Source: a virus
DNA length: 64,000 nt
Direction: 5' to 3' (one strand)
IMG/VR virus record: IMGVR_UViG_3300008259_002809
Location: 1-64,000 of that record
A program made the translations under genes and the position numbers. This document shows positions 1 to 64,000 of the stretch, piece after piece. Position 1 is the first letter of the stretch, and the number at the start of each line of letters is the position of its first letter. The notes beneath the pieces are model-generated. The model was not told the DNA's origin, did no database searches, and saw nothing but the letters and a program-made list of their open reading frames with translations.

Positions 1-1425
1 TTGGGTCTAGATCAAGTATTGAAACTGTTTAAAAAATTTGTGGGTCCTGAGACTCTTTGGATAGGATTCAGTTCAACTTGGTTTAGACAAATATCTACAA
101 TGGGTGCAGGACCCGATGACCATACTCCTGGCACAGTGATGCAGGATCACGACAGGCTGAAAATTCAGACCATGATGTTTGAAGAACCCGACCTTCGGCA
201 TATTCGTGCTGTGGTGCATGACATCAATCCCAAAGTAAAATTTGTGCTGGGAGGCGCTCGCGCTCAGGAAGGTCGTGCTAGAGGTATTGGATACCCACTC
301 ATTGACACCTATATTGAAGGCTATGCTGATAATACAGTGGTAAGATTTAGTCAATGGTGCAAAGATTCAACAGTAGACTTAAAGGCTATTAACAACCCCG
401 ACGGAAGTCTTACCATTGGTGACGATCCTCGAGCCATTGGATTTGATTATAATAATTTTAAATTTACTTGGGCACCCGAGGATCTAGTAAATCCTGGAGA
501 AACCCTGCCAATGGAAATTGCTCGTGGATGCATTTTTAAATGTGGCTTTTGTTCTTACCCCTTGAACGGTAGACGTAAAATGGACTATCTCAAAGACCCT
601 GCTATTTTACGAGAACAAATGATTGAAAACTACGAAAAATTTGGCACTACCAATTACTTTTTCTTAGACGACACTTTCAACGACAGCGTTGAAAAACTAC
701 AGATTCTCAGTGAGCAGGCATTTAGTAACTTGGGATTCAGACCCAGGTTTGGTGCATTTATGAGATTAGACTTGATTGCCGCACATCCTGAAACCATTGA
801 GATGTTGGCCAACATAGGTGTGTCGGGTGCATTCTTTGGCATTGAAAGTCTCAATTACGAAGCAAACAAAGCCATTGGCAAAGGCATCACAGGACAAAAA
901 GTAGTTGAAACTCTGCATAGACTCAAACGCGAATGGCCCAGTGATGTCATTACTGATGGTCAGTTTATTATGGGCTTGCCCAACGAAGACCGGCATACAA
1001 TCAGTGCATGGCTTGACGAGTTGTTGGACCCGGCTTTTCCCTTAGACGCGGCCAAAATAGAACCGCTGTGGCTTGAAAATCATTCACCAGAAGTTTTAAA
1101 AAATAAAAATTGGGTAGCACCTTTTAATCTAGATCCTAACAGGTATGGTTACACATTCCCTGACCCCAAGTTACCAGTGCATTGGGTCAACAACCGAGGT
1201 TTCAGTTTACTTGATGCTGTTCAACTCAAAAAATCATATGGCCTTAAATGGAAAATCAAAGAGAAATCTGCTTGGGTTGGTGATTATGGGAGCATGAACA
1301 TTGGTGTTCCTGCAGACCTTGTTCAAGCCAGAAGAGCAGGCACGGCCGGCCCCATTGGCCGTAGCGATTTCAATACTAGAATTGCTTTTGTCAAACAATA
1401 CATCCAACGTTTGTTAGACCTCTAA
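1..1425 (+). CDS. B12-binding-type radical SAM protein, 5'-partial
   Basis: Radical SAM enzyme using a [4Fe-4S] cluster and S-adenosylmethionine. The cluster motif CxxxCxxC is at residues 177-184 (CIFKCGFC). The part before it (VLGGARAQEG, then IDTYIEGYAD) resembles the C-terminal part of a cobalamin-binding domain, as in B12-dependent radical SAM enzymes. The frame is open at base 1 (TTG), so the true start is probably outside the window. It ends just before a late-promoter-like octamer. Substrate unknown. Such enzymes need Fe-S supply, and an A-type carrier is encoded at 35551. Confidence 0.8.
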   Translation: MGLDQVLKLFKKFVGPETLWIGFSSTWFRQISTMGAGPDDHTPGTVMQDHDRLKIQTMMFEEPDLRHIRAVVHDINPKVKFVLGGARAQEGRARGIGYPLIDTYIEGYADNTVVRFSQWCKDSTVDLKAINNPDGSLTIGDDPRAIGFDYNNFKFTWAPEDLVNPGETLPMEIARGCIFKCGFCSYPLNGRRKMDYLKDPAILREQMIENYEKFGTTNYFFLDDTFNDSVEKLQILSEQAFSNLGFRPRFGAFMRLDLIAAHPETIEMLANIGVSGAFFGIESLNYEANKAIGKGITGQKVVETLHRLKREWPSDVITDGQFIMGLPNEDRHTISAWLDELLDPAFPLDAAKIEPLWLENHSPEVLKNKNWVAPFNLDPNRYGYTFPDPKLPVHWVNNRGFSLLDAVQLKKSYGLKWKIKEKSAWVGDYGSMNIGVPADLVQARRAGTAGPIGRSDFNTRIAFVKQYIQRLLDL

Positions 1426-1431
1426 TAAATA
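1424..1431 (+). promoter_or_regulatory. Late-promoter-like octamer upstream of the nuclease gene
   Basis: AATAAATA resembles the T4 late promoter TATAAATA. Transcription would start near 1437 and give a leader of about 22 nt with an AAAGGAG ribosome site before the ATG at 1459. Confidence 0.55.
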
Positions 1432-1458
1432 GCCCGTTAACTTATAAAGGAGTTTTAT

Positions 1459-1914
1459 ATGAACTGGGTTACAAAATATTTCTTTGCCGCTGTGTTTTTT
1501 GCAGTGGCATTGACTGGCAATGTTCACGCACAAAAACAAGTGCCAATGGTAACATATGACTGGCAGATTACTAGAGTAGTTGACGGAGACACAGTGGAAT
1601 TTGCCGCACCATGGTTACCTGATCCGCTAAAAAAGCGTTTGGTAATTCGTGTGTATGGTGTTGACACACCTGAAAAAGGTCACAGAGCACAATGCCCTAG
1701 CGAAGCCGCACGTGGTGCCGCTGCCTCTGAGTTTACCAAGAAAGTCATCACTGAAAGCAAGGTAGCCCGGGTTGCCATTGCCGACTGGGACAAGTTTGGT
1801 GGTCGTGTGCTAGGCGACATCATTGTTGACGGTAAGAGTCTACGCAGTCTGCTGATCCAAAATGGATTTGCTCGCGAGTATTACGGAGAAGCCAAGCAAA
1901 GTTGGTGTAACTAA
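1459..1914 (+). CDS. Secreted thermonuclease-family (SNase-like) nuclease
   Basis: Staphylococcal-nuclease-fold enzyme of 151 aa. A signal peptide (residues 1-24, cleavage after VHA) predicts export to the periplasm. The family motif VVDGDTV (DGD 42-44) and the catalytic set R64 (RVYGVDTPE), E82 (SEAARG) and R116 (GGRVLGD) are present, so it should be an active Ca-dependent nuclease. AAAGGAG lies upstream of the ATG. A periplasmic phage nuclease could destroy incoming competitor DNA or scavenge nucleotides; that role is inference. A second, degenerate copy of the fold is at 3983. Confidence 0.88.
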   Translation: MNWVTKYFFAAVFFAVALTGNVHAQKQVPMVTYDWQITRVVDGDTVEFAAPWLPDPLKKRLVIRVYGVDTPEKGHRAQCPSEAARGAAASEFTKKVITESKVARVAIADWDKFGGRVLGDIIVDGKSLRSLLIQNGFAREYYGEAKQSWCN

Positions 1915-1923
1915 CTAGTAGCC

Positions 1924-2634
1924 ATGAATGGCTACATCTTACTACACGGAAAAAAATCAGGGCCAGCCTTTGCAGACTGTGCCCTGCATCCCTTAGTCAA
2001 CCAACTACGACAGCATAGTCTAGTAGACTTTGAAAGTCATGCTTGGTCATATGATAGACTCTACGATGAATCATTTGAGTCCAGTATTGCTTCTATTAAA
2101 TCTGCTAGACAGCGTCTTGTAGAGCAAGGAGCAACACACATTCACTTAGTAGGCCACAGTCTTGGTGGCAATGCCGCAATTTACTATGCCACACAGCACC
2201 AAGACTTTGCTTCAGTGATACTACTAGCACCTGCACACAATACACACATTGTGAAGATTCGTGCTCAGTGTGCCTGGAGTGTGCGTAAAGCCCGGGCACT
2301 ATTAGAAACAGGCAATGATGGCCTGCATCATTTTGTTGACTTTGACGCAGTTGATGTCACGGTCAGCACAGTCAGACCCAGCATTTACATTTCATACTTT
2401 GATGCTGATGGTCCTTGTAACATGACTTTCAATGCCAAAAAGATCTTGGAACCAATAAATGTTTTGTGCCTTAGCGGCAAAGCAGATGTCACACAAACCA
2501 GCACTCGAGAATTGATTTACGATCAACTGCCAAAGACCAACCAAAGTCAATTCCATTGGCTCAATGAAGATCACAGCACAGTTTGTCATAATGCACACGA
2601 CATCGTGGTGAATTGGACCAAAACGCTCACTTAA
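1924..2634 (+). CDS. Alpha/beta hydrolase
   Basis: 236 aa serine hydrolase with the nucleophile elbow GHSLGG (Ser79), an early oxyanion-type LLHGK segment, and a C-terminal NEDHSTV that can supply the catalytic His. No signal peptide. It follows the nuclease by 9 nt and ends in a terminator hairpin. It could be an esterase, lipase or peptidase; the substrate is not readable. A second hydrolase of this fold is at 30473 on the minus strand. Confidence 0.75.
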   Translation: MNGYILLHGKKSGPAFADCALHPLVNQLRQHSLVDFESHAWSYDRLYDESFESSIASIKSARQRLVEQGATHIHLVGHSLGGNAAIYYATQHQDFASVILLAPAHNTHIVKIRAQCAWSVRKARALLETGNDGLHHFVDFDAVDVTVSTVRPSIYISYFDADGPCNMTFNAKKILEPINVLCLSGKADVTQTSTRELIYDQLPKTNQSQFHWLNEDHSTVCHNAHDIVVNWTKTLT

Positions 2635-2645
2635 CAGAGTGTTTT
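2620..2645 (+). terminator. Intrinsic terminator overlapping the hydrolase stop codon
   Basis: AAAACGCTC (2620-2628) pairs with GAGTGTTTT (2637-2645), nine pairs including one G-U, with an 8-nt loop that contains the stop codon. The T-run is the 3' arm itself. Confidence 0.6.
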
Positions 2646-2713
2646 AAGGTTAAAAAAATTATTGACCTTGTCATATGAGCCGTATGAGCCTATGACTATT
2701 GGCAGGATTTGAG

Positions 2714-2742
2714 TTGACGGCCAATAAATATTTTGCTACAAT
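2714..2742 (+). promoter_or_regulatory. Sigma70-type promoter, leaderless (kinase)
   Basis: TTGACG, 17-bp spacer, TACAAT, then 6 nt to the ATG at 2749, so the expected +1 is the A of the start codon. No Shine-Dalgarno sequence is present. An AATAAATA octamer (2723-2730) lies inside the spacer and could be a second, late promoter. Confidence 0.75.
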
Positions 2743-2748
2743 ACATTG

Positions 2749-3297
2749 ATGCAAGTAATCAATGTCATTGCAGGACCAGGTGCAGGCAAAAGCACTTTGG
2801 CATCAGGCCTTTATCATAGAGCCAAGTGCCGAGGGTGGAATGTCGAACTGGTAACGGAAGTTGCCAAAGACCTGGTGTGGGAAGGTAGAGATATAGCACT
2901 GGCCAATCAAGCCTATGTGTTTGGAAGGCAAGTGCAGAGATTGGAAAGATTAAAAGGTCGAGTTGATCTGGTAATAACAGACAGCCCGATTCTTTTAAGC
3001 GCCATCTATGCTCCTAAGGACTATCCAGTCGAATGGGAGGATGTGGTGGTGAAACTTTGGAAAGGTTACGACAATGTTGTGGCTTTTCTAGAGCGCGGCC
3101 CGTGGTTTGATGATCGCGGCCGTGTGCATAACCTTGAGGCCAGCCTTGAGGTCGATCACAAGATCGCGGTGTTGTTGGCAAAGCATGATATTACCTACAC
3201 CCAGGTAGATCATGGATACCACAACCTAGACGATGTCCTGGATGCAGTATTAAGCAAACAGGTGTTGTCGGAGGCGATCCAACGAAAGGAGGTGTAA
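2749..3297 (+). CDS. P-loop nucleotide/nucleoside kinase-like ATPase
   Basis: About 182 aa. Walker A GPGAGKST lies at the N-terminus; LVITDSP is a Walker-B-like acidic segment. The layout resembles the AAA_28/NadR-kinase-like group of small P-loop proteins common in phages, which phosphorylate nucleosides or related small molecules. A TTG at 2746 is also in frame, but ATG 2749 sits exactly at the predicted +1 of the promoter, so I choose it. It is followed after one base by the lysin gene. Confidence 0.72.
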   Translation: MQVINVIAGPGAGKSTLASGLYHRAKCRGWNVELVTEVAKDLVWEGRDIALANQAYVFGRQVQRLERLKGRVDLVITDSPILLSAIYAPKDYPVEWEDVVVKLWKGYDNVVAFLERGPWFDDRGRVHNLEASLEVDHKIAVLLAKHDITYTQVDHGYHNLDDVLDAVLSKQVLSEAIQRKEV

Positions 3298-3298
3298 C

Positions 3299-3976
3299 AT
3301 GCACATGACCCTAAAAAATCCGGGCATGTCAAAGTTTGTAGAATCCGCAAGGTTTCTACTAAAAGGCGCCATCGTAATGAGCGCGGCAGTGATAATGACT
3401 TTTTTCATTAGCCGTAGTCTTGCTGATGTTGCCAACGTAAATGCTGAAAATCAAACCGTGGCTGGTTATGTTCAATACAGATACTATCAAAAGGAAAACT
3501 GGGACCAACGTGTAAAGCGTATTGTTCAAGAACATCTGGCCGAAGTTGATCGAGCCGGCGGCGTTGCTAAAATCAAAGACCAGCAGGTCTTGTGCCTGGC
3601 ACAAAACGTTTATTTTGAAAGTCGTGGTCAGCCATTGGCTGGTCAAGTGGGTGTGGCCAAAGTCACACTCAACAGACTTGATGAAGGTTATGCCAGAACT
3701 GTGTGTGGAGTTGTGCGTCAACGATTGGTGCCTGACACTTGCCAATTCAGTTGGGTATGCAATAACCCTAATCCTCAATCCCGTGTTGGTGGACATGATT
3801 GGCGTTTGGCCATTGGTATTGCGTTGGCCACATTGTTTGACGGCGAACACATACAGGATCCGACTAACGGCGCCACACATTTTCATGCTACATACGTTAG
3901 ACCTGATTGGAGCAGGTTATACACACAAGCCAGCCAAATCGGCGATCATGTGTTTTATCGACGAAACAACCGGTAA
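3299..3976 (+). CDS. SleB/CwlJ-type cell wall hydrolase (endolysin candidate)
   Basis: Hydrolase_2 family peptidoglycan hydrolase, 225 aa. Residues 20-41 form one hydrophobic segment (membrane anchor or signal-arrest-release type). The catalytic domain has CLAQNVYFESRG (catalytic Glu107), CQFSWVC and GATHFHATYV, all typical of the family. A strong AAAGGAGGT precedes the ATG. The N-terminal membrane segment suggests Sec-dependent delivery rather than a holin requirement (inference). Spanins are encoded far away at 42941-43677. Confidence 0.85.
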   Translation: MHMTLKNPGMSKFVESARFLLKGAIVMSAAVIMTFFISRSLADVANVNAENQTVAGYVQYRYYQKENWDQRVKRIVQEHLAEVDRAGGVAKIKDQQVLCLAQNVYFESRGQPLAGQVGVAKVTLNRLDEGYARTVCGVVRQRLVPDTCQFSWVCNNPNPQSRVGGHDWRLAIGIALATLFDGEHIQDPTNGATHFHATYVRPDWSRLYTQASQIGDHVFYRRNNR

Positions 3977-3982
3977 AGAAAA

Positions 3983-4330
3983 ATGCGAAGATTATACCCA
4001 GCCCGACTCATTGAAGTAAGAAGCACCGACACACTTGAAGTAGAAATTGACCTTGGCTTTAATGTCAATACCAGACAAAAAATTCGTTTGTTTGGTGTTG
4101 CATCGTCGGGCAAGGATGCAGAAGTAAGAACAGTTCTATTGGAAATCTGCAAGGATGGACTAATAGTAGAACCTATTATTACCAAGCGAGCCAAACTTGG
4201 TCGTGTGTTGGGCTGGGCATATATCCCCAATGAATCAGGTGACCCTGGATTAAATATCAACGAAGTTTTGGTTGAGCAAGGATTAGCACAAAACTTCCAA
4301 GCACCTGAAGATTCAGACGAGGATGACTAA
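3983..4330 (+). CDS. Degenerate SNase-like OB-fold protein
   Basis: 115 aa protein of the thermonuclease fold: VRSTDTLEVEID in place of the DGDT motif, KIRLFGVAS (the Arg is kept) and LGRVLGWAYI (second Arg kept). Loss of the Asp-Gly-Asp calcium site suggests weak or no nuclease activity, or a nucleic-acid or protein-binding role. No signal peptide, so it is cytoplasmic, unlike the paralogue at 1459. Very acidic C-terminus. Confidence 0.65.
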   Translation: MRRLYPARLIEVRSTDTLEVEIDLGFNVNTRQKIRLFGVASSGKDAEVRTVLLEICKDGLIVEPIITKRAKLGRVLGWAYIPNESGDPGLNINEVLVEQGLAQNFQAPEDSDEDD

Positions 4331-4332
4331 GC

Positions 4333-5070
4333 ATGTATGAACCGGGCCTAACCGCAAGAAAAATTGCTACTTTTGACACTCGCATATTTGACGAGTATCG
4401 AGAGTGGGAAGCCGCCTGGGATTGGGATCCGGTAGAACAGCCACGCAGATATTTGCGTGGTGATGAAACGCATTTGATTTATTTTCCAGTCAATGAAGCA
4501 CGATGCCGTGGGTTCGCCAATCTCATGAAAGGCTATCCATCAGGCATTTGGTCACTGTGGAATAACATTGTCAAACCTGTGTTAGAAACACATATTATTC
4601 CATTGACCGGTATTGCTGACCCTGTAATTGTTCAAAGCGAAGTGGCCAGAATGAGACCACACGTTGGCGACACAGTGATGCATACTGACACTCGTTATAA
4701 CCAAAGGTATGCCAGACGTTACAACATAGCCATCAGCACCAATGACAATTGTTGGTTATATCACAACAGTTATGATCTTGACAACGGTGGCACCAGAGAT
4801 CACATCTGTGAAGGCGAAGTTTGGGAGTTGAACAATAAGATTGTTCACACCGCTGTAAACTATGGTGACACCTGGAGAACTCATCTCATTGTAGATGTGA
4901 TGCCACGTAACTATTGGGAACGTATGTGTGAATTATACGATCCTTATGCCAAGGTTCCAAATCCTCAGGCGTTAAACACTACCTATGATTATGACCTTGC
5001 AGGCAATTTAATTCACAAACCTTTGTTTGACAACCTTCCACATTGCTTTCCAGCAAGGACACACATATAA
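4333..5070 (+). CDS. Aspartyl/asparaginyl beta-hydroxylase-like 2OG-Fe(II) oxygenase
   Basis: 245 aa. The iron site HxD is seen as MHTDTRYNQ, with the distal His in NNKIVHTAV and the 2OG-binding Arg in WRTHLIVDV, in the order expected for the Asp/Arg hydroxylase family (double-stranded beta-helix). It hydroxylates an unknown substrate using 2-oxoglutarate and O2. It begins 2 nt after the SNase-like gene and abuts the membrane protein gene. One of nine such enzymes in the window. Confidence 0.82.
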   Translation: MYEPGLTARKIATFDTRIFDEYREWEAAWDWDPVEQPRRYLRGDETHLIYFPVNEARCRGFANLMKGYPSGIWSLWNNIVKPVLETHIIPLTGIADPVIVQSEVARMRPHVGDTVMHTDTRYNQRYARRYNIAISTNDNCWLYHNSYDLDNGGTRDHICEGEVWELNNKIVHTAVNYGDTWRTHLIVDVMPRNYWERMCELYDPYAKVPNPQALNTTYDYDLAGNLIHKPLFDNLPHCFPARTHI

Positions 5071-6378
5071 ATGAAAATCACACACGCAGACAGATTTATA
5101 GCCTGGCTAGCACTACTCAGTGGCCTCTGTATCAGTGCAGTTGCCGTATGGTATAGTGTAGCAGGCCTTGTAAGTATTTTTGCCGCTTCGGCGGTGGCCA
5201 TTATGATCATGGGCGTGGTTCTAGAAGTCAGTAAACTTGTTGCCACTGTTTGGCTTAAACAGAATTGGTTTATAGCACCTAAATTGATCAAAGGTTATTT
5301 GTTGGCCGCAGTGGCCATTCTCATGGTCATTACCAGCATGGGTATTTTTGGCTACCTAAGCAAGGCACACCTGGATCAAGCCGTGCCTACTGGCACAGTT
5401 GTTGCCAAAATTGCCATGATTGACGAAAAGATCAAAACTGAACGCGACAATGCTGAAACAGCCAGAGTCGCACTACGTCAGTTAGATACTGCGGTCAACG
5501 AAATCATGAGTCGTAGCAAAGACGAGCGCGGCGCAGAACGTAGTGCTCAATTGCGTAGACAACAAGCACAAGAACGCACTAGACTCAACAACGACATTGC
5601 CAAAGCCAATACTGCTATTGCCAAACTCAATGAAGAACGTGCGCCCATTGCCGCTGAACTCAGAGCAGTGGAAGCAGAAGTTGGACCAATTAAATACATT
5701 GCGGCATTGATCTATGGTGATAACCCTGATGCCAATTTGTTAGAACGTGCTGTTCGTTGGGTTATCATTATTATCGTTATTGTATTCGACCCACTGGCGG
5801 TTGTGATGCTGTTGGCCAGTCAATACAGTTTCCAATATTTCCGTTCACAAGAACAGGAACCTGGCAACAACAAGGAGCCCGACAATGATCCAACTTCTCC
5901 CGGAACTGATGATGCGCCTGTGGATAGACTGGATGTTCAGTCTGATGAACCCGCAGGAGTGGATCCCCCACCACCTGCACCCAAACAAGAAATAAAAACC
6001 GCTGACTATCAGCAGGCTGGACGCATTGAACCTACTGCTGTGTTCTGGACCGCCATGCCAGGCACCATTGGCGGTGCCAAAGTTGTTTTGCCTGACGTCA
6101 AAGAAGAACTTGTAGAAACTACTTCCACGCCTCAGGAGGAATTTGAAGTCAAAGCACAGGAACGTCGAACAGAAATCTTAGAAATGGCCGAACGTGCTAG
6201 AAGTCGTAGCATTGCACCACCAGGAACACCTGGTGAGGCCTGGTTGACTCCACCTGAAACGGCTGTTGAGCCCGTGGATGAATTAGATAAAGTATATAAA
6301 CAAGCCACAGCCACTGAAGCCAAGCGTCGACGCAGTCGCGGGTGGTTGCAAAGCAGTTTTCCAACCAAAGACGAATAA
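5071..6378 (+). CDS. Polytopic membrane protein with long coiled coil
   Basis: 435 aa. Hydrophobic segments at about 9-31, 33-60, 74-96 and 225-248 predict four inner-membrane helices. Between the third and fourth is a charged, Ala/Arg/Glu-rich coiled coil (about 105-205). The C-terminal 180 residues are acidic, Pro-rich and probably cytoplasmic. No enzymatic motif. ATG follows the previous stop directly. Function unknown; possibly a host-membrane remodelling or superinfection factor (inference). Confidence 0.7.
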   Translation: MKITHADRFIAWLALLSGLCISAVAVWYSVAGLVSIFAASAVAIMIMGVVLEVSKLVATVWLKQNWFIAPKLIKGYLLAAVAILMVITSMGIFGYLSKAHLDQAVPTGTVVAKIAMIDEKIKTERDNAETARVALRQLDTAVNEIMSRSKDERGAERSAQLRRQQAQERTRLNNDIAKANTAIAKLNEERAPIAAELRAVEAEVGPIKYIAALIYGDNPDANLLERAVRWVIIIIVIVFDPLAVVMLLASQYSFQYFRSQEQEPGNNKEPDNDPTSPGTDDAPVDRLDVQSDEPAGVDPPPPAPKQEIKTADYQQAGRIEPTAVFWTAMPGTIGGAKVVLPDVKEELVETTSTPQEEFEVKAQERRTEILEMAERARSRSIAPPGTPGEAWLTPPETAVEPVDELDKVYKQATATEAKRRRSRGWLQSSFPTKDE

Positions 6379-6390
6379 TCATTGACAATT

Positions 6391-6816
6391 ATGAATGACA
6401 GTAGCGTTTACATCGTATCACCACCTACGCTCTATAGCCCGCCCAGGGGAGTGGCCTTTTGCTTGATCAGCAACAGTGAAACCTGGCAAAATGAAGTCAC
6501 AACGTTGATTGAGAAGGGCATAAACAAAAACCAAATCACATTTTACATCAACAACACTGAATATGTTGATCCCAAGGCTTGGATTTGGTATTGGCATGTG
6601 TCACCAAATTGTGATCTTATCATATGCGATACTTCTCATTGCACTGATCATGAACTACACATGTGTTTGGCCATGCTTAAAATGGACCTCCCAGTGGTGT
6701 TTCAAGTCAACCCGGGCAACGAGGAGTTGGCAACCCTGCTAAATTCAATCAGTGTTCCTCACTTTGAGAGCATTGAGGAATTGGATAGTCTATTGGAGGC
6801 GGCGTTTGGCAATTGA
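6391..6816 (+). CDS. Hypothetical protein upstream of clpX
   Basis: About 141 aa. An in-frame TTG lies at 6382, but ATG 6391 is the likelier start. Alternating beta and alpha pattern ([20 protein letters not shown]) suggests a small Rossmann-like or receiver-like domain without clear catalytic residues. Its 3' end carries the GGAGG ribosome site of clpX and overlaps clpX by 11 nt, so the two are translationally coupled. Confidence 0.65.
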
Positions 6817-8032
6817 TACGAAAAATTTAAGTTGCAATTTTTGTGGTAAATCTAGAAGCGCAGTTCGCAGTCTTATTGCAGGGGAAACATCTTACATTTG
6901 TAATGAATGCATTGAACTCTGCGTCAAAGTATTAAACGAAGACACTCAAGAACCAGTCACGCATTTTGCTGAAGGTTCAACCCCAACAGAAATCAAACAA
7001 TATCTTGACCGTTATGTGATTGGTCAAGACTTGGCCAAACGAGCACTCAGCGTGGCTGTGCGTAATCACTACAAGAGATTGAATCAACAAGACAAAGGCC
7101 TCATCAAGAAAAGCAACATCTTGCTGATTGGGCCCACGGGTTCTGGTAAAACGCTGTTGGCCAAAAAACTGGCTGAACGACTGCATGTGCCATTTGCCAT
7201 GGCTGATGCCACCACACTGACCGAAGCAGGCTATGTTGGTGATGATGTAGAGAATGTTGTTCATAGGCTGGTGCAGGCCGCCGACGGTGATGTCAAACGT
7301 GCTGAAACCGGCATCATCTACATTGATGAAATTGACAAGAAAAGTCGCAAAAGCGAAAGCGCCAGTATTACCAGAGATGTTTCAGGTGAAGGTGTTCAGC
7401 AGGCCCTGCTGAAACTGATCGAAGGCACACAATGTCGTGTGCCTGTGTCAGGCGGTCGTAAACATCCAGGATCTGATGCCAACATTGTTGACACTAAAAA
7501 TATCTTGTTTATTCTTGGTGGTGCGTTTGTTGGCTTGGATGAGCAGGTCAAGCGACGTGTCACTGGCGGCACACGCATTGGATTTGGAGCACAGGTAGTA
7601 TCTACACTAGAGTCCAATGACCATTGGTTGAATTATGTTGAGCCCGACGACTTTGTTAAGTTTGGTATGATACCTGAGTTTATGGGTCGTGTTCCAGTGA
7701 TTGCCGCACTAGATCCGTTGACAGCAGAATCTTTGATAAAAATCCTTAGAGACCCTGAAGACAGCCTAGAGCGAGAGTTTATAACAATTTTTGCCATGGA
7801 TGGAGTAGAGTTGGAGTTTACAGAAGAAGCACGTCATTGGATAGCCAACGAAGCAATTAAGAAAAACACTGGCGCCCGTGGCCTACGCAACATCATTGAA
7901 GGACTACTACAGGATCTACAATTCAATCTGCCAGAACTAGCCGCAGAAGGCCTAACCAAAGTCATTGTCACACCCACAGTTGACGATAAACTAGTGTTAT
8001 TATTTAGAAACACCAGCACAGTTAATAAATAG
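6806..8032 (+). CDS. clpX: ClpX-type AAA+ unfoldase
   Basis: 408 aa, near the usual ClpX length. Start TTG 6806 is chosen because GGAGG (6795-6799) sits 6 nt upstream and the protein then begins just before the zinc finger. C4 zinc-binding domain: C10, C13, C32, C35. Walker A GPTGSGKT (109-116), pore loop GYVG (142-145), Walker B IIYIDEID (170-177), and the ClpP-docking IGF tripeptide (258-260, RIGFGA). All parts needed to unfold substrates and feed ClpP are present. No clpP is seen here, so host ClpP is the likely partner. A late-promoter-like octamer overlaps its 3' end and serves bS21. Confidence 0.95.
8024..8031 (+). promoter_or_regulatory. Late-promoter-like octamer, near-leaderless bS21
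   Basis: AATAAATA followed by 6 nt and the ATG of the bS21 gene at 8038. No Shine-Dalgarno sequence lies between, so a late transcript would start at or within a base of the start codon. Confidence 0.6.
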
Positions 8033-8037
8033 GCCTT

Positions 8038-8298
8038 ATGAAAAGAGAAAAAACACGTGGCCTTACAGTTGTTGTCAAAGACGGCAATGTAGAAAAAGCC
8101 ATAAGAAAATTCAAAAAATTGGTGCAGGAATCAGGCATTCTTGATGAAGTCAAAGAGCGCATGGAATACGTCAAACCCAGCATTACCAGGGTAGAAGAAG
8201 AAAACAAGGCTCGTAGACGTTGGCTCAAAAAAGTTGAACAACAAGAAATGTCCGGACTTAGACCTCCTAGAAAAGACCAGCGCAAACGCCTGTATTAA
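8038..8298 (+). CDS. rpsU: Ribosomal protein bS21 homologue
   Basis: 86 aa, basic, helical. VKDGNVEKAIRKFKKLVQES followed by GILDEVKERMEYVKPS and the C-terminal RKRLY match the bS21 pattern. bS21 sits on the 30S platform beside the anti-Shine-Dalgarno end of 16S rRNA and affects initiation. Phage bS21 genes are known in some large phages and pelagiphages. It lies between clpX and hsp20, has no Shine-Dalgarno sequence of its own, and should be read with the IF-1 gene (42718), the deformylase (44720) and the leaderless promoters. Confidence 0.9.
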   Translation: MKREKTRGLTVVVKDGNVEKAIRKFKKLVQESGILDEVKERMEYVKPSITRVEEENKARRRWLKKVEQQEMSGLRPPRKDQRKRLY

Positions 8299-8314
8299 AC
8301 GGCAGTCTGGAATC

Positions 8315-8343
8315 TTGCATTTTGACCAATAGATAAGTATAAT
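8315..8343 (+). promoter_or_regulatory. Sigma70-type promoter for hsp20
   Basis: TTGCAT, 17-bp spacer, TATAAT. Predicted start near 8350 gives an 84-nt structured leader before the Hsp20 gene. Confidence 0.7.
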
Positions 8344-8380
8344 TGTGTTAAGCCAGTGCCAAGAGGGCTGGTGACGCACC

Positions 8381-8402
8381 GTGAGGCCCAAGATGGGCTC
8401 AC
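8381..8402 (+). promoter_or_regulatory. Hairpin in the hsp20 leader
   Basis: GTGA(G)GCCC pairs with GGGCTCAC around an AAGAT loop, with one bulged G. A second weaker pairing (CCAG with CTGG) lies upstream at about 8353-8371. It ends 17 nt before the AAGGAG ribosome site. It may be a regulatory leader of the heat-shock gene; a thermosensor is a hypothesis only. Confidence 0.5.
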
Positions 8403-8433
8403 ACTTTAGACTCGCTGAAAAGGAGACTATATT

Positions 8434-8874
8434 ATGTCAAATCTAAATATGGGCCATGCGGCCTTTCATCCTTACCACAAAATTGGAGTTGGCTTTGATC
8501 GTATGTTTGAGGAACTGGATCGCTTGATGCAGGTTTCAACCACAGGCAACGGCGGCTACCCTCCCTTCAATCTTGAAAAGACCGGAGACACCAATTATCG
8601 CATCACCATTGCTGTAGCAGGCTTCACTGATGCTGAAATTGATGTTACACAAAAGGAAAATACCTTGACTGTGACCGGAGAAAAGAAAGAAGAAGACCGC
8701 GGCGAATATCTGCATCGTGGCATTGCCACCCGCAGTTTTACTCGTCAGTTTGTTTTGGCCGATCATGTTGATGTCAAGACGGCTGGTCTCAAGGACGGTT
8801 TGCTGGTCATTGACCTAGAAAAACATGTTCCTGAAGAACTCAAGCCACGTAAGATTCCATTGATTAAGGAATAA
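8434..8874 (+). CDS. Hsp20 small heat-shock protein
   Basis: 146 aa alpha-crystallin-type chaperone. The core domain runs from about residue 45 (NYRITIAVAGF) through DVTQKENTLTVTGEKKEED to LKDGLLVIDLE, with a C-terminal IPL oligomerisation-type motif (KPRKIPLIKE). It holds unfolding proteins for refolding or proteolysis. Shine-Dalgarno AAGGAG precedes the ATG. Hsp20 is common in T4-like marine phages. It sits between bS21 and ClpS. Confidence 0.93.
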   Translation: MSNLNMGHAAFHPYHKIGVGFDRMFEELDRLMQVSTTGNGGYPPFNLEKTGDTNYRITIAVAGFTDAEIDVTQKENTLTVTGEKKEEDRGEYLHRGIATRSFTRQFVLADHVDVKTAGLKDGLLVIDLEKHVPEELKPRKIPLIKE

Positions 8875-8887
8875 CTTTGTGATAAGG

Positions 8888-8913
8888 GTAGGTAGTCCAA
8901 CCGGACTACCTAC
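8888..8913 (+). terminator. Strong hairpin after hsp20
   Basis: GTAGGTAGTCC (8888-8898) pairs perfectly with GGACTACCTAC (8903-8913), loop AACC. No clear T-run follows, so it may be a weak terminator or an mRNA 3'-end stabiliser. Confidence 0.55.
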
Positions 8914-8923
8914 TCAGTAACTT

Positions 8924-8931
8924 GCTAAATA
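8924..8931 (+). promoter_or_regulatory. Late-promoter-like octamer for clpS, GGAG at +1
   Basis: GCTAAATA, 5 nt, then GGAG (8937-8940). A transcript starting 6 nt after the octamer would begin with GGAG, the ribosome site itself, 12 nt before the ATG at 8953. Confidence 0.6.
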
Positions 8932-8952
8932 TCCTCGGAGACTGTAAACACA

Positions 8953-9264
8953 ATGACTGACACCGCAATTGCAACCCGCAAAAAAACAGAAAATACCCTA
9001 GGTGTCCGCGAGCCTGAAAGATTTCGCGTGGTAATTCTCAATGACAATTCTACTCCAATGGAGTTTGTCATTGAACTGCTAAAAGTAATTTTCCACCACA
9101 GCCAAGAAGCCGCTGTTCAGATCATGCTACAAGTTCATCAGAACGGCAAAGGCACCGCTGGAGTTTACAGTTTTGAAGTGGCCGAACAAAAGGCGCACGA
9201 AAGCACACAAATTGCTCGCACCAATGGCCATTCATTGGGTGTAACCGTAGAACTTGATGCCTAA
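8953..9264 (+). CDS. clpS: ClpS N-degron adaptor
   Basis: 103 aa. ClpS delivers proteins with N-terminal Leu, Phe, Tyr or Trp to ClpAP. The pocket residues known from E. coli ClpS (N34, D35, M40, H66) align with N30, D31, M36 and H62 here (VVILNDNSTPMEFVIELL and MLQVHQNGK); D36 is Asn32. The flexible N-terminal extension that enters the ClpA pore is present (1-22). A ClpA partner is encoded in the same window (45226), which supports a working phage N-degron pathway using host ClpP. Confidence 0.94.
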   Translation: MTDTAIATRKKTENTLGVREPERFRVVILNDNSTPMEFVIELLKVIFHHSQEAAVQIMLQVHQNGKGTAGVYSFEVAEQKAHESTQIARTNGHSLGVTVELDA

Positions 9265-9913
9265 TCTTGGTGTTGTAGCCGACGACGAACCAAACAAAAT
9301 TGAAACATATCAGCGCACCATTTTTGTTGACGTTGATGACACTTGTGTAGATGTATTAGGCGGATTCGTTAATTGGCTAGCGGTCATGAATCGCTTGAAA
9401 AAAGTCACAGGACAGTCCATACAAGATCGAGATCGTTTAGGCGATTGGCTAGGCATTGATGACGGCCTGGCCAATTTATGGGTCAAAGAATTTGTCAATC
9501 ACAGTTGGCAATGGGGCGCACTTAAATCTATCAAAGACGCCAATCGCGCACTACAAGCACTCAAACGTCACGGCTATAAAATCACTGCTCTTGCACATTG
9601 CGGCAATGAACTACATCGTGTAATTCTAAGGCGAGCAAATTTGGAACTGCTGATTCCCAATGTCTTTACTGATTTGTTTTCCATGCCGGAGAAAAATAGT
9701 TTTTATCCTTACATGAAAGACCTTGATGATGCTGTGTGTATCACGGCCAGCATTAAAACAGCACAAGACACCGCACAAGCCGGACACTCTGCGTATTTGC
9801 TAGATCAACCCTGGAATAGAAATTATCAAGATCTACGAGTCAGACGCTTCAACAACTGGATTGATATAGCCAACACTCTGATTCAATCGCCGGCCACAGT
9901 ATTGATAAATTAG
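9257..9913 (+). CDS. HAD-superfamily phosphatase-like protein
   Basis: 218 aa. IFVDVDDTCVDVLGGF is the HAD motif I (DxD nucleophile), and ITALAHCGNE fits motif II. This resembles phage 5'-nucleotidase or 3'-phosphatase-type HAD proteins, so a role in nucleotide salvage or DNA end repair is plausible. The ATG (9257) overlaps the clpS stop; an in-frame TTG lies at 9254. Another HAD protein is at 38719. Confidence 0.7.
   Translation: MPNLGVVADDEPNKIETYQRTIFVDVDDTCVDVLGGFVNWLAVMNRLKKVTGQSIQDRDRLGDWLGIDDGLANLWVKEFVNHSWQWGALKSIKDANRALQALKRHGYKITALAHCGNELHRVILRRANLELLIPNVFTDLFSMPEKNSFYPYMKDLDDAVCITASIKTAQDTAQAGHSAYLLDQPWNRNYQDLRVRRFNNWIDIANTLIQSPATVLIN
9904..9911 (+). promoter_or_regulatory. Late-promoter-like octamer, leaderless (oxygenase)
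   Basis: GATAAATT followed by 5 nt and the ATG at 9917. It lies in the last codons of the HAD gene. No Shine-Dalgarno sequence. Confidence 0.5.
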
Positions 9914-9916
9914 TGA

Positions 9917-10903
9917 ATGAGCACCAATATTGTTCCGCCGGCCCAAACTGTCTGGGCAGAATACAATCCCAACACCATGCGTTTTACAGGTCAGTGGCAA
10001 TTGCTGTCACCGGGCCGCAGTCCTGCAGATCCCACAACCTGGACACAGTTGGACATGATGGATGCTGTGCCTTTGTTGAACGGCACCCGTGATTGGCGTA
10101 GAATGGCCCGAGTGGCCAATCGTGTAATTGACATAGACCCTGCGGTTGACCTGCGTTTTCTCAGTCATATCAGTCCAAAGGCATGGCCAGAGCTACGTCT
10201 AGTAGATGCCAAGTGGTCACGAGTTCCTTATGTGCCTTTGGCCATACCAAAAATTGAGCCCGACGATTGGAATTTATTTTGGGACTTGTGGAAGGCCAAA
10301 AACGCTGACATCACTCGTGGACTCAACGAAACACAATACTGGAAAGGACTGTGTTGTTGGTTAAATCCTGAAATTGATCATACCAAGTTTAACTACAGCA
10401 ACACAGTGGTTGATGATTGGTCAGCACATTTTCCTCGAATGTTTGAAGCCTTGCGTGATTGCTTGCCTTGGTATAGCATGGAAAAGGTTGTGCTGTGGTC
10501 TAACATCAACGAAGTAAATCCGCACATTGATCCTGATGCTGTGATTTATCCTTGGCCTGACAGTCTGCGTGTTATGATTTGGGATACCAATGACGGTCCT
10601 ACATTTTGGATGAGCAAATGGCCCGAACGTGGCGAAGCATTCAATCCACCCATTATCAATGTTCGCACCAAAGGCAGTTACGGTATCAAGGCTGACAGAA
10701 TCCCCCAAGACCAGCGCACTTATGTAAAACTGCCTGCAGATACCAATACCTTTGTGTTCAACAATGGTGCATTTTTACATGGTGCTGATTTGGCCAAACC
10801 TAAAATTATCATGGCCATCAAAGGCCGCCCCAAGGTTTTTGAATGGCTTCAAGCATTAGAAGCCAGTTACACAAAATATCAAAACGAAATTCCGTTGCTA
10901 TGA
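9917..10903 (+). CDS. 2OG-Fe(II) oxygenase-like protein
   Basis: 328 aa. The C-terminal half carries an HxD site (NEVNPHIDPDAV), a beta strand SLRVMIWDT, and FNNGAFLHGADLAKPKIIM with the distal His and a basic residue in place of the 2OG-binding Arg. The order fits a double-stranded beta-helix oxygenase. The N-terminal 130 residues are unassigned. It overlaps the next oxygenase gene by 4 nt, so the two are co-translated. Confidence 0.68.
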   Translation: MSTNIVPPAQTVWAEYNPNTMRFTGQWQLLSPGRSPADPTTWTQLDMMDAVPLLNGTRDWRRMARVANRVIDIDPAVDLRFLSHISPKAWPELRLVDAKWSRVPYVPLAIPKIEPDDWNLFWDLWKAKNADITRGLNETQYWKGLCCWLNPEIDHTKFNYSNTVVDDWSAHFPRMFEALRDCLPWYSMEKVVLWSNINEVNPHIDPDAVIYPWPDSLRVMIWDTNDGPTFWMSKWPERGEAFNPPIINVRTKGSYGIKADRIPQDQRTYVKLPADTNTFVFNNGAFLHGADLAKPKIIMAIKGRPKVFEWLQALEASYTKYQNEIPLL

Positions 10904-11832
10904 CCATTTATGTAAATTTAAATCTTGCACCAGAGTTTAGGCCAGTGTCAGGCACACTGGACAACAAAGCCAGTTTTTTAAATTCCTCATTGATGCCCAG
11001 AGAGTCACGTGCCAGTTTGCTGAAGTTTGGTATGCCACAAGTGGATTTTGCTAGGCTTGTGTCAGACACCTTGGAGGCCTGCACAGTCTACGGCCTACAC
11101 CAATACAGGATTGGTCGTGACAGCGATGGACAGCCCAAAAATGACACTGGTTATTTGGGCATGGGCTTGACCTATAATCCCAGGCATGTAGACGGCACTG
11201 ATGTAGATCCTCATCAGCAAGTGCAGGGCAACCATAACCCCGGCGCCAAAGGCTATCAGGGCGCCAATCCTTTCAGCAGAATCAATGGTGAGGAAGCACG
11301 AACCTACAGCAAAAAGAACACACACTATGACACCTACAGTATGTGCTACCGCACTCCTGGCAGTCGTCATGGATATCTAGGCGAATTTGTTGACAGTTTC
11401 AAAAGGACCATGGTGCGTAGCAGTATCAGAACCATTGATGCCAGCAGTCGCCAAGGGCAAACTCGCGTCAACGGAGAGCAGTTGGCTGGAGTAAGTTGGC
11501 ACACTGACGAGTCAATGTTTGAAAATCTACGCATCAATATTCCTGTGGTCACTGATCCAATTTTTGTGTTAGAGCAACAAGGACAACAACCTGTGCATTT
11601 GGAAGCCGGCTATGCCTACACCTGGGATACAGGACTACTGCATCGCGCCTATACCACCGAAGTCACTGACACGCCTGTGCTTCGCACCCACATCATGCTG
11701 GGTTTCAGTTGCTGGTGGGATTTTGATGAAGCCACTGACACCTGGCGCCAGAATGAATTTTTTGGTCGTAAACACCCACAAGACATGCTCATTGACGGCG
11801 ACGTAATCCCAGGGCTGGTTCTAGCCCAATAA
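10900..11832 (+). CDS. 2OG-Fe(II) oxygenase, Asp/Asn hydroxylase-like
   Basis: 310 aa; ATG 10900 overlaps the preceding stop (ATGA). The motifs are GVSWHTDESMFENLRINIPV (HxD), WDTGLLHRAY (distal His) and LRTHIMLGFS (2OG Arg). The central region is rich in Gly, Tyr and His and is unassigned. Likely hydroxylase of an unknown target, paired with the oxygenase at 9917. Confidence 0.78.
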   Translation: MTIYVNLNLAPEFRPVSGTLDNKASFLNSSLMPRESRASLLKFGMPQVDFARLVSDTLEACTVYGLHQYRIGRDSDGQPKNDTGYLGMGLTYNPRHVDGTDVDPHQQVQGNHNPGAKGYQGANPFSRINGEEARTYSKKNTHYDTYSMCYRTPGSRHGYLGEFVDSFKRTMVRSSIRTIDASSRQGQTRVNGEQLAGVSWHTDESMFENLRINIPVVTDPIFVLEQQGQQPVHLEAGYAYTWDTGLLHRAYTTEVTDTPVLRTHIMLGFSCWWDFDEATDTWRQNEFFGRKHPQDMLIDGDVIPGLVLAQ

Positions 11833-11937
11833 AACCCTAGTTTACCAAAGCGCCAATTGCTGGTGTTTTAAATTTTCAGGCCCGGCGCTAAGTAGCCAAG
11901 CACAATGCTAGATTGTGCCAATCGAGGGCCTGTAAAA

Positions 11938-12390
11938 ATGAGCCGTAGATCCCCGGGTCGACGTCAATCTGCTAAACGCTTGCCATTGTCAGTATTGGTG
12001 CGTAAGGCTGAGCAGTTTGACAAAACCAATCAATTTGTTGCTAACCATGAACATGCTCGCATAGTATGGGAAGCACTGAATCACGCTGTGTTTAACGGCG
12101 TGTTAGAATTTCCAGAAAAAATCATAATTCAAGATCGTAAAAAATGGGATTTTTGGGGCGAATGCGAAGGCTGGCAACGAGGACATCGTTACGGTCCACA
12201 TTATACCAAAGCAATTAGACTGCAAAAAACATATCTAGATCCAAAAAGATTCATCGACGTTATGGCACACGAAATGGTTCATCAATATGAATGGGAAAGA
12301 CAAGGCGTAATGACACATGGCAAAACGTTTTGGGCTTGGAAAGAAAAATTAGCCGAAAAAGGAATTCCACTGACCAGTAGTTTTGCATAA
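11938..12390 (+). CDS. SprT-like zinc metalloprotease domain protein
   Basis: 150 aa. HEMVHQYEWERQG is the zinc site (HExxH) and THGKTFWAWKEKL carries the third ligand position, as in SprT/Spartan-type proteins. ATG 11938 is preceded by GAGG; an upstream in-frame ATG at 11905 would add 11 residues. Very basic N-terminus (RRSPGRRQSAKR) suggests DNA binding. Spartan relatives cleave DNA-protein crosslinks; that role is inference here. Confidence 0.78.
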   Translation: MSRRSPGRRQSAKRLPLSVLVRKAEQFDKTNQFVANHEHARIVWEALNHAVFNGVLEFPEKIIIQDRKKWDFWGECEGWQRGHRYGPHYTKAIRLQKTYLDPKRFIDVMAHEMVHQYEWERQGVMTHGKTFWAWKEKLAEKGIPLTSSFA

Positions 12391-12393
12391 ATT
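12386..12393 (+). promoter_or_regulatory. Late-promoter-like octamer, leaderless (oxygenase)
   Basis: CATAAATT followed by 5 nt and the ATG at 12399. No Shine-Dalgarno sequence; same geometry as at 9904. Confidence 0.5.
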
Positions 12394-12398
12394 ATTGC

Positions 12399-13145
12399 AT
12401 GTCAGTGTTCAACTCTACAAATAATACAATACAAGGTCAAGGTCCCAGTGGTAGCCGACAAGGAATTAACACTAGGGCCTTGACCCCTGAATATGTGGCC
12501 GCCGAGGCCGCACTGAGTCAACTGGGCAATTTTGAGCCCTTGGATATACAGTTAGACACCTGGGGCATTGAAAGTGTCATACAAGAAAAATATTCCGCAG
12601 ACTGGGTAGATTATTTGCCCAGGAGTGATCGTCCCAACAACAGAAAAGCCATGAGTCTTACCACAGTTCCTGGCTGGGATCATCGTGCTCCGCCTTCTAT
12701 TCCTGAAGCCATGAAGTTTCTAGGACGCGAAGTTCGCGAGCATGAGTTTTGTGTGCCTACACCTTTGTATCTGGATTGCGATCGTGCCAGTCCACAATTG
12801 GTCAGTCTCCGAAGTTTTCTAGACAATTTCAATCCATTGGGCAGGACATTTATTGTCAATTCTGGCATTGGCGGCTATTTTGTCCCACACAGAGATCATC
12901 CTGGCATGCCGCGTCCGTGTTTTAGGTTAGTGGCATTTTTAAAAAATGTTGGACCCATGCAGTATGACTGGTGGCAAGACGACAGAAAAATGCACATTGA
13001 ACCCGGTCGTGTCTATTATGTCAATACTCGCATGACTCACAGAACAATTAGTTGGGCGCAAGACAGTTGGCATTTGATTTTAAATGTGCCCTTTACTGTG
13101 CCTAATGTAAATTGGGTATTGGAAAATCTACAGCATAGGCATTAA
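12399..13145 (+). CDS. 2OG-Fe(II) oxygenase, Asp/Asn hydroxylase-like
   Basis: 248 aa. GYFVPHRDHPGM gives the HxD iron site, NTRMTHRTISW the distal His, and SWHLILNVPF the last strand. The N-terminal 100 residues are unassigned. It is followed after 1 nt by the QueC-like gene, so the two are probably one transcript. Confidence 0.78.
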   Translation: MSVFNSTNNTIQGQGPSGSRQGINTRALTPEYVAAEAALSQLGNFEPLDIQLDTWGIESVIQEKYSADWVDYLPRSDRPNNRKAMSLTTVPGWDHRAPPSIPEAMKFLGREVREHEFCVPTPLYLDCDRASPQLVSLRSFLDNFNPLGRTFIVNSGIGGYFVPHRDHPGMPRPCFRLVAFLKNVGPMQYDWWQDDRKMHIEPGRVYYVNTRMTHRTISWAQDSWHLILNVPFTVPNVNWVLENLQHRH

Positions 13146-13146
13146 A

Positions 13147-13794
13147 ATGATTATTCAAGCAGGCCCCACTGGCAATAAAAAAGAAATTCGCATTGAACTA
13201 CCTCAGCAACATCGTGAAATTGGTGTAATGCTGTCAGGCGGCGCAGACTCGGCAATATTGCTTTATTTGTTGGCCTTGGAAAACAAAGAGCATGGTTGGC
13301 AACACAATCTCAGGCCCATGTGTGTTCCTAGAACTGATGGTGCATGGCTTTATGTTAGAGCAATTGTAGAGTGGGTCAATGCTAGACTGGGCACACACAT
13401 TCCAGCACCTATACAAGTGGGTGACCCCACAGTTCATCACAGTAAGCAGACTCACACCGGAGAACGTGATGCTCGCAGACTGCACGGCATTGAACACATC
13501 TTCTACGGCAGTCAAGCACACCCACCTGTGCCCATGCCTGGGGAATATCCGCATAGACCTGCACAGATACATTTTACCAATGATGCTGGAGTCATAACCT
13601 GCACCTGCCCATTTGCTTTGGTAGACAAACGCCATACTATGGACTTGTTTGTTCAGTTTGATTGTTTTGGGCTATTGAGTATCACACACAGTTGCACAGA
13701 GCAAACACAAGGTCGTTGCGGTCAGTGTTATAACTGTGTTGAACGTGCCTGGGCACTTGCAGAACTGGGTGTTGCTGATTCTGGCTCAATGTAG
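13147..13794 (+). CDS. QueC-like PP-loop ATPase
   Basis: 215 aa, close to QueC length. The PP-loop SGGADS (30-35) binds ATP. The C-terminus has four spaced Cys (SCTEQTQGRCGQCYNC) like the zinc site of QueC, which converts 7-carboxy-7-deazaguanine to preQ0. A QueD-like protein is encoded at 34423, so a phage 7-deazaguanine route is possible. It overlaps the convergent radical SAM gene by 67 nt. It could also be a related PP-loop enzyme with another substrate. Confidence 0.7.
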   Translation: MIIQAGPTGNKKEIRIELPQQHREIGVMLSGGADSAILLYLLALENKEHGWQHNLRPMCVPRTDGAWLYVRAIVEWVNARLGTHIPAPIQVGDPTVHHSKQTHTGERDARRLHGIEHIFYGSQAHPPVPMPGEYPHRPAQIHFTNDAGVITCTCPFALVDKRHTMDLFVQFDCFGLLSITHSCTEQTQGRCGQCYNCVERAWALAELGVADSGSM

Positions 13795-14738
13795 CGTTTG
13801 TCTAAGGGAATGTCAGCGGCTGTTTTACACCACTGACGAGGACACGTTACTGGACTAGACAGCAGTTCAAACTCATCAATTCTTCCCAGACGTTGCACAC
13901 GACAGTTGCCAGCATAGGCATAACCATCAAAATTAACAGTGACACCAGCATGACCAGCACTACAACTCCAGCCGCGGAAACTGTGTTGTTTTGTATTGAC
14001 TAGATCAAACGGGTTGGTCAGCACTGAATCAGTGCCATCGCTGTAAATCAATCGTGAATTCAATGGCACGTTGCCAAATCGCCGCTGTGGTCGTTGTCCG
14101 TGTGCATGAATACCACGAATATATTCAATTTGATCAGGGTGATATTCCCATGGTTGCCCATCTGTGACACCACCAGAATGATCAGTGAGTATTTTGGCAT
14201 TGACCAAGGCCTGTAGTCTTGGTGTCAATTGCTGATACATTTCTTGCACACGATGCCAATTTCCTGGATCGCACATCATGTTGTAGGCCACTTCCACATT
14301 GTGGTCTAATAGAAATTCACCCAGTTCATTTACACGGTCAATTTTAGTCCACTCGGCATGCAAACTCATGGTGATTTTATCTGGCAAGTGTTGGAGTCCT
14401 GTCCACCATTCGTAGGCTCTGGAACCATTGGTTATGGTTTCAACAATGCCGTAGGGATGCAGGGTATTGACAATTTCCTCATACATGGGATGTAGTGTGG
14501 GTTCTCCACCTGAAATACAAACTTGTAGAAATCTGTCTTGACGATGGCGGTTGATCAAACGATCCAAGAAACGTCTAATCTCATCATCACTGGGGTATCC
14601 TGGTTTTCGTCCGGCCTTGAAGTTTCCTGAGTGTAAACTGTCCGGGCAGTAATTACAGCGAAAATTACAAAAGTCTGTCAGAGTCCAGTAAACATACAGC
14701 ACAGGATGACGACGTTCAATGGCAACAATTCTTTTCAT
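13728..14738 (-). CDS. Radical SAM protein with C-terminal Cys-rich (SPASM-like) region
   Basis: 336 aa. The cluster motif is CNFRCNYC near residue 28, followed by the GGEPTLH motif that binds SAM. The C-terminus has further Cys (WSCSAGHAG, AGNCRVQR, TCPRQWC), like SPASM/twitch domains that hold auxiliary Fe-S clusters in peptide- and sugar-modifying enzymes. It directly follows the oxygenase gene at 14739 (operon with the reductase at 15407). It is larger than QueE and lacks a clear QueE layout. Confidence 0.78.
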   Translation of the reverse strand: MKRIVAIERRHPVLYVYWTLTDFCNFRCNYCPDSLHSGNFKAGRKPGYPSDDEIRRFLDRLINRHRQDRFLQVCISGGEPTLHPMYEEIVNTLHPYGIVETITNGSRAYEWWTGLQHLPDKITMSLHAEWTKIDRVNELGEFLLDHNVEVAYNMMCDPGNWHRVQEMYQQLTPRLQALVNAKILTDHSGGVTDGQPWEYHPDQIEYIRGIHAHGQRPQRRFGNVPLNSRLIYSDGTDSVLTNPFDLVNTKQHSFRGWSCSAGHAGVTVNFDGYAYAGNCRVQRLGRIDEFELLSSPVTCPRQWCKTAADIPLDKRYIEPESATPSSASAQARSTQL

Positions 14739-15410
14739 TTAAATCCTACTGGTAAAAATACTAAGCCCCAGTTTGCGTCGAATGCCATTTCTAGGAAATG
14801 CACTACTGACATGCAGACGATTTCTAGGAAATGTCATGGGCACACCTGGTGTCCAGGTAAAATGTCGGTCAACAGTTAGTCCATAAAAGTTTTTTATATT
14901 AAGGTGCGGGCAATGTTCCAACAAAACACCATCTAATGTGCTGGGCTCATCAAGGTTGCCTACTCCTTCGTTCCAATAATCTCTTACCACTACATTATAT
15001 TCATTGGGTTCAGTGTCTTCGCCATGCAGGAAAAATGCCGCAGGGCCTGACCAAGTTTGATTAAGCACCAGGAATCTATTGCGGTCTAAATGCACAGGTA
15101 TATCTTCGCGCAGTTCTTGCCGCAATGGAAATACAAATGTTTGCCAGACCTTTTCAGGTCCTTCCTTTCCTGTATCGGCATGCACACGATAGCCTGTTTC
15201 AGTTTCAAAGAAATTGCCCCCAGCCACACGCCAAGTTCCAATGCCCAATACCGAATCAATGATGGGTTCAACAATGTCAACAGCACCAGCAATGTCCAGG
15301 CCAAACCTGCGCCCAGGAAGAGTCTGCATTTCTTGATTGTTTTCAAATTCTGCGATCAACAGCATTAGTTGTTCATCAGACAGCGGAGGTAATACCTGTG
15401 GTGTTATCAT
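14739..15410 (-). CDS. 2OG-Fe(II) oxygenase-like protein
   Basis: 223 aa. GYRVHADTGKEGP carries an HxD site, NRLHVSSAFP the distal His, and RRKLGLSIFTSRI the basic residue strand. Middle operon gene between an aldo-keto reductase (4-nt overlap, ATGA type) and a radical SAM enzyme, which suggests the three act on one product. Substrate unknown. Confidence 0.68.
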   Translation of the reverse strand: MITPQVLPPLSDEQLMLLIAEFENNQEMQTLPGRRFGLDIAGAVDIVEPIIDSVLGIGTWRVAGGNFFETETGYRVHADTGKEGPEKVWQTFVFPLRQELREDIPVHLDRNRFLVLNQTWSGPAAFFLHGEDTEPNEYNVVVRDYWNEGVGNLDEPSTLDGVLLEHCPHLNIKNFYGLTVDRHFTWTPGVPMTFPRNRLHVSSAFPRNGIRRKLGLSIFTSRI

Positions 15411-16267
15411 GGACGTTGTTCCGGCGTTGGTATTGGGAATAGCCTGTCAATTTCGTTGAGAGTTTGTGTGCTCAATGACAATTGTGAGGCTTTCAAGTTG
15501 TCAATTTGATGTGCAATATCTTTGCTTCTAGGAATGGTAATTAAATTTGTTCTACGCAATTGCCAAGCCAAGGCCAACTGTGCTACGGTGCAACCTTCAC
15601 GTTCAGCCACAGCCGACAATTCTGCACCTTGTGTAAACAGTTTGCCTAGATCCAATGGCGAGTGTGCCATGATAGTCATGTTGTAATTTTTAGTAGCATA
15701 ATCCAACAGGTATCTATCAACCAAGCGGTCAACAATGGAGTAGCGTGTTTGTAGCACACGAGCACCTGCAGTATTATTGACAGCAACGCCGCGCTCGGCT
15801 TCTAGGTTTTTAAACCACTTGATGCCGTCGGGATTGAAATTGCTGACACCGTAGTGCAAAATTCGACCCTGGCTTTTTAGTTCTAAGAATGCATCTACTA
15901 CTCCTGGCAAATCTGTTTCAGGTTTGCGCCAGTGCAGTAGGTAAACATCAATGTAGTCAGTTTGTAGTCTGTCCAAACTGCGACGGCAAGCATCCAAGAC
16001 TGCTTGTTTTGATGTTGCATTGTCAGGCAAGACTTTGCTGACAATTTGAATGTCTTGTCTGGCACCATTCCAAATTTTCACAGCATCTCCCAACAATGCT
16101 TCGCATTGTCCTTGCCCATACATTTCTGCTGTGTCAAACAATCTATAACCCATGTTAAGAGCACTTAACACACGGCTGGTGTCAAAACTGCGTTTCTCGG
16201 GCAAGTTGCCAAATCCACTGAGGCCCAAACCTACACGACTGCGAAATGGAAAATAATTTTCTAACAT
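15407..16267 (-). CDS. Aldo/keto reductase
   Basis: About 286 aa from ATG 16267 (an earlier in-frame start at 16297 is possible). GYRLFDTAEMYG holds the catalytic Asp and Tyr, IVSKVLP the Lys, and VYLLHWRKP the His; SNFNPDGI and ITIPRSKD are the NADPH-binding end. It reduces aldehydes or ketones with NAD(P)H. First gene of a minus-strand operon with an oxygenase and a radical SAM enzyme. CTAAGTA lies 4 nt before its ATG, a variant of the late octamer. Rare in phages. Confidence 0.88.
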   Translation of the reverse strand: MLENYFPFRSRVGLGLSGFGNLPEKRSFDTSRVLSALNMGYRLFDTAEMYGQGQCEALLGDAVKIWNGARQDIQIVSKVLPDNATSKQAVLDACRRSLDRLQTDYIDVYLLHWRKPETDLPGVVDAFLELKSQGRILHYGVSNFNPDGIKWFKNLEAERGVAVNNTAGARVLQTRYSIVDRLVDRYLLDYATKNYNMTIMAHSPLDLGKLFTQGAELSAVAEREGCTVAQLALAWQLRRTNLITIPRSKDIAHQIDNLKASQLSLSTQTLNEIDRLFPIPTPEQRP

Positions 16268-16281
16268 GCGATACTTAGTGG

Positions 16282-16310
16282 TTGACACAGCCAGCAAAAC
16301 GCTCTATGTA
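16282..16310 (+). promoter_or_regulatory. Sigma70-type promoter for the secreted protein gene
   Basis: TTGACA, 17-bp spacer, TATGTA; start near 16317, then GAGAGGAG and the ATG at 16330. Confidence 0.65.
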
Positions 16311-16329
16311 TTAACGAGAGGAGAAAATC

Positions 16330-16782
16330 ATGAAGCGTATACTACTATCAACCTTGGCCGCCATGGCCTTGACTGCATCAGCCCAGGCACAAGACATGAT
16401 GCCTGAACCATTTGCTTGCTCGGGCATATTTGTCAACAGTTATTATGCGGCTGATGGTCAAACAGCAAAGAAAACTGTCAAGACCGCAGAAAAATTCAAC
16501 TTGGTTGTTGATCCTGTAGACAACACCATTACCATCCAAGACCCTGAGGCTCGGCTGACACAAAGATATTCTGGTGTCATTGCTTTGCCCAGTCACTATG
16601 TTCTGGATGGAAATTTTCCTGACAGCGATCGTGCCAGTCACAATGTGATTTTGTTTTTGGATCGTCACACAGGTTCATATCGTTTGTTCAGTTGGACCAA
16701 TCGTGCTAGGCCCGAGCCAATTCAGTTGTTTTCAACACAAGGTTCGGGCATTTGTCAACCTAATCGTTTGTGGAAACCCTGA
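16330..16782 (+). CDS. Secreted hypothetical protein
   Basis: 150 aa. Signal peptide with cleavage after SAQA (about residue 20); the mature part is soluble with two Cys (ACSG near the N-terminus, GICQ near the C-terminus) that may form a disulfide. The beta-rich pattern is not recognised. Periplasmic in the host or released. Strong AGGAG and its own promoter. Confidence 0.7.
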   Translation: MKRILLSTLAAMALTASAQAQDMMPEPFACSGIFVNSYYAADGQTAKKTVKTAEKFNLVVDPVDNTITIQDPEARLTQRYSGVIALPSHYVLDGNFPDSDRASHNVILFLDRHTGSYRLFSWTNRARPEPIQLFSTQGSGICQPNRLWKP

Positions 16783-16814
16783 TTTGTAGCATAAAAACAA
16801 CAGGTTACAGGTTT

Positions 16815-16851
16815 GTTGTAAAAATACAACAATTTGTTGTAAAAATACAAC
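16815..16851 (+). promoter_or_regulatory. Two tandem palindromic operator-like sites
   Basis: GTTGTAAAAATACAAC occurs exactly twice, at 16815-16830 and 16836-16851. Each copy is a dyad (GTTGTA/TACAAC around four bases) and the centres are 21 bp apart, two helical turns. The second copy ends 11 bp before the -35 box at 16863, a position suited to a DNA-binding regulator. Confidence 0.7.
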
Positions 16852-16862
16852 GGTATTTTTGG

Positions 16863-16891
16863 TTGACTCTTTGGCTAAACGGCGCTATAAT
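16863..16891 (+). promoter_or_regulatory. Consensus-like sigma70 promoter
   Basis: TTGACT, 17-bp spacer, TATAAT, among the strongest in the window. Predicted start near 16898 gives a leader of about 132 nt before the ATG at 17030. The leader can form AACCC/GGGTT and CGAGT/ACTCG stems. Confidence 0.8.
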
Positions 16892-17029
16892 AGAAACAAG
16901 AAGAAAGAAAAGCAAGGCGATCCTCAAATGTAAGAACCCAGCAGAAATGCAAAAAGGGTTGTAACCAAGGGATCCGAAGCGAGTTTGGAGACTCGGCCTA
17001 AGCGATACTGTAACGCAAAGGAGCCAAAA

Positions 17030-17281
17030 ATGAAAGCACTCAAAGCCTACGTTGAAAAGAAGAATGCATGGAACGCCATTTTCAAAGGCAAACCCTTGGT
17101 GATTGGTGTTGACAATCAGCGCATCGCTGACATGATCGACGGCGATCTGTCTCCAGAAAATCTCACCTGCGATGGCGAACTGCCACGTAGTCAGGTGCAA
17201 GCCCGGTATCGTGCTTTGACAGCCGCGGCCCAAGAACTGCAGAAGTTGGACCCTTCTGTGAAATTTTACGAATTTGCTTAA
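17030..17281 (+). CDS. Small hypothetical protein under the operator-controlled promoter
   Basis: 83 aa, start set by AAGGAG upstream of ATG 17030. Charged helical ends with a central VIGVDNQRIADMIDGDLSP; no recognised domain. First of three tightly linked genes (17030, 17294, 17497) under the strong, apparently regulated promoter, so probably an early function. Confidence 0.65.
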   Translation: MKALKAYVEKKNAWNAIFKGKPLVIGVDNQRIADMIDGDLSPENLTCDGELPRSQVQARYRALTAAAQELQKLDPSVKFYEFA

Positions 17282-17293
17282 CAGGAGACCGTC

Positions 17294-17500
17294 ATGGGTT
17301 TTGAAAAAACAGTCTTAAATCAAGTCAATGAAGTTGAGCCCACAGTTCAGGCTCACTTTGCTTGCGGCACCCTGTTCCTGGAAAATGCCACGGATGAGGA
17401 AGTGCAAAACATTGTGGCGGCAATCAAAGGTGTGGTCAATTGTCGTCTTATTGTTAACAGTCGCCCGGGACAACTTGAGTCGTCGGTAGACTTTGCATGA
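17294..17500 (+). CDS. Small hypothetical protein
   Basis: 68 aa with CAGGAG before the ATG. TDEEVQNIVAAIKGVVNC looks like a helix-strand unit. Stop overlaps the next start (ATGA). Not recognised. Confidence 0.6.
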   Translation: MGFEKTVLNQVNEVEPTVQAHFACGTLFLENATDEEVQNIVAAIKGVVNCRLIVNSRPGQLESSVDFA

Positions 17501-18255
17501 GGTATGACATGTCTTATGTTCGACCATTTAGGGCCTACAACCGCATGGTCACTGCCGACGGAGTTCGCAACCAAGAGCGCATGATCTCCATTGAGCAGGC
17601 CTGGGCATTGGTAGCCATGGCTGATCGCATCAATGACGGACGTTATGTCAAGTTCGTTGAGTATGCGCCACCTTCGGACTCCGAACCCACATCTGATGTC
17701 ATACTTTACAGGCCCAATCGCGACCTAATTCGTGACAACATTGATGTGGGCATGCCAGCAGTCACTGACGAAGACCGTGCTCGCGGCCAGGACATGGCCC
17801 AGCATTTTCAAGGTCTAGCGTTTGATGCATTGGGTGGCAATCAGCACGAATTTGATCAAAAGATTCTCAAGTTGATACAAAAACAAGAAGTAGGCGTGAG
17901 AACTGACATGGCACTGATGGCCTGCCTGGGCAGTCGTTATCGCCGAGAAGTAGGCCGCGAACGTGTGGCTGAGACTGTGGGCAAGATTGGCTATTCCAGT
18001 GTGTTTCAAGGTGTCATTGGTGAACGTATTCGTCGTAAGATCACTGTCCTGAGCAAGTTTGCTGGTCGCACTTTTCTTGGTTCTGTGATTCGTGCCACCG
18101 ACGGTGAAAACTTGTATTTTTGGACCAGCAGTAAAACAGTAGATCATTGGCCCAATGATGGTGAGTTTGAAGTCATAGGCGAAGTCAAAACTCACAGCAC
18201 AGATCAAAACGGACATCAGGAGACCCGCTTGACTCGAGTCAAGATCGCGACGTGA
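17497..18255 (+). CDS. Hypothetical protein, early operon
   Basis: 252 aa, translationally coupled to the previous gene by ATGA overlap (a second ATG lies 4 codons in). Two parts: an N-terminal alpha/beta region with VKFVEYAPPSDSE and a basic helical middle (GSRYRREVGRERVAE, GERIRRKITVL) suited to nucleic-acid binding, then a beta-rich end. Not recognised. The operon ends in a strong terminator. Confidence 0.65.
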   Translation: MRYDMSYVRPFRAYNRMVTADGVRNQERMISIEQAWALVAMADRINDGRYVKFVEYAPPSDSEPTSDVILYRPNRDLIRDNIDVGMPAVTDEDRARGQDMAQHFQGLAFDALGGNQHEFDQKILKLIQKQEVGVRTDMALMACLGSRYRREVGRERVAETVGKIGYSSVFQGVIGERIRRKITVLSKFAGRTFLGSVIRATDGENLYFWTSSKTVDHWPNDGEFEVIGEVKTHSTDQNGHQETRLTRVKIAT

Positions 18256-18277
18256 TATGAACTCCTGATTCTTTTAC

Positions 18278-18306
18278 AACGCTCGCTTCGGCGGGCGTTT
18301 TTTTTT
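18278..18306 (+). terminator. Intrinsic terminator
   Basis: AACGCTCGC and GCGGGCGTT form a 9-bp stem with a TTCG tetraloop, followed by a run of T. It ends the 17030-18255 operon. Confidence 0.92.
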
Positions 18307-18344
18307 GACCATACATGTTGATGTTTGTGTCAATAACTAATTGC

Positions 18345-18938
18345 ATGAACAACACCATAGCAATACTTGGAGACATGTTTGAATGGGCCGATGGTAACCC
18401 TGACAATGAAGATCGTGCTGGCTGGACTGTGTCGTTGGATCACAATGGCAAAATACAACAAGCCAAGAAAAATCAAAAAATCATTGGGGCTGTAGCAGGC
18501 AGTGATGATTCAGTGGGACTTGTGGTCAACACATGGATGAACGAATGGCATGCCAAACATCTACGCGACTGGTCCGGAAGACTACAACATGAACCACAGG
18601 AATTGATCACTTGGGTCCGAGATGGGCGCAGAGAAACGCACGAAGTTGATCGCTTGCCACCTGACCTAGAAATTCCCAAAGATGCAGAACGTTGGACACA
18701 TTGGCCAGAATCTGGCCAACGACTAGAAAGACCCTGCTTGAATCCCAGATTCAATGATGGCACACAAGGTCCTTTCCCTTACAAAGGGCGACTGCATCGT
18801 CAGGAATGGGCAGTGGTAGTGGTTTTGGGTCAATGTGTTGTGTTGGATGGAAACCAACTGGATCCTCATTGGATCAAGATAAAAAATACACCAGGTCCCA
18901 ATGCCAATCAAAGTGCAGGTATTTGGTTAATACGCTAA
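18345..18938 (+). CDS. Stand-alone Peptidase_G2 / intramolecular chaperone-like protein
   Basis: About 197 aa from ATG 18345 (upstream in-frame ATG at 18315). GDMFEWADGNPDNEDRAG, NEWHAKHLRDWSGR and LHRQEWAVVVVLGQCVV resemble the auto-cleaving chaperone domain (Peptidase_G2) found at the C-terminus of phage tailspikes and fibres, which helps trimerise and then cuts itself off. Here it is a separate gene with no fibre part attached. Whether it acts in trans on the fibres at 48-55 kb is unknown. Confidence 0.68.
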   Translation: MNNTIAILGDMFEWADGNPDNEDRAGWTVSLDHNGKIQQAKKNQKIIGAVAGSDDSVGLVVNTWMNEWHAKHLRDWSGRLQHEPQELITWVRDGRRETHEVDRLPPDLEIPKDAERWTHWPESGQRLERPCLNPRFNDGTQGPFPYKGRLHRQEWAVVVVLGQCVVLDGNQLDPHWIKIKNTPGPNANQSAGIWLIR

Positions 18939-18950
18939 CAGGAGCAATCT

Positions 18951-19187
18951 ATGACAACAGAAGAGCAAGCAATGAAAATACTGCTGGGAACAATTGATCA
19001 AATTATGTTAGACAGTCGATGTTCTTATATAAGCCCAGCAAGCCCTCAATACAGTGAACTCCGAGAGCCTGGCAAAGAACTGTTGAGCACCACATTTAAT
19101 TTGATCTTTCCCATGCTGGTCAAAGCACATCTAGCCCGCAGAAAAGAAGATGCAGAGAATCTCATGATGGACAAGTTGGGTAAATAA
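18951..19187 (+). CDS. Small hypothetical protein
   Basis: 78 aa, helical, AGGAG before the ATG. No recognised motif. The next gene follows closely. Confidence 0.6.
   Translation: MTTEEQAMKILLGTIDQIMLDSRCSYISPASPQYSELREPGKELLSTTFNLIFPMLVKAHLARRKEDAENLMMDKLGK
19179..19186 (+). promoter_or_regulatory. Possible late octamer variant
   Basis: GGTAAATA followed by 7 nt and the ATG at 19194. Weaker match; no Shine-Dalgarno sequence at this start. Confidence 0.35.
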
Positions 19188-19193
19188 TCAACT

Positions 19194-20057
19194 ATGCAAA
19201 CACGAAACATATATGCTGACTGGGGCACTGAAGTTACCGACATGCAGGATCTGTTTGAGCAGGATCCACAAGAACTGCGACATTTGCTCTATGATCGCAA
19301 GATGTTGGTATTCCATGCACCCAACTGGTCAAAGATCGAGTATTGGTATTTCTTGTCCTTGTGGGGAGAACCTTGGACAGGCAAGGACTACATTAAAAGC
19401 ACAGAAAAATGGGAAGCAGTTAGAGATCCCAAAGATAACTCAGTGAAGTTTATCACTTCAATGAGCAACAAACTCAGCAAGCGGTTGGTAGACTACGAAA
19501 TGCCTTGGCATGCTGACATTGCCAATCGCATTGACGGCGGCATCAACCTCCCACATCGCAGTATCTATATGAAGACTGTGCCTAACCCTGAAGCCGGGTT
19601 TACCTACTGGCTAGACATGGAAGTTGCATATCCTGAGATTCATCCCAAATTGCGTGAACGCTGGGAAAAGCGCACAGTGATACAACAAAATTGGCACCAT
19701 CCTGGGCGAGATGTATTGCCTTGGTCACCAATGAAACAGCATCCAATCACTGGTAGATTGAGTCCAAGAGTAAACTATCATGGCATTGTTGATAGTTGGA
19801 TTCTAGATACCAAACACGAAGGTGAGGTCAGCATGGGCACTGGCATTGTGGAAGAACTCATGGAAGCCATGGCTGAGGTTCCTGGGTGTGTCTATGAGCA
19901 TCATTGGACACCCAACGATATTGTTCTTTACGATAACTGGCCATTTGTGCATCGTCGTGGTGAATTGGGATTAAAAGAAGGTGACGAGAGAATGATGTGG
20001 CGAGCCAACGTTGATCATGACATTCGTTTGAAACCTAGATTCCAAAATGCTAATTGA
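19194..20057 (+). CDS. TauD/TfdA-like 2OG-Fe(II) dioxygenase
   Basis: 287 aa. EMPWHADIANRI carries the HxD iron site, WPFVHRRGEL the distal His and MMWRANVDHD the 2OG-binding Arg, in the TauD/clavaminate synthase order. WTPNDIVLYDN is the conserved strand before the second His. The substrate could be a sulfonate, amino acid or other small molecule. It overlaps the next oxygenase gene by 11 nt. Confidence 0.82.
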   Translation: MQTRNIYADWGTEVTDMQDLFEQDPQELRHLLYDRKMLVFHAPNWSKIEYWYFLSLWGEPWTGKDYIKSTEKWEAVRDPKDNSVKFITSMSNKLSKRLVDYEMPWHADIANRIDGGINLPHRSIYMKTVPNPEAGFTYWLDMEVAYPEIHPKLRERWEKRTVIQQNWHHPGRDVLPWSPMKQHPITGRLSPRVNYHGIVDSWILDTKHEGEVSMGTGIVEELMEAMAEVPGCVYEHHWTPNDIVLYDNWPFVHRRGELGLKEGDERMMWRANVDHDIRLKPRFQNAN

Positions 20058-20643
20058 TGTAAATTATCGCACCCTATCTGAAATACCTAAAAAACTGCTG
20101 AAGCCCATTGTTGATGCTTGTAAAAAAGCACAATGGACTGACGGCAACTATGATAGGTTTGAAAAACCATTGGCCGATGGCAAACTCATTGAGTTCCCTT
20201 TTCCAATTGCCAAGCGTGAACAAAACTACACCGAAGAACAACGTGCCATACTGCAAGCCTGCAGACCGCTGTTGGAATGGATCTTGTCTCAGCCACAGTT
20301 TGCCAACTACAAATGGATTCGTGGCGAAGTTGCCACCCTTGTGCCAGGAGTAGAATTAGGATGGCATCGAGATCCGCAATGGTTTCATGATCGTTGTGTT
20401 AGATTGCATGTGCCAATCATCACAAACAAACGCTGTGTTCAGTTGTGGGAAAACGTTGAGTTTCATATGGCCTTTGGCCACTTGTATGAACTCAACAATC
20501 GTGTGCGTCATTCAGCAAGAAATGCAGGCCGTCGATCTAGGACACATTTGATTCTGGATCTAATGCCTGAGTTGGAATGGCAACAAAGCAGAGAACAAGG
20601 AATAAACCCGGTGGCCTTGGTAGACGCACCGGGCGAGTATTAG
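20047..20643 (+). CDS. Aspartyl/asparaginyl beta-hydroxylase-like oxygenase
   Basis: 198 aa. GWHRDPQWFHDRCVRLHVPI (HxD), LYELNNRVRHSARN (distal His) and RRSRTHLILDL (2OG Arg) fit the Asp/Arg hydroxylase family, most like the protein at 4333. Convergent with the HNH gene, overlapping 4 nt. Confidence 0.82.
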   Translation: MLIDVNYRTLSEIPKKLLKPIVDACKKAQWTDGNYDRFEKPLADGKLIEFPFPIAKREQNYTEEQRAILQACRPLLEWILSQPQFANYKWIRGEVATLVPGVELGWHRDPQWFHDRCVRLHVPIITNKRCVQLWENVEFHMAFGHLYELNNRVRHSARNAGRRSRTHLILDLMPELEWQQSREQGINPVALVDAPGEY

Positions 20644-21197
20644 TTCTCCAACTCTGAATCCCAGTAGAGGTAATCTCTCCAGGTTTCGTGTAGATGATCC
20701 TGCGGCAGTTTACGGCCTTTGAGATACAATTCCCATACACTGGGTTCTCTAGGTGCATTCATCAATCTCAATCCGCTCTTGCCCAATGGCTTTGCGGCCT
20801 TCTTGAAGTTGCAAGGCGAGCAAGCGGCCACCACATTGGTCCAACTGGTTTTGCCGCCCATGCTACGTGGCACTACATGGTCAAAGGTTAGATCAGGTGT
20901 GCGCTTTTTTACACCGCAGTATTGGCAGGTAAAATCATCACGCAGGTAAATGTTATACCTGTTGAATGTGGGCACAGTATCACGTTTGATGTATTCTTTG
21001 AGCACAACCACAGAAGGCAAGCGCCAGGCGGCATGACCGCTGTGAACTTCGTAGTCATACTCTTTGACTACTTCAACCTTTTCCTGAAAAACCGCTTTGA
21101 TTGCGTCTTGCCAATTCATAGTCGACAGCGGATGGACCGACACTGGTTGCCAGTCGGCGTTCAGCAATAGTGCTGGATATTGGTTCAATTGTAACAT
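20640..21197 (-). CDS. HNH endonuclease (McrA-like)
   Basis: 185 aa from ATG 21197 (MLQLNQYPALLLNADWQPVS is the usual start of this family). CQYCG and ACSPCNFKK form the zinc knuckles and DHVVPRSMGG the HNH catalytic core. It could be a free-standing homing-type or DNA-processing nuclease. No intron is seen next to it. It diverges from the small gene at 21279. Confidence 0.88.
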   Translation of the reverse strand: MLQLNQYPALLLNADWQPVSVHPLSTMNWQDAIKAVFQEKVEVVKEYDYEVHSGHAAWRLPSVVVLKEYIKRDTVPTFNRYNIYLRDDFTCQYCGVKKRTPDLTFDHVVPRSMGGKTSWTNVVAACSPCNFKKAAKPLGKSGLRLMNAPREPSVWELYLKGRKLPQDHLHETWRDYLYWDSELEN

Positions 21198-21243
21198 TCG
21201 ATACTCTGCAAAGTTGAATTGGGTTATTTGCCAGATACTTATC

Positions 21244-21272
21244 TTGACCTGTAGTGCATTATACTGTAAAAT
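21244..21272 (+). promoter_or_regulatory. Sigma70-type promoter, leaderless small gene
   Basis: TTGACC, 17-bp spacer, TAAAAT, then 6 nt to the ATG at 21279. No Shine-Dalgarno sequence. A TATACT at 21260 is a less well-spaced alternative -10. Confidence 0.7.
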
Positions 21273-21278
21273 ACACAA

Positions 21279-21476
21279 ATGATCAAGAAGTTTTCTAGAA
21301 CAGCCATCAATATGGACCAAATCAACAGTTGGTTGGTTCGCCTGCATGAAAATATCGAGCAAGAAGTAGAACTGTCGGATGAAGACACAGCAGAACTGGA
21401 AGCCTACATTTACGGTAACATCAGCAACTACCTAGAACGTTTTTTTGATTACCCTGGCTACAGCAACTACAATTGA
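21279..21476 (+). CDS. Small acidic hypothetical protein
   Basis: 65 aa, acidic and helical (EQEVELSDEDTAELEAYIYG). Leaderless by promoter geometry. Not recognised. Confidence 0.6.
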   Translation: MIKKFSRTAINMDQINSWLVRLHENIEQEVELSDEDTAELEAYIYGNISNYLERFFDYPGYSNYN

Positions 21477-21517
21477 TGTGGAAAAAACGAGTTTTATCAA
21501 ACAGTAGAGAGAGTCCT

Positions 21518-21811
21518 ATGACATTACCTGACGAACGCTATCGAGCCGTAAAATGGGCAGAACGCTTTTTGCAAGACTTAGCGCATGATAAGAAAAAGTA
21601 TCCTAGAATACCCATTGCGGTGCGTAAAGAAGCCCACAGCATTCTACGGCATTATCCTGGTTCTTGGGACATGGAACGTGCCGCAACAGCCTGCCCTGAA
21701 GTTTTTCAAAAAGAGATGCATCCTTTAGTGCGAATGATTGCTGAACACAAGCAGGAAAACATAAATAACCCTGACACAAGCAAATCTAGCAAGCCCGACC
21801 TGCTTGTCTAG
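21518..21811 (+). CDS. BPSL0761-like small protein
   Basis: 97 aa from ATG 21518 with a purine-rich AGAGAG upstream. LPDERYRAVKWAERFLQDL then PIAVRKEAHSILRHYP resembles the small BPSL0761-type family of proteobacteria, function unknown. A shorter protein with a similar core (THIRDRARTVMQNFP) is at 32684. Confidence 0.55.
   Translation: MTLPDERYRAVKWAERFLQDLAHDKKKYPRIPIAVRKEAHSILRHYPGSWDMERAATACPEVFQKEMHPLVRMIAEHKQENINNPDTSKSSKPDLLV
21770..21777 (+). promoter_or_regulatory. Possible late octamer
   Basis: CATAAATA inside the 3' end of the previous gene, about 58 bp before the ATG at 21835. It could drive the pair of related genes at 21835 and 22171. Confidence 0.35.
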
Positions 21812-21834
21812 GCAATCCATGGAGAAATTTTGCA

Positions 21835-22158
21835 ATGTTCATTGTAACAGCAACTTATACTAGACCAAATATCATGACTCCCTGGTTCCAACAGTCAGAT
21901 GCATTTGCACAGCATTTTGAAAGCACCTATAGAGATACAGGTAAGGTGTTGGAATCAACCCAGGCGATTTCACCAGACGGCCTAACCTTTACACGCACTG
22001 AGTCCTGGGCGACTCGTGTAGATTTTATGGCTTTCTTAGAAGACCAAGAATACATCAACCTAATTGCCTCTCGCGATGCTCACATTGCACAAAACGGCAT
22101 TGTGGTAAACATTGAGCGCAGACTAGTTGGCGAACAACTACCTCAGCCCAACGCATAA
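21835..22158 (+). CDS. Small dimeric-barrel-like protein, family copy 1
   Basis: 107 aa. Starts FIVTATYTRPNIMTPWF and shares its layout with the next gene (VVTRTFTRPNVNVPFF): strand, helix, hydrophobic strand (FTRTESWATRVDF), helix near the end. This resembles the antibiotic-biosynthesis-monooxygenase-like ferredoxin fold, but no catalytic residue is identifiable. Tandem with 22171; a distant third copy is at 60268. Confidence 0.6.
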   Translation: MFIVTATYTRPNIMTPWFQQSDAFAQHFESTYRDTGKVLESTQAISPDGLTFTRTESWATRVDFMAFLEDQEYINLIASRDAHIAQNGIVVNIERRLVGEQLPQPNA

Positions 22159-22170
22159 GGATAATATAAA

Positions 22171-22473
22171 ATGATCGTCGTAACCAGAACTTTCACTCGA
22201 CCAAATGTAAATGTTCCTTTCTTTGTTGGCAACAAAGCGTCTGTGGATGCACACATCCTTGATACCTATCAAGCATCAAATCCCAGCGTTCTAAGTCGTT
22301 CGTTGTCAGTGAGTGAAAACAAACTTACACTAACAGGCACCATGACTTTTGTTAACTCAGCGGCTGTAACAGCCCTAGAAGCAGATCCTGTCTTTGCCGC
22401 CTGGCACAATGCTAGAACTGCTTATAACCAAGCCAATGGCATTGCTGAAGCAGTGACTCAGATTGAACAGTAA
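22171..22473 (+). CDS. Small dimeric-barrel-like protein, family copy 2
   Basis: 100 aa paralogue of the preceding gene (TRPN motif near the N-terminus, LTLTGTMTFVNSAAVTAL core, ending in an acidic helix). AAGGA precedes the ATG. A strong terminator follows. The role of this duplicated family is not known to me. Confidence 0.6.
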   Translation: MIVVTRTFTRPNVNVPFFVGNKASVDAHILDTYQASNPSVLSRSLSVSENKLTLTGTMTFVNSAAVTALEADPVFAAWHNARTAYNQANGIAEAVTQIEQ

Positions 22474-22484
22474 TTTAATCGTGT

Positions 22485-22512
22485 AATAAAAGGGCCTTAG
22501 GGCCCTTTTATT
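22485..22512 (+). terminator. Intrinsic terminator
   Basis: AATAAAAGGGCC (22485-22496) pairs with GGCCCTTTTATT (22501-22512) around a 4-nt loop; T-rich 3' arm and tail. Confidence 0.9.
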
Positions 22513-22539
22513 TTGACCAAAACTCCAAGTCTCACAACA

Positions 22540-22547
22540 AATAAATA
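22540..22547 (+). promoter_or_regulatory. Late-promoter-like octamer, leaderless Rieske gene
   Basis: AATAAATA followed by 5 nt and the ATG at 22553, which would be +1. No Shine-Dalgarno sequence. Confidence 0.6.
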
Positions 22548-22552
22548 TCTCC

Positions 22553-23446
22553 ATGTTCTTATGTCACCAAAAAGATATCCCTTTAAATCAATGGCGAGTC
22601 TATCCACAACTGCGTGAATGGGCAGTGGTCAACAATGAATCAACTGGTGCAGAGTTGATCAGCAATGTGTGCCAACACCAAGGCAGTTATTTGTCTGGTG
22701 GCCGCGGTGAAGGAGATAGGGTTTGTCCCTATCACGGATGGCGTTATCGTTTGTCTGGAGAGCCCATCAGTTCAGGCAATACTCAATGCAGTAATTCAAA
22801 ACCTTTGCCAAAAAAAGCATCTCATAGGTTCTTTGACTTTATACTAAGCGAACCCATTGATGCCAGCATTGACGAGTTGGGTGAATTTGTCAATACCGGG
22901 CATTTGCAGTTAATGGAAACTCGCATTGATATTGTAAGAGCAAACTGGCGTAACATCATTGATCTATTCTTAGATGTGGAACACATTCCTGTGATTCATC
23001 CTGGGGTGTATCAAGAAATTTCTGCGCCCAATGTAAGCCAACTAAAATGGACTTATGGTAAGAATTCCAACATACAGTTAGTGCCCAGAGTAGAAGTTGA
23101 CAATGAATTCAATTCCACATTGCAAGACTCAGACAGGAAGGCCAAATGGTCTGCCGCTTGGATTACCTTATACCCATATACAATGATGGAATATCAACCT
23201 GGTGCTTGGTTTATTACAGTTTGTATTCCAACCAGCAACAAAGAAACTTCAGTGGTTGTTTACAAATACAGAGATGTGCGTTACAGTGAACTAAACTGGA
23301 AAATCAATGAACGTGTATGGGAACTGGCCTGGAAACAGGATAGGACTCAAGCAGAAATGATGAGTCCCTGGACTCCGCCAATTGAGCACTTTGAAGAACA
23401 GAAACAACACTTTAGGATGTGGTGTGATAATCATCCTTGGGTTTGA
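22553..23446 (+). CDS. Rieske non-heme iron oxygenase
   Basis: 297 aa. The Rieske [2Fe-2S] ligands are C40-x-H42 (CQHQGSYL) and C58-xx-H61 (CPYHGW). The mononuclear iron site DxxHxxxxH is D141, H144 and H149 (DVEHIPVIHP). Both centres are intact, so it should be an oxygenase alpha subunit needing an external reductase. Substrate unknown. Its 3' end overlaps the convergent minus-strand operon by 35 nt. Unusual in a phage; fits the oxidative tailoring theme. Confidence 0.88.
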   Translation: MFLCHQKDIPLNQWRVYPQLREWAVVNNESTGAELISNVCQHQGSYLSGGRGEGDRVCPYHGWRYRLSGEPISSGNTQCSNSKPLPKKASHRFFDFILSEPIDASIDELGEFVNTGHLQLMETRIDIVRANWRNIIDLFLDVEHIPVIHPGVYQEISAPNVSQLKWTYGKNSNIQLVPRVEVDNEFNSTLQDSDRKAKWSAAWITLYPYTMMEYQPGAWFITVCIPTSNKETSVVVYKYRDVRYSELNWKINERVWELAWKQDRTQAEMMSPWTPPIEHFEEQKQHFRMWCDNHPWV

Positions 23447-23999
23447 TTCTAAAATATAATCTTCTAAACAACCAATAGGCAATTGGTGCCTGAAACTTAA
23501 ACAAGAATTCACCAGGACGAGCAATCACATATGGTGACCGACCATTATCAACCAAAGAGTCTGTGACTCCGTCAACACCTCGAAAATGTCCGTAGTTGTT
23601 GATGAATCCATTTAAACGTCCATCAACTTGATAATCTAAACTCACAGTCCTCAATGCCGGATGGTTTTCAAAAGATTGAGCACGTTTGGTTGCATCTGGA
23701 TCTATGTAGTCCCAAACTTCGTTGTCAGCACGAGTCCTCCAAATTGGAGTAATTTTATCATCGTCGTGCCAAGTTAACTCAATGTTGTCAATGATGACAC
23801 TGGCACCAGTGACGTCACCAACTGTGCCAAGACCAAACGAGTAGTCCTGTTTCCAATTAGTGGTAACACGATTTGAAATTTCCTGCCTGCCAACATCAAG
23901 TTGATGCTGACTAACCAACTGCCCATTGACTTTGAACGCCAACTCTGTGGGCTTGAGGACGGTGAGAATATATTTGAATGAGATATCTTCAGACTGCAT
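23412..23999 (-). CDS. Hypothetical beta-rich protein, PP-loop operon
   Basis: About 195 aa from ATG 23999 (overlaps the upstream gene by 11 nt; a longer frame reaches 24170). VTGASVIIDNIELTWHDDD and VSLDYQVDGRLNGFI suggest a beta-sandwich, perhaps a carbohydrate-binding-like fold. The C-terminal PIAYWLFRRLYFRI is hydrophobic and basic. Last gene of the minus-strand operon. Not recognised. Confidence 0.6.
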   Translation of the reverse strand: MQSEDISFKYILTVLKPTELAFKVNGQLVSQHQLDVGRQEISNRVTTNWKQDYSFGLGTVGDVTGASVIIDNIELTWHDDDKITPIWRTRADNEVWDYIDPDATKRAQSFENHPALRTVSLDYQVDGRLNGFINNYGHFRGVDGVTDSLVDNGRSPYVIARPGEFLFKFQAPIAYWLFRRLYFRIKPKDDYHTTS

Positions 24000-24954
24000 T
24001 GATATTGCCTTGAGATAAAATTGCTTTGAGTTGATCAGTTGTTCCAATGTAATCAACTTCACTGTGTCCGATTCTGTTGGCCAGTCTAGTCCACTTTTCA
24101 ATGATAGGAACTTTAGATCTCCAATACTGGTCTGGTATTCCAATGTTTTTGGGTCTTGGAAGACAGTCAAAGATCTTGGCTTTGTTGAACTCGCTGGTGC
24201 CGTGCCCTCTGAGACTGATGTAACTCAACACAATCTCAGGCCGCCAACTTAAAAAATTCCAAGCAGGTTGTTCTTGCCCAATGGTTCTAGCAATAGTCAC
24301 ATCGGCTTCATGCATGAGCCATCCGGTGTTTTTCACTGATCCATCTGGATGCACAAGTTTGTTGTCTCTAAATCGACCACGCATATAGTTTAGATTGGGG
24401 TCTGGAAAATACTCAGGAAAACCTGCTCCAAGCACAAGTGTTCCACCTTGATCTTTGACATACTTGCTGATTCTAGACATCATGTAAGGTCCGCCAGGAG
24501 TTCTCAGCATGAGTTTGGCACTCATTGATGTGATACCATATGTGAACTGTCCAAGATATTCTTTGAAAATAACAGGAACAATATTGTTTTCTTCACACCA
24601 ACGTTTTGCCCACCAAGTGTCAACAGAATTTAAATCGTCGGCTTCGTAGATGATGGGTGTAAACGGTATGCCTTGCCTATGGAAGCATTTGGCCACCCAC
24701 TCACTGTCAATGCCGCCGCTCATGCCAACATAGATATTTCCGTAGGTTTCATGTAGTTCTTGTGCTATCTGATTGCCAATGACATCAATGTCCATGAACT
24801 CGCTGGCATAGGTTGGACATAGGTATATGTCCATGTCGCTTTCAATCTCTGGTTTGTCAAATGACCTGTTGAATCGATATTTGATCCAAGAATTAAATCC
24901 TATGCCTGCTAGGCTGTTTAACTCATCGTTGCTGGGATATATTTTCATTGCCAA
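23989..24954 (-). CDS. PP-loop (asparagine synthetase-like) ATPase
   Basis: 321 aa. GNIYVGMSGGIDSEWVAKCF is the ATP-pyrophosphatase PP-loop, followed by a Rossmann-like strand (FTPIIYEADD). No glutaminase domain is present. Such enzymes adenylate a carboxyl, amide or base before amidation or thiolation. It overlaps the next upstream gene by 10 nt, so it is coupled with a second PP-loop enzyme. Substrate unknown. Confidence 0.72.
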   Translation of the reverse strand: MAMKIYPSNDELNSLAGIGFNSWIKYRFNRSFDKPEIESDMDIYLCPTYASEFMDIDVIGNQIAQELHETYGNIYVGMSGGIDSEWVAKCFHRQGIPFTPIIYEADDLNSVDTWWAKRWCEENNIVPVIFKEYLGQFTYGITSMSAKLMLRTPGGPYMMSRISKYVKDQGGTLVLGAGFPEYFPDPNLNYMRGRFRDNKLVHPDGSVKNTGWLMHEADVTIARTIGQEQPAWNFLSWRPEIVLSYISLRGHGTSEFNKAKIFDCLPRPKNIGIPDQYWRSKVPIIEKWTRLANRIGHSEVDYIGTTDQLKAILSQGNINAV

Positions 24955-26219
24955 TCTATTTTGTAATTCACTAGGCTCTTGCGAATGTATTCTTGAACAC
25001 CAGGTTGATCAATACTCAGCAGTTGGTAGTCGTCAGTGACACCAAATCTAGCATTAGGTCGCTCTGGCACAGGCAAATGCTCAACGGCCTGCTTGTTGAA
25101 CATAAGGCCAACATTTTCAATTTTCAACTTAAAGTGTTGATACCAAGGATTGCGATCAAAGTCAAAGATATAGTCTCTGGCTACTTTTTTATAAGTGGCC
25201 GCTGTGAGCCCAATCTTGGTTCCATTGTTGTTATTGGCCATTGACCACTGCTGATAGTCTGTGGTGTGATACCAGTTGACAATGGTGTCGTTGGCCTGTC
25301 GGATGCCAACACGATCATTGTAATAGATGTGCCCACGCACAGCACAGTTGACATACTTCAAGTTAAAAATATACCACCAAAAGAAATCGTGTAGACTGCG
25401 TATTTCTACAGGGCTGGTTTGAGCATGAAGATCTAGTTTATTGTAAAATGTTTCAGCGAAAGCAGGATTAGGTCGTTCCAATGGGTAGAAAGGAAAGCCT
25501 TGCTTTTTTGGAATTTTAAAATAGTTAATCAGCAGATCTTTGAACTTGCTGTAGTGTATTTCCGGATTGGTAAAGTATTGTATTTTCTTTTCCAGTTCGT
25601 TGGCACTTAGACTTGACAGATTTCCTGTATAACTGCGCCAATTGTAGTATAGGTGACTGGCAAAGGTGGTGCCAAACAAACAGTCACCGGTGTCACCGGT
25701 GATGGGTATTAGACCTTGCTCTATCAAGTCATCGTATTTGGTGCTGATAGAATCTATGACTGTGAGTTTTCCAACAATAAACTTTGTCCAAAATACAGGA
25801 TTGTTTACAGCACTGGCCGCACTGGCACAAATTACTAGATTTTTCTTTTCTCGTTGCGTTAGGTTTTTCAGCAATGCTGTCATGATCACCGTGGAATCAA
25901 TGCCACCCGAATACATGACAGCAAACCGTTCGTTGTTGTTGTTGATACGACTTTTAATTTCCAATGCACGTTGTTCAGTGATGTCGGCAAATGTTTTGTT
26001 GAATGCTGAATCGTAGGCAGGCATGTCCATATCTGGCCAAACCTGTTGCTCAAAAGGAATTGACCATTCTGCAGAACAGCGAGAAATCAACCTATTGGGA
26101 TTCAGCCGTCGAGCAATGTCAATGTAAAATTGTCCAGCAGGATCCAAATCTTCGCTGAGAGTTTGCCAAAAACTATTCTGGTAGCCGTTCCAAGTCACTG
26201 AACAAAAAATAGGTTTCAT
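24945..26219 (-). CDS. PP-loop asparagine synthetase-like protein
   Basis: 424 aa. RFAVMYSGGIDSTVIMTALL is the PP-loop; the C-terminal helical part resembles the synthetase half of AsnB. The N-terminal 90 residues begin MKPIFCSVTWNGYQ, without the Cys2 nucleophile of a true glutaminase. It probably amidates or condenses a substrate using free ammonia or a partner. Coupled by 4-nt and 10-nt overlaps to 26216 and 23989. Confidence 0.72.
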   Translation of the reverse strand: MKPIFCSVTWNGYQNSFWQTLSEDLDPAGQFYIDIARRLNPNRLISRCSAEWSIPFEQQVWPDMDMPAYDSAFNKTFADITEQRALEIKSRINNNNERFAVMYSGGIDSTVIMTALLKNLTQREKKNLVICASAASAVNNPVFWTKFIVGKLTVIDSISTKYDDLIEQGLIPITGDTGDCLFGTTFASHLYYNWRSYTGNLSSLSANELEKKIQYFTNPEIHYSKFKDLLINYFKIPKKQGFPFYPLERPNPAFAETFYNKLDLHAQTSPVEIRSLHDFFWWYIFNLKYVNCAVRGHIYYNDRVGIRQANDTIVNWYHTTDYQQWSMANNNNGTKIGLTAATYKKVARDYIFDFDRNPWYQHFKLKIENVGLMFNKQAVEHLPVPERPNARFGVTDDYQLLSIDQPGVQEYIRKSLVNYKIDWQ

Positions 26220-26929
26220 ACTGCAAATCCTGTAATTTTGCCAGAGAAACTGACACTACGAACATCTTCGGGTTGTTGAACGCCCAGGAACTGATAGAAC
26301 TGATTGCGATACAACACAACGTCAGGAATAGTTTTCCACAGTTCATTGATGGCCTCAACAGCAGATTCCACGCTGTCTTTGTCATAGAGTATTTGTAGTA
26401 TGCTAGGGCCTACACCTCTTACTGCTTCGGTGTTGTCAGTGGGAATAGACACAGAGGTTGGCCAGTTCTCTTGAAGATATACACCAGCAATCTGTTGCAT
26501 AGGCAACACATTAAAAATCAAGTTAGTGATCTTTACAGCCTTGACACATTGGCACACAAACTCAGCATAGTCTCTCAGTTGAATCAAATAACCGCGGGCT
26601 GGTTCCTCTTTGTAGTCTACAGGCCAGCCAAGATATTCAAAGCCGCCTGATAGTCTGCGGAAACTGGGCCATTGACGACTGTAGAAAATTGAACTGAAAG
26701 CAAACATCAGGTCCTTGTCACGCAATGAAAATTCCAAGCAACGTGAAGGATCAATGTCTTGACTACGGGTCACACCAACAACCAACGGCAGTTTAGAACT
26801 CAGGATCTGTGCAGACTCCACGGCCGAGTAAGGATCATAGTGGTCCAAGCAAACCACTCGATCAATGCCAGGGGAATACAGGATCGTGGTTCCGTAAAAT
26901 GGCTCAAAGATTTTTGTGTTGACTTCCAT
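26216..26929 (-). CDS. Hypothetical first gene of PP-loop operon
   Basis: 237 aa, mixed alpha/beta, no recognised motif (AGVYLQENWPTSVSIPT, ITNLIFNVLPMQQIA). Leads the four-gene minus-strand operon and overlaps the PP-loop gene by 4 nt, so it probably works with it. Confidence 0.62.
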   Translation of the reverse strand: MEVNTKIFEPFYGTTILYSPGIDRVVCLDHYDPYSAVESAQILSSKLPLVVGVTRSQDIDPSRCLEFSLRDKDLMFAFSSIFYSRQWPSFRRLSGGFEYLGWPVDYKEEPARGYLIQLRDYAEFVCQCVKAVKITNLIFNVLPMQQIAGVYLQENWPTSVSIPTDNTEAVRGVGPSILQILYDKDSVESAVEAINELWKTIPDVVLYRNQFYQFLGVQQPEDVRSVSFSGKITGFAV

Positions 26930-26936
26930 ATATTTT

Positions 26937-26944
26937 AATTTATG
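26937..26944 (-). promoter_or_regulatory. Late-promoter-like octamer, minus strand
   Basis: CATAAATT on the minus strand, 7 nt before the ATG at 26929. No Shine-Dalgarno sequence. It would drive the PP-loop operon late, with almost no leader. Confidence 0.5.
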
Positions 26945-27044
26945 TTGTTAAAAAGCCACGTGTTGGCCAAGAAAGGTTGACAGACACCAGGGAAGTCTGC
27001 ATAATTTAACTTAACTTGCAAAATTCTTAATAGGAGATTTTACT

Positions 27045-27311
27045 TTGGCACATAGGCGAGCAAACCGCTTGGTTCTTTTTGGTAGGCCCAAAACAATTTT
27101 TGATCCTGCAAACAAACTGCACCGAGGTGCTTATCTTGAGTTCCTAGAAACCGGTAGTTGGCGTCATTGTCCTGTAAGTTTCATCATTGACGATGACAGT
27201 CTCAGCGTAACATTTTGCATTGAAAAGAAACTGTTGTCACACTATCTCAAAAAAGAATTTGGTCAAAATCGTAATCCTAAATTGCTCTATAGGGCGTATG
27301 AAGAACAATGA
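27045..27311 (+). CDS. Small hypothetical protein, TTG start
   Basis: 88 aa, basic N-terminus (AHRRANRLVLFGRPKT). TTG 27045 is chosen because AGGAG lies 8 nt upstream and no ATG is in frame nearby. Overlaps the next gene by 4 nt. Not recognised. Confidence 0.6.
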   Translation: MAHRRANRLVLFGRPKTIFDPANKLHRGAYLEFLETGSWRHCPVSFIIDDDSLSVTFCIEKKLLSHYLKKEFGQNRNPKLLYRAYEEQ

Positions 27312-27886
27312 ACGACTTAGCACAACTGCTACGTCAGGCCTTGCCTGAAGTGGTTAGACAATTCAATCAAGAAGTGTTGCCTGCCCTGGAAACACAAGTG
27401 TGGCGCAGGACTGCTAGACAAATGTTTGGTGCTATCCGCAATGATCAAATCTCTGTGGAAAAAAGCAAACAGTTTAATTGGCCTATCAACAACCTAATGA
27501 TTGACGTTGTCAATCAACAGGCCGGCAATCCAGTGCTAGAGGACACGCAAGACCGTGGACAAGATTTGATCTACTTGCCAACCAACACACCCATTGAAGA
27601 CAAAAATACTTTTGGTGCAGGTGCTGGCTGGACCGGCAACGGGTTTGATAAAACTGATTGGCATCTGCTGAAAAAGTTTCACACCAATGATGACTGTAGA
27701 ATCGTTGATGGATTTGTTTGTTTGGTTGACCTTAGCAAAACAGCCAGCCGCTGGGGCGATAAAAATGGAAAACAGCGTGTGGGGCTTAACCTTGCATCAG
27801 CAGACCGAGACCATATTATCATTGTCTGGGGCAGTTTGGAATGTAAGCGTAAGTGGGCCAAGCCCGTGACCAAAGAGTTTGGTTAA
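27308..27886 (+). CDS. Possible PD-(D/E)xK-type nuclease
   Basis: 192 aa. RGQDLIYLPTNTPIEDKNTF offers a D...ExK pair like the PD-(D/E)xK catalytic core, and WTGNGFDKTDWHLLKKF resembles what follows in some restriction-type nucleases. No methylase lies beside it. The assignment is tentative; it could equally be an unrelated phage protein. Confidence 0.4.
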   Translation: MNDLAQLLRQALPEVVRQFNQEVLPALETQVWRRTARQMFGAIRNDQISVEKSKQFNWPINNLMIDVVNQQAGNPVLEDTQDRGQDLIYLPTNTPIEDKNTFGAGAGWTGNGFDKTDWHLLKKFHTNDDCRIVDGFVCLVDLSKTASRWGDKNGKQRVGLNLASADRDHIIIVWGSLECKRKWAKPVTKEFG

Positions 27887-27895
27887 AAATCGCAC

Positions 27896-27924
27896 TTGAC
27901 TTTTTTGGTCAAAGACGCTATACT
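27896..27924 (+). promoter_or_regulatory. Sigma70-type promoter
   Basis: TTGACT, 17-bp spacer, TATACT; start near 27931, short leader with AAGGAG before the ATG at 27950. Confidence 0.82.
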
Positions 27925-27949
27925 AACTCTATCACATTAAGGAGTAGTC

Positions 27950-28258
27950 ATGGCCCAAACTATTAAATTTGATTCTACCTGGACCACAGATCGTCGACGT
28001 GACACACTTGTGGACCTACTACGTGGTCATATTTGTGAAGTGACTTTTGTCAAAGTTGATGGCACCGTTAGGGTCATGCCTTGCACCCTAGACAGTCGAC
28101 ACATTCCCCCAAAGGTCACTGAGTCGGAGAAAACCAAAGCACCTAATCCTACCACGCTCAGTGTATGGTGCACCGACAAGGAATCTTGGCGCAGTTTTAA
28201 AATTGACAATGTTCAAGAGATCAAACAAATTGCACCAGACCTAATGAGGTATCTATGA
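27950..28258 (+). CDS. WYL_2/SH3-barrel-like phage protein
   Basis: 102 aa. GHICEVTFVKVDGTVRVMPC and LSVWCTDKESWRSFKIDNV match the small SH3-like beta-barrel family (DUF2693 type) common in T4-like phages; the function is not known. First gene of a compact operon of small genes to about 29172. Confidence 0.7.
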   Translation: MAQTIKFDSTWTTDRRRDTLVDLLRGHICEVTFVKVDGTVRVMPCTLDSRHIPPKVTESEKTKAPNPTTLSVWCTDKESWRSFKIDNVQEIKQIAPDLMRYL

Positions 28259-28362
28259 TTTACCTTTGGCTCAGTGTCATTATTCTTTTGTTCTCGGGCT
28301 ACTTTATTGCGGCCCTTGGACTGTCAATGTTTGGTATATTTTTAGAGCAAATCCATGGTTGA
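28255..28362 (+). CDS. 35-aa membrane protein
   Basis: ATG 28255 overlaps the previous stop (ATGA) and the next start lies inside it. It is almost wholly one transmembrane helix (LWLSVIILLFSGYFIAALGL). The overlaps on both sides make it a credible real gene. Confidence 0.55.
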   Translation: MIYLWLSVIILLFSGYFIAALGLSMFGIFLEQIHG

Positions 28363-28645
28363 ACTACTCATCTGGGCTTTAATATTGTTTTTGATCTGGC
28401 GTGTTATGTCAGCCTATCAAGAAATGCAACGATCCCGAGAAGAGATTCACGAGGAAGTTAAAAGGCTACTTGTGATCATGACAGTAGAACAAAACCAGGA
28501 TGGTGTGTTTGCTTACAGCGCCAAGAGCGGTGAGTTCTTGGCACATGGCCAAACATTTAAACAGATGGTGGAAAACTTTAAATTTAGGTTTCCTGGCAAG
28601 CGAGGTCTTATCATTGGTAACAATTCTATAGAGGAGATTGAATAA
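28355..28645 (+). CDS. Small membrane-anchored protein
   Basis: 96 aa. N-terminal transmembrane helix (LLIWALILFLIWRVM), a charged coiled coil, then a soluble domain with SGEFLAHGQTFKQMVENF. Overlaps the 35-aa membrane gene by 8 nt; the two may form a membrane pair. Confidence 0.62.
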   Translation: MVELLIWALILFLIWRVMSAYQEMQRSREEIHEEVKRLLVIMTVEQNQDGVFAYSAKSGEFLAHGQTFKQMVENFKFRFPGKRGLIIGNNSIEEIE

Positions 28646-28842
28646 TGTTTTTCAAAGTTCTCAAATTAACACAGGTTGATTTTGTTCAACTGTTGGTAGT
28701 GTTGGATCAAGATGAAAAGCCCATGTTGACAATCTACAACGAACACGAAGGCAAGACTCTATTGCGTATGTGTGAACCCAGCATTGAAAATCTTGATCGT
28801 GCAGTAAAAATTTTAAACGGACTTGATAGAGGAGACTTCTAA
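28645..28842 (+). CDS. Small hypothetical protein
   Basis: 65 aa; beta-beta-alpha pattern (KPMLTIYNEHEGKTLLRM). Its ATG shares one base with the previous stop (TAATG). Not recognised. Confidence 0.58.
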   Translation: MFFKVLKLTQVDFVQLLVVLDQDEKPMLTIYNEHEGKTLLRMCEPSIENLDRAVKILNGLDRGDF

Positions 28843-29172
28843 ATGGCTCGCCAGTGGATAGTGTTATTTGACACTTTAGGAGTTGACACTTTGATACCTT
28901 GGGACGAAATCAAACAAGATGCCATGCTGGATGTGTTGGCAGGACGTAAGCCCAAAGGATATCTAGACAAACGTGTTAACATGATGGTTTTGCGAGCCCA
29001 AGCCAATATGCAACGCTGGCCTGAAGTTTGGGCCTATGATACTGCCGAGGATTACGAATATGAAGAAATGCGAAAGATCTGGGAAGGCGCACCGCAGTCT
29101 GTGGCAGATGCAGTTCGAGATAGAGGAACTAACCTTTTTCGACACCAACGGCAAAAGGAAGTTATTGTTTGA
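28843..29172 (+). CDS. Hypothetical protein
   Basis: 109 aa starting ARQWIVLFDTLGVDTLIPWD; basic middle, acidic patch DTAEDYEYEEM. Follows the previous gene with no gap. Not recognised. Confidence 0.6.
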   Translation: MARQWIVLFDTLGVDTLIPWDEIKQDAMLDVLAGRKPKGYLDKRVNMMVLRAQANMQRWPEVWAYDTAEDYEYEEMRKIWEGAPQSVADAVRDRGTNLFRHQRQKEVIV

Positions 29173-29177
29173 TGTTA

Positions 29178-29185
29178 AATAAATG
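29178..29185 (+). promoter_or_regulatory. Late-promoter-like octamer with GGAGG at +1
   Basis: AATAAATG, 5 nt, GGAGG (29191-29195), 7 nt, ATG 29203. Transcription starting 6 nt after the octamer would make the ribosome site the first bases of the RNA. Confidence 0.5.
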
Positions 29186-29202
29186 TCTACGGAGGTATAA
29201 AC

Positions 29203-29886
29203 ATGTCATTTAATGATACAGTTATGGAATCGTCGGGTATTGATCAAGGACTTAGGTCATACTTCAATGATATCTTTTTACGCATGACCTTTGCATTGGT
29301 CTTGAGTGCTGTGACTGCCTATATTGGCTCAACAGTTCCGGCCTTGTATGCTGGAGGCATCCTGACTTGGCTGATTATTCTCAGTCCATTGGCCGTTGTG
29401 CTGGTCATGAGTTTTGGTGCAGAGCGCCTCAGCAACAATGCATTGATTCTTTGCTTTGTGGCCTTTGCAGGCCTTAATGGTCTTGCCATGGGGTCACTGC
29501 TGTTGGCCTATACTGGTGCCAGTGTTGTTTCGGCATTCTTCTTGGCCGCGGCTGTGTTTGCAACTTTTGCCATCCTAGGCTATACTACCAAACGAGATCT
29601 AACCAGCATGGGTTCATTCCTACTGGTGGGATTGATTGGTATCATCATTGCCAGCCTTGTCAACATTTGGTTGGCATTGCCTGCCCTGGCCGCTACCATC
29701 AATGTGTTGTCTGTGCTGATTTTTGTAGGCCTAACTGCTTACGATGTGCAGATGCTGAAAAACACTTACTATGAAGGCGGTGACAGTGGTAAAACTCGCA
29801 CACTGGGGGCATTGAGTCTCTACCTAGACTTCATCAACATCTTTATCAACCTGCTACAGTTGTTGGGAGTCAAAAAGGACGACTAA
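29203..29886 (+). CDS. BAX inhibitor-1/YccA-like membrane protein
   Basis: 227 aa with about seven hydrophobic helices and the family motif VGLTAYDVQMLKN near the C-terminus, typical of the BI-1/TMBIM family (bacterial YccA and YbhL). Bacterial YccA modulates the FtsH membrane protease, so a phage copy could tune FtsH or membrane stress during infection (inference). Uncommon in phages. Confidence 0.88.
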   Translation: MSFNDTVMESSGIDQGLRSYFNDIFLRMTFALVLSAVTAYIGSTVPALYAGGILTWLIILSPLAVVLVMSFGAERLSNNALILCFVAFAGLNGLAMGSLLLAYTGASVVSAFFLAAAVFATFAILGYTTKRDLTSMGSFLLVGLIGIIIASLVNIWLALPALAATINVLSVLIFVGLTAYDVQMLKNTYYEGGDSGKTRTLGALSLYLDFINIFINLLQLLGVKKDD

Positions 29887-29887
29887 A

Positions 29888-30529
29888 ATGCAGTTTCGTA
29901 AAGTATGGCGAGTGAGACAAGACATTCGACGCTTACTTTACGACCGAGGCCGTCCGGTTGAGGATCTACAAGTCCTTGCCAGGCGGCTTGGTCGTTTTCT
30001 AAACAAGAAATATAAAACACAATTTCATTGGAACCCCAGTGAAGTATTGGATGCTGGTCACTTGGTGTTTTCAGGCAACTTTGACTCTTATGTAAAACAT
30101 CAGCCCATCAGTATTTGGATCAACACACGACCCGAAGACAAAGTCTATGAATTTGACCGTGAAGGTTTTATTTCTTGGCAACGTTTCGTCAATGACTTGT
30201 CTGAGTGTATCATGCACGAAAAAGTGCATCAATTCCAATACCACAGGCATAAAAACCGTAGTCGTATAAATCTCAAAAAGTCTGACAACGAAGAACTAGA
30301 CTACTATTCAGATCCCGATGAAATCGATGCTTACTCTTGGAGCCTGGCATCAGAGTTGTTGGATCACAGCCAAGGCTTTGTTCTTCCAGAACCAGATCAA
30401 CCTGACCTGTCCTACTCAATTTGGTGGAACTATGCTAATATCTTTGATGCTGGGCATCCGGTAAGAAAGAGATTATTGTGCAAGACTTACAAGAGGGTTC
30501 AACTGGCGTTGGAGAATGATGTCAAGTAA
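29888..30529 (+). CDS. Zincin-like protein (HEKVH)
   Basis: 213 aa. SECIMHEKVHQFQYHRHKN contains an HExxH-type zinc site and SDPDEIDAYSWSLASEL offers a downstream acidic ligand. It resembles putative phage metallopeptidases. Very basic N-terminus. It overlaps the convergent hydrolase gene by 57 nt. Confidence 0.6.
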   Translation: MQFRKVWRVRQDIRRLLYDRGRPVEDLQVLARRLGRFLNKKYKTQFHWNPSEVLDAGHLVFSGNFDSYVKHQPISIWINTRPEDKVYEFDREGFISWQRFVNDLSECIMHEKVHQFQYHRHKNRSRINLKKSDNEELDYYSDPDEIDAYSWSLASELLDHSQGFVLPEPDQPDLSYSIWWNYANIFDAGHPVRKRLLCKTYKRVQLALENDVK

Positions 30530-31057
30530 TTCTTGGCTCTGTAAAACTTCATTGTGTCCGTATTTCAAACCAATTTCAGTATGCGGGCGAAACAGTTCCT
30601 GTTGACTGCGAACGGTAACTACTCCGTCATTGGAACCAACACCCAAGAGATCAAATCCTCGACTGCAAACAACATTGGTCCAAGGCACAGGCGGATCAAG
30701 CAATCTACATTGTGTTGTCCAAGGTTCAAGTCTCGAAACCATACGCAACCAGGGTGTAGAAAAGTTAAACAGTTTCCAAACGTCAGCCTGTATGATACCT
30801 CCCCATGGAGTGGCAACAGAAACAGCACCTATCACTTTGTCAGGATTTCGTTGAGCCAAGTGCCAGGCATAAAGTCCTCCCATACTATGGCCAACTACCA
30901 GAGATGGGGAATCTAATTTGCTTTCCATTTCTGCTAGGTTCTCTTCAGGATCAGACATCATTTCCCATTCATATCGATCGTGATGTTCAAGTTGAGAACC
31001 GATCCAATTCCAACAAACTCTGGATGCGTTGGCACCGTGTATTAAGATAACTTTCAT
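30473..31057 (-). CDS. Alpha/beta hydrolase
   Basis: 194 aa from ATG 31057 (TTG 31063 is also in frame). VILIHGANASRVCWNW is the oxyanion strand-turn, VVGHSMGGLYAWHLA the nucleophile elbow, and KYGHNEVLQ may supply the His. AAGGA precedes the ATG. Esterase- or lipase-like; substrate unknown. It shares a divergent region with the deaminase gene. Confidence 0.78.
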   Translation of the reverse strand: MKVILIHGANASRVCWNWIGSQLEHHDRYEWEMMSDPEENLAEMESKLDSPSLVVGHSMGGLYAWHLAQRNPDKVIGAVSVATPWGGIIQADVWKLFNFSTPWLRMVSRLEPWTTQCRLLDPPVPWTNVVCSRGFDLLGVGSNDGVVTVRSQQELFRPHTEIGLKYGHNEVLQSQELLDIILQRQLNPLVSLAQ

Positions 31058-31085
31058 TGACAAATCCTTGAATAACTGCTATACT
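31057..31085 (+). promoter_or_regulatory. Sigma70-type promoter for the deaminase
   Basis: TTGACA, 17-bp spacer, TATACT; the ATG at 31096 is only 10 nt beyond the -10, giving a leader of about 4 nt with no Shine-Dalgarno sequence. Confidence 0.8.
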
Positions 31086-31095
31086 CGTATTTAAC

Positions 31096-31611
31096 ATGAA
31101 ACCAAAATATATTAAAGCACATATGAAGACCGCAGAAAATTATGCGGGACTCAGCACAGCACGACGCTTGCAGGTCGGTGCTATCATTGTCAAGCATGAC
31201 CGTATCATCAGCATTGGCTACAACGGTATGCCATCAGGATGGGACAATGACTGCGAAGACAAAGAATGGTGTAGTGCTGGTGGTTGGCTTAGTCCAGACG
31301 AAATTCTAGCCGGCTGGCCATATGAAGGTGAATACATTGACTCAGACGGCAACAAGATGCAAGGTCGTTACCGGCTAAAAACCAAACCCGAAGTCCTTCA
31401 TGCCGAAGCCAACGCTATTGCCAAGGTTGCCCGTAGTTCTGAAAGTGCTGAAGATGCAGTGATGTTTGTGACTCATGCTCCTTGCATGGAATGTGCAAAA
31501 CTCATTTACCAAAGTGGGATAAAACAGGTTTTTTGGCAACATAATTACAGAAACGAAGACGGATTAACATTTCTGCGTCAAGCAGGAATAACACTTAACA
31601 AGGTTGAATAA
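31096..31611 (+). CDS. dCMP deaminase
   Basis: 171 aa, T4 Cd-like. H102-A-E104 (LHAEANAIAKV) and C130-xx-C133 (APCMECAKLIY) form the zinc and catalytic site. It converts dCMP to dUMP, feeding dTMP synthesis for phage DNA. The insertion between residues 45 and 95 (with DCEDKEWCSAGG) is usual for dCMP deaminases. Almost leaderless. Confidence 0.9.
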   Translation: MKPKYIKAHMKTAENYAGLSTARRLQVGAIIVKHDRIISIGYNGMPSGWDNDCEDKEWCSAGGWLSPDEILAGWPYEGEYIDSDGNKMQGRYRLKTKPEVLHAEANAIAKVARSSESAEDAVMFVTHAPCMECAKLIYQSGIKQVFWQHNYRNEDGLTFLRQAGITLNKVE

Positions 31612-32462
31612 TGGCTCAGAGACACAACTATTGGTCATGCTCAAAATTTGCCGACTGGGTCCGCGGCATTAAAAAAGGTGGCGCAAAGACTGGACGCGGC
31701 TGGCGTGAATGGGAACAAGAAGGCAAGAAGTTGCACCCAGTTCGCTATTGGATTGCCGAAGAAGCACTGGATGCCGTGCAGAACTTTATTTGGTGGCCTG
31801 TTGACAAACTCTACGACGTCAAATACTACATCAACAACCGTTGGGTTACTCGCACTCATAGTCTTACTGCTCACCCTAGAGACATCAAACCTGGTCAGTG
31901 GCATGATGTTGGTAACAGGTTCCTTCCCTGCTTGTTCAACGAACTTGTGGACTTTGTAGAAGTTGAACTAGCATGGTGGCACATTGCTTGGAGTGACAAA
32001 GATGAACGGAAAAAATACAACCCCCCTTTCTGGGCCACCGGATGGTTCCGCTGGAGAACATGGCGTAGTCCACAGGCTGGTTTGGATAACCTCGATTGGC
32101 AACGTAATCTGGTATGGAAAGAAGAAGAACTTGGAGCAGATCACAAAGACATCGGGAAACCCACCTATCAGGCTGTTAAGGCCCAGGAAATCCTAGCACT
32201 CTATAAATGGTGGAAGGAAGTTTATCCAAATCGGCCAGACGTTCATGATGCCAGCGGCTGGTCTGCTTTATGCGAGCGCCGTAGACAAAAGAATGGTGAC
32301 CTTGGCCTGGGATTGTTTGACAGCGAAAATGAAACCGCCGCAGAAAAGCGCGAAATTTCTAAGGCGCTGAAACTCAGCCAAAAGATTGAAGATCAGTATA
32401 ACAAGGAAGACGAAGAAATGATGATTCGTCTTATTAAAATCCGCAACAGTCTCTGGACATGA
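31611..32462 (+). CDS. Trp-rich hypothetical protein
   Basis: 283 aa, unusually rich in Trp, Tyr and Arg (FRWRTWRSPQAGLDN, VELAWWHIAW). The ATG shares one base with the deaminase stop. C-terminal third is a charged coiled coil. Not recognised. Confidence 0.65.
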   Translation: MAQRHNYWSCSKFADWVRGIKKGGAKTGRGWREWEQEGKKLHPVRYWIAEEALDAVQNFIWWPVDKLYDVKYYINNRWVTRTHSLTAHPRDIKPGQWHDVGNRFLPCLFNELVDFVEVELAWWHIAWSDKDERKKYNPPFWATGWFRWRTWRSPQAGLDNLDWQRNLVWKEEELGADHKDIGKPTYQAVKAQEILALYKWWKEVYPNRPDVHDASGWSALCERRRQKNGDLGLGLFDSENETAAEKREISKALKLSQKIEDQYNKEDEEMMIRLIKIRNSLWT

Positions 32463-32671
32463 TCTTTCTTGACACAGAACTCCGTTGGCTCAAAGTTCCT
32501 ACCAATCATGTTTTGGACGGCACCACCATTGTCCAGAACTTTGAAAATGTGCTACAATACAGAACAAAGGTAGACGTTGTTGATTATAGTGCCACCAATC
32601 CCACAACACATGACTATGTTCGCAGAAAAGAATGGTCACCGTGGATTGATGTTCCTGTGGTTGACGCATGA
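32459..32671 (+). CDS. Small hypothetical protein
   Basis: 70 aa, 4-nt ATGA overlap with the previous gene, beta-rich. Not recognised. Confidence 0.58.
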   Translation: MIFLDTELRWLKVPTNHVLDGTTIVQNFENVLQYRTKVDVVDYSATNPTTHDYVRRKEWSPWIDVPVVDA

Positions 32672-32683
32672 AAGACTAACTTA

Positions 32684-32881
32684 ATGAAAAAACAAAAAGA
32701 TCAGTATCAGGCAATCATTGAAGGCATGCGCCTCATTGAGGACCTGTTGATACCTCAGGTGACACCTAGAGTTCCTACTCACATTCGTGATCGGGCACGA
32801 ACGGTAATGCAAAACTTTCCCACTGAAACAGAGATCAAAACGATAATTGATAAAGCACAAAGAATTAAGGAGCCGCAATGA
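32684..32881 (+). CDS. Small BPSL0761-like protein
   Basis: 65 aa; PTHIRDRARTVMQNFPTETE resembles the conserved core of the protein at 21518. Overlaps the next gene by 4 nt. Confidence 0.5.
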   Translation: MKKQKDQYQAIIEGMRLIEDLLIPQVTPRVPTHIRDRARTVMQNFPTETEIKTIIDKAQRIKEPQ

Positions 32882-33078
32882 AACAATTTACAGTAAAAGA
32901 AACACCAGGATTCAGACTGCGTGTTCATAGTTGGAAATGTCAAAGTCCTGCTGATTTAAATGCCGTAGAGTTTATCCAGGAATCAATGAAAGACGGTAAG
33001 GTAGACATGACATCTACCTATCAGTTTTTTATAACCGACGATGAGATCAAAACTCTTTGCCAAGGAATGCTGTCATGA
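32878..33078 (+). CDS. Small hypothetical protein
   Basis: 66 aa, coupled on both sides by ATGA overlaps (32878 and 33075). Mixed alpha/beta. Not recognised. Confidence 0.58.
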   Translation: MKQFTVKETPGFRLRVHSWKCQSPADLNAVEFIQESMKDGKVDMTSTYQFFITDDEIKTLCQGMLS

Positions 33079-33251
33079 AACATTGGGTTACCACTGTCCA
33101 AGAAGATCCTGAAACAGGAGATGCCATTATTGAGTTTCCTGAAGCCCTCCTAGCAGAAGTTGGTTGGAAGGAAGGCGACGTGCTGAATTGGAAAGTTGAA
33201 CCAGATGGCACTTGTATTTTAACCAAGGTAGAACCTCCAGAGGCAACATGA
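33075..33251 (+). CDS. AbrB/MazE-like small phage protein
   Basis: 58 aa from ATG 33075. IIEFPEALLAEVGWKEGDVLNWKVEPDG has the swapped-hairpin AbrB-type signature (phase of EFPEALL, then GWKEGD) shared with T4-like cyanophage proteins. Possibly a DNA-binding regulator; no antitoxin partner is seen. Confidence 0.65.
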   Translation: MKHWVTTVQEDPETGDAIIEFPEALLAEVGWKEGDVLNWKVEPDGTCILTKVEPPEAT

Positions 33252-33730
33252 CTCAACTTTACCGCATTATACCGTTGGAAAAGAAGTCCATTGAATATTT
33301 TGTGGATGTGTTTGAGCAGTTACCAGACGGCACAATCCGCGGATTTGACGTCACTGAGACTTGGCGCTGGGGGCAAGGATGGCGTGAGGAAGACGAACCT
33401 GTTTGGCGCTTTGAAGTAGAAAGCAACAACGGCATCCACTGTAGACCCAACGTAGGATGGGGTTGTGAACTAGACGATCTTTGTGCTGTCTATGTAAACT
33501 TCAGCGACGGGTTCTCAGAAGAAGAAAAAGAAGAAATTGAAGCCATACTTCGTTGGGAGCGTGAGGACGAAGATGGTCGATCTGGAACTGCTTGGCTCTA
33601 TGACGGAGATCATAATTGGGAAATTGAAGATGATCACGTTAGGATAATTGGCCCTGCTAAAATTGATTTGTGCGATGAAGATGGCACAGTCTTGCAGGAA
33701 AATGTTAAACCCTATGATGAAGGCGAGTAA
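33248..33730 (+). CDS. Acidic hypothetical protein
   Basis: 160 aa from ATG 33248 (ATGA overlap, AGAGG upstream). Strongly acidic (SEEEKEEIEAILRWERED), Trp-rich, perhaps a DNA mimic or regulator; no recognised domain. Confidence 0.6.
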   Translation: MTQLYRIIPLEKKSIEYFVDVFEQLPDGTIRGFDVTETWRWGQGWREEDEPVWRFEVESNNGIHCRPNVGWGCELDDLCAVYVNFSDGFSEEEKEEIEAILRWEREDEDGRSGTAWLYDGDHNWEIEDDHVRIIGPAKIDLCDEDGTVLQENVKPYDEGE

Positions 33731-33732
33731 GG

Positions 33733-34320
33733 ATGTCACAGCAGGCATTTAACAAATCAAATCCCGGTAACCATGTCATGGTTGACCTTGAAACTCTTGG
33801 CACTAGACCCAACAGCCTAATGCTTACAATTGGTGCTGTTAGGTTTAATCCATGGAAGGATGACAGCAACACTTCTATGGAAAAGATGGAAACATTTTAT
33901 CGCCGTGTCAGCATTGATAGTTTTGAAGGATTGGATCATGTCATTGATGATGCTACACTGGAGTGGTGGGGCAATCAAAGCGAAGAAGTTAGAGAAGAAG
34001 CCTTTGCCGAAGACAATCGGCATGACATCCGCAATGTTCTAGCAGATTTCCATCGTTGGTGTGGTGGACTAGATGCTATTTGGGCCAACGGCACTGGCTT
34101 TGACTTGAATATATTGGAACACTTTAGTCGTGAACTCAAGCGTGGCGTTGCTTGGAACTATTGGCAAGCCCGAGATGCACGAACCCTATACAGCCTAGTG
34201 CCAGGACTGCAACGACCCCAAGGTGCCGCACACCATGCACTCTGGGATTGTTGGAGCCAGGTGGTAGGTGTGCAAAGAAGTTTTGCCGCTTTAGGCATCA
34301 ACGAACTTCACAACAGATAA
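33733..34320 (+). CDS. DEDDh 3'-5' exonuclease, DexA-like
   Basis: 195 aa. Motifs: VMVDLETLGT (Exo I, DxE), IWANGTGFDLNILEHF (Exo II) and GAAHHALWDCWSQV (Exo III, HxxxxD). It resembles T4 DexA and the RNase T/Rv2179c-like group. Likely degrades DNA or RNA ends during nucleotide recycling or processing. AAGGA precedes the ATG. Confidence 0.85.
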   Translation: MSQQAFNKSNPGNHVMVDLETLGTRPNSLMLTIGAVRFNPWKDDSNTSMEKMETFYRRVSIDSFEGLDHVIDDATLEWWGNQSEEVREEAFAEDNRHDIRNVLADFHRWCGGLDAIWANGTGFDLNILEHFSRELKRGVAWNYWQARDARTLYSLVPGLQRPQGAAHHALWDCWSQVVGVQRSFAALGINELHNR

Positions 34321-34371
34321 TGCTTGTATAAGTATCTGTCTAAGCGGTCTCATAAGACATTCACCCCGCTC

Positions 34372-34379
34372 TATAAATT
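34372..34379 (+). promoter_or_regulatory. Late-promoter-like octamer for the QueD-like gene
   Basis: TATAAATT, the closest match to the T4 consensus. Start near 34385 leaves a leader of about 38 nt with AAAAGGAG before the ATG at 34423. An AGCGG/CCGCT inverted repeat (34343-34370) lies just upstream. Confidence 0.6.
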
Positions 34380-34422
34380 CTGCATGTCATCAAACTTGCT
34401 ACTTTTAAAAAGGAGAGAAGAG

Positions 34423-34950
34423 ATGGCAAAATATCTATCAACAAAAACTTACGGCAACGATCGAGGACTCAGTTGTTGCTTCCGCCAGTGGCGTTCAACA
34501 CACAGTCATTGCAGTCTACTACATGGCTATTCTATTGGTATCAAATTAGTGTTTGAAAGTGAAACCTTAGATGATCGTAACTGGGTCATGGACTTTGGCG
34601 GACTCAAAGCATTCAAAGAATGGTCGGAATGGCAATTTGATCATACCATGGTCATTGCCAAAGATGATCCAGAACGCAATACGTTTGTAGAACTTAATCG
34701 AATCCAAGGCGGCTTTAAAAACATGGGCATTATTGATCTGCGTATTGTAGACGGTGTGGGCTGTGAAATGTTTGCTGAACTAGTTTACAAGACCATGAAT
34801 GAAATCTTGGCCGCTTATCAAGAAGGCCGAGGATGGACACACCCAGACGGTCGAGTATTTGAAGCACGTTATCCGGTAGGACAAGGTGTAAGACTACGTT
34901 CGGCCGAGGTGTTCGAACATGCAGGCAATTCTGCAATCTACGAGGGATAA
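34423..34950 (+). CDS. QueD-like 6-carboxytetrahydropterin synthase homologue
   Basis: 175 aa from ATG 34423, set by AAAAGGAG; longer in-frame starts exist at 34384 and 34324. Catalytic-type C30 and zinc-ligand H34 are in HCSLLHGYS, and NWVMDFGGLKAFKEW and QFDHTMVIA match the QueD/PTPS fold. E. coli QueD has HGH where this has HGY, so one zinc ligand is altered. QueD makes the precursor of 7-deazaguanine. A QueC-like gene is at 13147. Confidence 0.75.
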   Translation: MAKYLSTKTYGNDRGLSCCFRQWRSTHSHCSLLHGYSIGIKLVFESETLDDRNWVMDFGGLKAFKEWSEWQFDHTMVIAKDDPERNTFVELNRIQGGFKNMGIIDLRIVDGVGCEMFAELVYKTMNEILAAYQEGRGWTHPDGRVFEARYPVGQGVRLRSAEVFEHAGNSAIYEG

Positions 34951-34961
34951 CTTTAATCCCC

Positions 34962-35318
34962 ATGCGTGAAACCAATCTTGGTGATCTAAATCAATACTAC
35001 AGTCGAGGATACACACCTGACAACTGGAATAGATCCACCAAGGTTTGGTTGGTTGATCTTCACGAGTCTTATCTCAGCGAAACATACGGTCCTCATCCTG
35101 GCTTTGCAGTTGACGCTGGCATTTTGGGCATGCCTGCTCAGATCATTGATGAAGCCACAGACATGAGCCAAAATTGGGTAGGTTGGGGATTCTATACGCA
35201 CAACACCAAAAACAGCGTGTATTCAAACATTCCAGTTTTGTTGTTTGCCAAAAAAGAAGATGCACTGATGGCACGATTGCGTTGGACTGGCAGTCCGTGG
35301 CTTACTTTGTGCGGTTAA
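34962..35318 (+). CDS. Hypothetical protein
   Basis: 118 aa, alpha/beta, no motif recognised. Directly downstream of the QueD-like gene and possibly co-transcribed. Its last codons carry the octamer for the next gene. Confidence 0.58.
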   Translation: MRETNLGDLNQYYSRGYTPDNWNRSTKVWLVDLHESYLSETYGPHPGFAVDAGILGMPAQIIDEATDMSQNWVGWGFYTHNTKNSVYSNIPVLLFAKKEDALMARLRWTGSPWLTLCG

Positions 35319-35321
35319 ATA
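35314..35321 (+). promoter_or_regulatory. Late-promoter-like octamer with GGAG near +1
   Basis: GTTAAATA, 5 nt, then TGGAG and the ATG at 35338; GGAG would be bases 2-5 of the RNA. Confidence 0.5.
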
Positions 35322-35337
35322 GCAGTTGGAGATATCA

Positions 35338-35547
35338 ATGACTAAACTCAAATCATGGTTAGGGCAAATCATCAATGATGAAAAAACAGTGGAGTCAAAT
35401 CCGCTGATTGTTAGTCCACGATTCAAGCGTGAAAATTTAGAAACCATGACCAAGGTAGAGTTGTTGAATTATGCCAAACAACATGATATCTTCATCAATG
35501 CCAGGAAACGCAAAGAAGAAATCATTATGATTTTACTAAGGAATTAA
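35338..35547 (+). CDS. Small SAP/HeH-like protein
   Basis: 69 aa from ATG 35338 (GGAG 6 nt upstream). MTKVELLNYAKQHDIFINAR followed by KEEIIMILL looks like a C-terminal helix-extension-helix (SAP or Rho-N-like) unit, often DNA-binding. Confidence 0.5.
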   Translation: MTKLKSWLGQIINDEKTVESNPLIVSPRFKRENLETMTKVELLNYAKQHDIFINARKRKEEIIMILLRN

Positions 35548-35550
35548 ACA

Positions 35551-35895
35551 ATGCAAACTCTAGAAGATCGAGTAACTATCACTGAAGCCGCGGTTCAGCA
35601 GATTCAAGAAATCATAGCCGGAGAAGGATCAGACTTTAATTCTGCACTCAGAATTTTTGTTCAGGGCGGTGGATGCAGTGGTTTTCAATACGGGTTTACT
35701 TTTGACGAAGAAGTCAATGATGATGATTGGCAATTTGACAAGGAAGGAGTGCGTGTTCTAGTTGATTCAATGAGCATGCAGTATCTTGAAGGAGCCACAA
35801 TTGATTTTAAAAAGCAATTGTCTGGTTCTAGTTTTGTAATTTCCAATCCCAATGCCAAATCATCATGTGGTTGTGGATCAAGTTTTAACGCTTGA
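35551..35895 (+). CDS. erpA: A-type Fe-S carrier (IscA/ErpA-like)
   Basis: 114 aa with all three cluster Cys: C42 ([11 protein letters not shown]), C106 and C108 (SSCGCGSSF). A-type carriers transfer [2Fe-2S] or [4Fe-4S] clusters to apo-enzymes. This window encodes several clients: radical SAM proteins (1, 13728) and a Rieske oxygenase (22553). HesB/IscA-like genes are known auxiliary genes of marine phages. Confidence 0.9.
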
Positions 35896-35920
35896 CACAG
35901 CAACAACATTAAGTTAAAAT
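35892..35920 (+). promoter_or_regulatory. Sigma70-type promoter, leaderless small gene
   Basis: TTGACA, 17-bp spacer, TAAAAT, then 6 nt to the ATG at 35927. No Shine-Dalgarno sequence. Confidence 0.78.
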
Positions 35921-35926
35921 AATATT

Positions 35927-36154
35927 ATGGAAAATTACGCCGACATGAATATGGATCAACTGATGGAACGTCAGAAGTTGATTTACAAAAAGTATTCAGC
36001 GGCCATGGCCGCAGGCGCAAGCATGGATGTAATTAACCAAATGGTCACACACATGGATCAAATCAGACAAGCACTTTGGGAAATTGGCTACAAGCAGACC
36101 TTTGATGCACAAAACAAAAATGAATCAGACCCCTTCAAAGACAGTATTGTTTGA
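35927..36154 (+). CDS. Small helical hypothetical protein
   Basis: 75 aa, Met-rich helices (MNMDQLMERQKLIYKKYSAA). Leaderless by promoter geometry. Not recognised. Confidence 0.6.
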   Translation: MENYADMNMDQLMERQKLIYKKYSAAMAAGASMDVINQMVTHMDQIRQALWEIGYKQTFDAQNKNESDPFKDSIV

Positions 36155-36155
36155 T

Positions 36156-36632
36156 ATGCCGCAGACACAGTTAAACGAAGACGACCTTTTGGAGTTACTT
36201 TATCAAGAGCGCACAGGTGGGTTAACAGCACACCCTGATGTGCTTGATGCTTATGTTCGGGGTTGTGAGAATCTAGGACTAGAAAAAAGATTCTACATTC
36301 AGGACCAGCCAAAGTCTGTGGAAGACGCACTACAACATTGGAGCATGCCCGAAGAGTATCAACATTTGGATTTGGACATGTATTTTGCCACAAGGATCAC
36401 CACTGCTCAAGAAGCCGAGCGTGTGGCCGAAGAACTGGCGTTGTTTAGACTAAACGGTCTTGACACCATGCTGAGGTTCATGATATATATGGTTAAGACC
36501 ATGCGAGATAACAAAGTTGTGTGGGGAGTAGGTCGAGGTAGTTCAGTCAGTTCTTTTCTGCTTTATTTGATAGGACTACACTCAATTAACCCGCTTAAAT
36601 ATAATCTAGACATCAAGGAGTTCATTAAATGA
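36156..36632 (+). CDS. DNA polymerase III alpha-like fragment protein
   Basis: 158 aa from ATG 36156 (longer frame to 36084). The C-terminus VVWGVGRGSSVSSFLLYLIG followed by INPLKYNLDIKEFI closely resembles the GPGRGSAAGSLVAY region of DnaE, preceded by a matching helical segment (RVAEELALFRLNGLDT). The protein stops before the catalytic aspartates, so it cannot polymerise. It may bind primer-template DNA or a replisome partner. AAGGAG inside its end serves the next gene. Confidence 0.65.
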   Translation: MPQTQLNEDDLLELLYQERTGGLTAHPDVLDAYVRGCENLGLEKRFYIQDQPKSVEDALQHWSMPEEYQHLDLDMYFATRITTAQEAERVAEELALFRLNGLDTMLRFMIYMVKTMRDNKVVWGVGRGSSVSSFLLYLIGLHSINPLKYNLDIKEFIK

Positions 36633-37012
36633 TAAGACACAAGACTTTCCGAGGACAGGAATTCAACATGACTGCCTTTGCGGAAAAAAACGGTGATACT
36701 CGTGCGCTTAGTAATGTGTCAATGAACGCCCGCGGAGACATCATTGACAAAGCAGGCAACGTAAAAGTCAAATCTGGGCAAATTTCCAAAGGACTCAGCA
36801 AGATCAACGACAAACGTTCTAAGACTGTGAGTCTCAAGGATGACGAAGAAACTGCACCAGTCAAACAAAGTCAAATTGAGCCAGATTCAACACCTCAGGT
36901 AGCACCAAAAATTTCCGCTACAATTGTTTCAGAACGAGAAGTAGACACACCCGAAGGTCCAGGAATTGAAGTTGAATATTCCGATGGATCCATTGAAATC
37001 ATAAAGAAGTAA
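36629..37012 (+). CDS. Hypothetical protein
   Basis: 127 aa. A conserved-looking N-terminus (MIRHKTFRGQEFNMTAFAEK) precedes a charged, low-complexity middle and a C-terminal VEYSDGSIEIIK strand. 4-nt overlap with the upstream gene, AAGGAG present. Not recognised. Confidence 0.6.
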   Translation: MIRHKTFRGQEFNMTAFAEKNGDTRALSNVSMNARGDIIDKAGNVKVKSGQISKGLSKINDKRSKTVSLKDDEETAPVKQSQIEPDSTPQVAPKISATIVSEREVDTPEGPGIEVEYSDGSIEIIKK

Positions 37013-37014
37013 CA

Positions 37015-37326
37015 ATGAAAATCAAACCACTTAGTAAACGTATTTTGGCAGAGTTGCTAGGACTTGAAGAACGTGTAAGTGCTGGCGGTATTATTTTAAA
37101 AGCAGACAATGGAAAAGACCACGGCATCAGGCCACGTTGGGCATTGATCAAGTATGTTGGCGATGGTATTGATTGGGTCAAACCCGGCGACTATGTGTTG
37201 GTTGCACACGGTCGTTGGACACGAGCCTTGGAAATCGAAGATGACGAAGGCAAAAAACTCAAAGTTGTTCGCTTGGACAACGATGAAATTTTAGCAGTTC
37301 ATACCGGTGTTCCGGAGGAACTATGA
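37015..37326 (+). CDS. GroES/gp31-like co-chaperonin
   Basis: 103 aa. KPLSKRILAELLG, a mobile-loop-like SAGGIILKAD, ALIKYVGDGIDWVKPGDYVL and LDNDEILAVH follow the GroES beta-barrel order. T4 gp31 replaces host GroES so that GroEL can fold the larger capsid protein; a similar role is likely. No GroEL is seen, so host GroEL is the partner. Confidence 0.82.
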   Translation: MKIKPLSKRILAELLGLEERVSAGGIILKADNGKDHGIRPRWALIKYVGDGIDWVKPGDYVLVAHGRWTRALEIEDDEGKKLKVVRLDNDEILAVHTGVPEEL

Positions 37327-37496
37327 CAACTACCAATTTCAAATGTGACACCTGCGGTCAGCAGTATTCCTTTGCCTGTGATTGGAAACAGGGTCGTTGC
37401 CCGCATCATCCCCCTTTCATCAACTCGCATTCAATGCGATTCTATAACTTGTTCACTGCTATAAAAGGGTTTTTCAAACGTGGAAGTTCAACCTAA
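37323..37496 (+). CDS. 57-aa zinc-ribbon-like protein
   Basis: ATG 37323 overlaps the GroES-like stop (ATGA). FKCDTCGQQYSFACDWKQGR has a CxxC pair and a further Cys pair (C19, C26), a possible zinc knuckle. The next gene starts inside it. Confidence 0.55.
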   Translation: MTTTNFKCDTCGQQYSFACDWKQGRCPHHPPFINSHSMRFYNLFTAIKGFFKRGSST

Positions 37497-37668
37497 AGAC
37501 ACAAGCCGAGGCCATTTTTATGTGAGCCTTATCAAAAGCGTCTTGAGAATTATTGCTGGAGGTTGTATCATCACAGCCGGTTACGCTATCAACCAACCCT
37601 GGATTGTTGCAGGCGGTGTGTTGCTACTTGGAGCAGAAATACTAGGCATTGTTGAGGAACTGGTTTGA
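37480..37668 (+). CDS. Small membrane protein, GTG start
   Basis: 62 aa with two hydrophobic helices (VLRIIAGGCIITAGYAI and PWIVAGGVLLLGAEILGI). GTG 37480 lies in the previous gene. A small two-helix protein could be a holin-like or accessory membrane factor; not assigned. Confidence 0.55.
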   Translation: MEVQPKDTSRGHFYVSLIKSVLRIIAGGCIITAGYAINQPWIVAGGVLLLGAEILGIVEELV

Positions 37669-37892
37669 ACCACAAACTAGACATACTTTGGGAAATACAA
37701 CGATTGGGGATGAACTCTCGAGACCCAAGGATGGATGGTTTCAACTGTTGGGGCAACAAACAACGACTCTATGAGATCCTTTGGGAAACCCAAAGGCAAT
37801 TGGAACTTGCCCCACACTTCTCCGTAGAAGACGAATGGTTGTTGGAGAAAAAACAAGAACGGTTCGTTGAAAAACTTCAAGGTCATCGTTGA
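37665..37892 (+). CDS. Small hypothetical protein, TTG start
   Basis: 75 aa, TTG 37665 overlapping the previous stop. Contains a near-repeat (DILWEIQRL and EILWETQRQ). Not recognised. Confidence 0.5.
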   Translation: MNHKLDILWEIQRLGMNSRDPRMDGFNCWGNKQRLYEILWETQRQLELAPHFSVEDEWLLEKKQERFVEKLQGHR

Positions 37893-37917
37893 CTTTTTCT
37901 GCGTTCTCGCTTATAAT
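37889..37917 (+). promoter_or_regulatory. Consensus-like sigma70 promoter for the clamp loader
   Basis: TTGACT, 17-bp spacer, TATAAT; start near 37924, about 22-nt leader with AAGGA before the ATG at 37946. Confidence 0.85.
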
Positions 37918-37945
37918 CAGATATAACATCTGAATAAGGATTGAC

Positions 37946-38506
37946 ATGAAAGAACTCTGGGTAGAAAAGTTTCGGCCAAAGACCACCGACGACTATGTGT
38001 GGATTGACCGTGAACAAAAGAACATGGTTGAAACTTGGATCAAAGACAAGTATATTCCACATCTGCTGTTGGGAGGCAATGCTGGTGCAGGTAAAACTAC
38101 ATTGGCCAAAGTGTTGGTAAATGAACTAGGCATTGATCCAGCAGAATTTCTACATATCAACGCCAGCCGCGACAACGGTGTTGATGTGTTGCGTAATAAG
38201 ATTACCAATTTCTGTAGCACTATGCCAATGGGTCCTTTTAAGATAGTGCTTCTCGACGAGGCCGACTACATTAGTCCGCCGGCACAGGGCATCTTGCGTG
38301 GAGTCATTGAGCAATACAGTGACTCTGTAAGGTTTATTCTAACCTGTAACTATCCCAATAAAATTATTCCTGCGCTACACAGCAGATTGCAGACGATTTC
38401 GTTCAAGCGACTAGATGAAACGGAATTTACTGCAAGGCTGGCCACCATCCTTGTAACAGAAGGTGTTGATGTTGATGGTGAGACTCTTAAACTCTACGTT
38501 TCGTGA
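37946..38506 (+). pseudogene. Clamp-loader large subunit (gp44/RFC-like), N-terminal part
   Basis: 186 aa. MKELWVEKFRPKTTDDYV start, Walker A GGNAGAGKTTLAK, Walker B KIVLLDEAD, and sensor/arginine region CNYPNKIIPALHSRL match T4 gp44, which loads the sliding clamp. It stops at 38506 well short of the family length (T4 gp44 is 319 aa). The missing C-terminal collar domain appears in another frame directly downstream (38518). Either the gene is broken by an internal deletion of about 45-55 codons with a frame change, or the sequence has an assembly error. The ATPase half looks intact. Confidence 0.8.
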
Positions 38507-38517
38507 GGCTCGTAACA

Positions 38518-38729
38518 TGATAATTAAACAGATAAGCCTTGACGAATACGAAGATGTTTATAGATTCATGTATCGCAATCTTGACTTCTGGGGCAAGGAC
38601 GAAGACACTCAAGACTCTGCACTTCTACTAATTCGCAAAGGCCTAGTTAACCACAGCATGGCCGCTGATCCTGAGATCAACTTATCGGCTACATTTGTGG
38701 AATTGGAGAGATTGGCACGTGGCGGATAA
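38518..38729 (+). pseudogene. Clamp-loader C-terminal (collar) fragment
   Basis: From ATG 38518: IIKQISLDEYEDVYRFMYRN, then GLVNHSMAADPEINLSATFV, which match the C-terminal domain of T4-like gp44. The frame extends upstream to 38463 (FREARN precedes the ATG), so it is the +2 remainder of the gene at 37946. It might be translated as a separate subunit, since ATG 38518 is available, but no Shine-Dalgarno sequence is seen. Confidence 0.7.
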
Positions 38730-39303
38730 GATAGTATTAACAGATTGTGATGGCGTCCTTTTAGATTGGGAATCAAAGTTTAAGATCTGGGTCCAAAGAC
38801 AAGGCTATCAATACAAGCCCGACAGTCACGTTTTCTACGATATTGGTCAACAGTTGGGCATTACCAAACAAGCCGGCAGTGACCTAATTGAACGATTCAA
38901 TTGCGGCAGTGACTTTGAACATCTTGAACCCTGGCGTGACAGCGTTGAGGTTGTGCGTAGACTGCATGGCCAAGGATGGAAATTTATAGTCATTACCACA
39001 GCAGGACTACATCCTTGGACTTGGGGACTTAGACGCAGTAATCTTGACCGAGTGTTTGGCCCCGGCGTCATTGACGAGTTGCACGTTCTTCCTCTGCACG
39101 GCGACAAGGGTGTCAAGTTAAAGGACTTTGAAAATTCCAATCTTCTTTGGGTTGAAGACAAGCCCAGCAATGCTGAATTGGGATTCAAGTATGGACTCCG
39201 ACCTTTACTGATGAACACAGATCACAACAGGAATACAAACGTCAATGTTCAGCGAGTAAATAATTGGCTTGAAATTGAACGGATCCTAAATGACCATCAT
39301 TAA
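38719..39303 (+). CDS. HAD-superfamily phosphatase-like protein
   Basis: 194 aa from GTG 38719, GGAGAG upstream. IVLTDCDGVLLDWESKF is HAD motif I, FIVITTAGLHPWTW motif II and LLWVEDKPSNAELG motif IV. Likely a nucleotidase or DNA 3'-phosphatase. Overlaps genes on both sides. Confidence 0.75.
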   Translation: MADKIVLTDCDGVLLDWESKFKIWVQRQGYQYKPDSHVFYDIGQQLGITKQAGSDLIERFNCGSDFEHLEPWRDSVEVVRRLHGQGWKFIVITTAGLHPWTWGLRRSNLDRVFGPGVIDELHVLPLHGDKGVKLKDFENSNLLWVEDKPSNAELGFKYGLRPLLMNTDHNRNTNVNVQRVNNWLEIERILNDHH

Positions 39304-40123
39304 AGACAACTCGCAGTATTACAATTTTCCTCCAGAGTTGGAACCATATCGTAATTTGATTTGGTGTCCGCTTGACTATCCAGATCCACCTGAGATCGAT
39401 GAACAAAAGTTTTTCCAGTGGATTCAAAGTTGCATTGAAAAAGATCGTGGAACCATTGCAGGCTCTGTGGCAGGTGCAGTAGGACCAATCAAGTTTGATG
39501 ATCCCAATCTTCAACGCACCGCCAGTTATTCAGGCAAAGGCACTTACCCCTGGAATCTCATGCATGTCATGCGGTCAGACATTGGATGGCGCCACTTTGA
39601 CAGTCTCAAAGAACAACTACCTGAACTAGCAGAATACATTAAGAATTTGCCTGTTGAAGAATTCATGACCATTAGTTTCTTGAATCAGAAACCTGGCATT
39701 GATGTTGGTCTGCACACAGATCCTGACATTTGGTTTGGATTTAGATTTTATCTAATCAACAAAAGTGGAGCAAGAATTTTCTTTCAAAAGGCCAAGACAC
39801 CCAGCGATCGACGATTGCTTAATATTTCTGAAGAACTTGTTGTTGGAGGATCAGGTTCTGAACCAGAAATTTCCAAGCGGGTGGTAACACATTCCTGGGA
39901 AAGTGTATGTCAAGATGAAGTTATCTATGGTCAGTATCCTAGAGATAGATTTGCTTTTCATCTTACTGCTACACATGCCACGCATGGAGTAGAAAGTGTT
40001 CCTGAGGATGCATCACAGGATCGTGTCACTGGTTTCATTATTTGTAGATTCAAAGCCAAAGAATACGCAGAAATACTTCAACGTAGTGTAGAAAAATATC
40101 GTGACTATGCTGTCTGGTGGTAG
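39290..40123 (+). CDS. 2OG-Fe(II) oxygenase-like protein
   Basis: 277 aa. DVGLHTDPDIWFGFRFYLIN carries HxD, FHLTATHATHGVES the distal His and QDRVTGFIICRF the Arg strand. The insert of about 60 residues between strands is larger than in its relatives. It overlaps the HAD gene by 14 nt and the next oxygenase by 17 nt. Confidence 0.72.
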   Translation: MTIIKDNSQYYNFPPELEPYRNLIWCPLDYPDPPEIDEQKFFQWIQSCIEKDRGTIAGSVAGAVGPIKFDDPNLQRTASYSGKGTYPWNLMHVMRSDIGWRHFDSLKEQLPELAEYIKNLPVEEFMTISFLNQKPGIDVGLHTDPDIWFGFRFYLINKSGARIFFQKAKTPSDRRLLNISEELVVGGSGSEPEISKRVVTHSWESVCQDEVIYGQYPRDRFAFHLTATHATHGVESVPEDASQDRVTGFIICRFKAKEYAEILQRSVEKYRDYAVWW

Positions 40124-40775
40124 TGCATTTAGAACTGTTGACCGTGTGCCAAACCTGATGGCACCAACAGGATTAACAGTTGATGTTGTAAAATTAAAAG
40201 AAACAGTTGACAGCATATTTGATGCTGTGGGCTTTACACCCGATCTTGCCTTTTCAAATTCAAGCAAACAAGTAAGTTTTAACTTCAATCATCCTCAAAT
40301 CATACCAGAGCAAATAAAAAATCTTCACTACGGTGCATTGGCCAACAACGAAGATTTTATCTTCAACAAGTTCGGAATTACCACAGCAGATTTTTGTGTC
40401 TTGGATGAGTTGGCAAAAAATACCTATTTGGAAGAGGTTTATAATTTAGTTAAAGATTGGCATAACAAAAACAAAAGCCAAGAAGGTCAACTCAATCGAG
40501 TGCATTCTACCATACTTGGCAACGGTGCAGGTTACCATTTGCACAGCGATAACCATACCACAATAAGATATCACATAGCATTAAGCACAAACAAGTTTAC
40601 ATACATGATGTGCGAACAATTTGGAGAGGTAAAAGTCACCCACATACCAGTTGATGGGCAGGTATGGTTACTGGATACCAGAGTATTGCATACTGCACTC
40701 AATCTGGCTCCAAACAGATTCAACAAAGCCGAGCGTCTAAGAAATCACTTGATTTTTAGTGTCAGCAACCAATAA
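40107..40775 (+). CDS. 2OG-Fe(II) oxygenase, Asp/Asn hydroxylase-like
   Basis: 222 aa from ATG 40107 (GTG 40101 also in frame). GYHLHSDNHTTIRYHIALST (HxD), WLLDTRVLHTALN (distal His) and RLRNHLIFSVS (2OG Arg). Last of the nine oxygenases; convergent with phoH. Confidence 0.78.
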   Translation: MLSGGSAFRTVDRVPNLMAPTGLTVDVVKLKETVDSIFDAVGFTPDLAFSNSSKQVSFNFNHPQIIPEQIKNLHYGALANNEDFIFNKFGITTADFCVLDELAKNTYLEEVYNLVKDWHNKNKSQEGQLNRVHSTILGNGAGYHLHSDNHTTIRYHIALSTNKFTYMMCEQFGEVKVTHIPVDGQVWLLDTRVLHTALNLAPNRFNKAERLRNHLIFSVSNQ

Positions 40776-40806
40776 CTTGCAAGGGCCGGTGCTGTGGACG
40801 AAACAA

Positions 40807-41571
40807 TCAACCTTCTTGGTAGATTTCTAAAACTTCAGCGACTGCTGGATGACGCTCAACATGTGTGCGTTCAAACGTAGTCAATGCAATTCGTTTACTA
40901 GTAGACTGTGTAGGTTGTAACATCCTTTCTATGAAATCCTTTAACCCGTTATTTTCGTAGCCCCTGTCATGTTGCTCTAGATCACCAGTGACAATGAATT
41001 TACTTCCATCACCAATTCGTGTCAACAACATTTTCATTTGTTGTGTTGTGGCATTTTGCATTTCGTCGGCAATAACTACACTTCTTGTAAAAGTTCTGCC
41101 GCGCATGTATGCCAAGGGTGCTACCTCGATGGTGCCTTCTTGGATCATCGCCTCTATCTGTCGGGCGTTCCAGTATTCGCGGAACACGTCAAATACCGGT
41201 CTTGTCCAGGGTGCCATCTTACTCATCAAATCACCTGGCAAAAACCCGTGCTGTTCGTCTACACTCACTGCTGGACGGGTGACTACGATGCGATCTGCGG
41301 CCCCGGATTTTAACTGTTTGACAGCCCACAGAGTGGCCAACAAGGTTTTACCGGTGCCTGCTGGGCCCAGTGCAAATACCATGTCTTTACGGGGATTTTC
41401 TAAATGTGCAAGGTAGTCTTCTTGACGTAGGTTTCGAGGTATGATCTCTACTCGCTTATATTTGCTAGGTGCGTTTACTGCTTCTTGTCTAAAATGGTCT
41501 AAATCAATTACCGCATTACCATTGAATGCTGGTTTACGGCCTTGTGAGACCTTTCGATGCTTGTTCTTCAT
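40807..41571 (-). CDS. phoH: PhoH-like ATPase
   Basis: 254 aa. Walker A GPAGTGKTLLA, VTRPAVSVDEQHGFLPGD, Walker B VVIADEMQNAT and VTGDLEQHD are diagnostic for the PhoH family, common in large marine and freshwater phages; the activity is an NTPase, perhaps RNA-linked. AAGGAG precedes the ATG. Confidence 0.93.
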   Translation of the reverse strand: MKNKHRKVSQGRKPAFNGNAVIDLDHFRQEAVNAPSKYKRVEIIPRNLRQEDYLAHLENPRKDMVFALGPAGTGKTLLATLWAVKQLKSGAADRIVVTRPAVSVDEQHGFLPGDLMSKMAPWTRPVFDVFREYWNARQIEAMIQEGTIEVAPLAYMRGRTFTRSVVIADEMQNATTQQMKMLLTRIGDGSKFIVTGDLEQHDRGYENNGLKDFIERMLQPTQSTSKRIALTTFERTHVERHPAVAEVLEIYQEG

Positions 41572-41579
41572 TATGCTCC

Positions 41580-41608
41580 TTATACTAACCTCTAGGATGA
41601 ACTTGCAA
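41580..41608 (-). promoter_or_regulatory. Sigma70-like promoter for phoH
   Basis: On the minus strand: TTGCAA, 17-bp spacer, GTATAA, then 8 nt to the ATG at 41571. The AAGGAG would lie at or above +1, so the promoter may not be the only one. Confidence 0.45.
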
Positions 41609-41675
41609 CGGCCCTTGCGAAGCCAAAACTATTTACGGTCGCTGGTCAAGATGGCCAGGGTTAAGGTCAAAAACT

Positions 41676-41683
41676 CATAAATA
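41676..41683 (+). promoter_or_regulatory. Late-promoter-like octamer, near-leaderless
   Basis: CATAAATA followed by 7 nt and the ATG at 41691. No Shine-Dalgarno sequence. It could drive the 41691-43868 gene run including IF-1 and the spanins. Confidence 0.6.
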
Positions 41684-41690
41684 TCCCACT

Positions 41691-42248
41691 ATGCCACACA
41701 TTAACCACATATATAAAAACCTTGAAAACGTGCATAACAGCCCCAATGTTATTGACACGCTGATTGAAGTGGATCGTGTTTTTGATCGCTTGGATCTCTA
41801 TGCCTATGAAAATTGGTTCAAGGGCGAAATTGTTGAAGGCCCGTTCGTTGAGCGTCATTGGGTTGACTTGACTCTAATGTATCCTCACAAAATGATGCCC
41901 AACCCTGATGCCGCAATGCGTTTGGTCAAACACGGCTGTAAGGTCAAGTTTGGTCAAGATGTGTTGGAAACATTTGTCAAAGTTACAAGTGCTGATGACC
42001 TTATTGAAACCGAAGATGGACAGCGTCTACCCAAAACCGAAAAGCACAAAATTTGGTTAGTGAATGTTCGCTTGCCAAAGACACTACTTGATGTCGCAGA
42101 AGAAATCAAAGACATCAGCGATGACATAGATCTCGAAGCAGTTGACTCTGCCTATCAAGAAGAACTTGATGGAGAGAAGGGCCTTGAAAAACAAGACTCA
42201 ACCTCAGAAGTAACACCTGGCGATGAACAACAAACTGCTACTGCGTGA
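41691..42248 (+). CDS. Conserved T4-like phage hypothetical protein
   Basis: 185 aa. NVIDTLIEVDRVFDRLDLYA and HWVDLTLMYPHKMMPNP; acidic, Gln/Thr-rich tail. Its N-terminal DTLIEVDR recurs in the next gene (DPLIEIDR), so the two may be related or bind a common partner. No function known to me. Confidence 0.62.
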   Translation: MPHINHIYKNLENVHNSPNVIDTLIEVDRVFDRLDLYAYENWFKGEIVEGPFVERHWVDLTLMYPHKMMPNPDAAMRLVKHGCKVKFGQDVLETFVKVTSADDLIETEDGQRLPKTEKHKIWLVNVRLPKTLLDVAEEIKDISDDIDLEAVDSAYQEELDGEKGLEKQDSTSEVTPGDEQQTATA

Positions 42249-42705
42249 AAATCTAAGACCCGGTGATCTCAGAGACACCATTGATCCTCTCATTGAGATT
42301 GATCGCCATAAACCCAAGGTTGACGACAACAGCGAAACTGTTGTAATATGCTTTAAGGCCATCAACAGTGGTGCCGCCGAAGATCTGGGTGCATTCATTG
42401 AATGGGGAACCAAAAGTGTCAACGACGTTGAAGTTTCTGACTCCAGTGATAAAAATGGCAAGTTCCATGTCTATATTGAAATGCGTCGTATTCCAGGCTT
42501 GAGTCAGAAGATCATTGATTTGGTTCGTGACATTGAAATGATAACAGAAAAGCAAGAGTGGAAATTTACGGCCATGGATGGTCTACGCAGAGATTTTACT
42601 TTGCCTAATTTAAATTATGCAATTATTCAGGATCCTAAAATTTATAGTCTACCACCCGAGAGCCGTGCTTACTACCAACGCATGAAAAATTTAACCAAGT
42701 ATTAA
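42223..42705 (+). CDS. Conserved T4-like phage hypothetical protein
   Basis: 160 aa, overlapping the previous gene by 26 nt. DLRDTIDPLIEIDRHKPK then an alpha/beta domain (VVICFKAINSGAAEDLGAFI). Paired with 41691. Not recognised functionally. Confidence 0.62.
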   Translation: MNNKLLLRENLRPGDLRDTIDPLIEIDRHKPKVDDNSETVVICFKAINSGAAEDLGAFIEWGTKSVNDVEVSDSSDKNGKFHVYIEMRRIPGLSQKIIDLVRDIEMITEKQEWKFTAMDGLRRDFTLPNLNYAIIQDPKIYSLPPESRAYYQRMKNLTKY

Positions 42706-42717
42706 ACCAAAACCCTT

Positions 42718-42939
42718 ATGGCAAAAGAAGAAAGTTTTACCGTCAAGGGTGAAGTCACAGAGGCTTTGCCCAATGCAATTTTCCGAGTCAAATTAGAACA
42801 CGGAACAGAAATACTAGGACACCTGGCAGGCAAACTAAGGATGCACAAGATCACAATTATCCCCGGTGATAAAGTTGACATTGAAATGAGTCCTTATGAC
42901 CTAAGCAAGGGTCGCATAACATACAGGCATAAATTCTAG
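42718..42939 (+). CDS. infA: Translation initiation factor IF-1
   Basis: 73 aa, the same length as cellular IF-1. [40 protein letters not shown] and [16 protein letters not shown] match the S1-like OB fold of InfA almost throughout. IF-1 binds the 30S A site and works with IF-2 and IF-3 in initiation. IF-1 is rare in phages and reported only from very large ones. No Shine-Dalgarno sequence precedes its ATG. With phage bS21 and leaderless promoters it suggests remodelled initiation. Confidence 0.94.
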
Positions 42940-42940
42940 T

Positions 42941-43408
42941 ATGTGGCAGATAATGTGGGCTTTTAGCCTGATTCCAGATTCGGTGATGGTATGGATCATC
43001 AACATCTTGTTGATTGTTGGTGTTGCTGGCACCGTGGCTGGTTTCTTTTTAAAGATTATTCCATTTGTAAATCAATACCGCTTGCCAGTGCAGATCGTCA
43101 GCATTGCTTTGTTGGTATTGGGTGTATGGCTCAAAGGCGGGCAAAGCGAGCGTCTGGTATGGCAGGCTCGTGTTGCTGAAATGGAAGCCAAGGTTGCGGC
43201 CGCAGAAGCCGAAGCCAAAAAAGAAACTGTTAGAGTAGAAACCAAGATAGTTGAACGTGTTCGCGTGATTCAAGGCGAAACAAGAACTATTGTCAAAGAA
43301 GTTCCAAAAATTATCACCAAAGAAGTTGATGCCAAGTGTGAGATACCCACACAGGCCATTGACTTATATAACCGTGCCGCTCGCGGCCCTGAGGAGCCAA
43401 AGAAATGA
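42941..43408 (+). CDS. i-spanin-like (Rz-type) membrane protein
   Basis: 155 aa. Two N-terminal hydrophobic helices (about 12-38 and 48-64) then a long charged coiled coil (EMEAKVAAAEAEAKKETVRV) and a C-terminal periplasmic tail with one Cys. The layout and the overlapping lipoprotein gene fit the inner-membrane spanin that spans the periplasm during lysis; a typical Rz has one helix, so the topology is slightly unusual. Confidence 0.68.
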   Translation: MWQIMWAFSLIPDSVMVWIINILLIVGVAGTVAGFFLKIIPFVNQYRLPVQIVSIALLVLGVWLKGGQSERLVWQARVAEMEAKVAAAEAEAKKETVRVETKIVERVRVIQGETRTIVKEVPKIITKEVDAKCEIPTQAIDLYNRAARGPEEPKK

Positions 43409-43677
43409 AACATGTCATTGGCGCTTTAGCACTTGTTGTTTTACTTGCTGGCTGTTCTACTACAGTTCCAGTTAAACGCACATTTCCTGATGCTCCTCCG
43501 TCATTGATGGAACCCGTTGAGCCATTGAAAACTGTTGATCCCAAAGATCCTAAACTCAGCCGAGTCATTGAAACTTCTGTAGAAAACATGGGTTCTTATC
43601 ATGCCTTGGCTGAAAAGTATAAAGCCTGGCAAGAGTGGTATCGCAGTCAAAAGAAAATATTTGACGAAGTAAAGTGA
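43405..43677 (+). CDS. o-spanin-like lipoprotein (Rz1-type)
   Basis: 90 aa with a lipobox LLAGCSTT, so lipidated and sent to the outer membrane. Short Pro-rich mature part (APPSLMEPVEPLK). ATGA overlap with the i-spanin-like gene. Together they would fuse the two membranes in the last lysis step. Confidence 0.72.
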   Translation: MKHVIGALALVVLLAGCSTTVPVKRTFPDAPPSLMEPVEPLKTVDPKDPKLSRVIETSVENMGSYHALAEKYKAWQEWYRSQKKIFDEVK

Positions 43678-43868
43678 TTAGAAGTATTGAACGAATTTGG
43701 GCTAGAGCCACCGGACATGTCATGGGCGAAACTGATGAGGATCGTCCAGATGTGCCAGTCTTGACACTACGCGAAGCCCGTGTAGCACTTTTCCTAAAAA
43801 CATTTTGGATCGTGTTACATGTCATTACCTGCTGTTTCATTATAGCCAATGTGATCAGGCACTGGTAG
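43674..43868 (+). CDS. Small membrane protein next to spanins
   Basis: 64 aa, GTG start overlapping the previous stop. One transmembrane helix near the C-terminus (FWIVLHVITCCFIIANVI); the conserved-looking ETDEDRPDVPVLTLREA precedes it. Possibly a holin or lysis regulator given the neighbours; unproven. Confidence 0.55.
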   Translation: MIRSIERIWARATGHVMGETDEDRPDVPVLTLREARVALFLKTFWIVLHVITCCFIIANVIRHW

Positions 43869-43897
43869 TTGACTTTTGGTTTGATTTGTAGTAAAAT
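43869..43897 (+). promoter_or_regulatory. Sigma70-type promoter, leaderless dnaJ
   Basis: TTGACT, 17-bp spacer, TAAAAT, then 6 nt to the ATG at 43904. No Shine-Dalgarno sequence. Confidence 0.82.
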
Positions 43898-43903
43898 GAA
43901 AGA

Positions 43904-44698
43904 ATGGATCCTTATCAGATTCTCGGCGTAGACCGACGTGCCACACTAGACCAAGTTAAGAAGGCCTATAGAAAACTGGCCAGTCAGCATCATCCTGACA
44001 AAGGTGGCGATACTCAGCGTTTCCAAGAAATACAAGCGGCCTATGATCAAATAACATCAGGTCAAGCGGATCAATCTAGACAGTTCCATTGGGGCGGAAA
44101 CAGCCCAGATTTTCAAGACATGCAGGACATCCTGCGCCGCAATTTCCATGACTTTGACAATATGCATGCAGGTGCTGTTCGCAATCCTGATGTCACTGTG
44201 CGTGTTAGTTGCACATTGGAAGAAGCACACAGCGGCTTTAGTCGTAACATTCAATTTTTATTGCCAAAGCAAGGGTCTAGAAATAAAACCATTGAGTTTC
44301 CTCCTGGCAGTTATCACGGCATAAGAATCAGGCATGCTGGTGATGGTGGCCAATTGGTTTCTGCTATGCCGCCTGGAGATTTGTATTGTGAACTAGAAGT
44401 GCTTCCTCATAAATTCTGGCAACCAAATTTCAAAACACAAGAACTTGAACTCAACCTTACCATTACATTAAAAGAAGCCTTGGTTGGCGCAGACATTATC
44501 ATCACCGACATCAATGGCAGTGATATCCGCGTAACTGTGCCGGCAGGATCACAACCAGGTTCTCGTCTAAGGCTCAAAGGACGAGGGCTACAAAAATTCC
44601 GGCAATCCTGGGTAGGTGACGCTTATATTCGATTACAAGTGTCTATACCAAAACTCACAGAAGACGATTTGAAGAAACCATTGATTGACCTTTTGTGA
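43904..44698 (+). CDS. dnaJ: DnaJ/CbpA-type J-domain co-chaperone
   Basis: 264 aa. J domain at residues 1-60 with the HPD motif H30-P31-D32, which stimulates DnaK ATPase. There is no Cys-rich zinc domain, so it is of the class B (CbpA-like) type, with two C-terminal beta domains (RLRLKGRGLQKF is the usual end motif). The partner must be host DnaK. Leaderless. Confidence 0.9.
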   Translation: MDPYQILGVDRRATLDQVKKAYRKLASQHHPDKGGDTQRFQEIQAAYDQITSGQADQSRQFHWGGNSPDFQDMQDILRRNFHDFDNMHAGAVRNPDVTVRVSCTLEEAHSGFSRNIQFLLPKQGSRNKTIEFPPGSYHGIRIRHAGDGGQLVSAMPPGDLYCELEVLPHKFWQPNFKTQELELNLTITLKEALVGADIIITDINGSDIRVTVPAGSQPGSRLRLKGRGLQKFRQSWVGDAYIRLQVSIPKLTEDDLKKPLIDLL

Positions 44699-44713
44699 TA
44701 TATTTGTTATACT
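44685..44713 (+). promoter_or_regulatory. Sigma70-type promoter, leaderless def
   Basis: TTGACC, 17-bp spacer, TATACT, then 6 nt to the ATG at 44720. The -35 lies inside the end of dnaJ. No Shine-Dalgarno sequence. Confidence 0.82.
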
Positions 44714-44719
44714 GATCAA

Positions 44720-45229
44720 ATGTTAGAATTAGTTCAAGAAAATCATCCAATACTAAAATCACCCATGCCAACGGTAGAAGACCCTACGGCACTCAGAACT
44801 TTGGTTCATGACATGTTTTTAATCATGTGGAGCAATGCCGGCATTGGCTTGGCGGCACCACAGGTGGGCATTGTTCAAAGAATGTTTATCATGGGCAGTC
44901 AGGAAGGACCGCATTATGTGTGTATAAATCCTGAAGTTGCTGGGCTTGGCCCAGAAGTTCGCGCCAAAGAAGGTTGTTTATCCTTCCCTGGACTGTGGTT
45001 AAATATCAGCAGGCCCGAGTGGGTGCAGGCTCGTTATCAAACACTAGACGGCACCTGGGTTGAACAAAGGTTTGAAGGGCTGTTGGCAAGATGCTATCTA
45101 CATGAACTAGATCATTTGGAAGGCAGTTTATTTGTCGAGCGCACGTCGGACCTGGGTTTAAAAATGGCTCGCGAGCGCCAACAAAAGCAGATGCGTAAGA
45201 TTCAAAAAAAGGTGAAACAACAAGCATGA
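44720..45229 (+). CDS. def: Peptide deformylase
   Basis: 169 aa. All three motifs: GLAAPQ (43-48), EGCLS (84-88) and HELDH (128-132) forming the metal site. It removes the formyl group from nascent proteins. Phage deformylases are known in marine phages, where they usually have a truncated C-terminus; this one keeps a basic C-terminal helix (RERQQKQMRKIQKKVK) suited to ribosome binding. Stop overlaps clpA (ATGA). Confidence 0.94.
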   Translation: MLELVQENHPILKSPMPTVEDPTALRTLVHDMFLIMWSNAGIGLAAPQVGIVQRMFIMGSQEGPHYVCINPEVAGLGPEVRAKEGCLSFPGLWLNISRPEWVQARYQTLDGTWVEQRFEGLLARCYLHELDHLEGSLFVERTSDLGLKMARERQQKQMRKIQKKVKQQA

Positions 45230-47442
45230 GTGAACAAGACAATAACTCTAGAATCAATGAAGTAGTGGCCCGTGCATTTCAAGAGGCTCTAAACAGAGAA
45301 CATGAATATGTCACGCTAGAACACATACTTCGTGTGATGCTGGATGAAGATGATATCGCTGATATCTTAAGTGACCTACAAGTTGATGTTCGTTCGCTCA
45401 AAGAAGAAATTGATGTTTGGTTGCGCGAGCAAGAAGAAATTCGTGTTGAGGGCATTGCCAAGCCACGTAAAACTGCAACCCTAGAACGCTGTTTCAATCG
45501 TGCTTACACACAGGCAATCTTTACTGGTCGCGGGCACATGGAGCCATTGGATCTGCTGATTTCAATCACCAGTGAGAAAAATGCCTATGCCAACTTCTTC
45601 CTGGCAAAAAACGGAGTCAGCAAGGACACACTGATTGCTTATGTGACCAAAATCAAAGATGGTCGCAGTAAAGAAAGCAAGACTGCTAAAAAGCGCGACA
45701 GCGAAAAGGTATTGAACAAGTATACCACCAATCTTATCAAGAGTGCAGAAAAGCGCCTCATTGATCCTTTGATTGGTCGCGAGAAAGAAGTGTTCCGTCT
45801 CGCACAAACACTGACCCGTAAGAAGAAAAACAATGCCATCATGGTTGGTGAACCTGGTGTAGGTAAGACTGCCATTGTTGAAGGCTTGGCAGTGGCCATC
45901 AGCAAGAATGAAGTGCCAGATGTGTTGAAAAATAAAACTGTTTACAGTTTGGATATGGGCAAGTTACTGGCCGGCACACGTTACCGCGGTGACTTTGAAG
46001 AACGTATGCAACATGTTCTTGAAGCACTGGAAGAACGTGATGATGCCATCTTGTTCATTGACGAAATCCATATGATCATGGGCGCAGGTGCTGGCGGTCA
46101 AGGTAGCATGGACGTGGCAAACTTGCTGAAGCCCAGTCTGGAAAAAGGTAAACTGCGCTGTATTGGTAGCACAACTTACGAAGAGTTCCGTGAGAACTTT
46201 GAAAAGGATCGTGCCCTGCTTCGTCGCTTTACCAAGATTGACATCAACGAACCCACTGTTGAAGAAACTCGCAGTATGCTACGTCAAGTGATGCCGGTCT
46301 ACAGTAAGTTTCATAATATTGCGGTGCCCGAAGAAACCATTGACTTGGCCATTGACTTGTCTATGAAGTATATGCTAGACAAGAAATTGCCTGACAAAGC
46401 CATTGATATCTTGGACTCTGCAATGGCTCACATGCGTGTGATTGCTACCACAGGCGAAAACCTTGCACTCAGCAAGGAAAATATTCGCAGAGAAATTTCT
46501 GACCTAACTCGTATTCCCATTGAACAGTTGGGCGAGCAAAAAGATGTGGCTGTCACTGAACTTGAAAGCCGCATGCGAACCAACGTGTTTGGTCAAGAAG
46601 ATGCCATTGAGCGACTAATGAACATGGTTTATATTGCCAAGTCAGGTCTTAAGGAAATCAATAGACCCATGGCCAACTTCCTGTTTGTTGGCCCCACTGG
46701 CACTGGTAAAACTGAACTTGCTAACCAACTCGCTGACGGTTTGGGCATGGAAGTTGTTCGCTTTGATATGAGTGAATATCGTGAACCACACAAAATTGCC
46801 AGTCTGATTGGTAGTCCTCCTGGCTATGTGGGCTATGGTGAGGGCAAAGCAGGTTCAGGTAAACTGATCAATGAATTAGAGCGTGTGCCTAACTGTGTGC
46901 TACTATTTGACGAAGTTGAAAAAGCACATCCTGATGTTATTCAAGTGTTGTTGGGACTAATGGACAATGGTATTGTCACCGGCAGTGACAACAAGCAGGC
47001 CAGTGCTCGTAATGCTTTTGTGATCATGACTTCGAACCTTGGTGCTGTAGATGCTGAAAAACAAATGATTGGTTTTGGTGGCGGATTCAATGAAAGTGCC
47101 AGCGATGATGCTGTTAAACGTTTCTTTGCTCCTGAGTTCCGTAACAGGCTTGATGCAGTGATCAAGTTTAACAGACTGGATCGTAGTGTGGTCAAGCGCA
47201 TTGCTGAAAAGTTCATGCGTCATATCCGCGAGCAATTGGCTGAACAAAACCAAAACATTGTCTACACAGACTCTGTGCTGGAATACATTGCAGAAAATGG
47301 ATTCAGTGATACCATGGGTGCTAGACCTATGAAACGTCTCATCAATGAAGAAATTCGTTTAGGCATTGCCAAGCGTATTATTCGTGATGGTAAAACCAGT
47401 CACACCGTAGATGTCGTCAATGACAAATTGGTAATTGCATGA
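45226..47442 (+). CDS. clpA: ClpA-type double-ring AAA+ unfoldase
   Basis: 738 aa, about the length of E. coli ClpA. N-domain (1-140, where ClpS binds), first ATPase with GEPGVGKT (about 207) and RYRG pore loop, second with GPTGTGKT (about 489), GYVG pore loop and VLLFDEVEK. The ClpP-docking loop MIGFGGG (about 615) is kept. The last strand VDVVNDKL ends the D2 small domain. With ClpS (8953) it makes a complete N-degron unfoldase except for ClpP, which must be the host's. Coupled to def by ATGA. Confidence 0.95.
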   Translation: MSEQDNNSRINEVVARAFQEALNREHEYVTLEHILRVMLDEDDIADILSDLQVDVRSLKEEIDVWLREQEEIRVEGIAKPRKTATLERCFNRAYTQAIFTGRGHMEPLDLLISITSEKNAYANFFLAKNGVSKDTLIAYVTKIKDGRSKESKTAKKRDSEKVLNKYTTNLIKSAEKRLIDPLIGREKEVFRLAQTLTRKKKNNAIMVGEPGVGKTAIVEGLAVAISKNEVPDVLKNKTVYSLDMGKLLAGTRYRGDFEERMQHVLEALEERDDAILFIDEIHMIMGAGAGGQGSMDVANLLKPSLEKGKLRCIGSTTYEEFRENFEKDRALLRRFTKIDINEPTVEETRSMLRQVMPVYSKFHNIAVPEETIDLAIDLSMKYMLDKKLPDKAIDILDSAMAHMRVIATTGENLALSKENIRREISDLTRIPIEQLGEQKDVAVTELESRMRTNVFGQEDAIERLMNMVYIAKSGLKEINRPMANFLFVGPTGTGKTELANQLADGLGMEVVRFDMSEYREPHKIASLIGSPPGYVGYGEGKAGSGKLINELERVPNCVLLFDEVEKAHPDVIQVLLGLMDNGIVTGSDNKQASARNAFVIMTSNLGAVDAEKQMIGFGGGFNESASDDAVKRFFAPEFRNRLDAVIKFNRLDRSVVKRIAEKFMRHIREQLAEQNQNIVYTDSVLEYIAENGFSDTMGARPMKRLINEEIRLGIAKRIIRDGKTSHTVDVVNDKLVIA

Positions 47443-48071
47443 AAAAGAAGATTTCACAGCGCCTTTACTGGAAGCAATGGCCCTACAAGATAATCCTGGG
47501 CAAGGAAGGTGACGAGCGTAAAATGCCGTGGAAGCATCGCTTTATCAAAGCCACTGATGACGAAACCTATGCATGGCATTCGCAGTTTAGACGATGGTTT
47601 AAAAAGAATTTTCCTGAAGCAGGGCTTCGTCAAGAAGGCCGTATCAGTGTTTTCTTGAAAACACAAGAACAAGTGGACATATTGGTGGATGCCTGGAACA
47701 ATTATATTCTAGAAATTTGGTCACCTGAGTCCGAGCAGGCTTTGACTTTGATGGAAAATCATGTTTATGATGTGATACGTCCTGAACCCTGGTATAAAAA
47801 GTATCCCATTCGTGCTCGCATACTCTACAATCAAGAGTTTAAAATGCGCGGGCTAGAGCAGATGCGTGATGCTGTCAAACAGATAGACTCTGAAAATTGG
47901 CATGCTGGCGGACTATTAAAAACCCTGTTATCTGACAAGATTCAAAGCAAAGTTCCTTACCCCTGTGGCCAACCTTTTTATCTTTATTTGCTAGACAACG
48001 AAGACGCCATAATGCTAAAACTACAGGTAGGTGACTGGGTTGATAGATTTGAGCGACAACGAAAACCCTGA
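47439..48071 (+). CDS. Hypothetical protein downstream of clpA
   Basis: 210 aa, basic N-terminus (KKKISQRLYWKQWPYKI), Trp- and Tyr-rich, ATGA overlap with clpA. Not recognised. A terminator hairpin follows. Confidence 0.62.
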   Translation: MKKKISQRLYWKQWPYKIILGKEGDERKMPWKHRFIKATDDETYAWHSQFRRWFKKNFPEAGLRQEGRISVFLKTQEQVDILVDAWNNYILEIWSPESEQALTLMENHVYDVIRPEPWYKKYPIRARILYNQEFKMRGLEQMRDAVKQIDSENWHAGGLLKTLLSDKIQSKVPYPCGQPFYLYLLDNEDAIMLKLQVGDWVDRFERQRKP

Positions 48072-48094
48072 CTTAACACTGGTCCAATAAACCC

Positions 48095-48125
48095 AACCTC
48101 CGCTAAATAGTCGCGGAGGTTTTTT
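48095..48125 (+). terminator. Terminator hairpin with a late promoter in its loop
   Basis: AACCTCCGC (48095-48103) pairs with GCGGAGGTT (48113-48121), then a T-run. The loop holds the late octamer and the 3' arm holds GGAGG, the ribosome site of the next gene. Confidence 0.88.
48102..48109 (+). promoter_or_regulatory. Late-promoter-like octamer inside terminator loop
   Basis: GCTAAATA, 5 nt, then GGAGG at 48115-48119, 7 nt, ATG 48127. A late transcript would start with GGAGG and lack the 5' arm of the hairpin, so the ribosome site would be free. This is probably the main promoter of the tail-fibre operon. Confidence 0.65.
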
Positions 48126-48126
48126 A

Positions 48127-48294
48127 ATGGCTAAAATTGTCGAAGATATCGTCATCATCAAGTTCAGCAAAATTGTCAAGGACAATGAAAACGCTGGTGC
48201 AGGCATTGCTAACGCCGAAGTAATTGCGGCTTTGGAACAGGTTGCACAAGAACTGGTTGGCGAATCAATTGTTGTTGAAACTATCAAGGAATAA
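48127..48294 (+). CDS. 55-aa conserved phage protein
   Basis: AKIVEDIVIIKFSKIVKDNE, then ALEQVAQELVGESIVVETI. GGAGG lies 7 nt upstream of ATG 48127. First gene of the structural operon; similar short proteins open tail-fibre regions in T4-like phages, but the function is unknown. Confidence 0.72.
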   Translation: MAKIVEDIVIIKFSKIVKDNENAGAGIANAEVIAALEQVAQELVGESIVVETIKE

Positions 48295-48297
48295 ACC

Positions 48298-48669
48298 ATG
48301 AGCATGAGAAATACCAACATGCTGGTTGGCAACGGTAGTCTAGATCAAACTGGCTCAGCCACTCGTGCTGACGGCTATTATGGTTTTGCTGACGGCATGC
48401 AAACTGTGGCATTTTATGTAAAAAACTTTCGCGGACGAGTTTTTATTGAGGCTTCTGTGAGCGATAATCCCACAGAGGCTGACTGGTTTCCCATTGGCCT
48501 ATCTAACCTAAGTTATTATGACTTTGACGATAGCGTTGGAGCAACTCGTGTTGAAACATTCAACGTAGTGGGAAACTTTGTTTATTTGCGGGCACGAATT
48601 CAAAGAAGCCATTTAGGCTTGCCCGTGACAGATTTAGGAAACTGTGAACGAGTAGTTCTAAGTTTATAA
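48298..48669 (+). CDS. Small structural-type protein
   Basis: 123 aa, beta-rich (GMQTVAFYVKNFRGRVFIEA), no Cys. First larger gene of the fibre operon, so probably a virion or baseplate accessory. AGGAG after it serves the fibre gene. Confidence 0.62.
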   Translation: MSMRNTNMLVGNGSLDQTGSATRADGYYGFADGMQTVAFYVKNFRGRVFIEASVSDNPTEADWFPIGLSNLSYYDFDDSVGATRVETFNVVGNFVYLRARIQRSHLGLPVTDLGNCERVVLSL

Positions 48670-48685
48670 CAGGAGAAATAATAAC

Positions 48686-51600
48686 ATGGCGATTAACGCA
48701 TCTTCAGGAGGACAACTACAGGGTGGCACAGGAAGTGGCGGCGGCCTTACTGAAGAAGATGTTCATGACATTGTTGATGATCAACTTGAAGTAGGCAACG
48801 ATATCAACATTGGCCTTCAAGCCACCTATGATGATTCCACAGGCAAACTTGTTCTAAGTTTGGCTGGTGCTACCAATAGTGGTGGTTCGGGCTCAGGCGT
48901 AATCGTTAAAGAAAATGACACAGCACGTGGTTCAGCAACCACCCTGAATTTCGTTGGACCCAACGTAAGTGTCAGCGATAACGTGGCCACCATCACTGGC
49001 GGTCTTGATTCTATCTCAGTATATGAAAATACCAGCAATCGTGGAAACTTTACCAGCATTAACTTTGTCAGTGGAGCAACTGTAACAGTTGACAACGGCA
49101 CAGCCAATGTAACCATTGCTGGCGGCAGTAGCCCATATACACTACCAACAGCATCAACCAGCGTGTTGGGTGGCGTCAAAGTAGACGGCACAACTATTTT
49201 AATTGATGGCAACGGAGTTATTTCCGCAGTTGGTGGCGGCTCTGGTGGCGGTATCAGTCTTGGTGATGTTGGCACATATTTGACCAACAACGGCTATGCC
49301 ACACAAACTTATGTAAATGGTCAAGTAACAAACTTGATCAATGGTGCTCCTGCCATCCTTGACACTCTCAACGAACTACAAGCCGCCTTGGGTGGTGATG
49401 CCAACTTTGCATCAACGATCACTACAGCATTGACCGGCAAGTTGAATATTTCTGGCGGCACAATGACTGGCACATTGACATTGGCTGGTAACCCTGCTAA
49501 TGCACTGGAAGCCGCTACCAAATCCTATGTGGACACTAAAGTTGCCCAGGGTTTAAGTTCGCTTCCAACCCCAAGTTCATATTTGGATGATCTAGTAGAC
49601 GTCAGCACCGCTGGCGTAGCAACAGGACAAGTATTGGGATGGGATGGTGGTGCTTGGGTGCCAACTAATAATACAGGTGCCACTGGTCCACAAGGCCCCG
49701 CAGGTGCTACAGGCCCTGCTGGTGCAAATGGTTCCAGCATCACATCAGCCACAGTCAGCGTCACTGGTAGATTGTTGGTGACACTCAGCAATGGCACAGT
49801 AGTTGATGCAGGCAATGTGTCTGGCATCAGTTCAGCCACTGTTGACGGCAGTGGTCAATTGGTATTGACCAAGCAAGACGGTTCAACCGTAAATGCAGGC
49901 AACGTTATTGGTCCCAAAGGTGATACCGGTAACACAGGCCCTCAGGGTCCACAAGGTAGCACAGGTTCTACCGGAGTTGGTGTTGCTGGAGCCGTAGTGA
50001 ATGGCAGTGGTCAACTGGTGATTACTCTCACTGATGGTAGCACAGTCAATGCAGGCAGTTCAGTGGGTCCACAGGGTCCACAAGGTGTTGCAGGTCCTAC
50101 CGGTCCTACAGGTCCACAGGGTGTAAGCGTGGTCACTGCTGTCATTGACGGCGCAGGCAATTTAATTCTCACACTTGACGATGGCACTAGCATCCAAGCA
50201 GGCAGTTCAGTGGGTCCAATGGGTCCACAGGGTGTGCAAGGTCCAGCAGGTCGTAGCATTGCTGACAGCGGTGTCACTGTTGACGGCGACGGCAATTTAC
50301 AAGTCACTTTAAGTGATGGTGTTGTAATCAACGCTGGCTATGTTGTTGGCCCACAGGGTTCGACAGGCGCACAAGGTATTAAAGGTGACAAGGGCGACCA
50401 AGGTATTCAAGGTATACAAGGACCTCAAGGCGATAGTTATACTGTCAATGGTTCCACTGGAAGCGTTCAAATTTATGGGTTGAGTTCAACAACACAATCT
50501 GGTTACGATTTTGAAGTTGATCTATCAAACAAGGCCAACAGACTTACCACTGCTAGAACAATCAGCCTGGCAGGTAAAGTCACTGGTCTAACCAGTTTTG
50601 ATGGCACTGGCAACGTCAGCATTACCACAGCACTCAGCGGTGTCACAACATCAGATGTCAATGAAGGCACTAACCAATACTTTACACAGGCTCGTGCAAG
50701 ATCTGCACTGAGTTCTACTGCTGATTCCAGCATTTCAAGTTTGATCAGTTATGATGATTCAACTGGTGTTATCAAATATCGTGCCAGCACCAGTTATATC
50801 ACAGAAGGCAGTAACTTATATTTCACCAACAGTCGTGCAGATGCTCGTGCAGATGCAAGAATTGGTGCTGCCAGCATCAATGCTTTGGCAGACGTTGACA
50901 CATTAACATCAGCACCTACTAATGGTCAAGTCTTGACTTGGACTGGTAGTGCTTGGACACCAGCGGCCGCAGGCAGTGGTTCTGGTGCAGTTTCAAGTGT
51001 CAACACCAAAACCGGTGCAGTGGTTCTCAGCACTGATGATGTCACAGAAGGCACAAGCAATCTTTATTACACAAACACAAGATTTGATACACGCCTAGCA
51101 ACAAAGACCACAGACAATTTAAATGAAGGCACAACCAACAAGTATTTCAGCAACACATTGGCAAGAAATGCGTTGGTTGCCGGCACAGGTATTTCATACA
51201 ACAGTTCAACAGGAACAATCACACTCAGTGCCAACACAGATCAAGTCACAGAAGGCAGTTCAAACTTGTTCTATACCAACACAAGATTTGATACACGCCT
51301 AGGACAAAGTAATCTAAGCCAACTAGCCAATGTTACCAACACTACTCCTACAACTGGGCAAGCATTGGCTTGGAACGGTAGTGCTTGGGCACCTACTACA
51401 ATCAGTGGCGGTGGCGGTGGCGGATCTTCATCTTCAGGTGTATTCCGTGCCAGTGCTCAAGTTGAATACGATGCGTCCGGTAACCTATCAAGTGTAAGTG
51501 TGTTGAGTGGTGGTATTGCCGCTGTGATTGCCACAGCAACATCAACAACTGCTACAGTGACATTTACATTTACTGGTAGCACATGCCCTCCACTCAGCAC

Positions 51601-51838
51601 TATGGTTTATGGTTATCAACGAGCCAGCAACGTGTTTGTTTCACGTGCCTTGGCCAGTGACTTTACCACAAGAACAATTGCAGGTGGTGGAACCAGCGGT
51701 AGCCCAACAGCATTTTCAAGTTTTGATTCTGCAACAAATACAATGACACTGAGTTTGACCAAAGCCTTAACAGGTGCTAGTGCCGCAGTAGGACAGACAA
51801 CACACGCAGTGGTTCAATTCTTACTCAGCAGTGATTAA
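48686..51838 (+). CDS. Collagen-like tail fibre protein
   Basis: 1050 aa. An N-terminal Gly/Ser-rich region is followed by blocks of Gly-X-Y collagen repeats from about residue 331 (GATGPQGPAGATGPAG), with further blocks near 410, 461, 511 and 555. Each block alternates with a repeat of about 31 residues of the form DGSGQLVLTKQDGSTVNAG. The C-terminal half has T4-like fibre motifs (EGTTNKYFSN, TNTRFDTRL repeated). Likely a trimeric receptor-binding or whisker fibre. Confidence 0.85.
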   Translation: MAINASSGGQLQGGTGSGGGLTEEDVHDIVDDQLEVGNDINIGLQATYDDSTGKLVLSLAGATNSGGSGSGVIVKENDTARGSATTLNFVGPNVSVSDNVATITGGLDSISVYENTSNRGNFTSINFVSGATVTVDNGTANVTIAGGSSPYTLPTASTSVLGGVKVDGTTILIDGNGVISAVGGGSGGGISLGDVGTYLTNNGYATQTYVNGQVTNLINGAPAILDTLNELQAALGGDANFASTITTALTGKLNISGGTMTGTLTLAGNPANALEAATKSYVDTKVAQGLSSLPTPSSYLDDLVDVSTAGVATGQVLGWDGGAWVPTNNTGATGPQGPAGATGPAGANGSSITSATVSVTGRLLVTLSNGTVVDAGNVSGISSATVDGSGQLVLTKQDGSTVNAGNVIGPKGDTGNTGPQGPQGSTGSTGVGVAGAVVNGSGQLVITLTDGSTVNAGSSVGPQGPQGVAGPTGPTGPQGVSVVTAVIDGAGNLILTLDDGTSIQAGSSVGPMGPQGVQGPAGRSIADSGVTVDGDGNLQVTLSDGVVINAGYVVGPQGSTGAQGIKGDKGDQGIQGIQGPQGDSYTVNGSTGSVQIYGLSSTTQSGYDFEVDLSNKANRLTTARTISLAGKVTGLTSFDGTGNVSITTALSGVTTSDVNEGTNQYFTQARARSALSSTADSSISSLISYDDSTGVIKYRASTSYITEGSNLYFTNSRADARADARIGAASINALADVDTLTSAPTNGQVLTWTGSAWTPAAAGSGSGAVSSVNTKTGAVVLSTDDVTEGTSNLYYTNTRFDTRLATKTTDNLNEGTTNKYFSNTLARNALVAGTGISYNSSTGTITLSANTDQVTEGSSNLFYTNTRFDTRLGQSNLSQLANVTNTTPTTGQALAWNGSAWAPTTISGGGGGGSSSSGVFRASAQVEYDASGNLSSVSVLSGGIAAVIATATSTTATVTFTFTGSTCPPLSTMVYGYQRASNVFVSRALASDFTTRTIAGGGTSGSPTAFSSFDSATNTMTLSLTKALTGASAAVGQTTHAVVQFLLSSD

Positions 51839-51849
51839 AAGGGCGTAGG

Positions 51850-53838
51850 ATGTCAATCAATGCTTGGAAGACCAGTTTCGTAGGCCTAAACAAACCTGCA
51901 AAGGTATTGTCAGGCACGGCTGACTCTTTCACTCCAGTTTCACTTTGGCCTTATGCCAACGGTGCTGATGATCCTTATTGGTCCGGCGGCACCAATCCTC
52001 AATACTATCGTTGGGAAGTGTCATTTACTGTCAACAGCCGCAGTCACGGTAGCAACCTTACAAGAACTCCTTTTAGTTTTGATGCACAAGACATTGAAGT
52101 AGGTGATTTTGTAGCAGGTGCTCAGGATGGTAAAGTTTGCCAGATCATGAGCATTAGTCAAAAGGACAACAATACGTTCACTGCTGTTGTTGAAGATAGA
52201 CTACGCTACAATACATTTAGAGATCCCACAGGCTTTGGCTTGTTTGGAACTCCTGGCACAGTGATCTTCTTCCAAATTAACGAACTGGGTTTTCCAATGT
52301 TGGATCCTGTTCCTGGAGAAGCAGCCGCAGATTTCTTTACCAACGTAATGAGTAGATTCCAATACATGAATCCACTTACAAATTATTTGTTGGAAAAAAC
52401 CAACCATGGTTTTGAGCAAGGCGATGCCATTTGTATTGAGAATGAAGAATTTGTTCTCAGTGACACTGACAACGTCAACAAGTTTATTGGAACTGTGGTA
52501 TTTGCAGGTCCTGGACCCAATCAGTTTGTTTTGAAACCTGCCAATGGTATCATTGACTTTGTGCCAGGACTTCCAGGCGCAGTTGGAGACTATCTATATC
52601 CCAGCGTCAACGGCACAGGTGATTTGACTACAGATTCTGCTAGTTCAAGACCTGTGTTTATGAAGATTGCTGATGCTGTTGCAACATCAACCACAGGCAC
52701 CGGTATTGACCCCATTGGCAATGATGGCGACGTTGTTGAAATCAACAGAGTTCAAGTAACATTATCAAGCGGCGCTGGACAATACAATGTCAATCATGCA
52801 GTAACACAAATCAATGCTGAAACTTCTAATCATGGCGTTACAGCAGTTAAAGTTGGAGCCGCAACTGAAACACAATCTGATCCCGCAGGACAAGGTAGTG
52901 CCTATGGTATTGTTGCAGGCTACACTCCATTTAGTGCAGAAATCAATGGCATCACTGTAAACTTTACAACCACCACATCAGGTGCCGCAGCCTATGGTGA
53001 TCCCGCAGTGGCCGACGCCAATGATATGATTGCAGATATAAATGCCGCTGGTGTGCCAGATGTTGTTGCCAGTGTGGTCAACGGCAGTGAAATCAAATTG
53101 CGTAACAACGCTGGTGGAGCCATTACCATTGTAAACACCATTAGCGATGCCAATGGCAATGCTTTTGCTGGTGCCGCTTCTCTTTCAAGTTTGCCTGCAT
53201 CAACTCCTGCCAACACTTCAACATTTGCACTTAGATTGTTACGTGAAGACGGTGGTCCATTGACCATTAGAGATTTTCAAGGAACATTCTTTGCTGATGC
53301 AGGCGTCATGTCTGGACAGAACGGTAGATATGCACTGGGTCTAAACATTGAACAAGGTCTGCGTTCAAGTCAAACCACTGTAGTAGCAGACATTGCCGCA
53401 CGTAATGCCCTTTATCCATTGGTTGGTGATCAAGCCTACGTCATTGACGATGCCAATGGTGAGTGGGCACTATTCCTATGGGATGGTAGTGCTTGGACTA
53501 GATTCCAAAACCAGCGCAGTGAATCAACAGATGCCAAAACCATTGAAGCAGTCTATACATTCCCCAACTCTGGTGACATTCAAATTGGTGCCATTACCGC
53601 AGGGCGTAGACTGCTAAAAATTTCTGTTGTGGTTTTATCAGACCTAACAACGCCACCTAACTTTGAAGTCGAAGTTGGTGCCACTGGTTTATGGAACTAT
53701 GAACAAAATGGCGGTGCCAGCGTAGGTGCATATAGTGTTGAAACAGATTACATTACATCACTGATTGAAGCAGTGACATTAAAAGTGCCAGCCAATACTG
53801 CCACAGGTAGCGTTCGTGTAGAGGTAACCTATCTATGA
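51850..53838 (+). CDS. Large structural protein of the fibre operon
   Basis: 662 aa, beta-rich, no Cys-rich or catalytic sites. The middle (about 345-455) holds a flagellin-hook-IN-like unit (FSAEINGITVNFTTTTSGAA and VVNGSEIKLRNNAGG). The DGSAWTRFQNQ region resembles fibre-attached host-recognition domains. Probably part of the distal fibre. Overlaps the next gene by 4 nt. Confidence 0.65.
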   Translation: MSINAWKTSFVGLNKPAKVLSGTADSFTPVSLWPYANGADDPYWSGGTNPQYYRWEVSFTVNSRSHGSNLTRTPFSFDAQDIEVGDFVAGAQDGKVCQIMSISQKDNNTFTAVVEDRLRYNTFRDPTGFGLFGTPGTVIFFQINELGFPMLDPVPGEAAADFFTNVMSRFQYMNPLTNYLLEKTNHGFEQGDAICIENEEFVLSDTDNVNKFIGTVVFAGPGPNQFVLKPANGIIDFVPGLPGAVGDYLYPSVNGTGDLTTDSASSRPVFMKIADAVATSTTGTGIDPIGNDGDVVEINRVQVTLSSGAGQYNVNHAVTQINAETSNHGVTAVKVGAATETQSDPAGQGSAYGIVAGYTPFSAEINGITVNFTTTTSGAAAYGDPAVADANDMIADINAAGVPDVVASVVNGSEIKLRNNAGGAITIVNTISDANGNAFAGAASLSSLPASTPANTSTFALRLLREDGGPLTIRDFQGTFFADAGVMSGQNGRYALGLNIEQGLRSSQTTVVADIAARNALYPLVGDQAYVIDDANGEWALFLWDGSAWTRFQNQRSESTDAKTIEAVYTFPNSGDIQIGAITAGRRLLKISVVVLSDLTTPPNFEVEVGATGLWNYEQNGGASVGAYSVETDYITSLIEAVTLKVPANTATGSVRVEVTYL

Positions 53839-54230
53839 GTCGACAGTTTAACAACAGCACCGGCACAACATCAACAGAATTTCAATTGGGTGCTGGCACA
53901 GGCGCAGAAGTTAGACAATTTGTGCTGACTGCCAGTGTCAATGGTGCTCCAGTGATGGCTACTGATCGTGCCAGCAACGAGATTGCTGTTGCTGGTGTAG
54001 AATTTTATGATATCAAATTGCTGGCCAAAGATGCCACAGGAACAGTTGCACGTCATATTCGCGGAACTGTTTCTGGAACTACAACAACTAGAATTACAGA
54101 TACGTTCCAAGAAGATTTTGATGGCGATATTGCTGTCACATCCAACGGAACTACGTTTAGTGTTGAATGCACGAGCACCACTTCAGCAAATTTCACAATC
54201 TATGTGACCTTAACAAGGGTTAGTGCATAA
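53835..54230 (+). CDS. Small structural protein
   Basis: 131 aa, Thr/Ser/Gly-rich beta protein (FTIYVTLTRVSA end). Overlaps both neighbours by a base or more, so part of the same assembly unit. Confidence 0.62.
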   Translation: MSRQFNNSTGTTSTEFQLGAGTGAEVRQFVLTASVNGAPVMATDRASNEIAVAGVEFYDIKLLAKDATGTVARHIRGTVSGTTTTRITDTFQEDFDGDIAVTSNGTTFSVECTSTTSANFTIYVTLTRVSA

Positions 54231-55459
54231 TGACAATTGCAAAAATTAAATTTTCTCAACTGCCAGCGGCAGATGACACAGATATTGCCGATGGCGATAT
54301 CATTCCTGTGGTCAATGGCATTGCCAGCAAAAAGATCACATTTGGCAATTTTAAAGAATACTTGGTGTCCAAAGGGTTTGCCAGCATTGACGACGTAAAC
54401 ACTAGAGTCAGCAATGCTATCACTTCCATAGTGGGTGGTGCTCCTGAATACTTAGACACGCTCAAGGAACTAGCAGATGCCATCAATAATGATGCTGGTT
54501 TTGCTACCACAGTGGAAACATTGGTTAATGGAGTATTTGGCAGTAAAACCTCAGACGATTTGCCTGAAGGAGCAACAAACAAATACTTTACCAGTGGTGC
54601 CGCCGACTATCATTTTGACACTAGATTTTTACTAAAAACAACTACGCATTTAGAAGAAGGATCTAGGTTATATTTTACCACAGAACGTGCTCGAGATGCC
54701 ATCTTTGATGCAGATGATTTGATTAACTTTGCCAATGGTGGACAAGTAGGTAATGCACAGTTGGTGCACCAGGGTTCTCCATTTGACGGAATGGACATTT
54801 ACTCTCCTGCTGGCCATGCATGGGTTCAATTAAACTACGATGACACAAACTATGTTTGGGTTGACGAAGACCATGTTGGCATTGACGTTGGCACAGTGAG
54901 TTGGAATTTCACAGGCGACGGCAAACTAGAACTTCCTGCCGGTGGCGATATTGTTGACAGCGATGGTAACAGCGTCTTAGGTGGAGGCACACCTGCACCA
55001 ACCAATATCAATGATTTGGCAGATGTTGTTATTTCAAGTCCAACCGCAGGACAAGTTTTAAAATACAATGGGACAAACTGGATCAATGATACTGATGCTA
55101 CCGGGGGTGGCGGCGGCGGTGAAGTAGGCTCAGATCCTACATTTACCAGCGTCACTGCTACTACTGTCAATGTTCGTGACCTAAACTTCACTGGCACTGG
55201 TGCAGTAAACATTACCAGCAACAACGACATTAACTTGCAAGCCGAAGGTTGGATTACATTTTCTTCATTGCCAAAGATTCCAACATACACCCTAGCACAA
55301 CTTCAAGCATTGGCAGGAGTTCCATTTGGTGCAATTGCTGTTTGCTCAAACCCCACAATTGGTAGCGCAAGGCCTGTATGGTATAACGGATCAGCATGGA
55401 AAGACATGGCCAACGGTGACCTCACAGGCGGTGATGATTTTTCTATATCTGGTCAATAA
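54230..55459 (+). CDS. Tail-fibre-like protein
   Basis: 409 aa. Starts IAKIKFSQLPAADDTDIADG like T4-type fibre proteins and repeats the fibre modules of 48686 (DLPEGATNKYFTSG, LEEGSRLYFTTERARDA). The C-terminus has PVWYNGSAWKDMANG. Likely a second fibre chain. Confidence 0.75.
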   Translation: MTIAKIKFSQLPAADDTDIADGDIIPVVNGIASKKITFGNFKEYLVSKGFASIDDVNTRVSNAITSIVGGAPEYLDTLKELADAINNDAGFATTVETLVNGVFGSKTSDDLPEGATNKYFTSGAADYHFDTRFLLKTTTHLEEGSRLYFTTERARDAIFDADDLINFANGGQVGNAQLVHQGSPFDGMDIYSPAGHAWVQLNYDDTNYVWVDEDHVGIDVGTVSWNFTGDGKLELPAGGDIVDSDGNSVLGGGTPAPTNINDLADVVISSPTAGQVLKYNGTNWINDTDATGGGGGGEVGSDPTFTSVTATTVNVRDLNFTGTGAVNITSNNDINLQAEGWITFSSLPKIPTYTLAQLQALAGVPFGAIAVCSNPTIGSARPVWYNGSAWKDMANGDLTGGDDFSISGQ

Positions 55460-55471
55460 AGGAACTAGAAC

Positions 55472-56980
55472 ATGGAAAGAGAATATATCATAACTGTTAA
55501 AGATCCAGCAGTCTGGGATACTGGACTCTGGAACGAATTGACCCAAGACGGACTTGGCGATAATTTTATTCCCACCAGAGAAGTAGACGTGGTCAACGAG
55601 CGTCCATTCAATGAATGGTGTGCTCACTTCAATCTCACTGATGAGGAAGCAGAACTAATTCGCCAGGATTCGAGAATTGATACTGTGGAACTGCAAGCAG
55701 ATCTACAGGATGACGTAAAAAAAGAGTTCATTGGAACTAGAACAGCACTCTACGACAAAAGTAACGCAACATCGGCCACAATGAAAAATTGGGGACTACT
55801 TCGATGCATAAACAACAGCGACCCTTTTATCAGTTCAACCAGTGTCAACGGGGATTATACCTATAATTTAGATGGCACAGGAGTTGATGTTGTTGTTATG
55901 GATTCTGGAGTTGAACCAGGCCATCCTGAATTTGCTGTCAATGCTGACGGCACCGGCGGTAGTCGTGTAGTAGATTTCAACTGGGCCAGTCTTGGTGTGC
56001 CAGGCACACCTAGTGCGGCCAGCATTGGCGGATATTTAGGCGATGCTGACGGACACGGTAGTCATTGTGCCGGCATTGCCGCGGGCAATACTTGTGGTTG
56101 GGCACCTGGTGCCGCAATTTACAGCATTAGAATTTTTGGTGGTGCAAGAATCACCAATGGTGCTTACCTAGGAACTATCAGTTCAGACATTGCCTTTGAC
56201 TTGGTTCGTGCATTTCATTTGCAAAAAATTGCTGCCGGCAATACACGACCAACTATCTGCACCAACAGTTGGGGGTATCGTAGCAGTTATTCTGGTATGC
56301 AATATACCGTGTGGCGTGGAACACAATACAATATTACTTCTAGAAATAATTCCTACGGACAGATCAACTCACTGCATCCTTATGTGGTAAACTATCTTGA
56401 TGTATCTGTGAACAATGCGTCCTCAGCAGGTGTCATCATGGTAGGTGCCGCAGGAAACTATCTTCACAAGGCAGATGTCATGGGTGGCATTGACTACGAC
56501 AACTATTATCGTGCCTACAGTGAAAACATTTACTATCATAGAGGTTCTAGCCCAACTCGTGCCAGTTCCATGATCAACGTTGGTGCTGTGGATAACTTTA
56601 CCACAGAACGCAAGGCCTATTTCAGCGAAACAGGTCCTAGAGTGGATGTCTATGCTCCAGGTGTTAGAATCATGAGTGCCTTGAGTAACAATTATGGCAG
56701 TCTCAGTGATCCTAGAAATAGTGCTTATAGAATTGGAAAGATTGACGGAACCAGTATGGCATGTCCGCAGGTCACAGGTCTGTTGGCTTGTGTGCTACAA
56801 GCCCGGCCCACTATGACTCCTGCAGAAGCCAAGCAATTTGTCATTGACCATTCGATGAAAAACGTTTTGCAAGAAGGTAGCAGTTATCTTTATACCAGCA
56901 CTACATACTTGCAAGACGGCAACAACAGATATTTAAAAATGCCTTTCACCAACCCACAACGGGGTGGTATCACATCTTAA
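55472..56980 (+). CDS. Subtilisin-like (S8) serine protease
   Basis: 502 aa. Catalytic triad D144 (VVMDSGVEPGHPEF), H195 (DGHGSHCAGIAAG) and a Ser near 427 (DGTSMACPQVTGL); the oxyanion Asn is in GAAGNYLHK. An N-terminal part of about 100 residues replaces a signal peptide, so it is not Sec-exported. Its place right after the fibre genes suggests a virion-associated protease acting on the host surface or on fibres (inference). Confidence 0.88.
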   Translation: MEREYIITVKDPAVWDTGLWNELTQDGLGDNFIPTREVDVVNERPFNEWCAHFNLTDEEAELIRQDSRIDTVELQADLQDDVKKEFIGTRTALYDKSNATSATMKNWGLLRCINNSDPFISSTSVNGDYTYNLDGTGVDVVVMDSGVEPGHPEFAVNADGTGGSRVVDFNWASLGVPGTPSAASIGGYLGDADGHGSHCAGIAAGNTCGWAPGAAIYSIRIFGGARITNGAYLGTISSDIAFDLVRAFHLQKIAAGNTRPTICTNSWGYRSSYSGMQYTVWRGTQYNITSRNNSYGQINSLHPYVVNYLDVSVNNASSAGVIMVGAAGNYLHKADVMGGIDYDNYYRAYSENIYYHRGSSPTRASSMINVGAVDNFTTERKAYFSETGPRVDVYAPGVRIMSALSNNYGSLSDPRNSAYRIGKIDGTSMACPQVTGLLACVLQARPTMTPAEAKQFVIDHSMKNVLQEGSSYLYTSTTYLQDGNNRYLKMPFTNPQRGGITS

Positions 56981-56992
56981 AGAGATGCTATC

Positions 56993-57391
56993 ATGGAACA
57001 GATCTACGAACCACTGTGCAATTTAAGAGTATGCGTAAGCAGAGAACTGTCAGACGAAGAATTTGAGTTGCTGACTGAGATCTTAGAGGATCACATTGGC
57101 GACTACATTGATGACGATCAAGTGATCATGCACGACGTTTATCTTGACGGCTATGACCGCATGTTTACCTGTTACTTGTTCAGCCTCAAGGACTATCTAG
57201 TCAATGCTGAAGACGGTGCCTACCGAGGCGACAGCCTAAGCGCAGACTTGGATGAATGGATGCCAGGTGACGTTATCTGGGAACTTGAAGCCAGTTTGCC
57301 GGACCAGGAAGTAGACGTTGCTGACGATGCTTCAGAGTCTGAAGTGTTTGAATCTGTTCAAGACCAAATCCGTAAACTGCTTAAAGGCTAA
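56993..57391 (+). CDS. Acidic hypothetical protein
   Basis: 132 aa, very acidic (ILEDHIGDYIDDDQVIMHDV). Short gap after the protease. Possibly a protease partner or DNA mimic; not recognised. Confidence 0.58.
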   Translation: MEQIYEPLCNLRVCVSRELSDEEFELLTEILEDHIGDYIDDDQVIMHDVYLDGYDRMFTCYLFSLKDYLVNAEDGAYRGDSLSADLDEWMPGDVIWELEASLPDQEVDVADDASESEVFESVQDQIRKLLKG

Positions 57392-57404
57392 CATACGCTG
57401 ACAA

Positions 57405-57426
57405 TCATGACTAGATAAAGTCATGA
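57405..57426 (+). promoter_or_regulatory. Perfect inverted repeat covering a start codon
   Basis: TCATGACT (57405-57412) and AGTCATGA (57419-57426) flank AGATAA. The ATG of the thioesterase (57423) is inside the 3' arm and no Shine-Dalgarno sequence is present. It may be a translation-blocking hairpin or an operator. Confidence 0.6.
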
Positions 57427-57878
57427 GAGATCAATTAAAAGAACAAGGCTACGTCCTACGCGAAGGCTGGGACGATGCTATACAGCGTGACTTTGAGATT
57501 TGGTATCGCTTCACAGAGGATCGTTCTGTTTCCCACTATGCTTTTTATCCCCGCAGAGATCATAGAAACTCTGCAGGATTTGTGCATGGTGGAGTCATGG
57601 CCACATTTGTTGACCACTGTATGGGCAGTATGTGTTGGAGACTCACTGACGGCGGATTTGGTTGGACCATTACGCTAAATCTACAGTTTGTGAGACCTGC
57701 CAGAGTCGAGCGTTGGCTCTTTGCAGAAGTCCGGCACTTGACGGGCACTGACTCAAATATTTTGTTGGATGCTCGTGTTTACTCTGTGCCAAAGTTTTCT
57801 GGCCCATTGGTAGCACAGGCTCAAGGTAGTTTTACCGTTCCAGGCAAAAAGGCTAAAAAAGCCGTAGACCAACAGTGA
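57423..57878 (+). CDS. PaaI-type hotdog thioesterase
   Basis: 151 aa. NSAGFVHGGVMATFVDHCMG and TITLNLQFVRPARVE are the 4HBT hotdog signature, with the catalytic-type acidic residue in the helix. It would hydrolyse an acyl-CoA or acyl-ACP. Unusual in a phage; it could alter host lipid or aromatic-acyl pools. Confidence 0.82.
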   Translation: MRDQLKEQGYVLREGWDDAIQRDFEIWYRFTEDRSVSHYAFYPRRDHRNSAGFVHGGVMATFVDHCMGSMCWRLTDGGFGWTITLNLQFVRPARVERWLFAEVRHLTGTDSNILLDARVYSVPKFSGPLVAQAQGSFTVPGKKAKKAVDQQ

Positions 57879-57893
57879 CTTTTCACATATAAT
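57865..57893 (+). promoter_or_regulatory. Sigma70-type promoter
   Basis: TAGACC, 17-bp spacer, TATAAT; start near 57900, AAGGA before the ATG at 57932. Confidence 0.7.
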
Positions 57894-57931
57894 AGCAACA
57901 TAGTTTCAAAAACTTCTCTAAGGATATCTCC

Positions 57932-58513
57932 ATGCAAATCAATCTACGCAAGGCCGCTGTGGTCCAGCAAATCATCCAGGACGAAATCAAACGCATTGGT
58001 CAAGAAGACACCAAAATGCGTGTGAGCCTGTTTGAAGAAAATATTCAGGCTCGGCTAGACGAACAGTCGTCTAAGGTTATTGCCACTGCTCAACGTGTCA
58101 GTCGTTTCATGGAAGCCAATCGATACTTCCGTGCCACTGTGGCCAGGAAGAATGCCGAGTTTGGTATTGTTGATTACCTGGCAGAAGATGCCATGTTGGC
58201 GGCCATGGAACAGCGAATTACAACTTTGGTCGAAGCAGACGCTCGACCAGAACTTGATGTGCTACAGCGAGAAATTGCCGCACGTCGAGAAAACAAGGAC
58301 GAAAAAGTTTCTATCTACGGTGGCAGTCGTGAATACGAAATCTCTGTCAATGTTTTGCCCAAGGCCATCATTGAAGGCGCCAAGGGCGAACTAGACAATG
58401 TGCGTCGACGCCGTCGTAAGATCAAGGACGAGATGGTCACCATCAACGTCCGCAACGAGTTTGAAGTTCCTGAGCAAATAGCCTCTGTGCTAATTGAACT
58501 GGGACTTGACTGA
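57932..58513 (+). CDS. Coiled-coil hypothetical protein
   Basis: 193 aa, almost all helical with long charged heptads (RRRRRKIKDEMV, ARLDEQSSKVIATAQRV). Possibly a scaffold or DNA-associated protein. Own promoter, so an early gene. Not recognised. Confidence 0.6.
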   Translation: MQINLRKAAVVQQIIQDEIKRIGQEDTKMRVSLFEENIQARLDEQSSKVIATAQRVSRFMEANRYFRATVARKNAEFGIVDYLAEDAMLAAMEQRITTLVEADARPELDVLQREIAARRENKDEKVSIYGGSREYEISVNVLPKAIIEGAKGELDNVRRRRRKIKDEMVTINVRNEFEVPEQIASVLIELGLD

Positions 58514-58756
58514 GAAGTTGGCCGCGCTCAGTCCAAGGTGCTGACAGAAACGCTTGATGACTGCATGTCATCTAAACTTACAGGATCTCAGTCTTGAAAA
58601 CTGATTCCACCAGAGCCTCCTAACCTAGACACAACCATTATATTGATATTTGATGAGTCTAGGCGGTAAAGCACATATTTGCTGGTTACTGTTTGTTGTT
58701 TGCTGTTTGATAGTTTCCGTTAGAACCTTGCACAGCGGCCTTTTTTAAGGAGTATA
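58514..58756 (+). other. Intergenic region with several stem-loops
   Basis: 243 nt without a gene. Hairpin GATGAC/GTCATC at 58556-58572, a 5-bp stem TCAGT/ACTGA with loop CTTGAAA at 58588-58604 that looks like a Ser-TGA anticodon arm, and a long-range CCTAGAC/GTCTAGG pair. No T-arm or acceptor stem was found. It may be a small RNA or a structured leader for 58757. Confidence 0.4.
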
Positions 58757-59221
58757 ATGACTACTAAGCGTTCTCAATTTCCCAGCAACCCTACACGCAA
58801 TACAGCCGGAGCCTTGCCGTTTAATCAATGGGCACCGCATGGCAACTTCCTTGGATCAGGATCATTTGCAATCGCCGCAAAAAAGAAGCCCAAAAAGAAA
58901 ACTGCTACCAAAAATGTAGTCAGTGTTGAGCCAAACGAGCATCACAGAGACATGATGTGTCGCCCAATCAATCAAGGTGACTATGTGCTGGCTGTCCAAA
59001 ATAATAGACCTTTTCCATTTAAGGTGTTAAAATTAAATGAAACAACGATAACCATTGTGCCTGCTATTAAAACTGGAGACCTTGGTCGCAAATCTCTTAT
59101 TGCTGTTAGAGCCACTGGTGGATCAATTCCTGCTTATAAAAGTTATAGGCGAGAAGGTTGGAATGTTTATGTGATTCCTAAAGAAGAAATTTTCATGTAT
59201 CATTTAATGGGTAATGTATGA
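58757..59221 (+). CDS. Hypothetical protein with basic N-terminus
   Basis: 154 aa, AAGGAG upstream. KKKPKKKTATKNVV basic stretch, then a beta-barrel-like half (QGDYVLAVQNNRPFPFKVLK). Possibly nucleic-acid-binding. ATGA overlap with the UV endonuclease gene. Confidence 0.6.
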   Translation: MTTKRSQFPSNPTRNTAGALPFNQWAPHGNFLGSGSFAIAAKKKPKKKTATKNVVSVEPNEHHRDMMCRPINQGDYVLAVQNNRPFPFKVLKLNETTITIVPAIKTGDLGRKSLIAVRATGGSIPAYKSYRREGWNVYVIPKEEIFMYHLMGNV

Positions 59222-60234
59222 CAGGACGAATTGGCTTTGCTTGTAAATGGATTGATACACCAGAGGAGTGTGCTGGTCGCAAACCTACATCGCACAGCCG
59301 AGACCTAAACGGTCGTTCAACCACAATGCGTTGGCTTCGTGAGCACAAAGACGAAGCCGAACAGCGCCAATGGGATATCATGAACCACAATGCACAGGCC
59401 GCGCTGAACATGGTGGAACGAGTTGGTTCATTGCCCGAGCACTTGCGTATGGTTCGACTAGGCAGTGAAATGCTACAGGGCTACACTGAGCCCAACTGGA
59501 TTGACTGGTGGCAACAAGCAGACATCCAACGACACCTAGAAAAGATCTTTGCTCCTGTAGGTGCCCGTGCTCGAGAGTTGGGAGTAAGACTTAGTTTCCA
59601 CCCTGGACAGTTTTGTGTGTTGGCGTCAGAGAACGACGAAATTGTAGAACGCAGTATCCTGGAGTTTGAATATCATGCAGACATGGCCCGCTGGATGGGC
59701 TATGGCAAGACTTTCCAGGACTTTAAGATTAACGTGCATATATCAGGACGTCGTGGTCCAGACGGTATCAAGGCCATACTTTCGCGGTTATCACCTGAAG
59801 CCAGAAACACTATAACTATTGAAAACGATGAAATGAGTTGGGGCATTGATGCCAGCCTAGAACTGGTTGACCATTGTGCCTTGGTATTGGACATTCATCA
59901 TCATTGGATTAAAACTGGAGAATATATTGAAAGCACTGATGACCGTGTTAAAAGGATTCGTGATAGTTGGCGTGGTGTTCGCCCTGTCATACACTACTCT
60001 GTTTCTAGGGAAGATATACTTGGAGAACATTCCCGACACGCCCGTCCCTCTCTTCAGACCCTCTTAGACGCAGGTTATAAAAAAGCCAAACTCAGAGCAC
60101 ACAGCGATTTCTATTGGAATCAAGACGTAAACACCTGGGCCGGAACGTTCACTGATGATTTTGACATCATGTGCGAAAGCAAGGGCAAGAACTTGGCCAG
60201 TTTTGAATTTGCGGCCAAAATAAAAGCAAGGTAA
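59218..60234 (+). CDS. uvsE: UV damage endonuclease (UvdE/UvsE)
   Basis: 338 aa TIM-barrel enzyme. Metal ligands are in RLSFHPGQFCVLAS (H128), TIENDEMSWG (E202), VLDIHHHWI and AHSDFYWN. It nicks DNA 5' of UV photoproducts, an alternative to the T4 DenV glycosylase. It fits a phage of sunlit water. Ends in a bidirectional terminator. Confidence 0.93.
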   Translation: MTGRIGFACKWIDTPEECAGRKPTSHSRDLNGRSTTMRWLREHKDEAEQRQWDIMNHNAQAALNMVERVGSLPEHLRMVRLGSEMLQGYTEPNWIDWWQQADIQRHLEKIFAPVGARARELGVRLSFHPGQFCVLASENDEIVERSILEFEYHADMARWMGYGKTFQDFKINVHISGRRGPDGIKAILSRLSPEARNTITIENDEMSWGIDASLELVDHCALVLDIHHHWIKTGEYIESTDDRVKRIRDSWRGVRPVIHYSVSREDILGEHSRHARPSLQTLLDAGYKKAKLRAHSDFYWNQDVNTWAGTFTDDFDIMCESKGKNLASFEFAAKIKAR

Positions 60235-60250
60235 AAATTACCTTGCTTTT
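60222..60250. terminator. Bidirectional terminator between convergent genes
   Basis: AAAAGCAAGGTAA (60222-60234) pairs with TTACCTTGCTTTT (60238-60250), loop AAA. A- and T-runs on both sides serve both strands. Confidence 0.9.
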
Positions 60251-60267
60251 AAATGAATAAACTATTT

Positions 60268-60579
60268 TTAGTTAAAAACAGCAGAACGTTCTGCGGCTAG
60301 ACCTTGAGAGGCGTAAAATGCATCTGCTTGAGCCTTAATTGTTTGAATTTGTGGATCAGCAATGTATTCTTGCATGGTTTCAACGTTTGAGAATTTCAAA
60401 GTCAATGTCATTGATGTTGATTGTCCGGGTGCAGGTCCTGCGTTTGATTTTTCTTCCAACATCTTGCCAGTGTTAATGTAAGTGTTTACAACATAGGCAC
60501 GCTGTTCTGCTGTGGGATAGAATGCGTCAGTATTGGCGTTAACGCCTTCTTTGCGAATAGTAACGGATAGGGATGGCAT
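60268..60579 (-). CDS. Small dimeric-barrel-like protein, family copy 3
   Basis: 103 aa from ATG 60579 (AAGGA upstream). PSLSVTIRKEGVNANTDAF, then MTLTLKFSNVETMQEYIADP, a layout like the proteins at 21835 and 22171. Not assigned. Confidence 0.55.
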   Translation of the reverse strand: MPSLSVTIRKEGVNANTDAFYPTAEQRAYVVNTYINTGKMLEEKSNAGPAPGQSTSMTLTLKFSNVETMQEYIADPQIQTIKAQADAFYASQGLAAERSAVFN

Positions 60580-60634
60580 GTTAATTTGGTCCTTGCCTAG
60601 TAGCCGGAACATCCTGTTCCAACTTGTTCAGGTA

Positions 60635-60642
60635 TATTTAGT
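60635..60642 (-). promoter_or_regulatory. Late-promoter-like octamer, minus strand
   Basis: ACTAAATA on the minus strand, giving a leader of about 50 nt for the gene at 60579. A GGAACA/TGTTCC hairpin lies in that leader. Confidence 0.45.
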
Positions 60643-60699
60643 ATTGTCCTTGATGTTAAGGCAGTTTATCCATTTTAAATTAAAACGGGCGATAACTCT

Positions 60700-60712
60700 G
60701 TTGCAACGCAAC
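60700..60712 (+). promoter_or_regulatory. Small palindrome over the -35 box
   Basis: GTTGC-AAC-GCAAC overlaps the -35 of the promoter at 60701, a possible repressor site. Confidence 0.35.
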
Positions 60713-60729
60713 ATATATACTGTTACACT
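60701..60729 (+). promoter_or_regulatory. Sigma70-like promoter for the phasin-like gene
   Basis: TTGCAA, 17-bp spacer, TACACT; start near 60736, AAGGAG before the ATG at 60794. Confidence 0.6.
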
Positions 60730-60793
60730 TAATGTGTTGCTGATGCCTATGAAGGGTCAGACATTTTAATTACTTGCTTAAAGGAGAAGTAAC

Positions 60794-60991
60794 ATGTCAT
60801 ACGATTTTACCAAATCTTTCGAAGAAAACCAAAAGTTGGCTCGTGAATATACTACTACAGTTGCCACTGCCACCGTCGATTTCAACAAGAAATTGATTGA
60901 CGCTACTACTGAGATTTTTAACGCTGTTCGTGAACAAACAGTGGCCGCATACAAGACCATGGGCATTAAGGTTCCAGGTCTCAAGGACTAA
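60794..60991 (+). CDS. Phasin-like small helical protein
   Basis: 65 aa: FTKSFEENQKLAREYTTTVA then VDFNKKLIDATTEIFNAVRE. This amphipathic helical style resembles phasins, which coat polyhydroxyalkanoate granules, but at this length it may only look similar. Own promoter and terminator. Confidence 0.55.
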   Translation: MSYDFTKSFEENQKLAREYTTTVATATVDFNKKLIDATTEIFNAVREQTVAAYKTMGIKVPGLKD

Positions 60992-61012
60992 TTTAAAGTC
61001 TGCACAATCAGG

Positions 61013-61039
61013 AAAGGTGGCTCTAATCAGCCACCTTTT
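61013..61039 (+). terminator. Intrinsic terminator
   Basis: AAAGGTGGCT (61013-61022) pairs with AGCCACCTTT (61029-61038), loop CTAATC, then T. Ends the phasin-like gene. Confidence 0.88.
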
Positions 61040-61048
61040 ATACTTTAA

Positions 61049-61273
61049 ATGTTGTTAGAAGTTCTTGACATAGAATTAAAAGAACAGCCCTATCATAAAT
61101 GGGGACCATGGATTAACTGCTGGGGTTATGAAACCACAGTAGCGCAGTTTGATGACGACACCATAATAGTTCACTCGCTGACACCCTACAATGAAGAATT
61201 GGTAGTGTATTTTGTAGATTGGGAAGAATGCGAGCGGTTCGTTATGCTGTTAGAACAAGACAGGAGATTTTAA
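61049..61273 (+). CDS. Small hypothetical protein
   Basis: 74 aa, acidic, beta-rich (TTVAQFDDDTIIVHSLTP). It starts 10 nt after the terminator stem. Not recognised. Confidence 0.55.
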   Translation: MLLEVLDIELKEQPYHKWGPWINCWGYETTVAQFDDDTIIVHSLTPYNEELVVYFVDWEECERFVMLLEQDRRF

Positions 61274-61275
61274 AA

Positions 61276-61407
61276 ATGATGAGTAAAATTTGGAATTTTT
61301 TGGTTGAATGGGCCGAATCTGTTCATGCCGCAAGAACAGCCGCGGCACTGAGCAGAATGGGTGACTATGAAGGCGCCAAAAAAGTAATCACCAAGCAATA
61401 CCTTTAA
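61276..61407 (+). CDS. 43-aa phage protein
   Basis: Start ATG 61276, two Met in a row. LVEWAESVHAARTAAALSRM then GDYEGAKKVITKQYL, a small helical protein of a type common in T4-like phages. Function unknown. Confidence 0.55.
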   Translation: MMSKIWNFLVEWAESVHAARTAAALSRMGDYEGAKKVITKQYL

Positions 61408-61413
61408 ACTATC

Positions 61414-61439
61414 ATAGGGCTAGAACTAAATAGCCCTAT
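61414..61439 (+). promoter_or_regulatory. Hairpin with late octamer in the loop and start codon in the stem
   Basis: ATAGGGCTA (61414-61422) pairs perfectly with TAGCCCTAT (61431-61439). The octamer ACTAAATA (61425-61432) spans loop and stem; 5 nt later is the ATG at 61438. Read-through RNA would hide the start codon; late RNA would begin at it. Confidence 0.65.
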
Positions 61440-62070
61440 GAAAATCACAGATTTAAGCCAACCTGGTATTGGCGATATTGTTGAATTTGAAACCGATCCC
61501 GAAACTGTAGTTGAGGGTTTAATTGTCGGCGAAACCGATGATGGATATATCTATGAATTCTCAGAATCTGGTTACCAGGAACTCGAAGAAACCTGCACTC
61601 ATGGCAAGTATTACTGCTCCACAGACCGCAAGTGGAAATGTAGACAAGATCCAAAACAGACACGTGAAGTTGCAGAAGCCAGTGGCTATGTTGCTAAGAC
61701 CCCCGCAGAAGCCCGAGACCCCCGATATTCAGCAAGCCTAAGCGCAGATGTAGGCTTGCACACAATGAGAAATCAGATTGCTGATTTCTTTCCCACTGCG
61801 GCACCCAAAGATAGACAAACACAAATCACAGAGGCTACCTATCAAGGCCGTGAAGTTCCTTTGGGCAGACCATTACGAGGGGATGTAAAAAAATTCCGAG
61901 TGTATGTGAAGAACAAAGCAGGCAAAGTAGTCAAAGTCAACTTTGGTGATCCCAACATGCGTATCAGAAAATCAAATCCTGCACGTCGCAAGAGTTTTCG
62001 TGCTAGACATAACTGTGCCAATCCTGGTCCCAGATGGAAGGCGCGATATTGGAGTTGTAGAAAATGGTAA
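61438..62070 (+). CDS. Conserved T4-like phage protein with Cys-rich C-terminus
   Basis: 210 aa. N-terminal beta domain (GDIVEFETDPETVVEGLIVG), two Cys near 53-66, Pro-rich middle, then the conserved basic end RKSFRARHNCANPGPRWKAR and YWSCRKW. This end is seen in T4-like phage virion-linked proteins. Leaderless by promoter geometry. Confidence 0.65.
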   Translation: MKITDLSQPGIGDIVEFETDPETVVEGLIVGETDDGYIYEFSESGYQELEETCTHGKYYCSTDRKWKCRQDPKQTREVAEASGYVAKTPAEARDPRYSASLSADVGLHTMRNQIADFFPTAAPKDRQTQITEATYQGREVPLGRPLRGDVKKFRVYVKNKAGKVVKVNFGDPNMRIRKSNPARRKSFRARHNCANPGPRWKARYWSCRKW

Positions 62071-62123
62071 TGGTAGACAATGAAGGTTGCCCAATTTGTG
62101 GCGGGAAGCATCCAAAGAAATGA
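62064..62123 (+). CDS. Possible 19-aa CxxC microprotein
   Basis: MVMVDNEGCPICGGKHPKK. GGAG lies 9 nt upstream. It overlaps the preceding stop and the next start (ATGA). Too short to be sure. Confidence 0.3.
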   Translation: MVMVDNEGCPICGGKHPKK

Positions 62124-62482
62124 GCAACAATAAACAACTAAACGAAGGCCTAGCCAGCGTCAACGTTGAAGAAGAGATTGATGTCAGTCGCATTCGCAAA
62201 CTGGCAGGTCTTGTCAACAACAATGCGTCGGCCACAGGTCAACGAGTGGTTGGCGAAGCCAGTGAGTTAGATCACGAAGTTGAAATGGCACGTCAACAAG
62301 TGTATTCATCTGCACAAAACGCCATACGCATCTATGAGTTGTTGGCTCAAATCAACGAACAACAAGGTCTAGAAGGATGGGTGCAATCATACCTTACTAA
62401 GGCCGCAGACTATCTTGGCGCTGTAGCAGATAACTTAGAACATCATTCGGCACTACATGATGAAACAGACCAGCCTACTTAA
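62120..62482 (+). CDS. Hypothetical protein with LAGL motif
   Basis: 120 aa from ATG 62120. DVSRIRKLAGL near residue 28 recurs in the gene at 63167 (DLARLKKLAGI); such motifs are frequent in T4-like phage proteins and may be targeting tags. The rest is helical. Overlaps the lipoprotein gene. Confidence 0.58.
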   Translation: MSNNKQLNEGLASVNVEEEIDVSRIRKLAGLVNNNASATGQRVVGEASELDHEVEMARQQVYSSAQNAIRIYELLAQINEQQGLEGWVQSYLTKAADYLGAVADNLEHHSALHDETDQPT

Positions 62483-62909
62483 ACTTGTTGGTATAGTCAG
62501 CATGGCAGTCATGCTCAATGGCTGTGCCGCTGTTTATTTTGCCAAAGATAAAATTGCTAATTTTTATATGAGCCGGTGGGATGCCAATGAAGCCGCATTG
62601 GTCTCCAAGGTAACAGTTCAAAGTGTAGATGTATTGCAGGTGTGTGATCCTAAAACTGCCAAAGAACAACAGGTCACAGCCATTGGTCAATTGCACAGAA
62701 CTTCCACTGAACTGTTGGCCTATTCACGCACATTGCCTGACGATAATTCACCAGTGATCACTGTTGTAAAAAATATCAACGATGCCACAGACGAGTTTTA
62801 TAAAAGATCTCAAGACAAGATGAGCAAACTCTACTGTGAAAACAAAGCAACAAATATCAAGACCATGAGCGAACAGGCTCAACGAGTAGTTCAAGCAAAA
62901 AGGAAATAA
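62460..62909 (+). CDS. Lipoprotein
   Basis: 149 aa (ATG 62457 equally possible). Signal sequence with lipobox MLNGCAAV, then a soluble helical domain with two Cys. Periplasmic face of a membrane. Role unknown; possibly superinfection exclusion. Confidence 0.68.
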   Translation: MKQTSLLKLVGIVSMAVMLNGCAAVYFAKDKIANFYMSRWDANEAALVSKVTVQSVDVLQVCDPKTAKEQQVTAIGQLHRTSTELLAYSRTLPDDNSPVITVVKNINDATDEFYKRSQDKMSKLYCENKATNIKTMSEQAQRVVQAKRK

Positions 62910-62912
62910 TCC

Positions 62913-63170
62913 ATGGCCACAGTGAATCGTCAACAGTTGATGTTGCAAATCAATGCACTACGTTCAGAACATCCTGAATGGGGTAATCGACTTCGTGAGT
63001 TGGTAGAAGCATTTGAATCTGACCAAATGTCATTTGATGAACTCAAAGAACTCATCGAAGACTATCGCCGTCAAGTGCAAAATGATGCCAGCATCAGTGA
63101 AGCACAGACACGAACAAGAACAGAAGTATGTTTGGAGATGTTGTTTAATCTGGCCAAGGCAGTGATATGA
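62913..63170 (+). CDS. Small helical hypothetical protein
   Basis: 85 aa, charged helices (LRELVEAFESDQMSFDELKE). ATGA overlap with the next gene. Not recognised. Confidence 0.58.
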   Translation: MATVNRQQLMLQINALRSEHPEWGNRLRELVEAFESDQMSFDELKELIEDYRRQVQNDASISEAQTRTRTEVCLEMLFNLAKAVI

Positions 63171-63388
63171 AAACAACAGACTTAGAAACAGTTGACCTTG
63201 CAAGACTCAAGAAACTGGCCGGCATCCAAGAAGATGCTGACGGTGCTAACAGTCCTTTAACACATGGCGGAACAGAACGTGCAGAATACATGCGAAAACA
63301 CAACATCAAACCAGGCACAGACGAATGGTTCCGTCTTTGGTTTGCAAGAACAGGGCTCACTGGCGAATCGCCAATGCCCAAGCGATAA
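63167..63388 (+). CDS. Small protein with LAGI motif
   Basis: 73 aa. DLARLKKLAGI near residue 11 matches the motif in the protein at 62120. The remainder (GTERAEYMRKHNIKPGTDEW, FRLWFARTGLTGESPMPK) is typical of small T4-like phage proteins. Possibly virion-packaged. Confidence 0.58.
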   Translation: MKTTDLETVDLARLKKLAGIQEDADGANSPLTHGGTERAEYMRKHNIKPGTDEWFRLWFARTGLTGESPMPKR

Positions 63389-63457
63389 TCCCAATCAGTA
63401 TTTGGTGTATCCCGAAGACGATGGATACGATCGTCCAAGAAATCCCTTTTCGCAAGT

Positions 63458-64000
63458 ATGAAGATCAACGAAATTGCTTTGCTAAGTCGTGTTAGGAAAA
63501 AAGGCGGCAACAGTGAAAACTTGGCCAATCAAGGTGACAGAATCTCTCGCGACAAAGAATACCTATTAGGCAAACGCATAGGACGACTTGAAGCCGGTAT
63601 AGATCTCTACCTTGACTATTTTGAAGGCGAGTATAGATTTTATGTGTTTGATACAGAAACAAGGCTCAATACCTTAACTATTTTTGGGACCAAGTATCCT
63701 AAAAATAACAAAAGTCTTATCATCTCTGGTGTGTATGCCAGTCGCGGCAATAGAATCAAAGCCAGCGATCTCTATCATCACATTGTTGTCAAACTTGGTT
63801 ATACCTTGGTATCAGATCGGCTACAAAGTCCTGGTGGCCAACGAGTATGGCAAGATTTAGAACGCAGATATCATCAAAGCGTTGAAGTTTATGGCCTTGA
63901 CGACAACACAGGACAAGTTGTTAATATATCATCCTTGGATGACACCGAAACACATGTGCCTGCAGATCAGTTGGACAAAGACTCAACCAGAGACGATCGT
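63458..64000 (+). CDS. Hypothetical protein, 3'-partial
   Basis: Open from ATG 63458 to the window end (181 codons, no stop). MKINEIALLSRVRKKGGNSE resembles the N-termini of other packaged-type proteins here. LVSDRLQSPGGQRVWQDLER is a motif I have seen in phage proteins with acyltransferase-like folds, but this is not firm. No Shine-Dalgarno sequence. Confidence 0.6.
   Translation, partial: MKINEIALLSRVRKKGGNSENLANQGDRISRDKEYLLGKRIGRLEAGIDLYLDYFEGEYRFYVFDTETRLNTLTIFGTKYPKNNKSLIISGVYASRGNRIKASDLYHHIVVKLGYTLVSDRLQSPGGQRVWQDLERRYHQSVEVYGLDDNTGQVVNISSLDDTETHVPADQLDKDSTRDDR

Follow-up and report, generated by a model that had tools for sequence, protein, structure and literature searches.

At the start of a block of virion genes stands a 35-base palindrome that appears to combine four jobs, namely stopping the RNA that comes from upstream, hiding a Shine-Dalgarno sequence (SD), launching a late RNA and supplying the ribosome site of that RNA. 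The element was studied in a window of 64 kb out of a 73,257-base IMG/VR virus record, and we consider it probable that it acts as a 'start-here-only' late switch for the virion operon. To judge from sequence, the same device with varied letters appears to recur in related phages and in marine cyanophages. The class of mechanism is already known from the hidden-SD late switch of T4 (e, soc and I-TevI), a precedent that the original prediction does not mention, and what is new is its fusion with a predicted intrinsic terminator. The anatomy of the element and the comparison with its relatives, both read at the sequence level, are well supported, and the interpretation given in the original prediction is partly supported.

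Architecture of the element and its surroundings

The element lies between an upstream gene group, which also includes DnaJ and peptide deformylase, and the virion block. The neighbouring genes are the following.

45226 to 47442, + strand: P0005, Clp ATPase of the ClpA/ClpB type
47439 to 48071, + strand: P0003, upstream ORF of 210 aa, with its stop 23 nt before the hairpin
48127 to 48294, + strand: P0001, ORF of 55 aa, family unknown, first gene of the virion block, with 211 relatives in IMG/VR
48298 to 48669, + strand: P0002, ORF of 123 aa, related to the virion-protein families phrog_13657 and phrog_14467
48686 to 51838, + strand: P0004, collagen-repeat protein of 1050 aa, probable fibre

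No match was found in a near-DNA search of the window against cultured phages, in a tblastn search of P0001 against cultured phages, or in a search of IMG/VR with P0003. Positions 48090-48129 read, in order, AACCC AACCTCCGC TAAATAGTC GCGGAGGTT TTTTA ATG, from which the following parts were delimited.

48095 to 48103, + strand: 5' arm AACCTCCGC, the anti-SD arm, from sequence and folding, with pairing kept in ten relatives
48102 to 48109, + strand: late-promoter-like octamer GCTAAATA, across 5' arm and loop, matching the Aeh1 CTAAATA and invariant in the aligned relatives
48104 to 48112, + strand: hairpin loop TAAATAGTC, 9 nt, from sequence and folding
48113 to 48121, + strand: 3' arm GCGGAGGTT, holding the SD, from sequence and folding
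48115 to 48119, + strand: SD GGAGG, with the predicted late start at 48115, a placement shifted by at most 1 nt among the aligned relatives
48120 to 48125, + strand: T6 tract, candidate terminator U-tract and SD-ATG spacer, from sequence and a terminator score of +13.4

All nine pairs between the arms are perfect, and the first two T of the T6 tract are themselves paired in the hairpin. The 3' arm does carry the GGAGG proposed for the ATG at 48127, at a spacing of 7. The octamer, which had been placed in the loop, in fact straddles the boundary: TAAATA opens the loop, and the GC of the octamer forms the final two bases of the 5' arm. According to the published rule for Aeh1 and T4, by which transcription starts 6 nt past the octamer's last A, late RNA is predicted to begin with the first G of GGAGG at 48115, in line with the start of about 48115 originally suggested. 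This predicted RNA would lack the 5' arm, which ends at 48103.

Folding and terminator character

The hairpin RNA folds with -15.1 kcal/mol (z -5.1), a value that none of 200 shuffles equalled, and the 7-bp G+C part of the stem has -11.9 kcal/mol with T6 directly after it. At the sequence level, the element thus has the stable G+C-rich hairpin and immediately following U-tract of an intrinsic terminator, and its score of +13.4 by the d'Aubenton-Carafa formula, as coded for this analysis, falls within the terminator range, so that the terminator claimed from the hairpin and T-run is borne out as a predicted structure. It differs from an ordinary intrinsic terminator in that it also houses a predicted late promoter together with a ribosome site, and in that the next gene begins right after the U-tract. 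A simple terminator scanner missed the hairpin, as its loop of 9 exceeds the scanner limit of 8. Rfam returned only a sub-threshold match to OmrA-B, dismissed as chance, with 19.8 bits where the gathering score is 40.

In a predicted read-through RNA spanning -70 to +30, the unpaired probability of the SD is 0.00, in agreement with the proposal that such RNA hides GGAGG, and in the predicted late RNA it is 0.28, i.e. the SD is partly open. Our own scan found the 48095 hairpin to be the sole + strand hairpin with T6 between 42.2 and 61.4 kb. Between 41.7 and 61.4 kb, there is no + strand TAAATA upstream of a gene start besides that of the 48095 element, which is thus the single predicted late promoter of the virion block of about 12-13 kb; the one other + strand TAAATA, at 45000, lies within a gene. 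A TAAATA within a perfect hairpin of at least 9 bp is expected at 0.0005 per site, and two of the 24 sites in the window have one (11 and 9 bp), the remaining sites having perfect hairpins of at most 5 bp. Under a permissive rule, 12% of the trials with random upstream sequence produced stems of 7 bp or more, compared with 70 of 116 observed sites, which are mutually non-independent.

Conservation in close relatives

Close relatives were selected by a protein search with P0002, ignoring the hairpin, which yielded ten contigs. Their identities to the window are 60-72% for P0002, 37-44% for P0003, 81-84% for the Clp ATPase (nine relatives with long matches) and 45-53% for P0001 (eight with a tblastn match). 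The hairpin, GCTAAATA, GGAGG and the spacing are kept in all ten, and the letters of the element vary (e.g. AAGCCTCCACGCTAAATAGTGTTGGAGGCTTTTTCTATGG and AAGCCTCCGCTAAATATAGTTGGAGGCTTTTTTATGG); the nested geometry that had been proposed is thus conserved in relatives chosen without reference to it. An earlier table of pairs over pattern-selected elements was discarded as circular, since stems had been required there, and the protein-selected relatives were used instead.

The alignment comprises nine sequences, i.e. the window and eight relatives, as L315 and L317 repeat L314 and L316 in this region. Across it, GCTAAATA is invariant and its last A lies 5-6 nt from GGAGG, which puts the predicted start on either the first or the second G there; SD and ATG are 7-8 nt apart. 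One pair outside CCTCC/GGAGG shows a compensatory change, with A-T in the window against G-C in the other sequences, and the inner pairs differ too; a formal covariation test on these few sequences was weak, with 54 of 500 shuffles reaching the observed value. In two relatives (L313 and L318) the T-run is absent and the hairpin, promoter and SD are retained, which suggests that SD hiding together with the promoter is the conserved core and termination the less conserved function. Judged by its sequence conservation in these relatives, the element is not a product of chance.

Wider relatives of P0001

From the 211 IMG/VR relatives found with P0001, 80 were kept, and a Clp ATPase match lies upstream in 71 of them. 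All examined leaders (55 distinct) have TAAATA at most 45 nt from the ATG except at five loci (L023, L026, L027, L028 and L037), which lack both TAAATA and the Clp match. The wider relatives would replace the nested element with other devices of the same predicted outcome, and three designs can be distinguished. In design A, found in most of them, the pattern is GATAAATACTCTA..TGGAGTATTTATGG, the promoter itself serves as the SD-burying 5' arm, and the hairpin has no T-run. Design B (L005, L010, L011, L049, L050 and L062) has a separate terminator-like hairpin followed by GCTAAATA or ACTAAATA with the SD exposed; long stretches of the fibre protein are shared by just these six loci, whose Clp match is also the better one (52-55%). 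Design C (L051, L071, L072, L075 and L081) has CTAAATAATACACTATG and is predicted to be leaderless. Over 50 leaders, the mean unpaired probability of the SD is 0.12 in read-through RNA versus 0.59 in RNA from the predicted start.

The TATTT of the design-A 3' arm is retained even at loci with a different spacing to the ATG. Covariation in design A was not significant (96.9% paired versus 96.8% in shuffles), and it is therefore conservation that supports these hairpins. The exact design-A pattern occurs in 35 IMG/VR contigs, with a P0001 homologue directly downstream in all but two.

Cyanophage elements

The pattern of the nested form was found in 37 IMG/VR contigs, mostly as CCTCC..CTAAATA..GGAGGTTTTT..ATG, before several different proteins, and a scan without the 5'-arm requirement gave at least 120 sites, with a stem of at least 6 bp including GGAGG in 55 of the 80 listed. 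The cultured Synechococcus phages S-CAM1, S-RSM4 and Syn1 carry the element directly, and near-identical matches occur in S-RIM44, S-CAM4, ACG-2014e/i/j and others. These nested cyanophage elements score as terminators by the same formula. In S-CAM1, S-RSM4 and Syn1 the element lies between the gp41/mazG run and unannotated genes, plausibly an early-to-late boundary, and in several IMG/VR contigs the ends of the upstream ORFs resemble, in our reading, MazG or thioredoxin. A 65-aa upstream protein was rejected as an anchor for the cyanophage junction, as it lies elsewhere in many genomes.

A stricter pattern found exactly one element in five of the 12 records searched and none in Syn9, S-PM2 and P-SSM2; after its mazG cluster, Syn9 has TAAATA and no such hairpin. 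Several elements per genome had been expected, and the pattern search gave at most one per record. Additionally, the cyanophage-type element changes little between contigs (L113-L149 and L197-L309) while the genes right after it vary greatly, a picture that would suit a site of gene swapping beside a constant regulatory cassette.

Other TAAATA sites

At the 80 homologous loci, the gap from TAAATA to the ATG has its peaks at 4-7 nt and at 20-26 nt, which are absent for most of the other A/T hexamers; the partial exceptions overlap TAAATA. The gaps are bimodal in this lineage (last-A positions 8031, 19186, 22547, 41683 and 61432 in the window, and loci L002-L081), with gaps of 4-7 nt lacking an SD (63 of 195 distinct N-termini) and gaps of 20-26 nt mostly having one. 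The shorter peak predicts, from sequence, leaderless late mRNAs, and was not seen in T4, Syn9, S-PM2 or S-CAM1.

Positions 61412-61441 of the window hold a second hairpin-embedded TAAATA, TCATAGGGCTA(gaactaaa)TAGCCCTATGA, in which the ATG at 61438 is within the 3' arm and the predicted start falls on that ATG. At the homologous gene, a nested terminator, AAAGCCCTCTGC(TAAATAAT)GCAGAGGGCTTTTTTATG, occurs in L323, a related locus of the contig that also carries L314. Hairpins of varied sequence also precede another gene of the P0001 lineage, with ORFs of about 300 aa downstream (L022, L040, L042, L051, L070, L071 and L079); they enclose TAAATA or a close variant, and their 3' arm, immediately ahead of the ATG, contains GGAG or GAGG. 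Further, TAAATA in the loop of a strong hairpin lies upstream of the portal gene gp20 in Syn9 (113916) and of its look-alike in S-CAM1 (155175), and S-PM2 has TAAATA in such a loop at 66799, before a 276-aa ORF; these hairpins are below the terminator range where scored.

Comparison with known systems

Burial of the SD in read-through RNA by a hairpin with an internal late promoter is known from T4 e, soc, 49, I-TevI and segB and from Aeh1 mobE (PMC3014915, PMC2988022), and read-through RNA of T4 gene e is repressed about 100-fold (PMC3014915). In Aeh1, the late promoter is CTAAATA, which starts at -12 (PMC1524935), and cyanophage late promoters have been described as NATAAATA (PMC2984593). 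In our hairpin census, T4 e, soc, segB and I-TevII, identified by their N-termini, were recovered as a positive control.

T4 gene e and the window share the late promoter inside the hairpin, a late RNA without the 5' arm (predicted for the window), a loop with TAAATA and a 3' arm that holds the SD. The octamer's last A lies 5 nt from GGAGG in T4 and 6 nt in the window. In contrast, the T4 e and soc hairpins lack a U-tract and are not terminators (scores -63 and -77, versus +13.4 for the window), and in the window the U-tract doubles as SD-ATG spacer and the element heads a block of virion genes. In sequence terms, the window thus resembles the switch of gene e, with a hairpin that would have taken on the role of terminator in addition. 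T4-type mobile cassettes, as reportedly described by Arbiol et al. in 2010, are said to consist of an early promoter and a separate stem-loop. Like these, the window element is a compact unit of promoter and stem-loop between genes, of a kind that recurs before different genes, but its promoter is late-type and lies inside the stem-loop. Searches of the open literature found no description of a late promoter, terminator and SD nested together, which is weak evidence of absence.

A gp55-like sigma was found in all five searched P0001 relatives of more than 200 kb, which are distant relatives, and no gp55 homologue was found on the 73-kb contig of the window or on the partial contigs of the close relatives.

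Proposed switch and alternative explanations

If the element works as a start-here-only switch, RNA from the clpA side would fold the 9-bp hairpin while emerging, most polymerases would stop at the T6 tract, and RNA passing T6 would have GGAGG locked in the stem, leaving the virion operon untranslated from read-through RNA. A T4-type late polymerase with a gp55-like sigma would recognise GCTAAATA within the same hairpin and start at about 48115; without the 5' arm, the late RNA would form no hairpin and meet no termination, and would present its SD 7 nt before the ATG. For this phage, we infer actual termination, the RNA ends, late timing and the use of a gp55-type sigma.

The arrangement could also be punctuation only, i.e. 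a terminator of the clp transcript overlapped with the late promoter of the next gene to save space, with SD burial as a non-regulatory by-product. This would fit the terminator score of the window hairpin, the separate terminator-like hairpin and exposed SD of design B, and ACG-2014f, in which the stem is CCACC/GGTGG and hairpin and T-run are kept with no SD. However, the two close relatives that drop the T-run yet keep hairpin, promoter and SD, as well as the burial of the SD in a hairpin without a T-run in most wider relatives, argue against it, and we regard it as unlikely. A gate coupled to translation, where ribosomes on the upstream ORF open the hairpin, so that translation of the upstream gene always lets the next one be made from upstream RNA, would fit Syn1 and S-RSM4, in which the upstream stop codon overlaps the octamer and a translating ribosome may thus open the hairpin; many contigs, too, have 4-7 nt between upstream stop and arm. 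In the window, however, the 23 nt between upstream stop and 5' arm are beyond the usual reach of a ribosome, which makes this reading highly improbable here. Hardly credible is a constitutive arrangement without a late promoter, with TAAATA as a chance A/T word in an ordinary terminator loop and P0001 expressed from another promoter or by read-through: TAAATA is indeed a short word and gp55 is missing from the window's contig as searched, but 20 of the 24 TAAATA in the window lie directly upstream of possible starts, versus about 55% for permuted hexamers (pooled), and both the gap peaks at the homologous loci and the invariant GCTAAATA speak against chance.

Implications

Beyond the window, we see about an even chance that a portable element of T4-related phages, a palindrome of 35-45 bp acting as terminator, as lock on the SD, and as promoter and ribosome site of late RNA, is widespread, and that late genes are made translatable only from RNA of their own promoter by interchangeable devices, i.e. 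the nested terminator, the hairpin with the promoter as antisense arm and the leaderless start. The proposal is directly testable, given that one gene shows parallel solutions and that the element recurs in cultured Synechococcus phages. As a compact one-way gate, the element could also serve as a regulatory part. If the proposal is true, a terminator, a promoter and a ribosome site would be packed into one element, and phages with co-directional early and late genes would silence their virion genes without a repressor.
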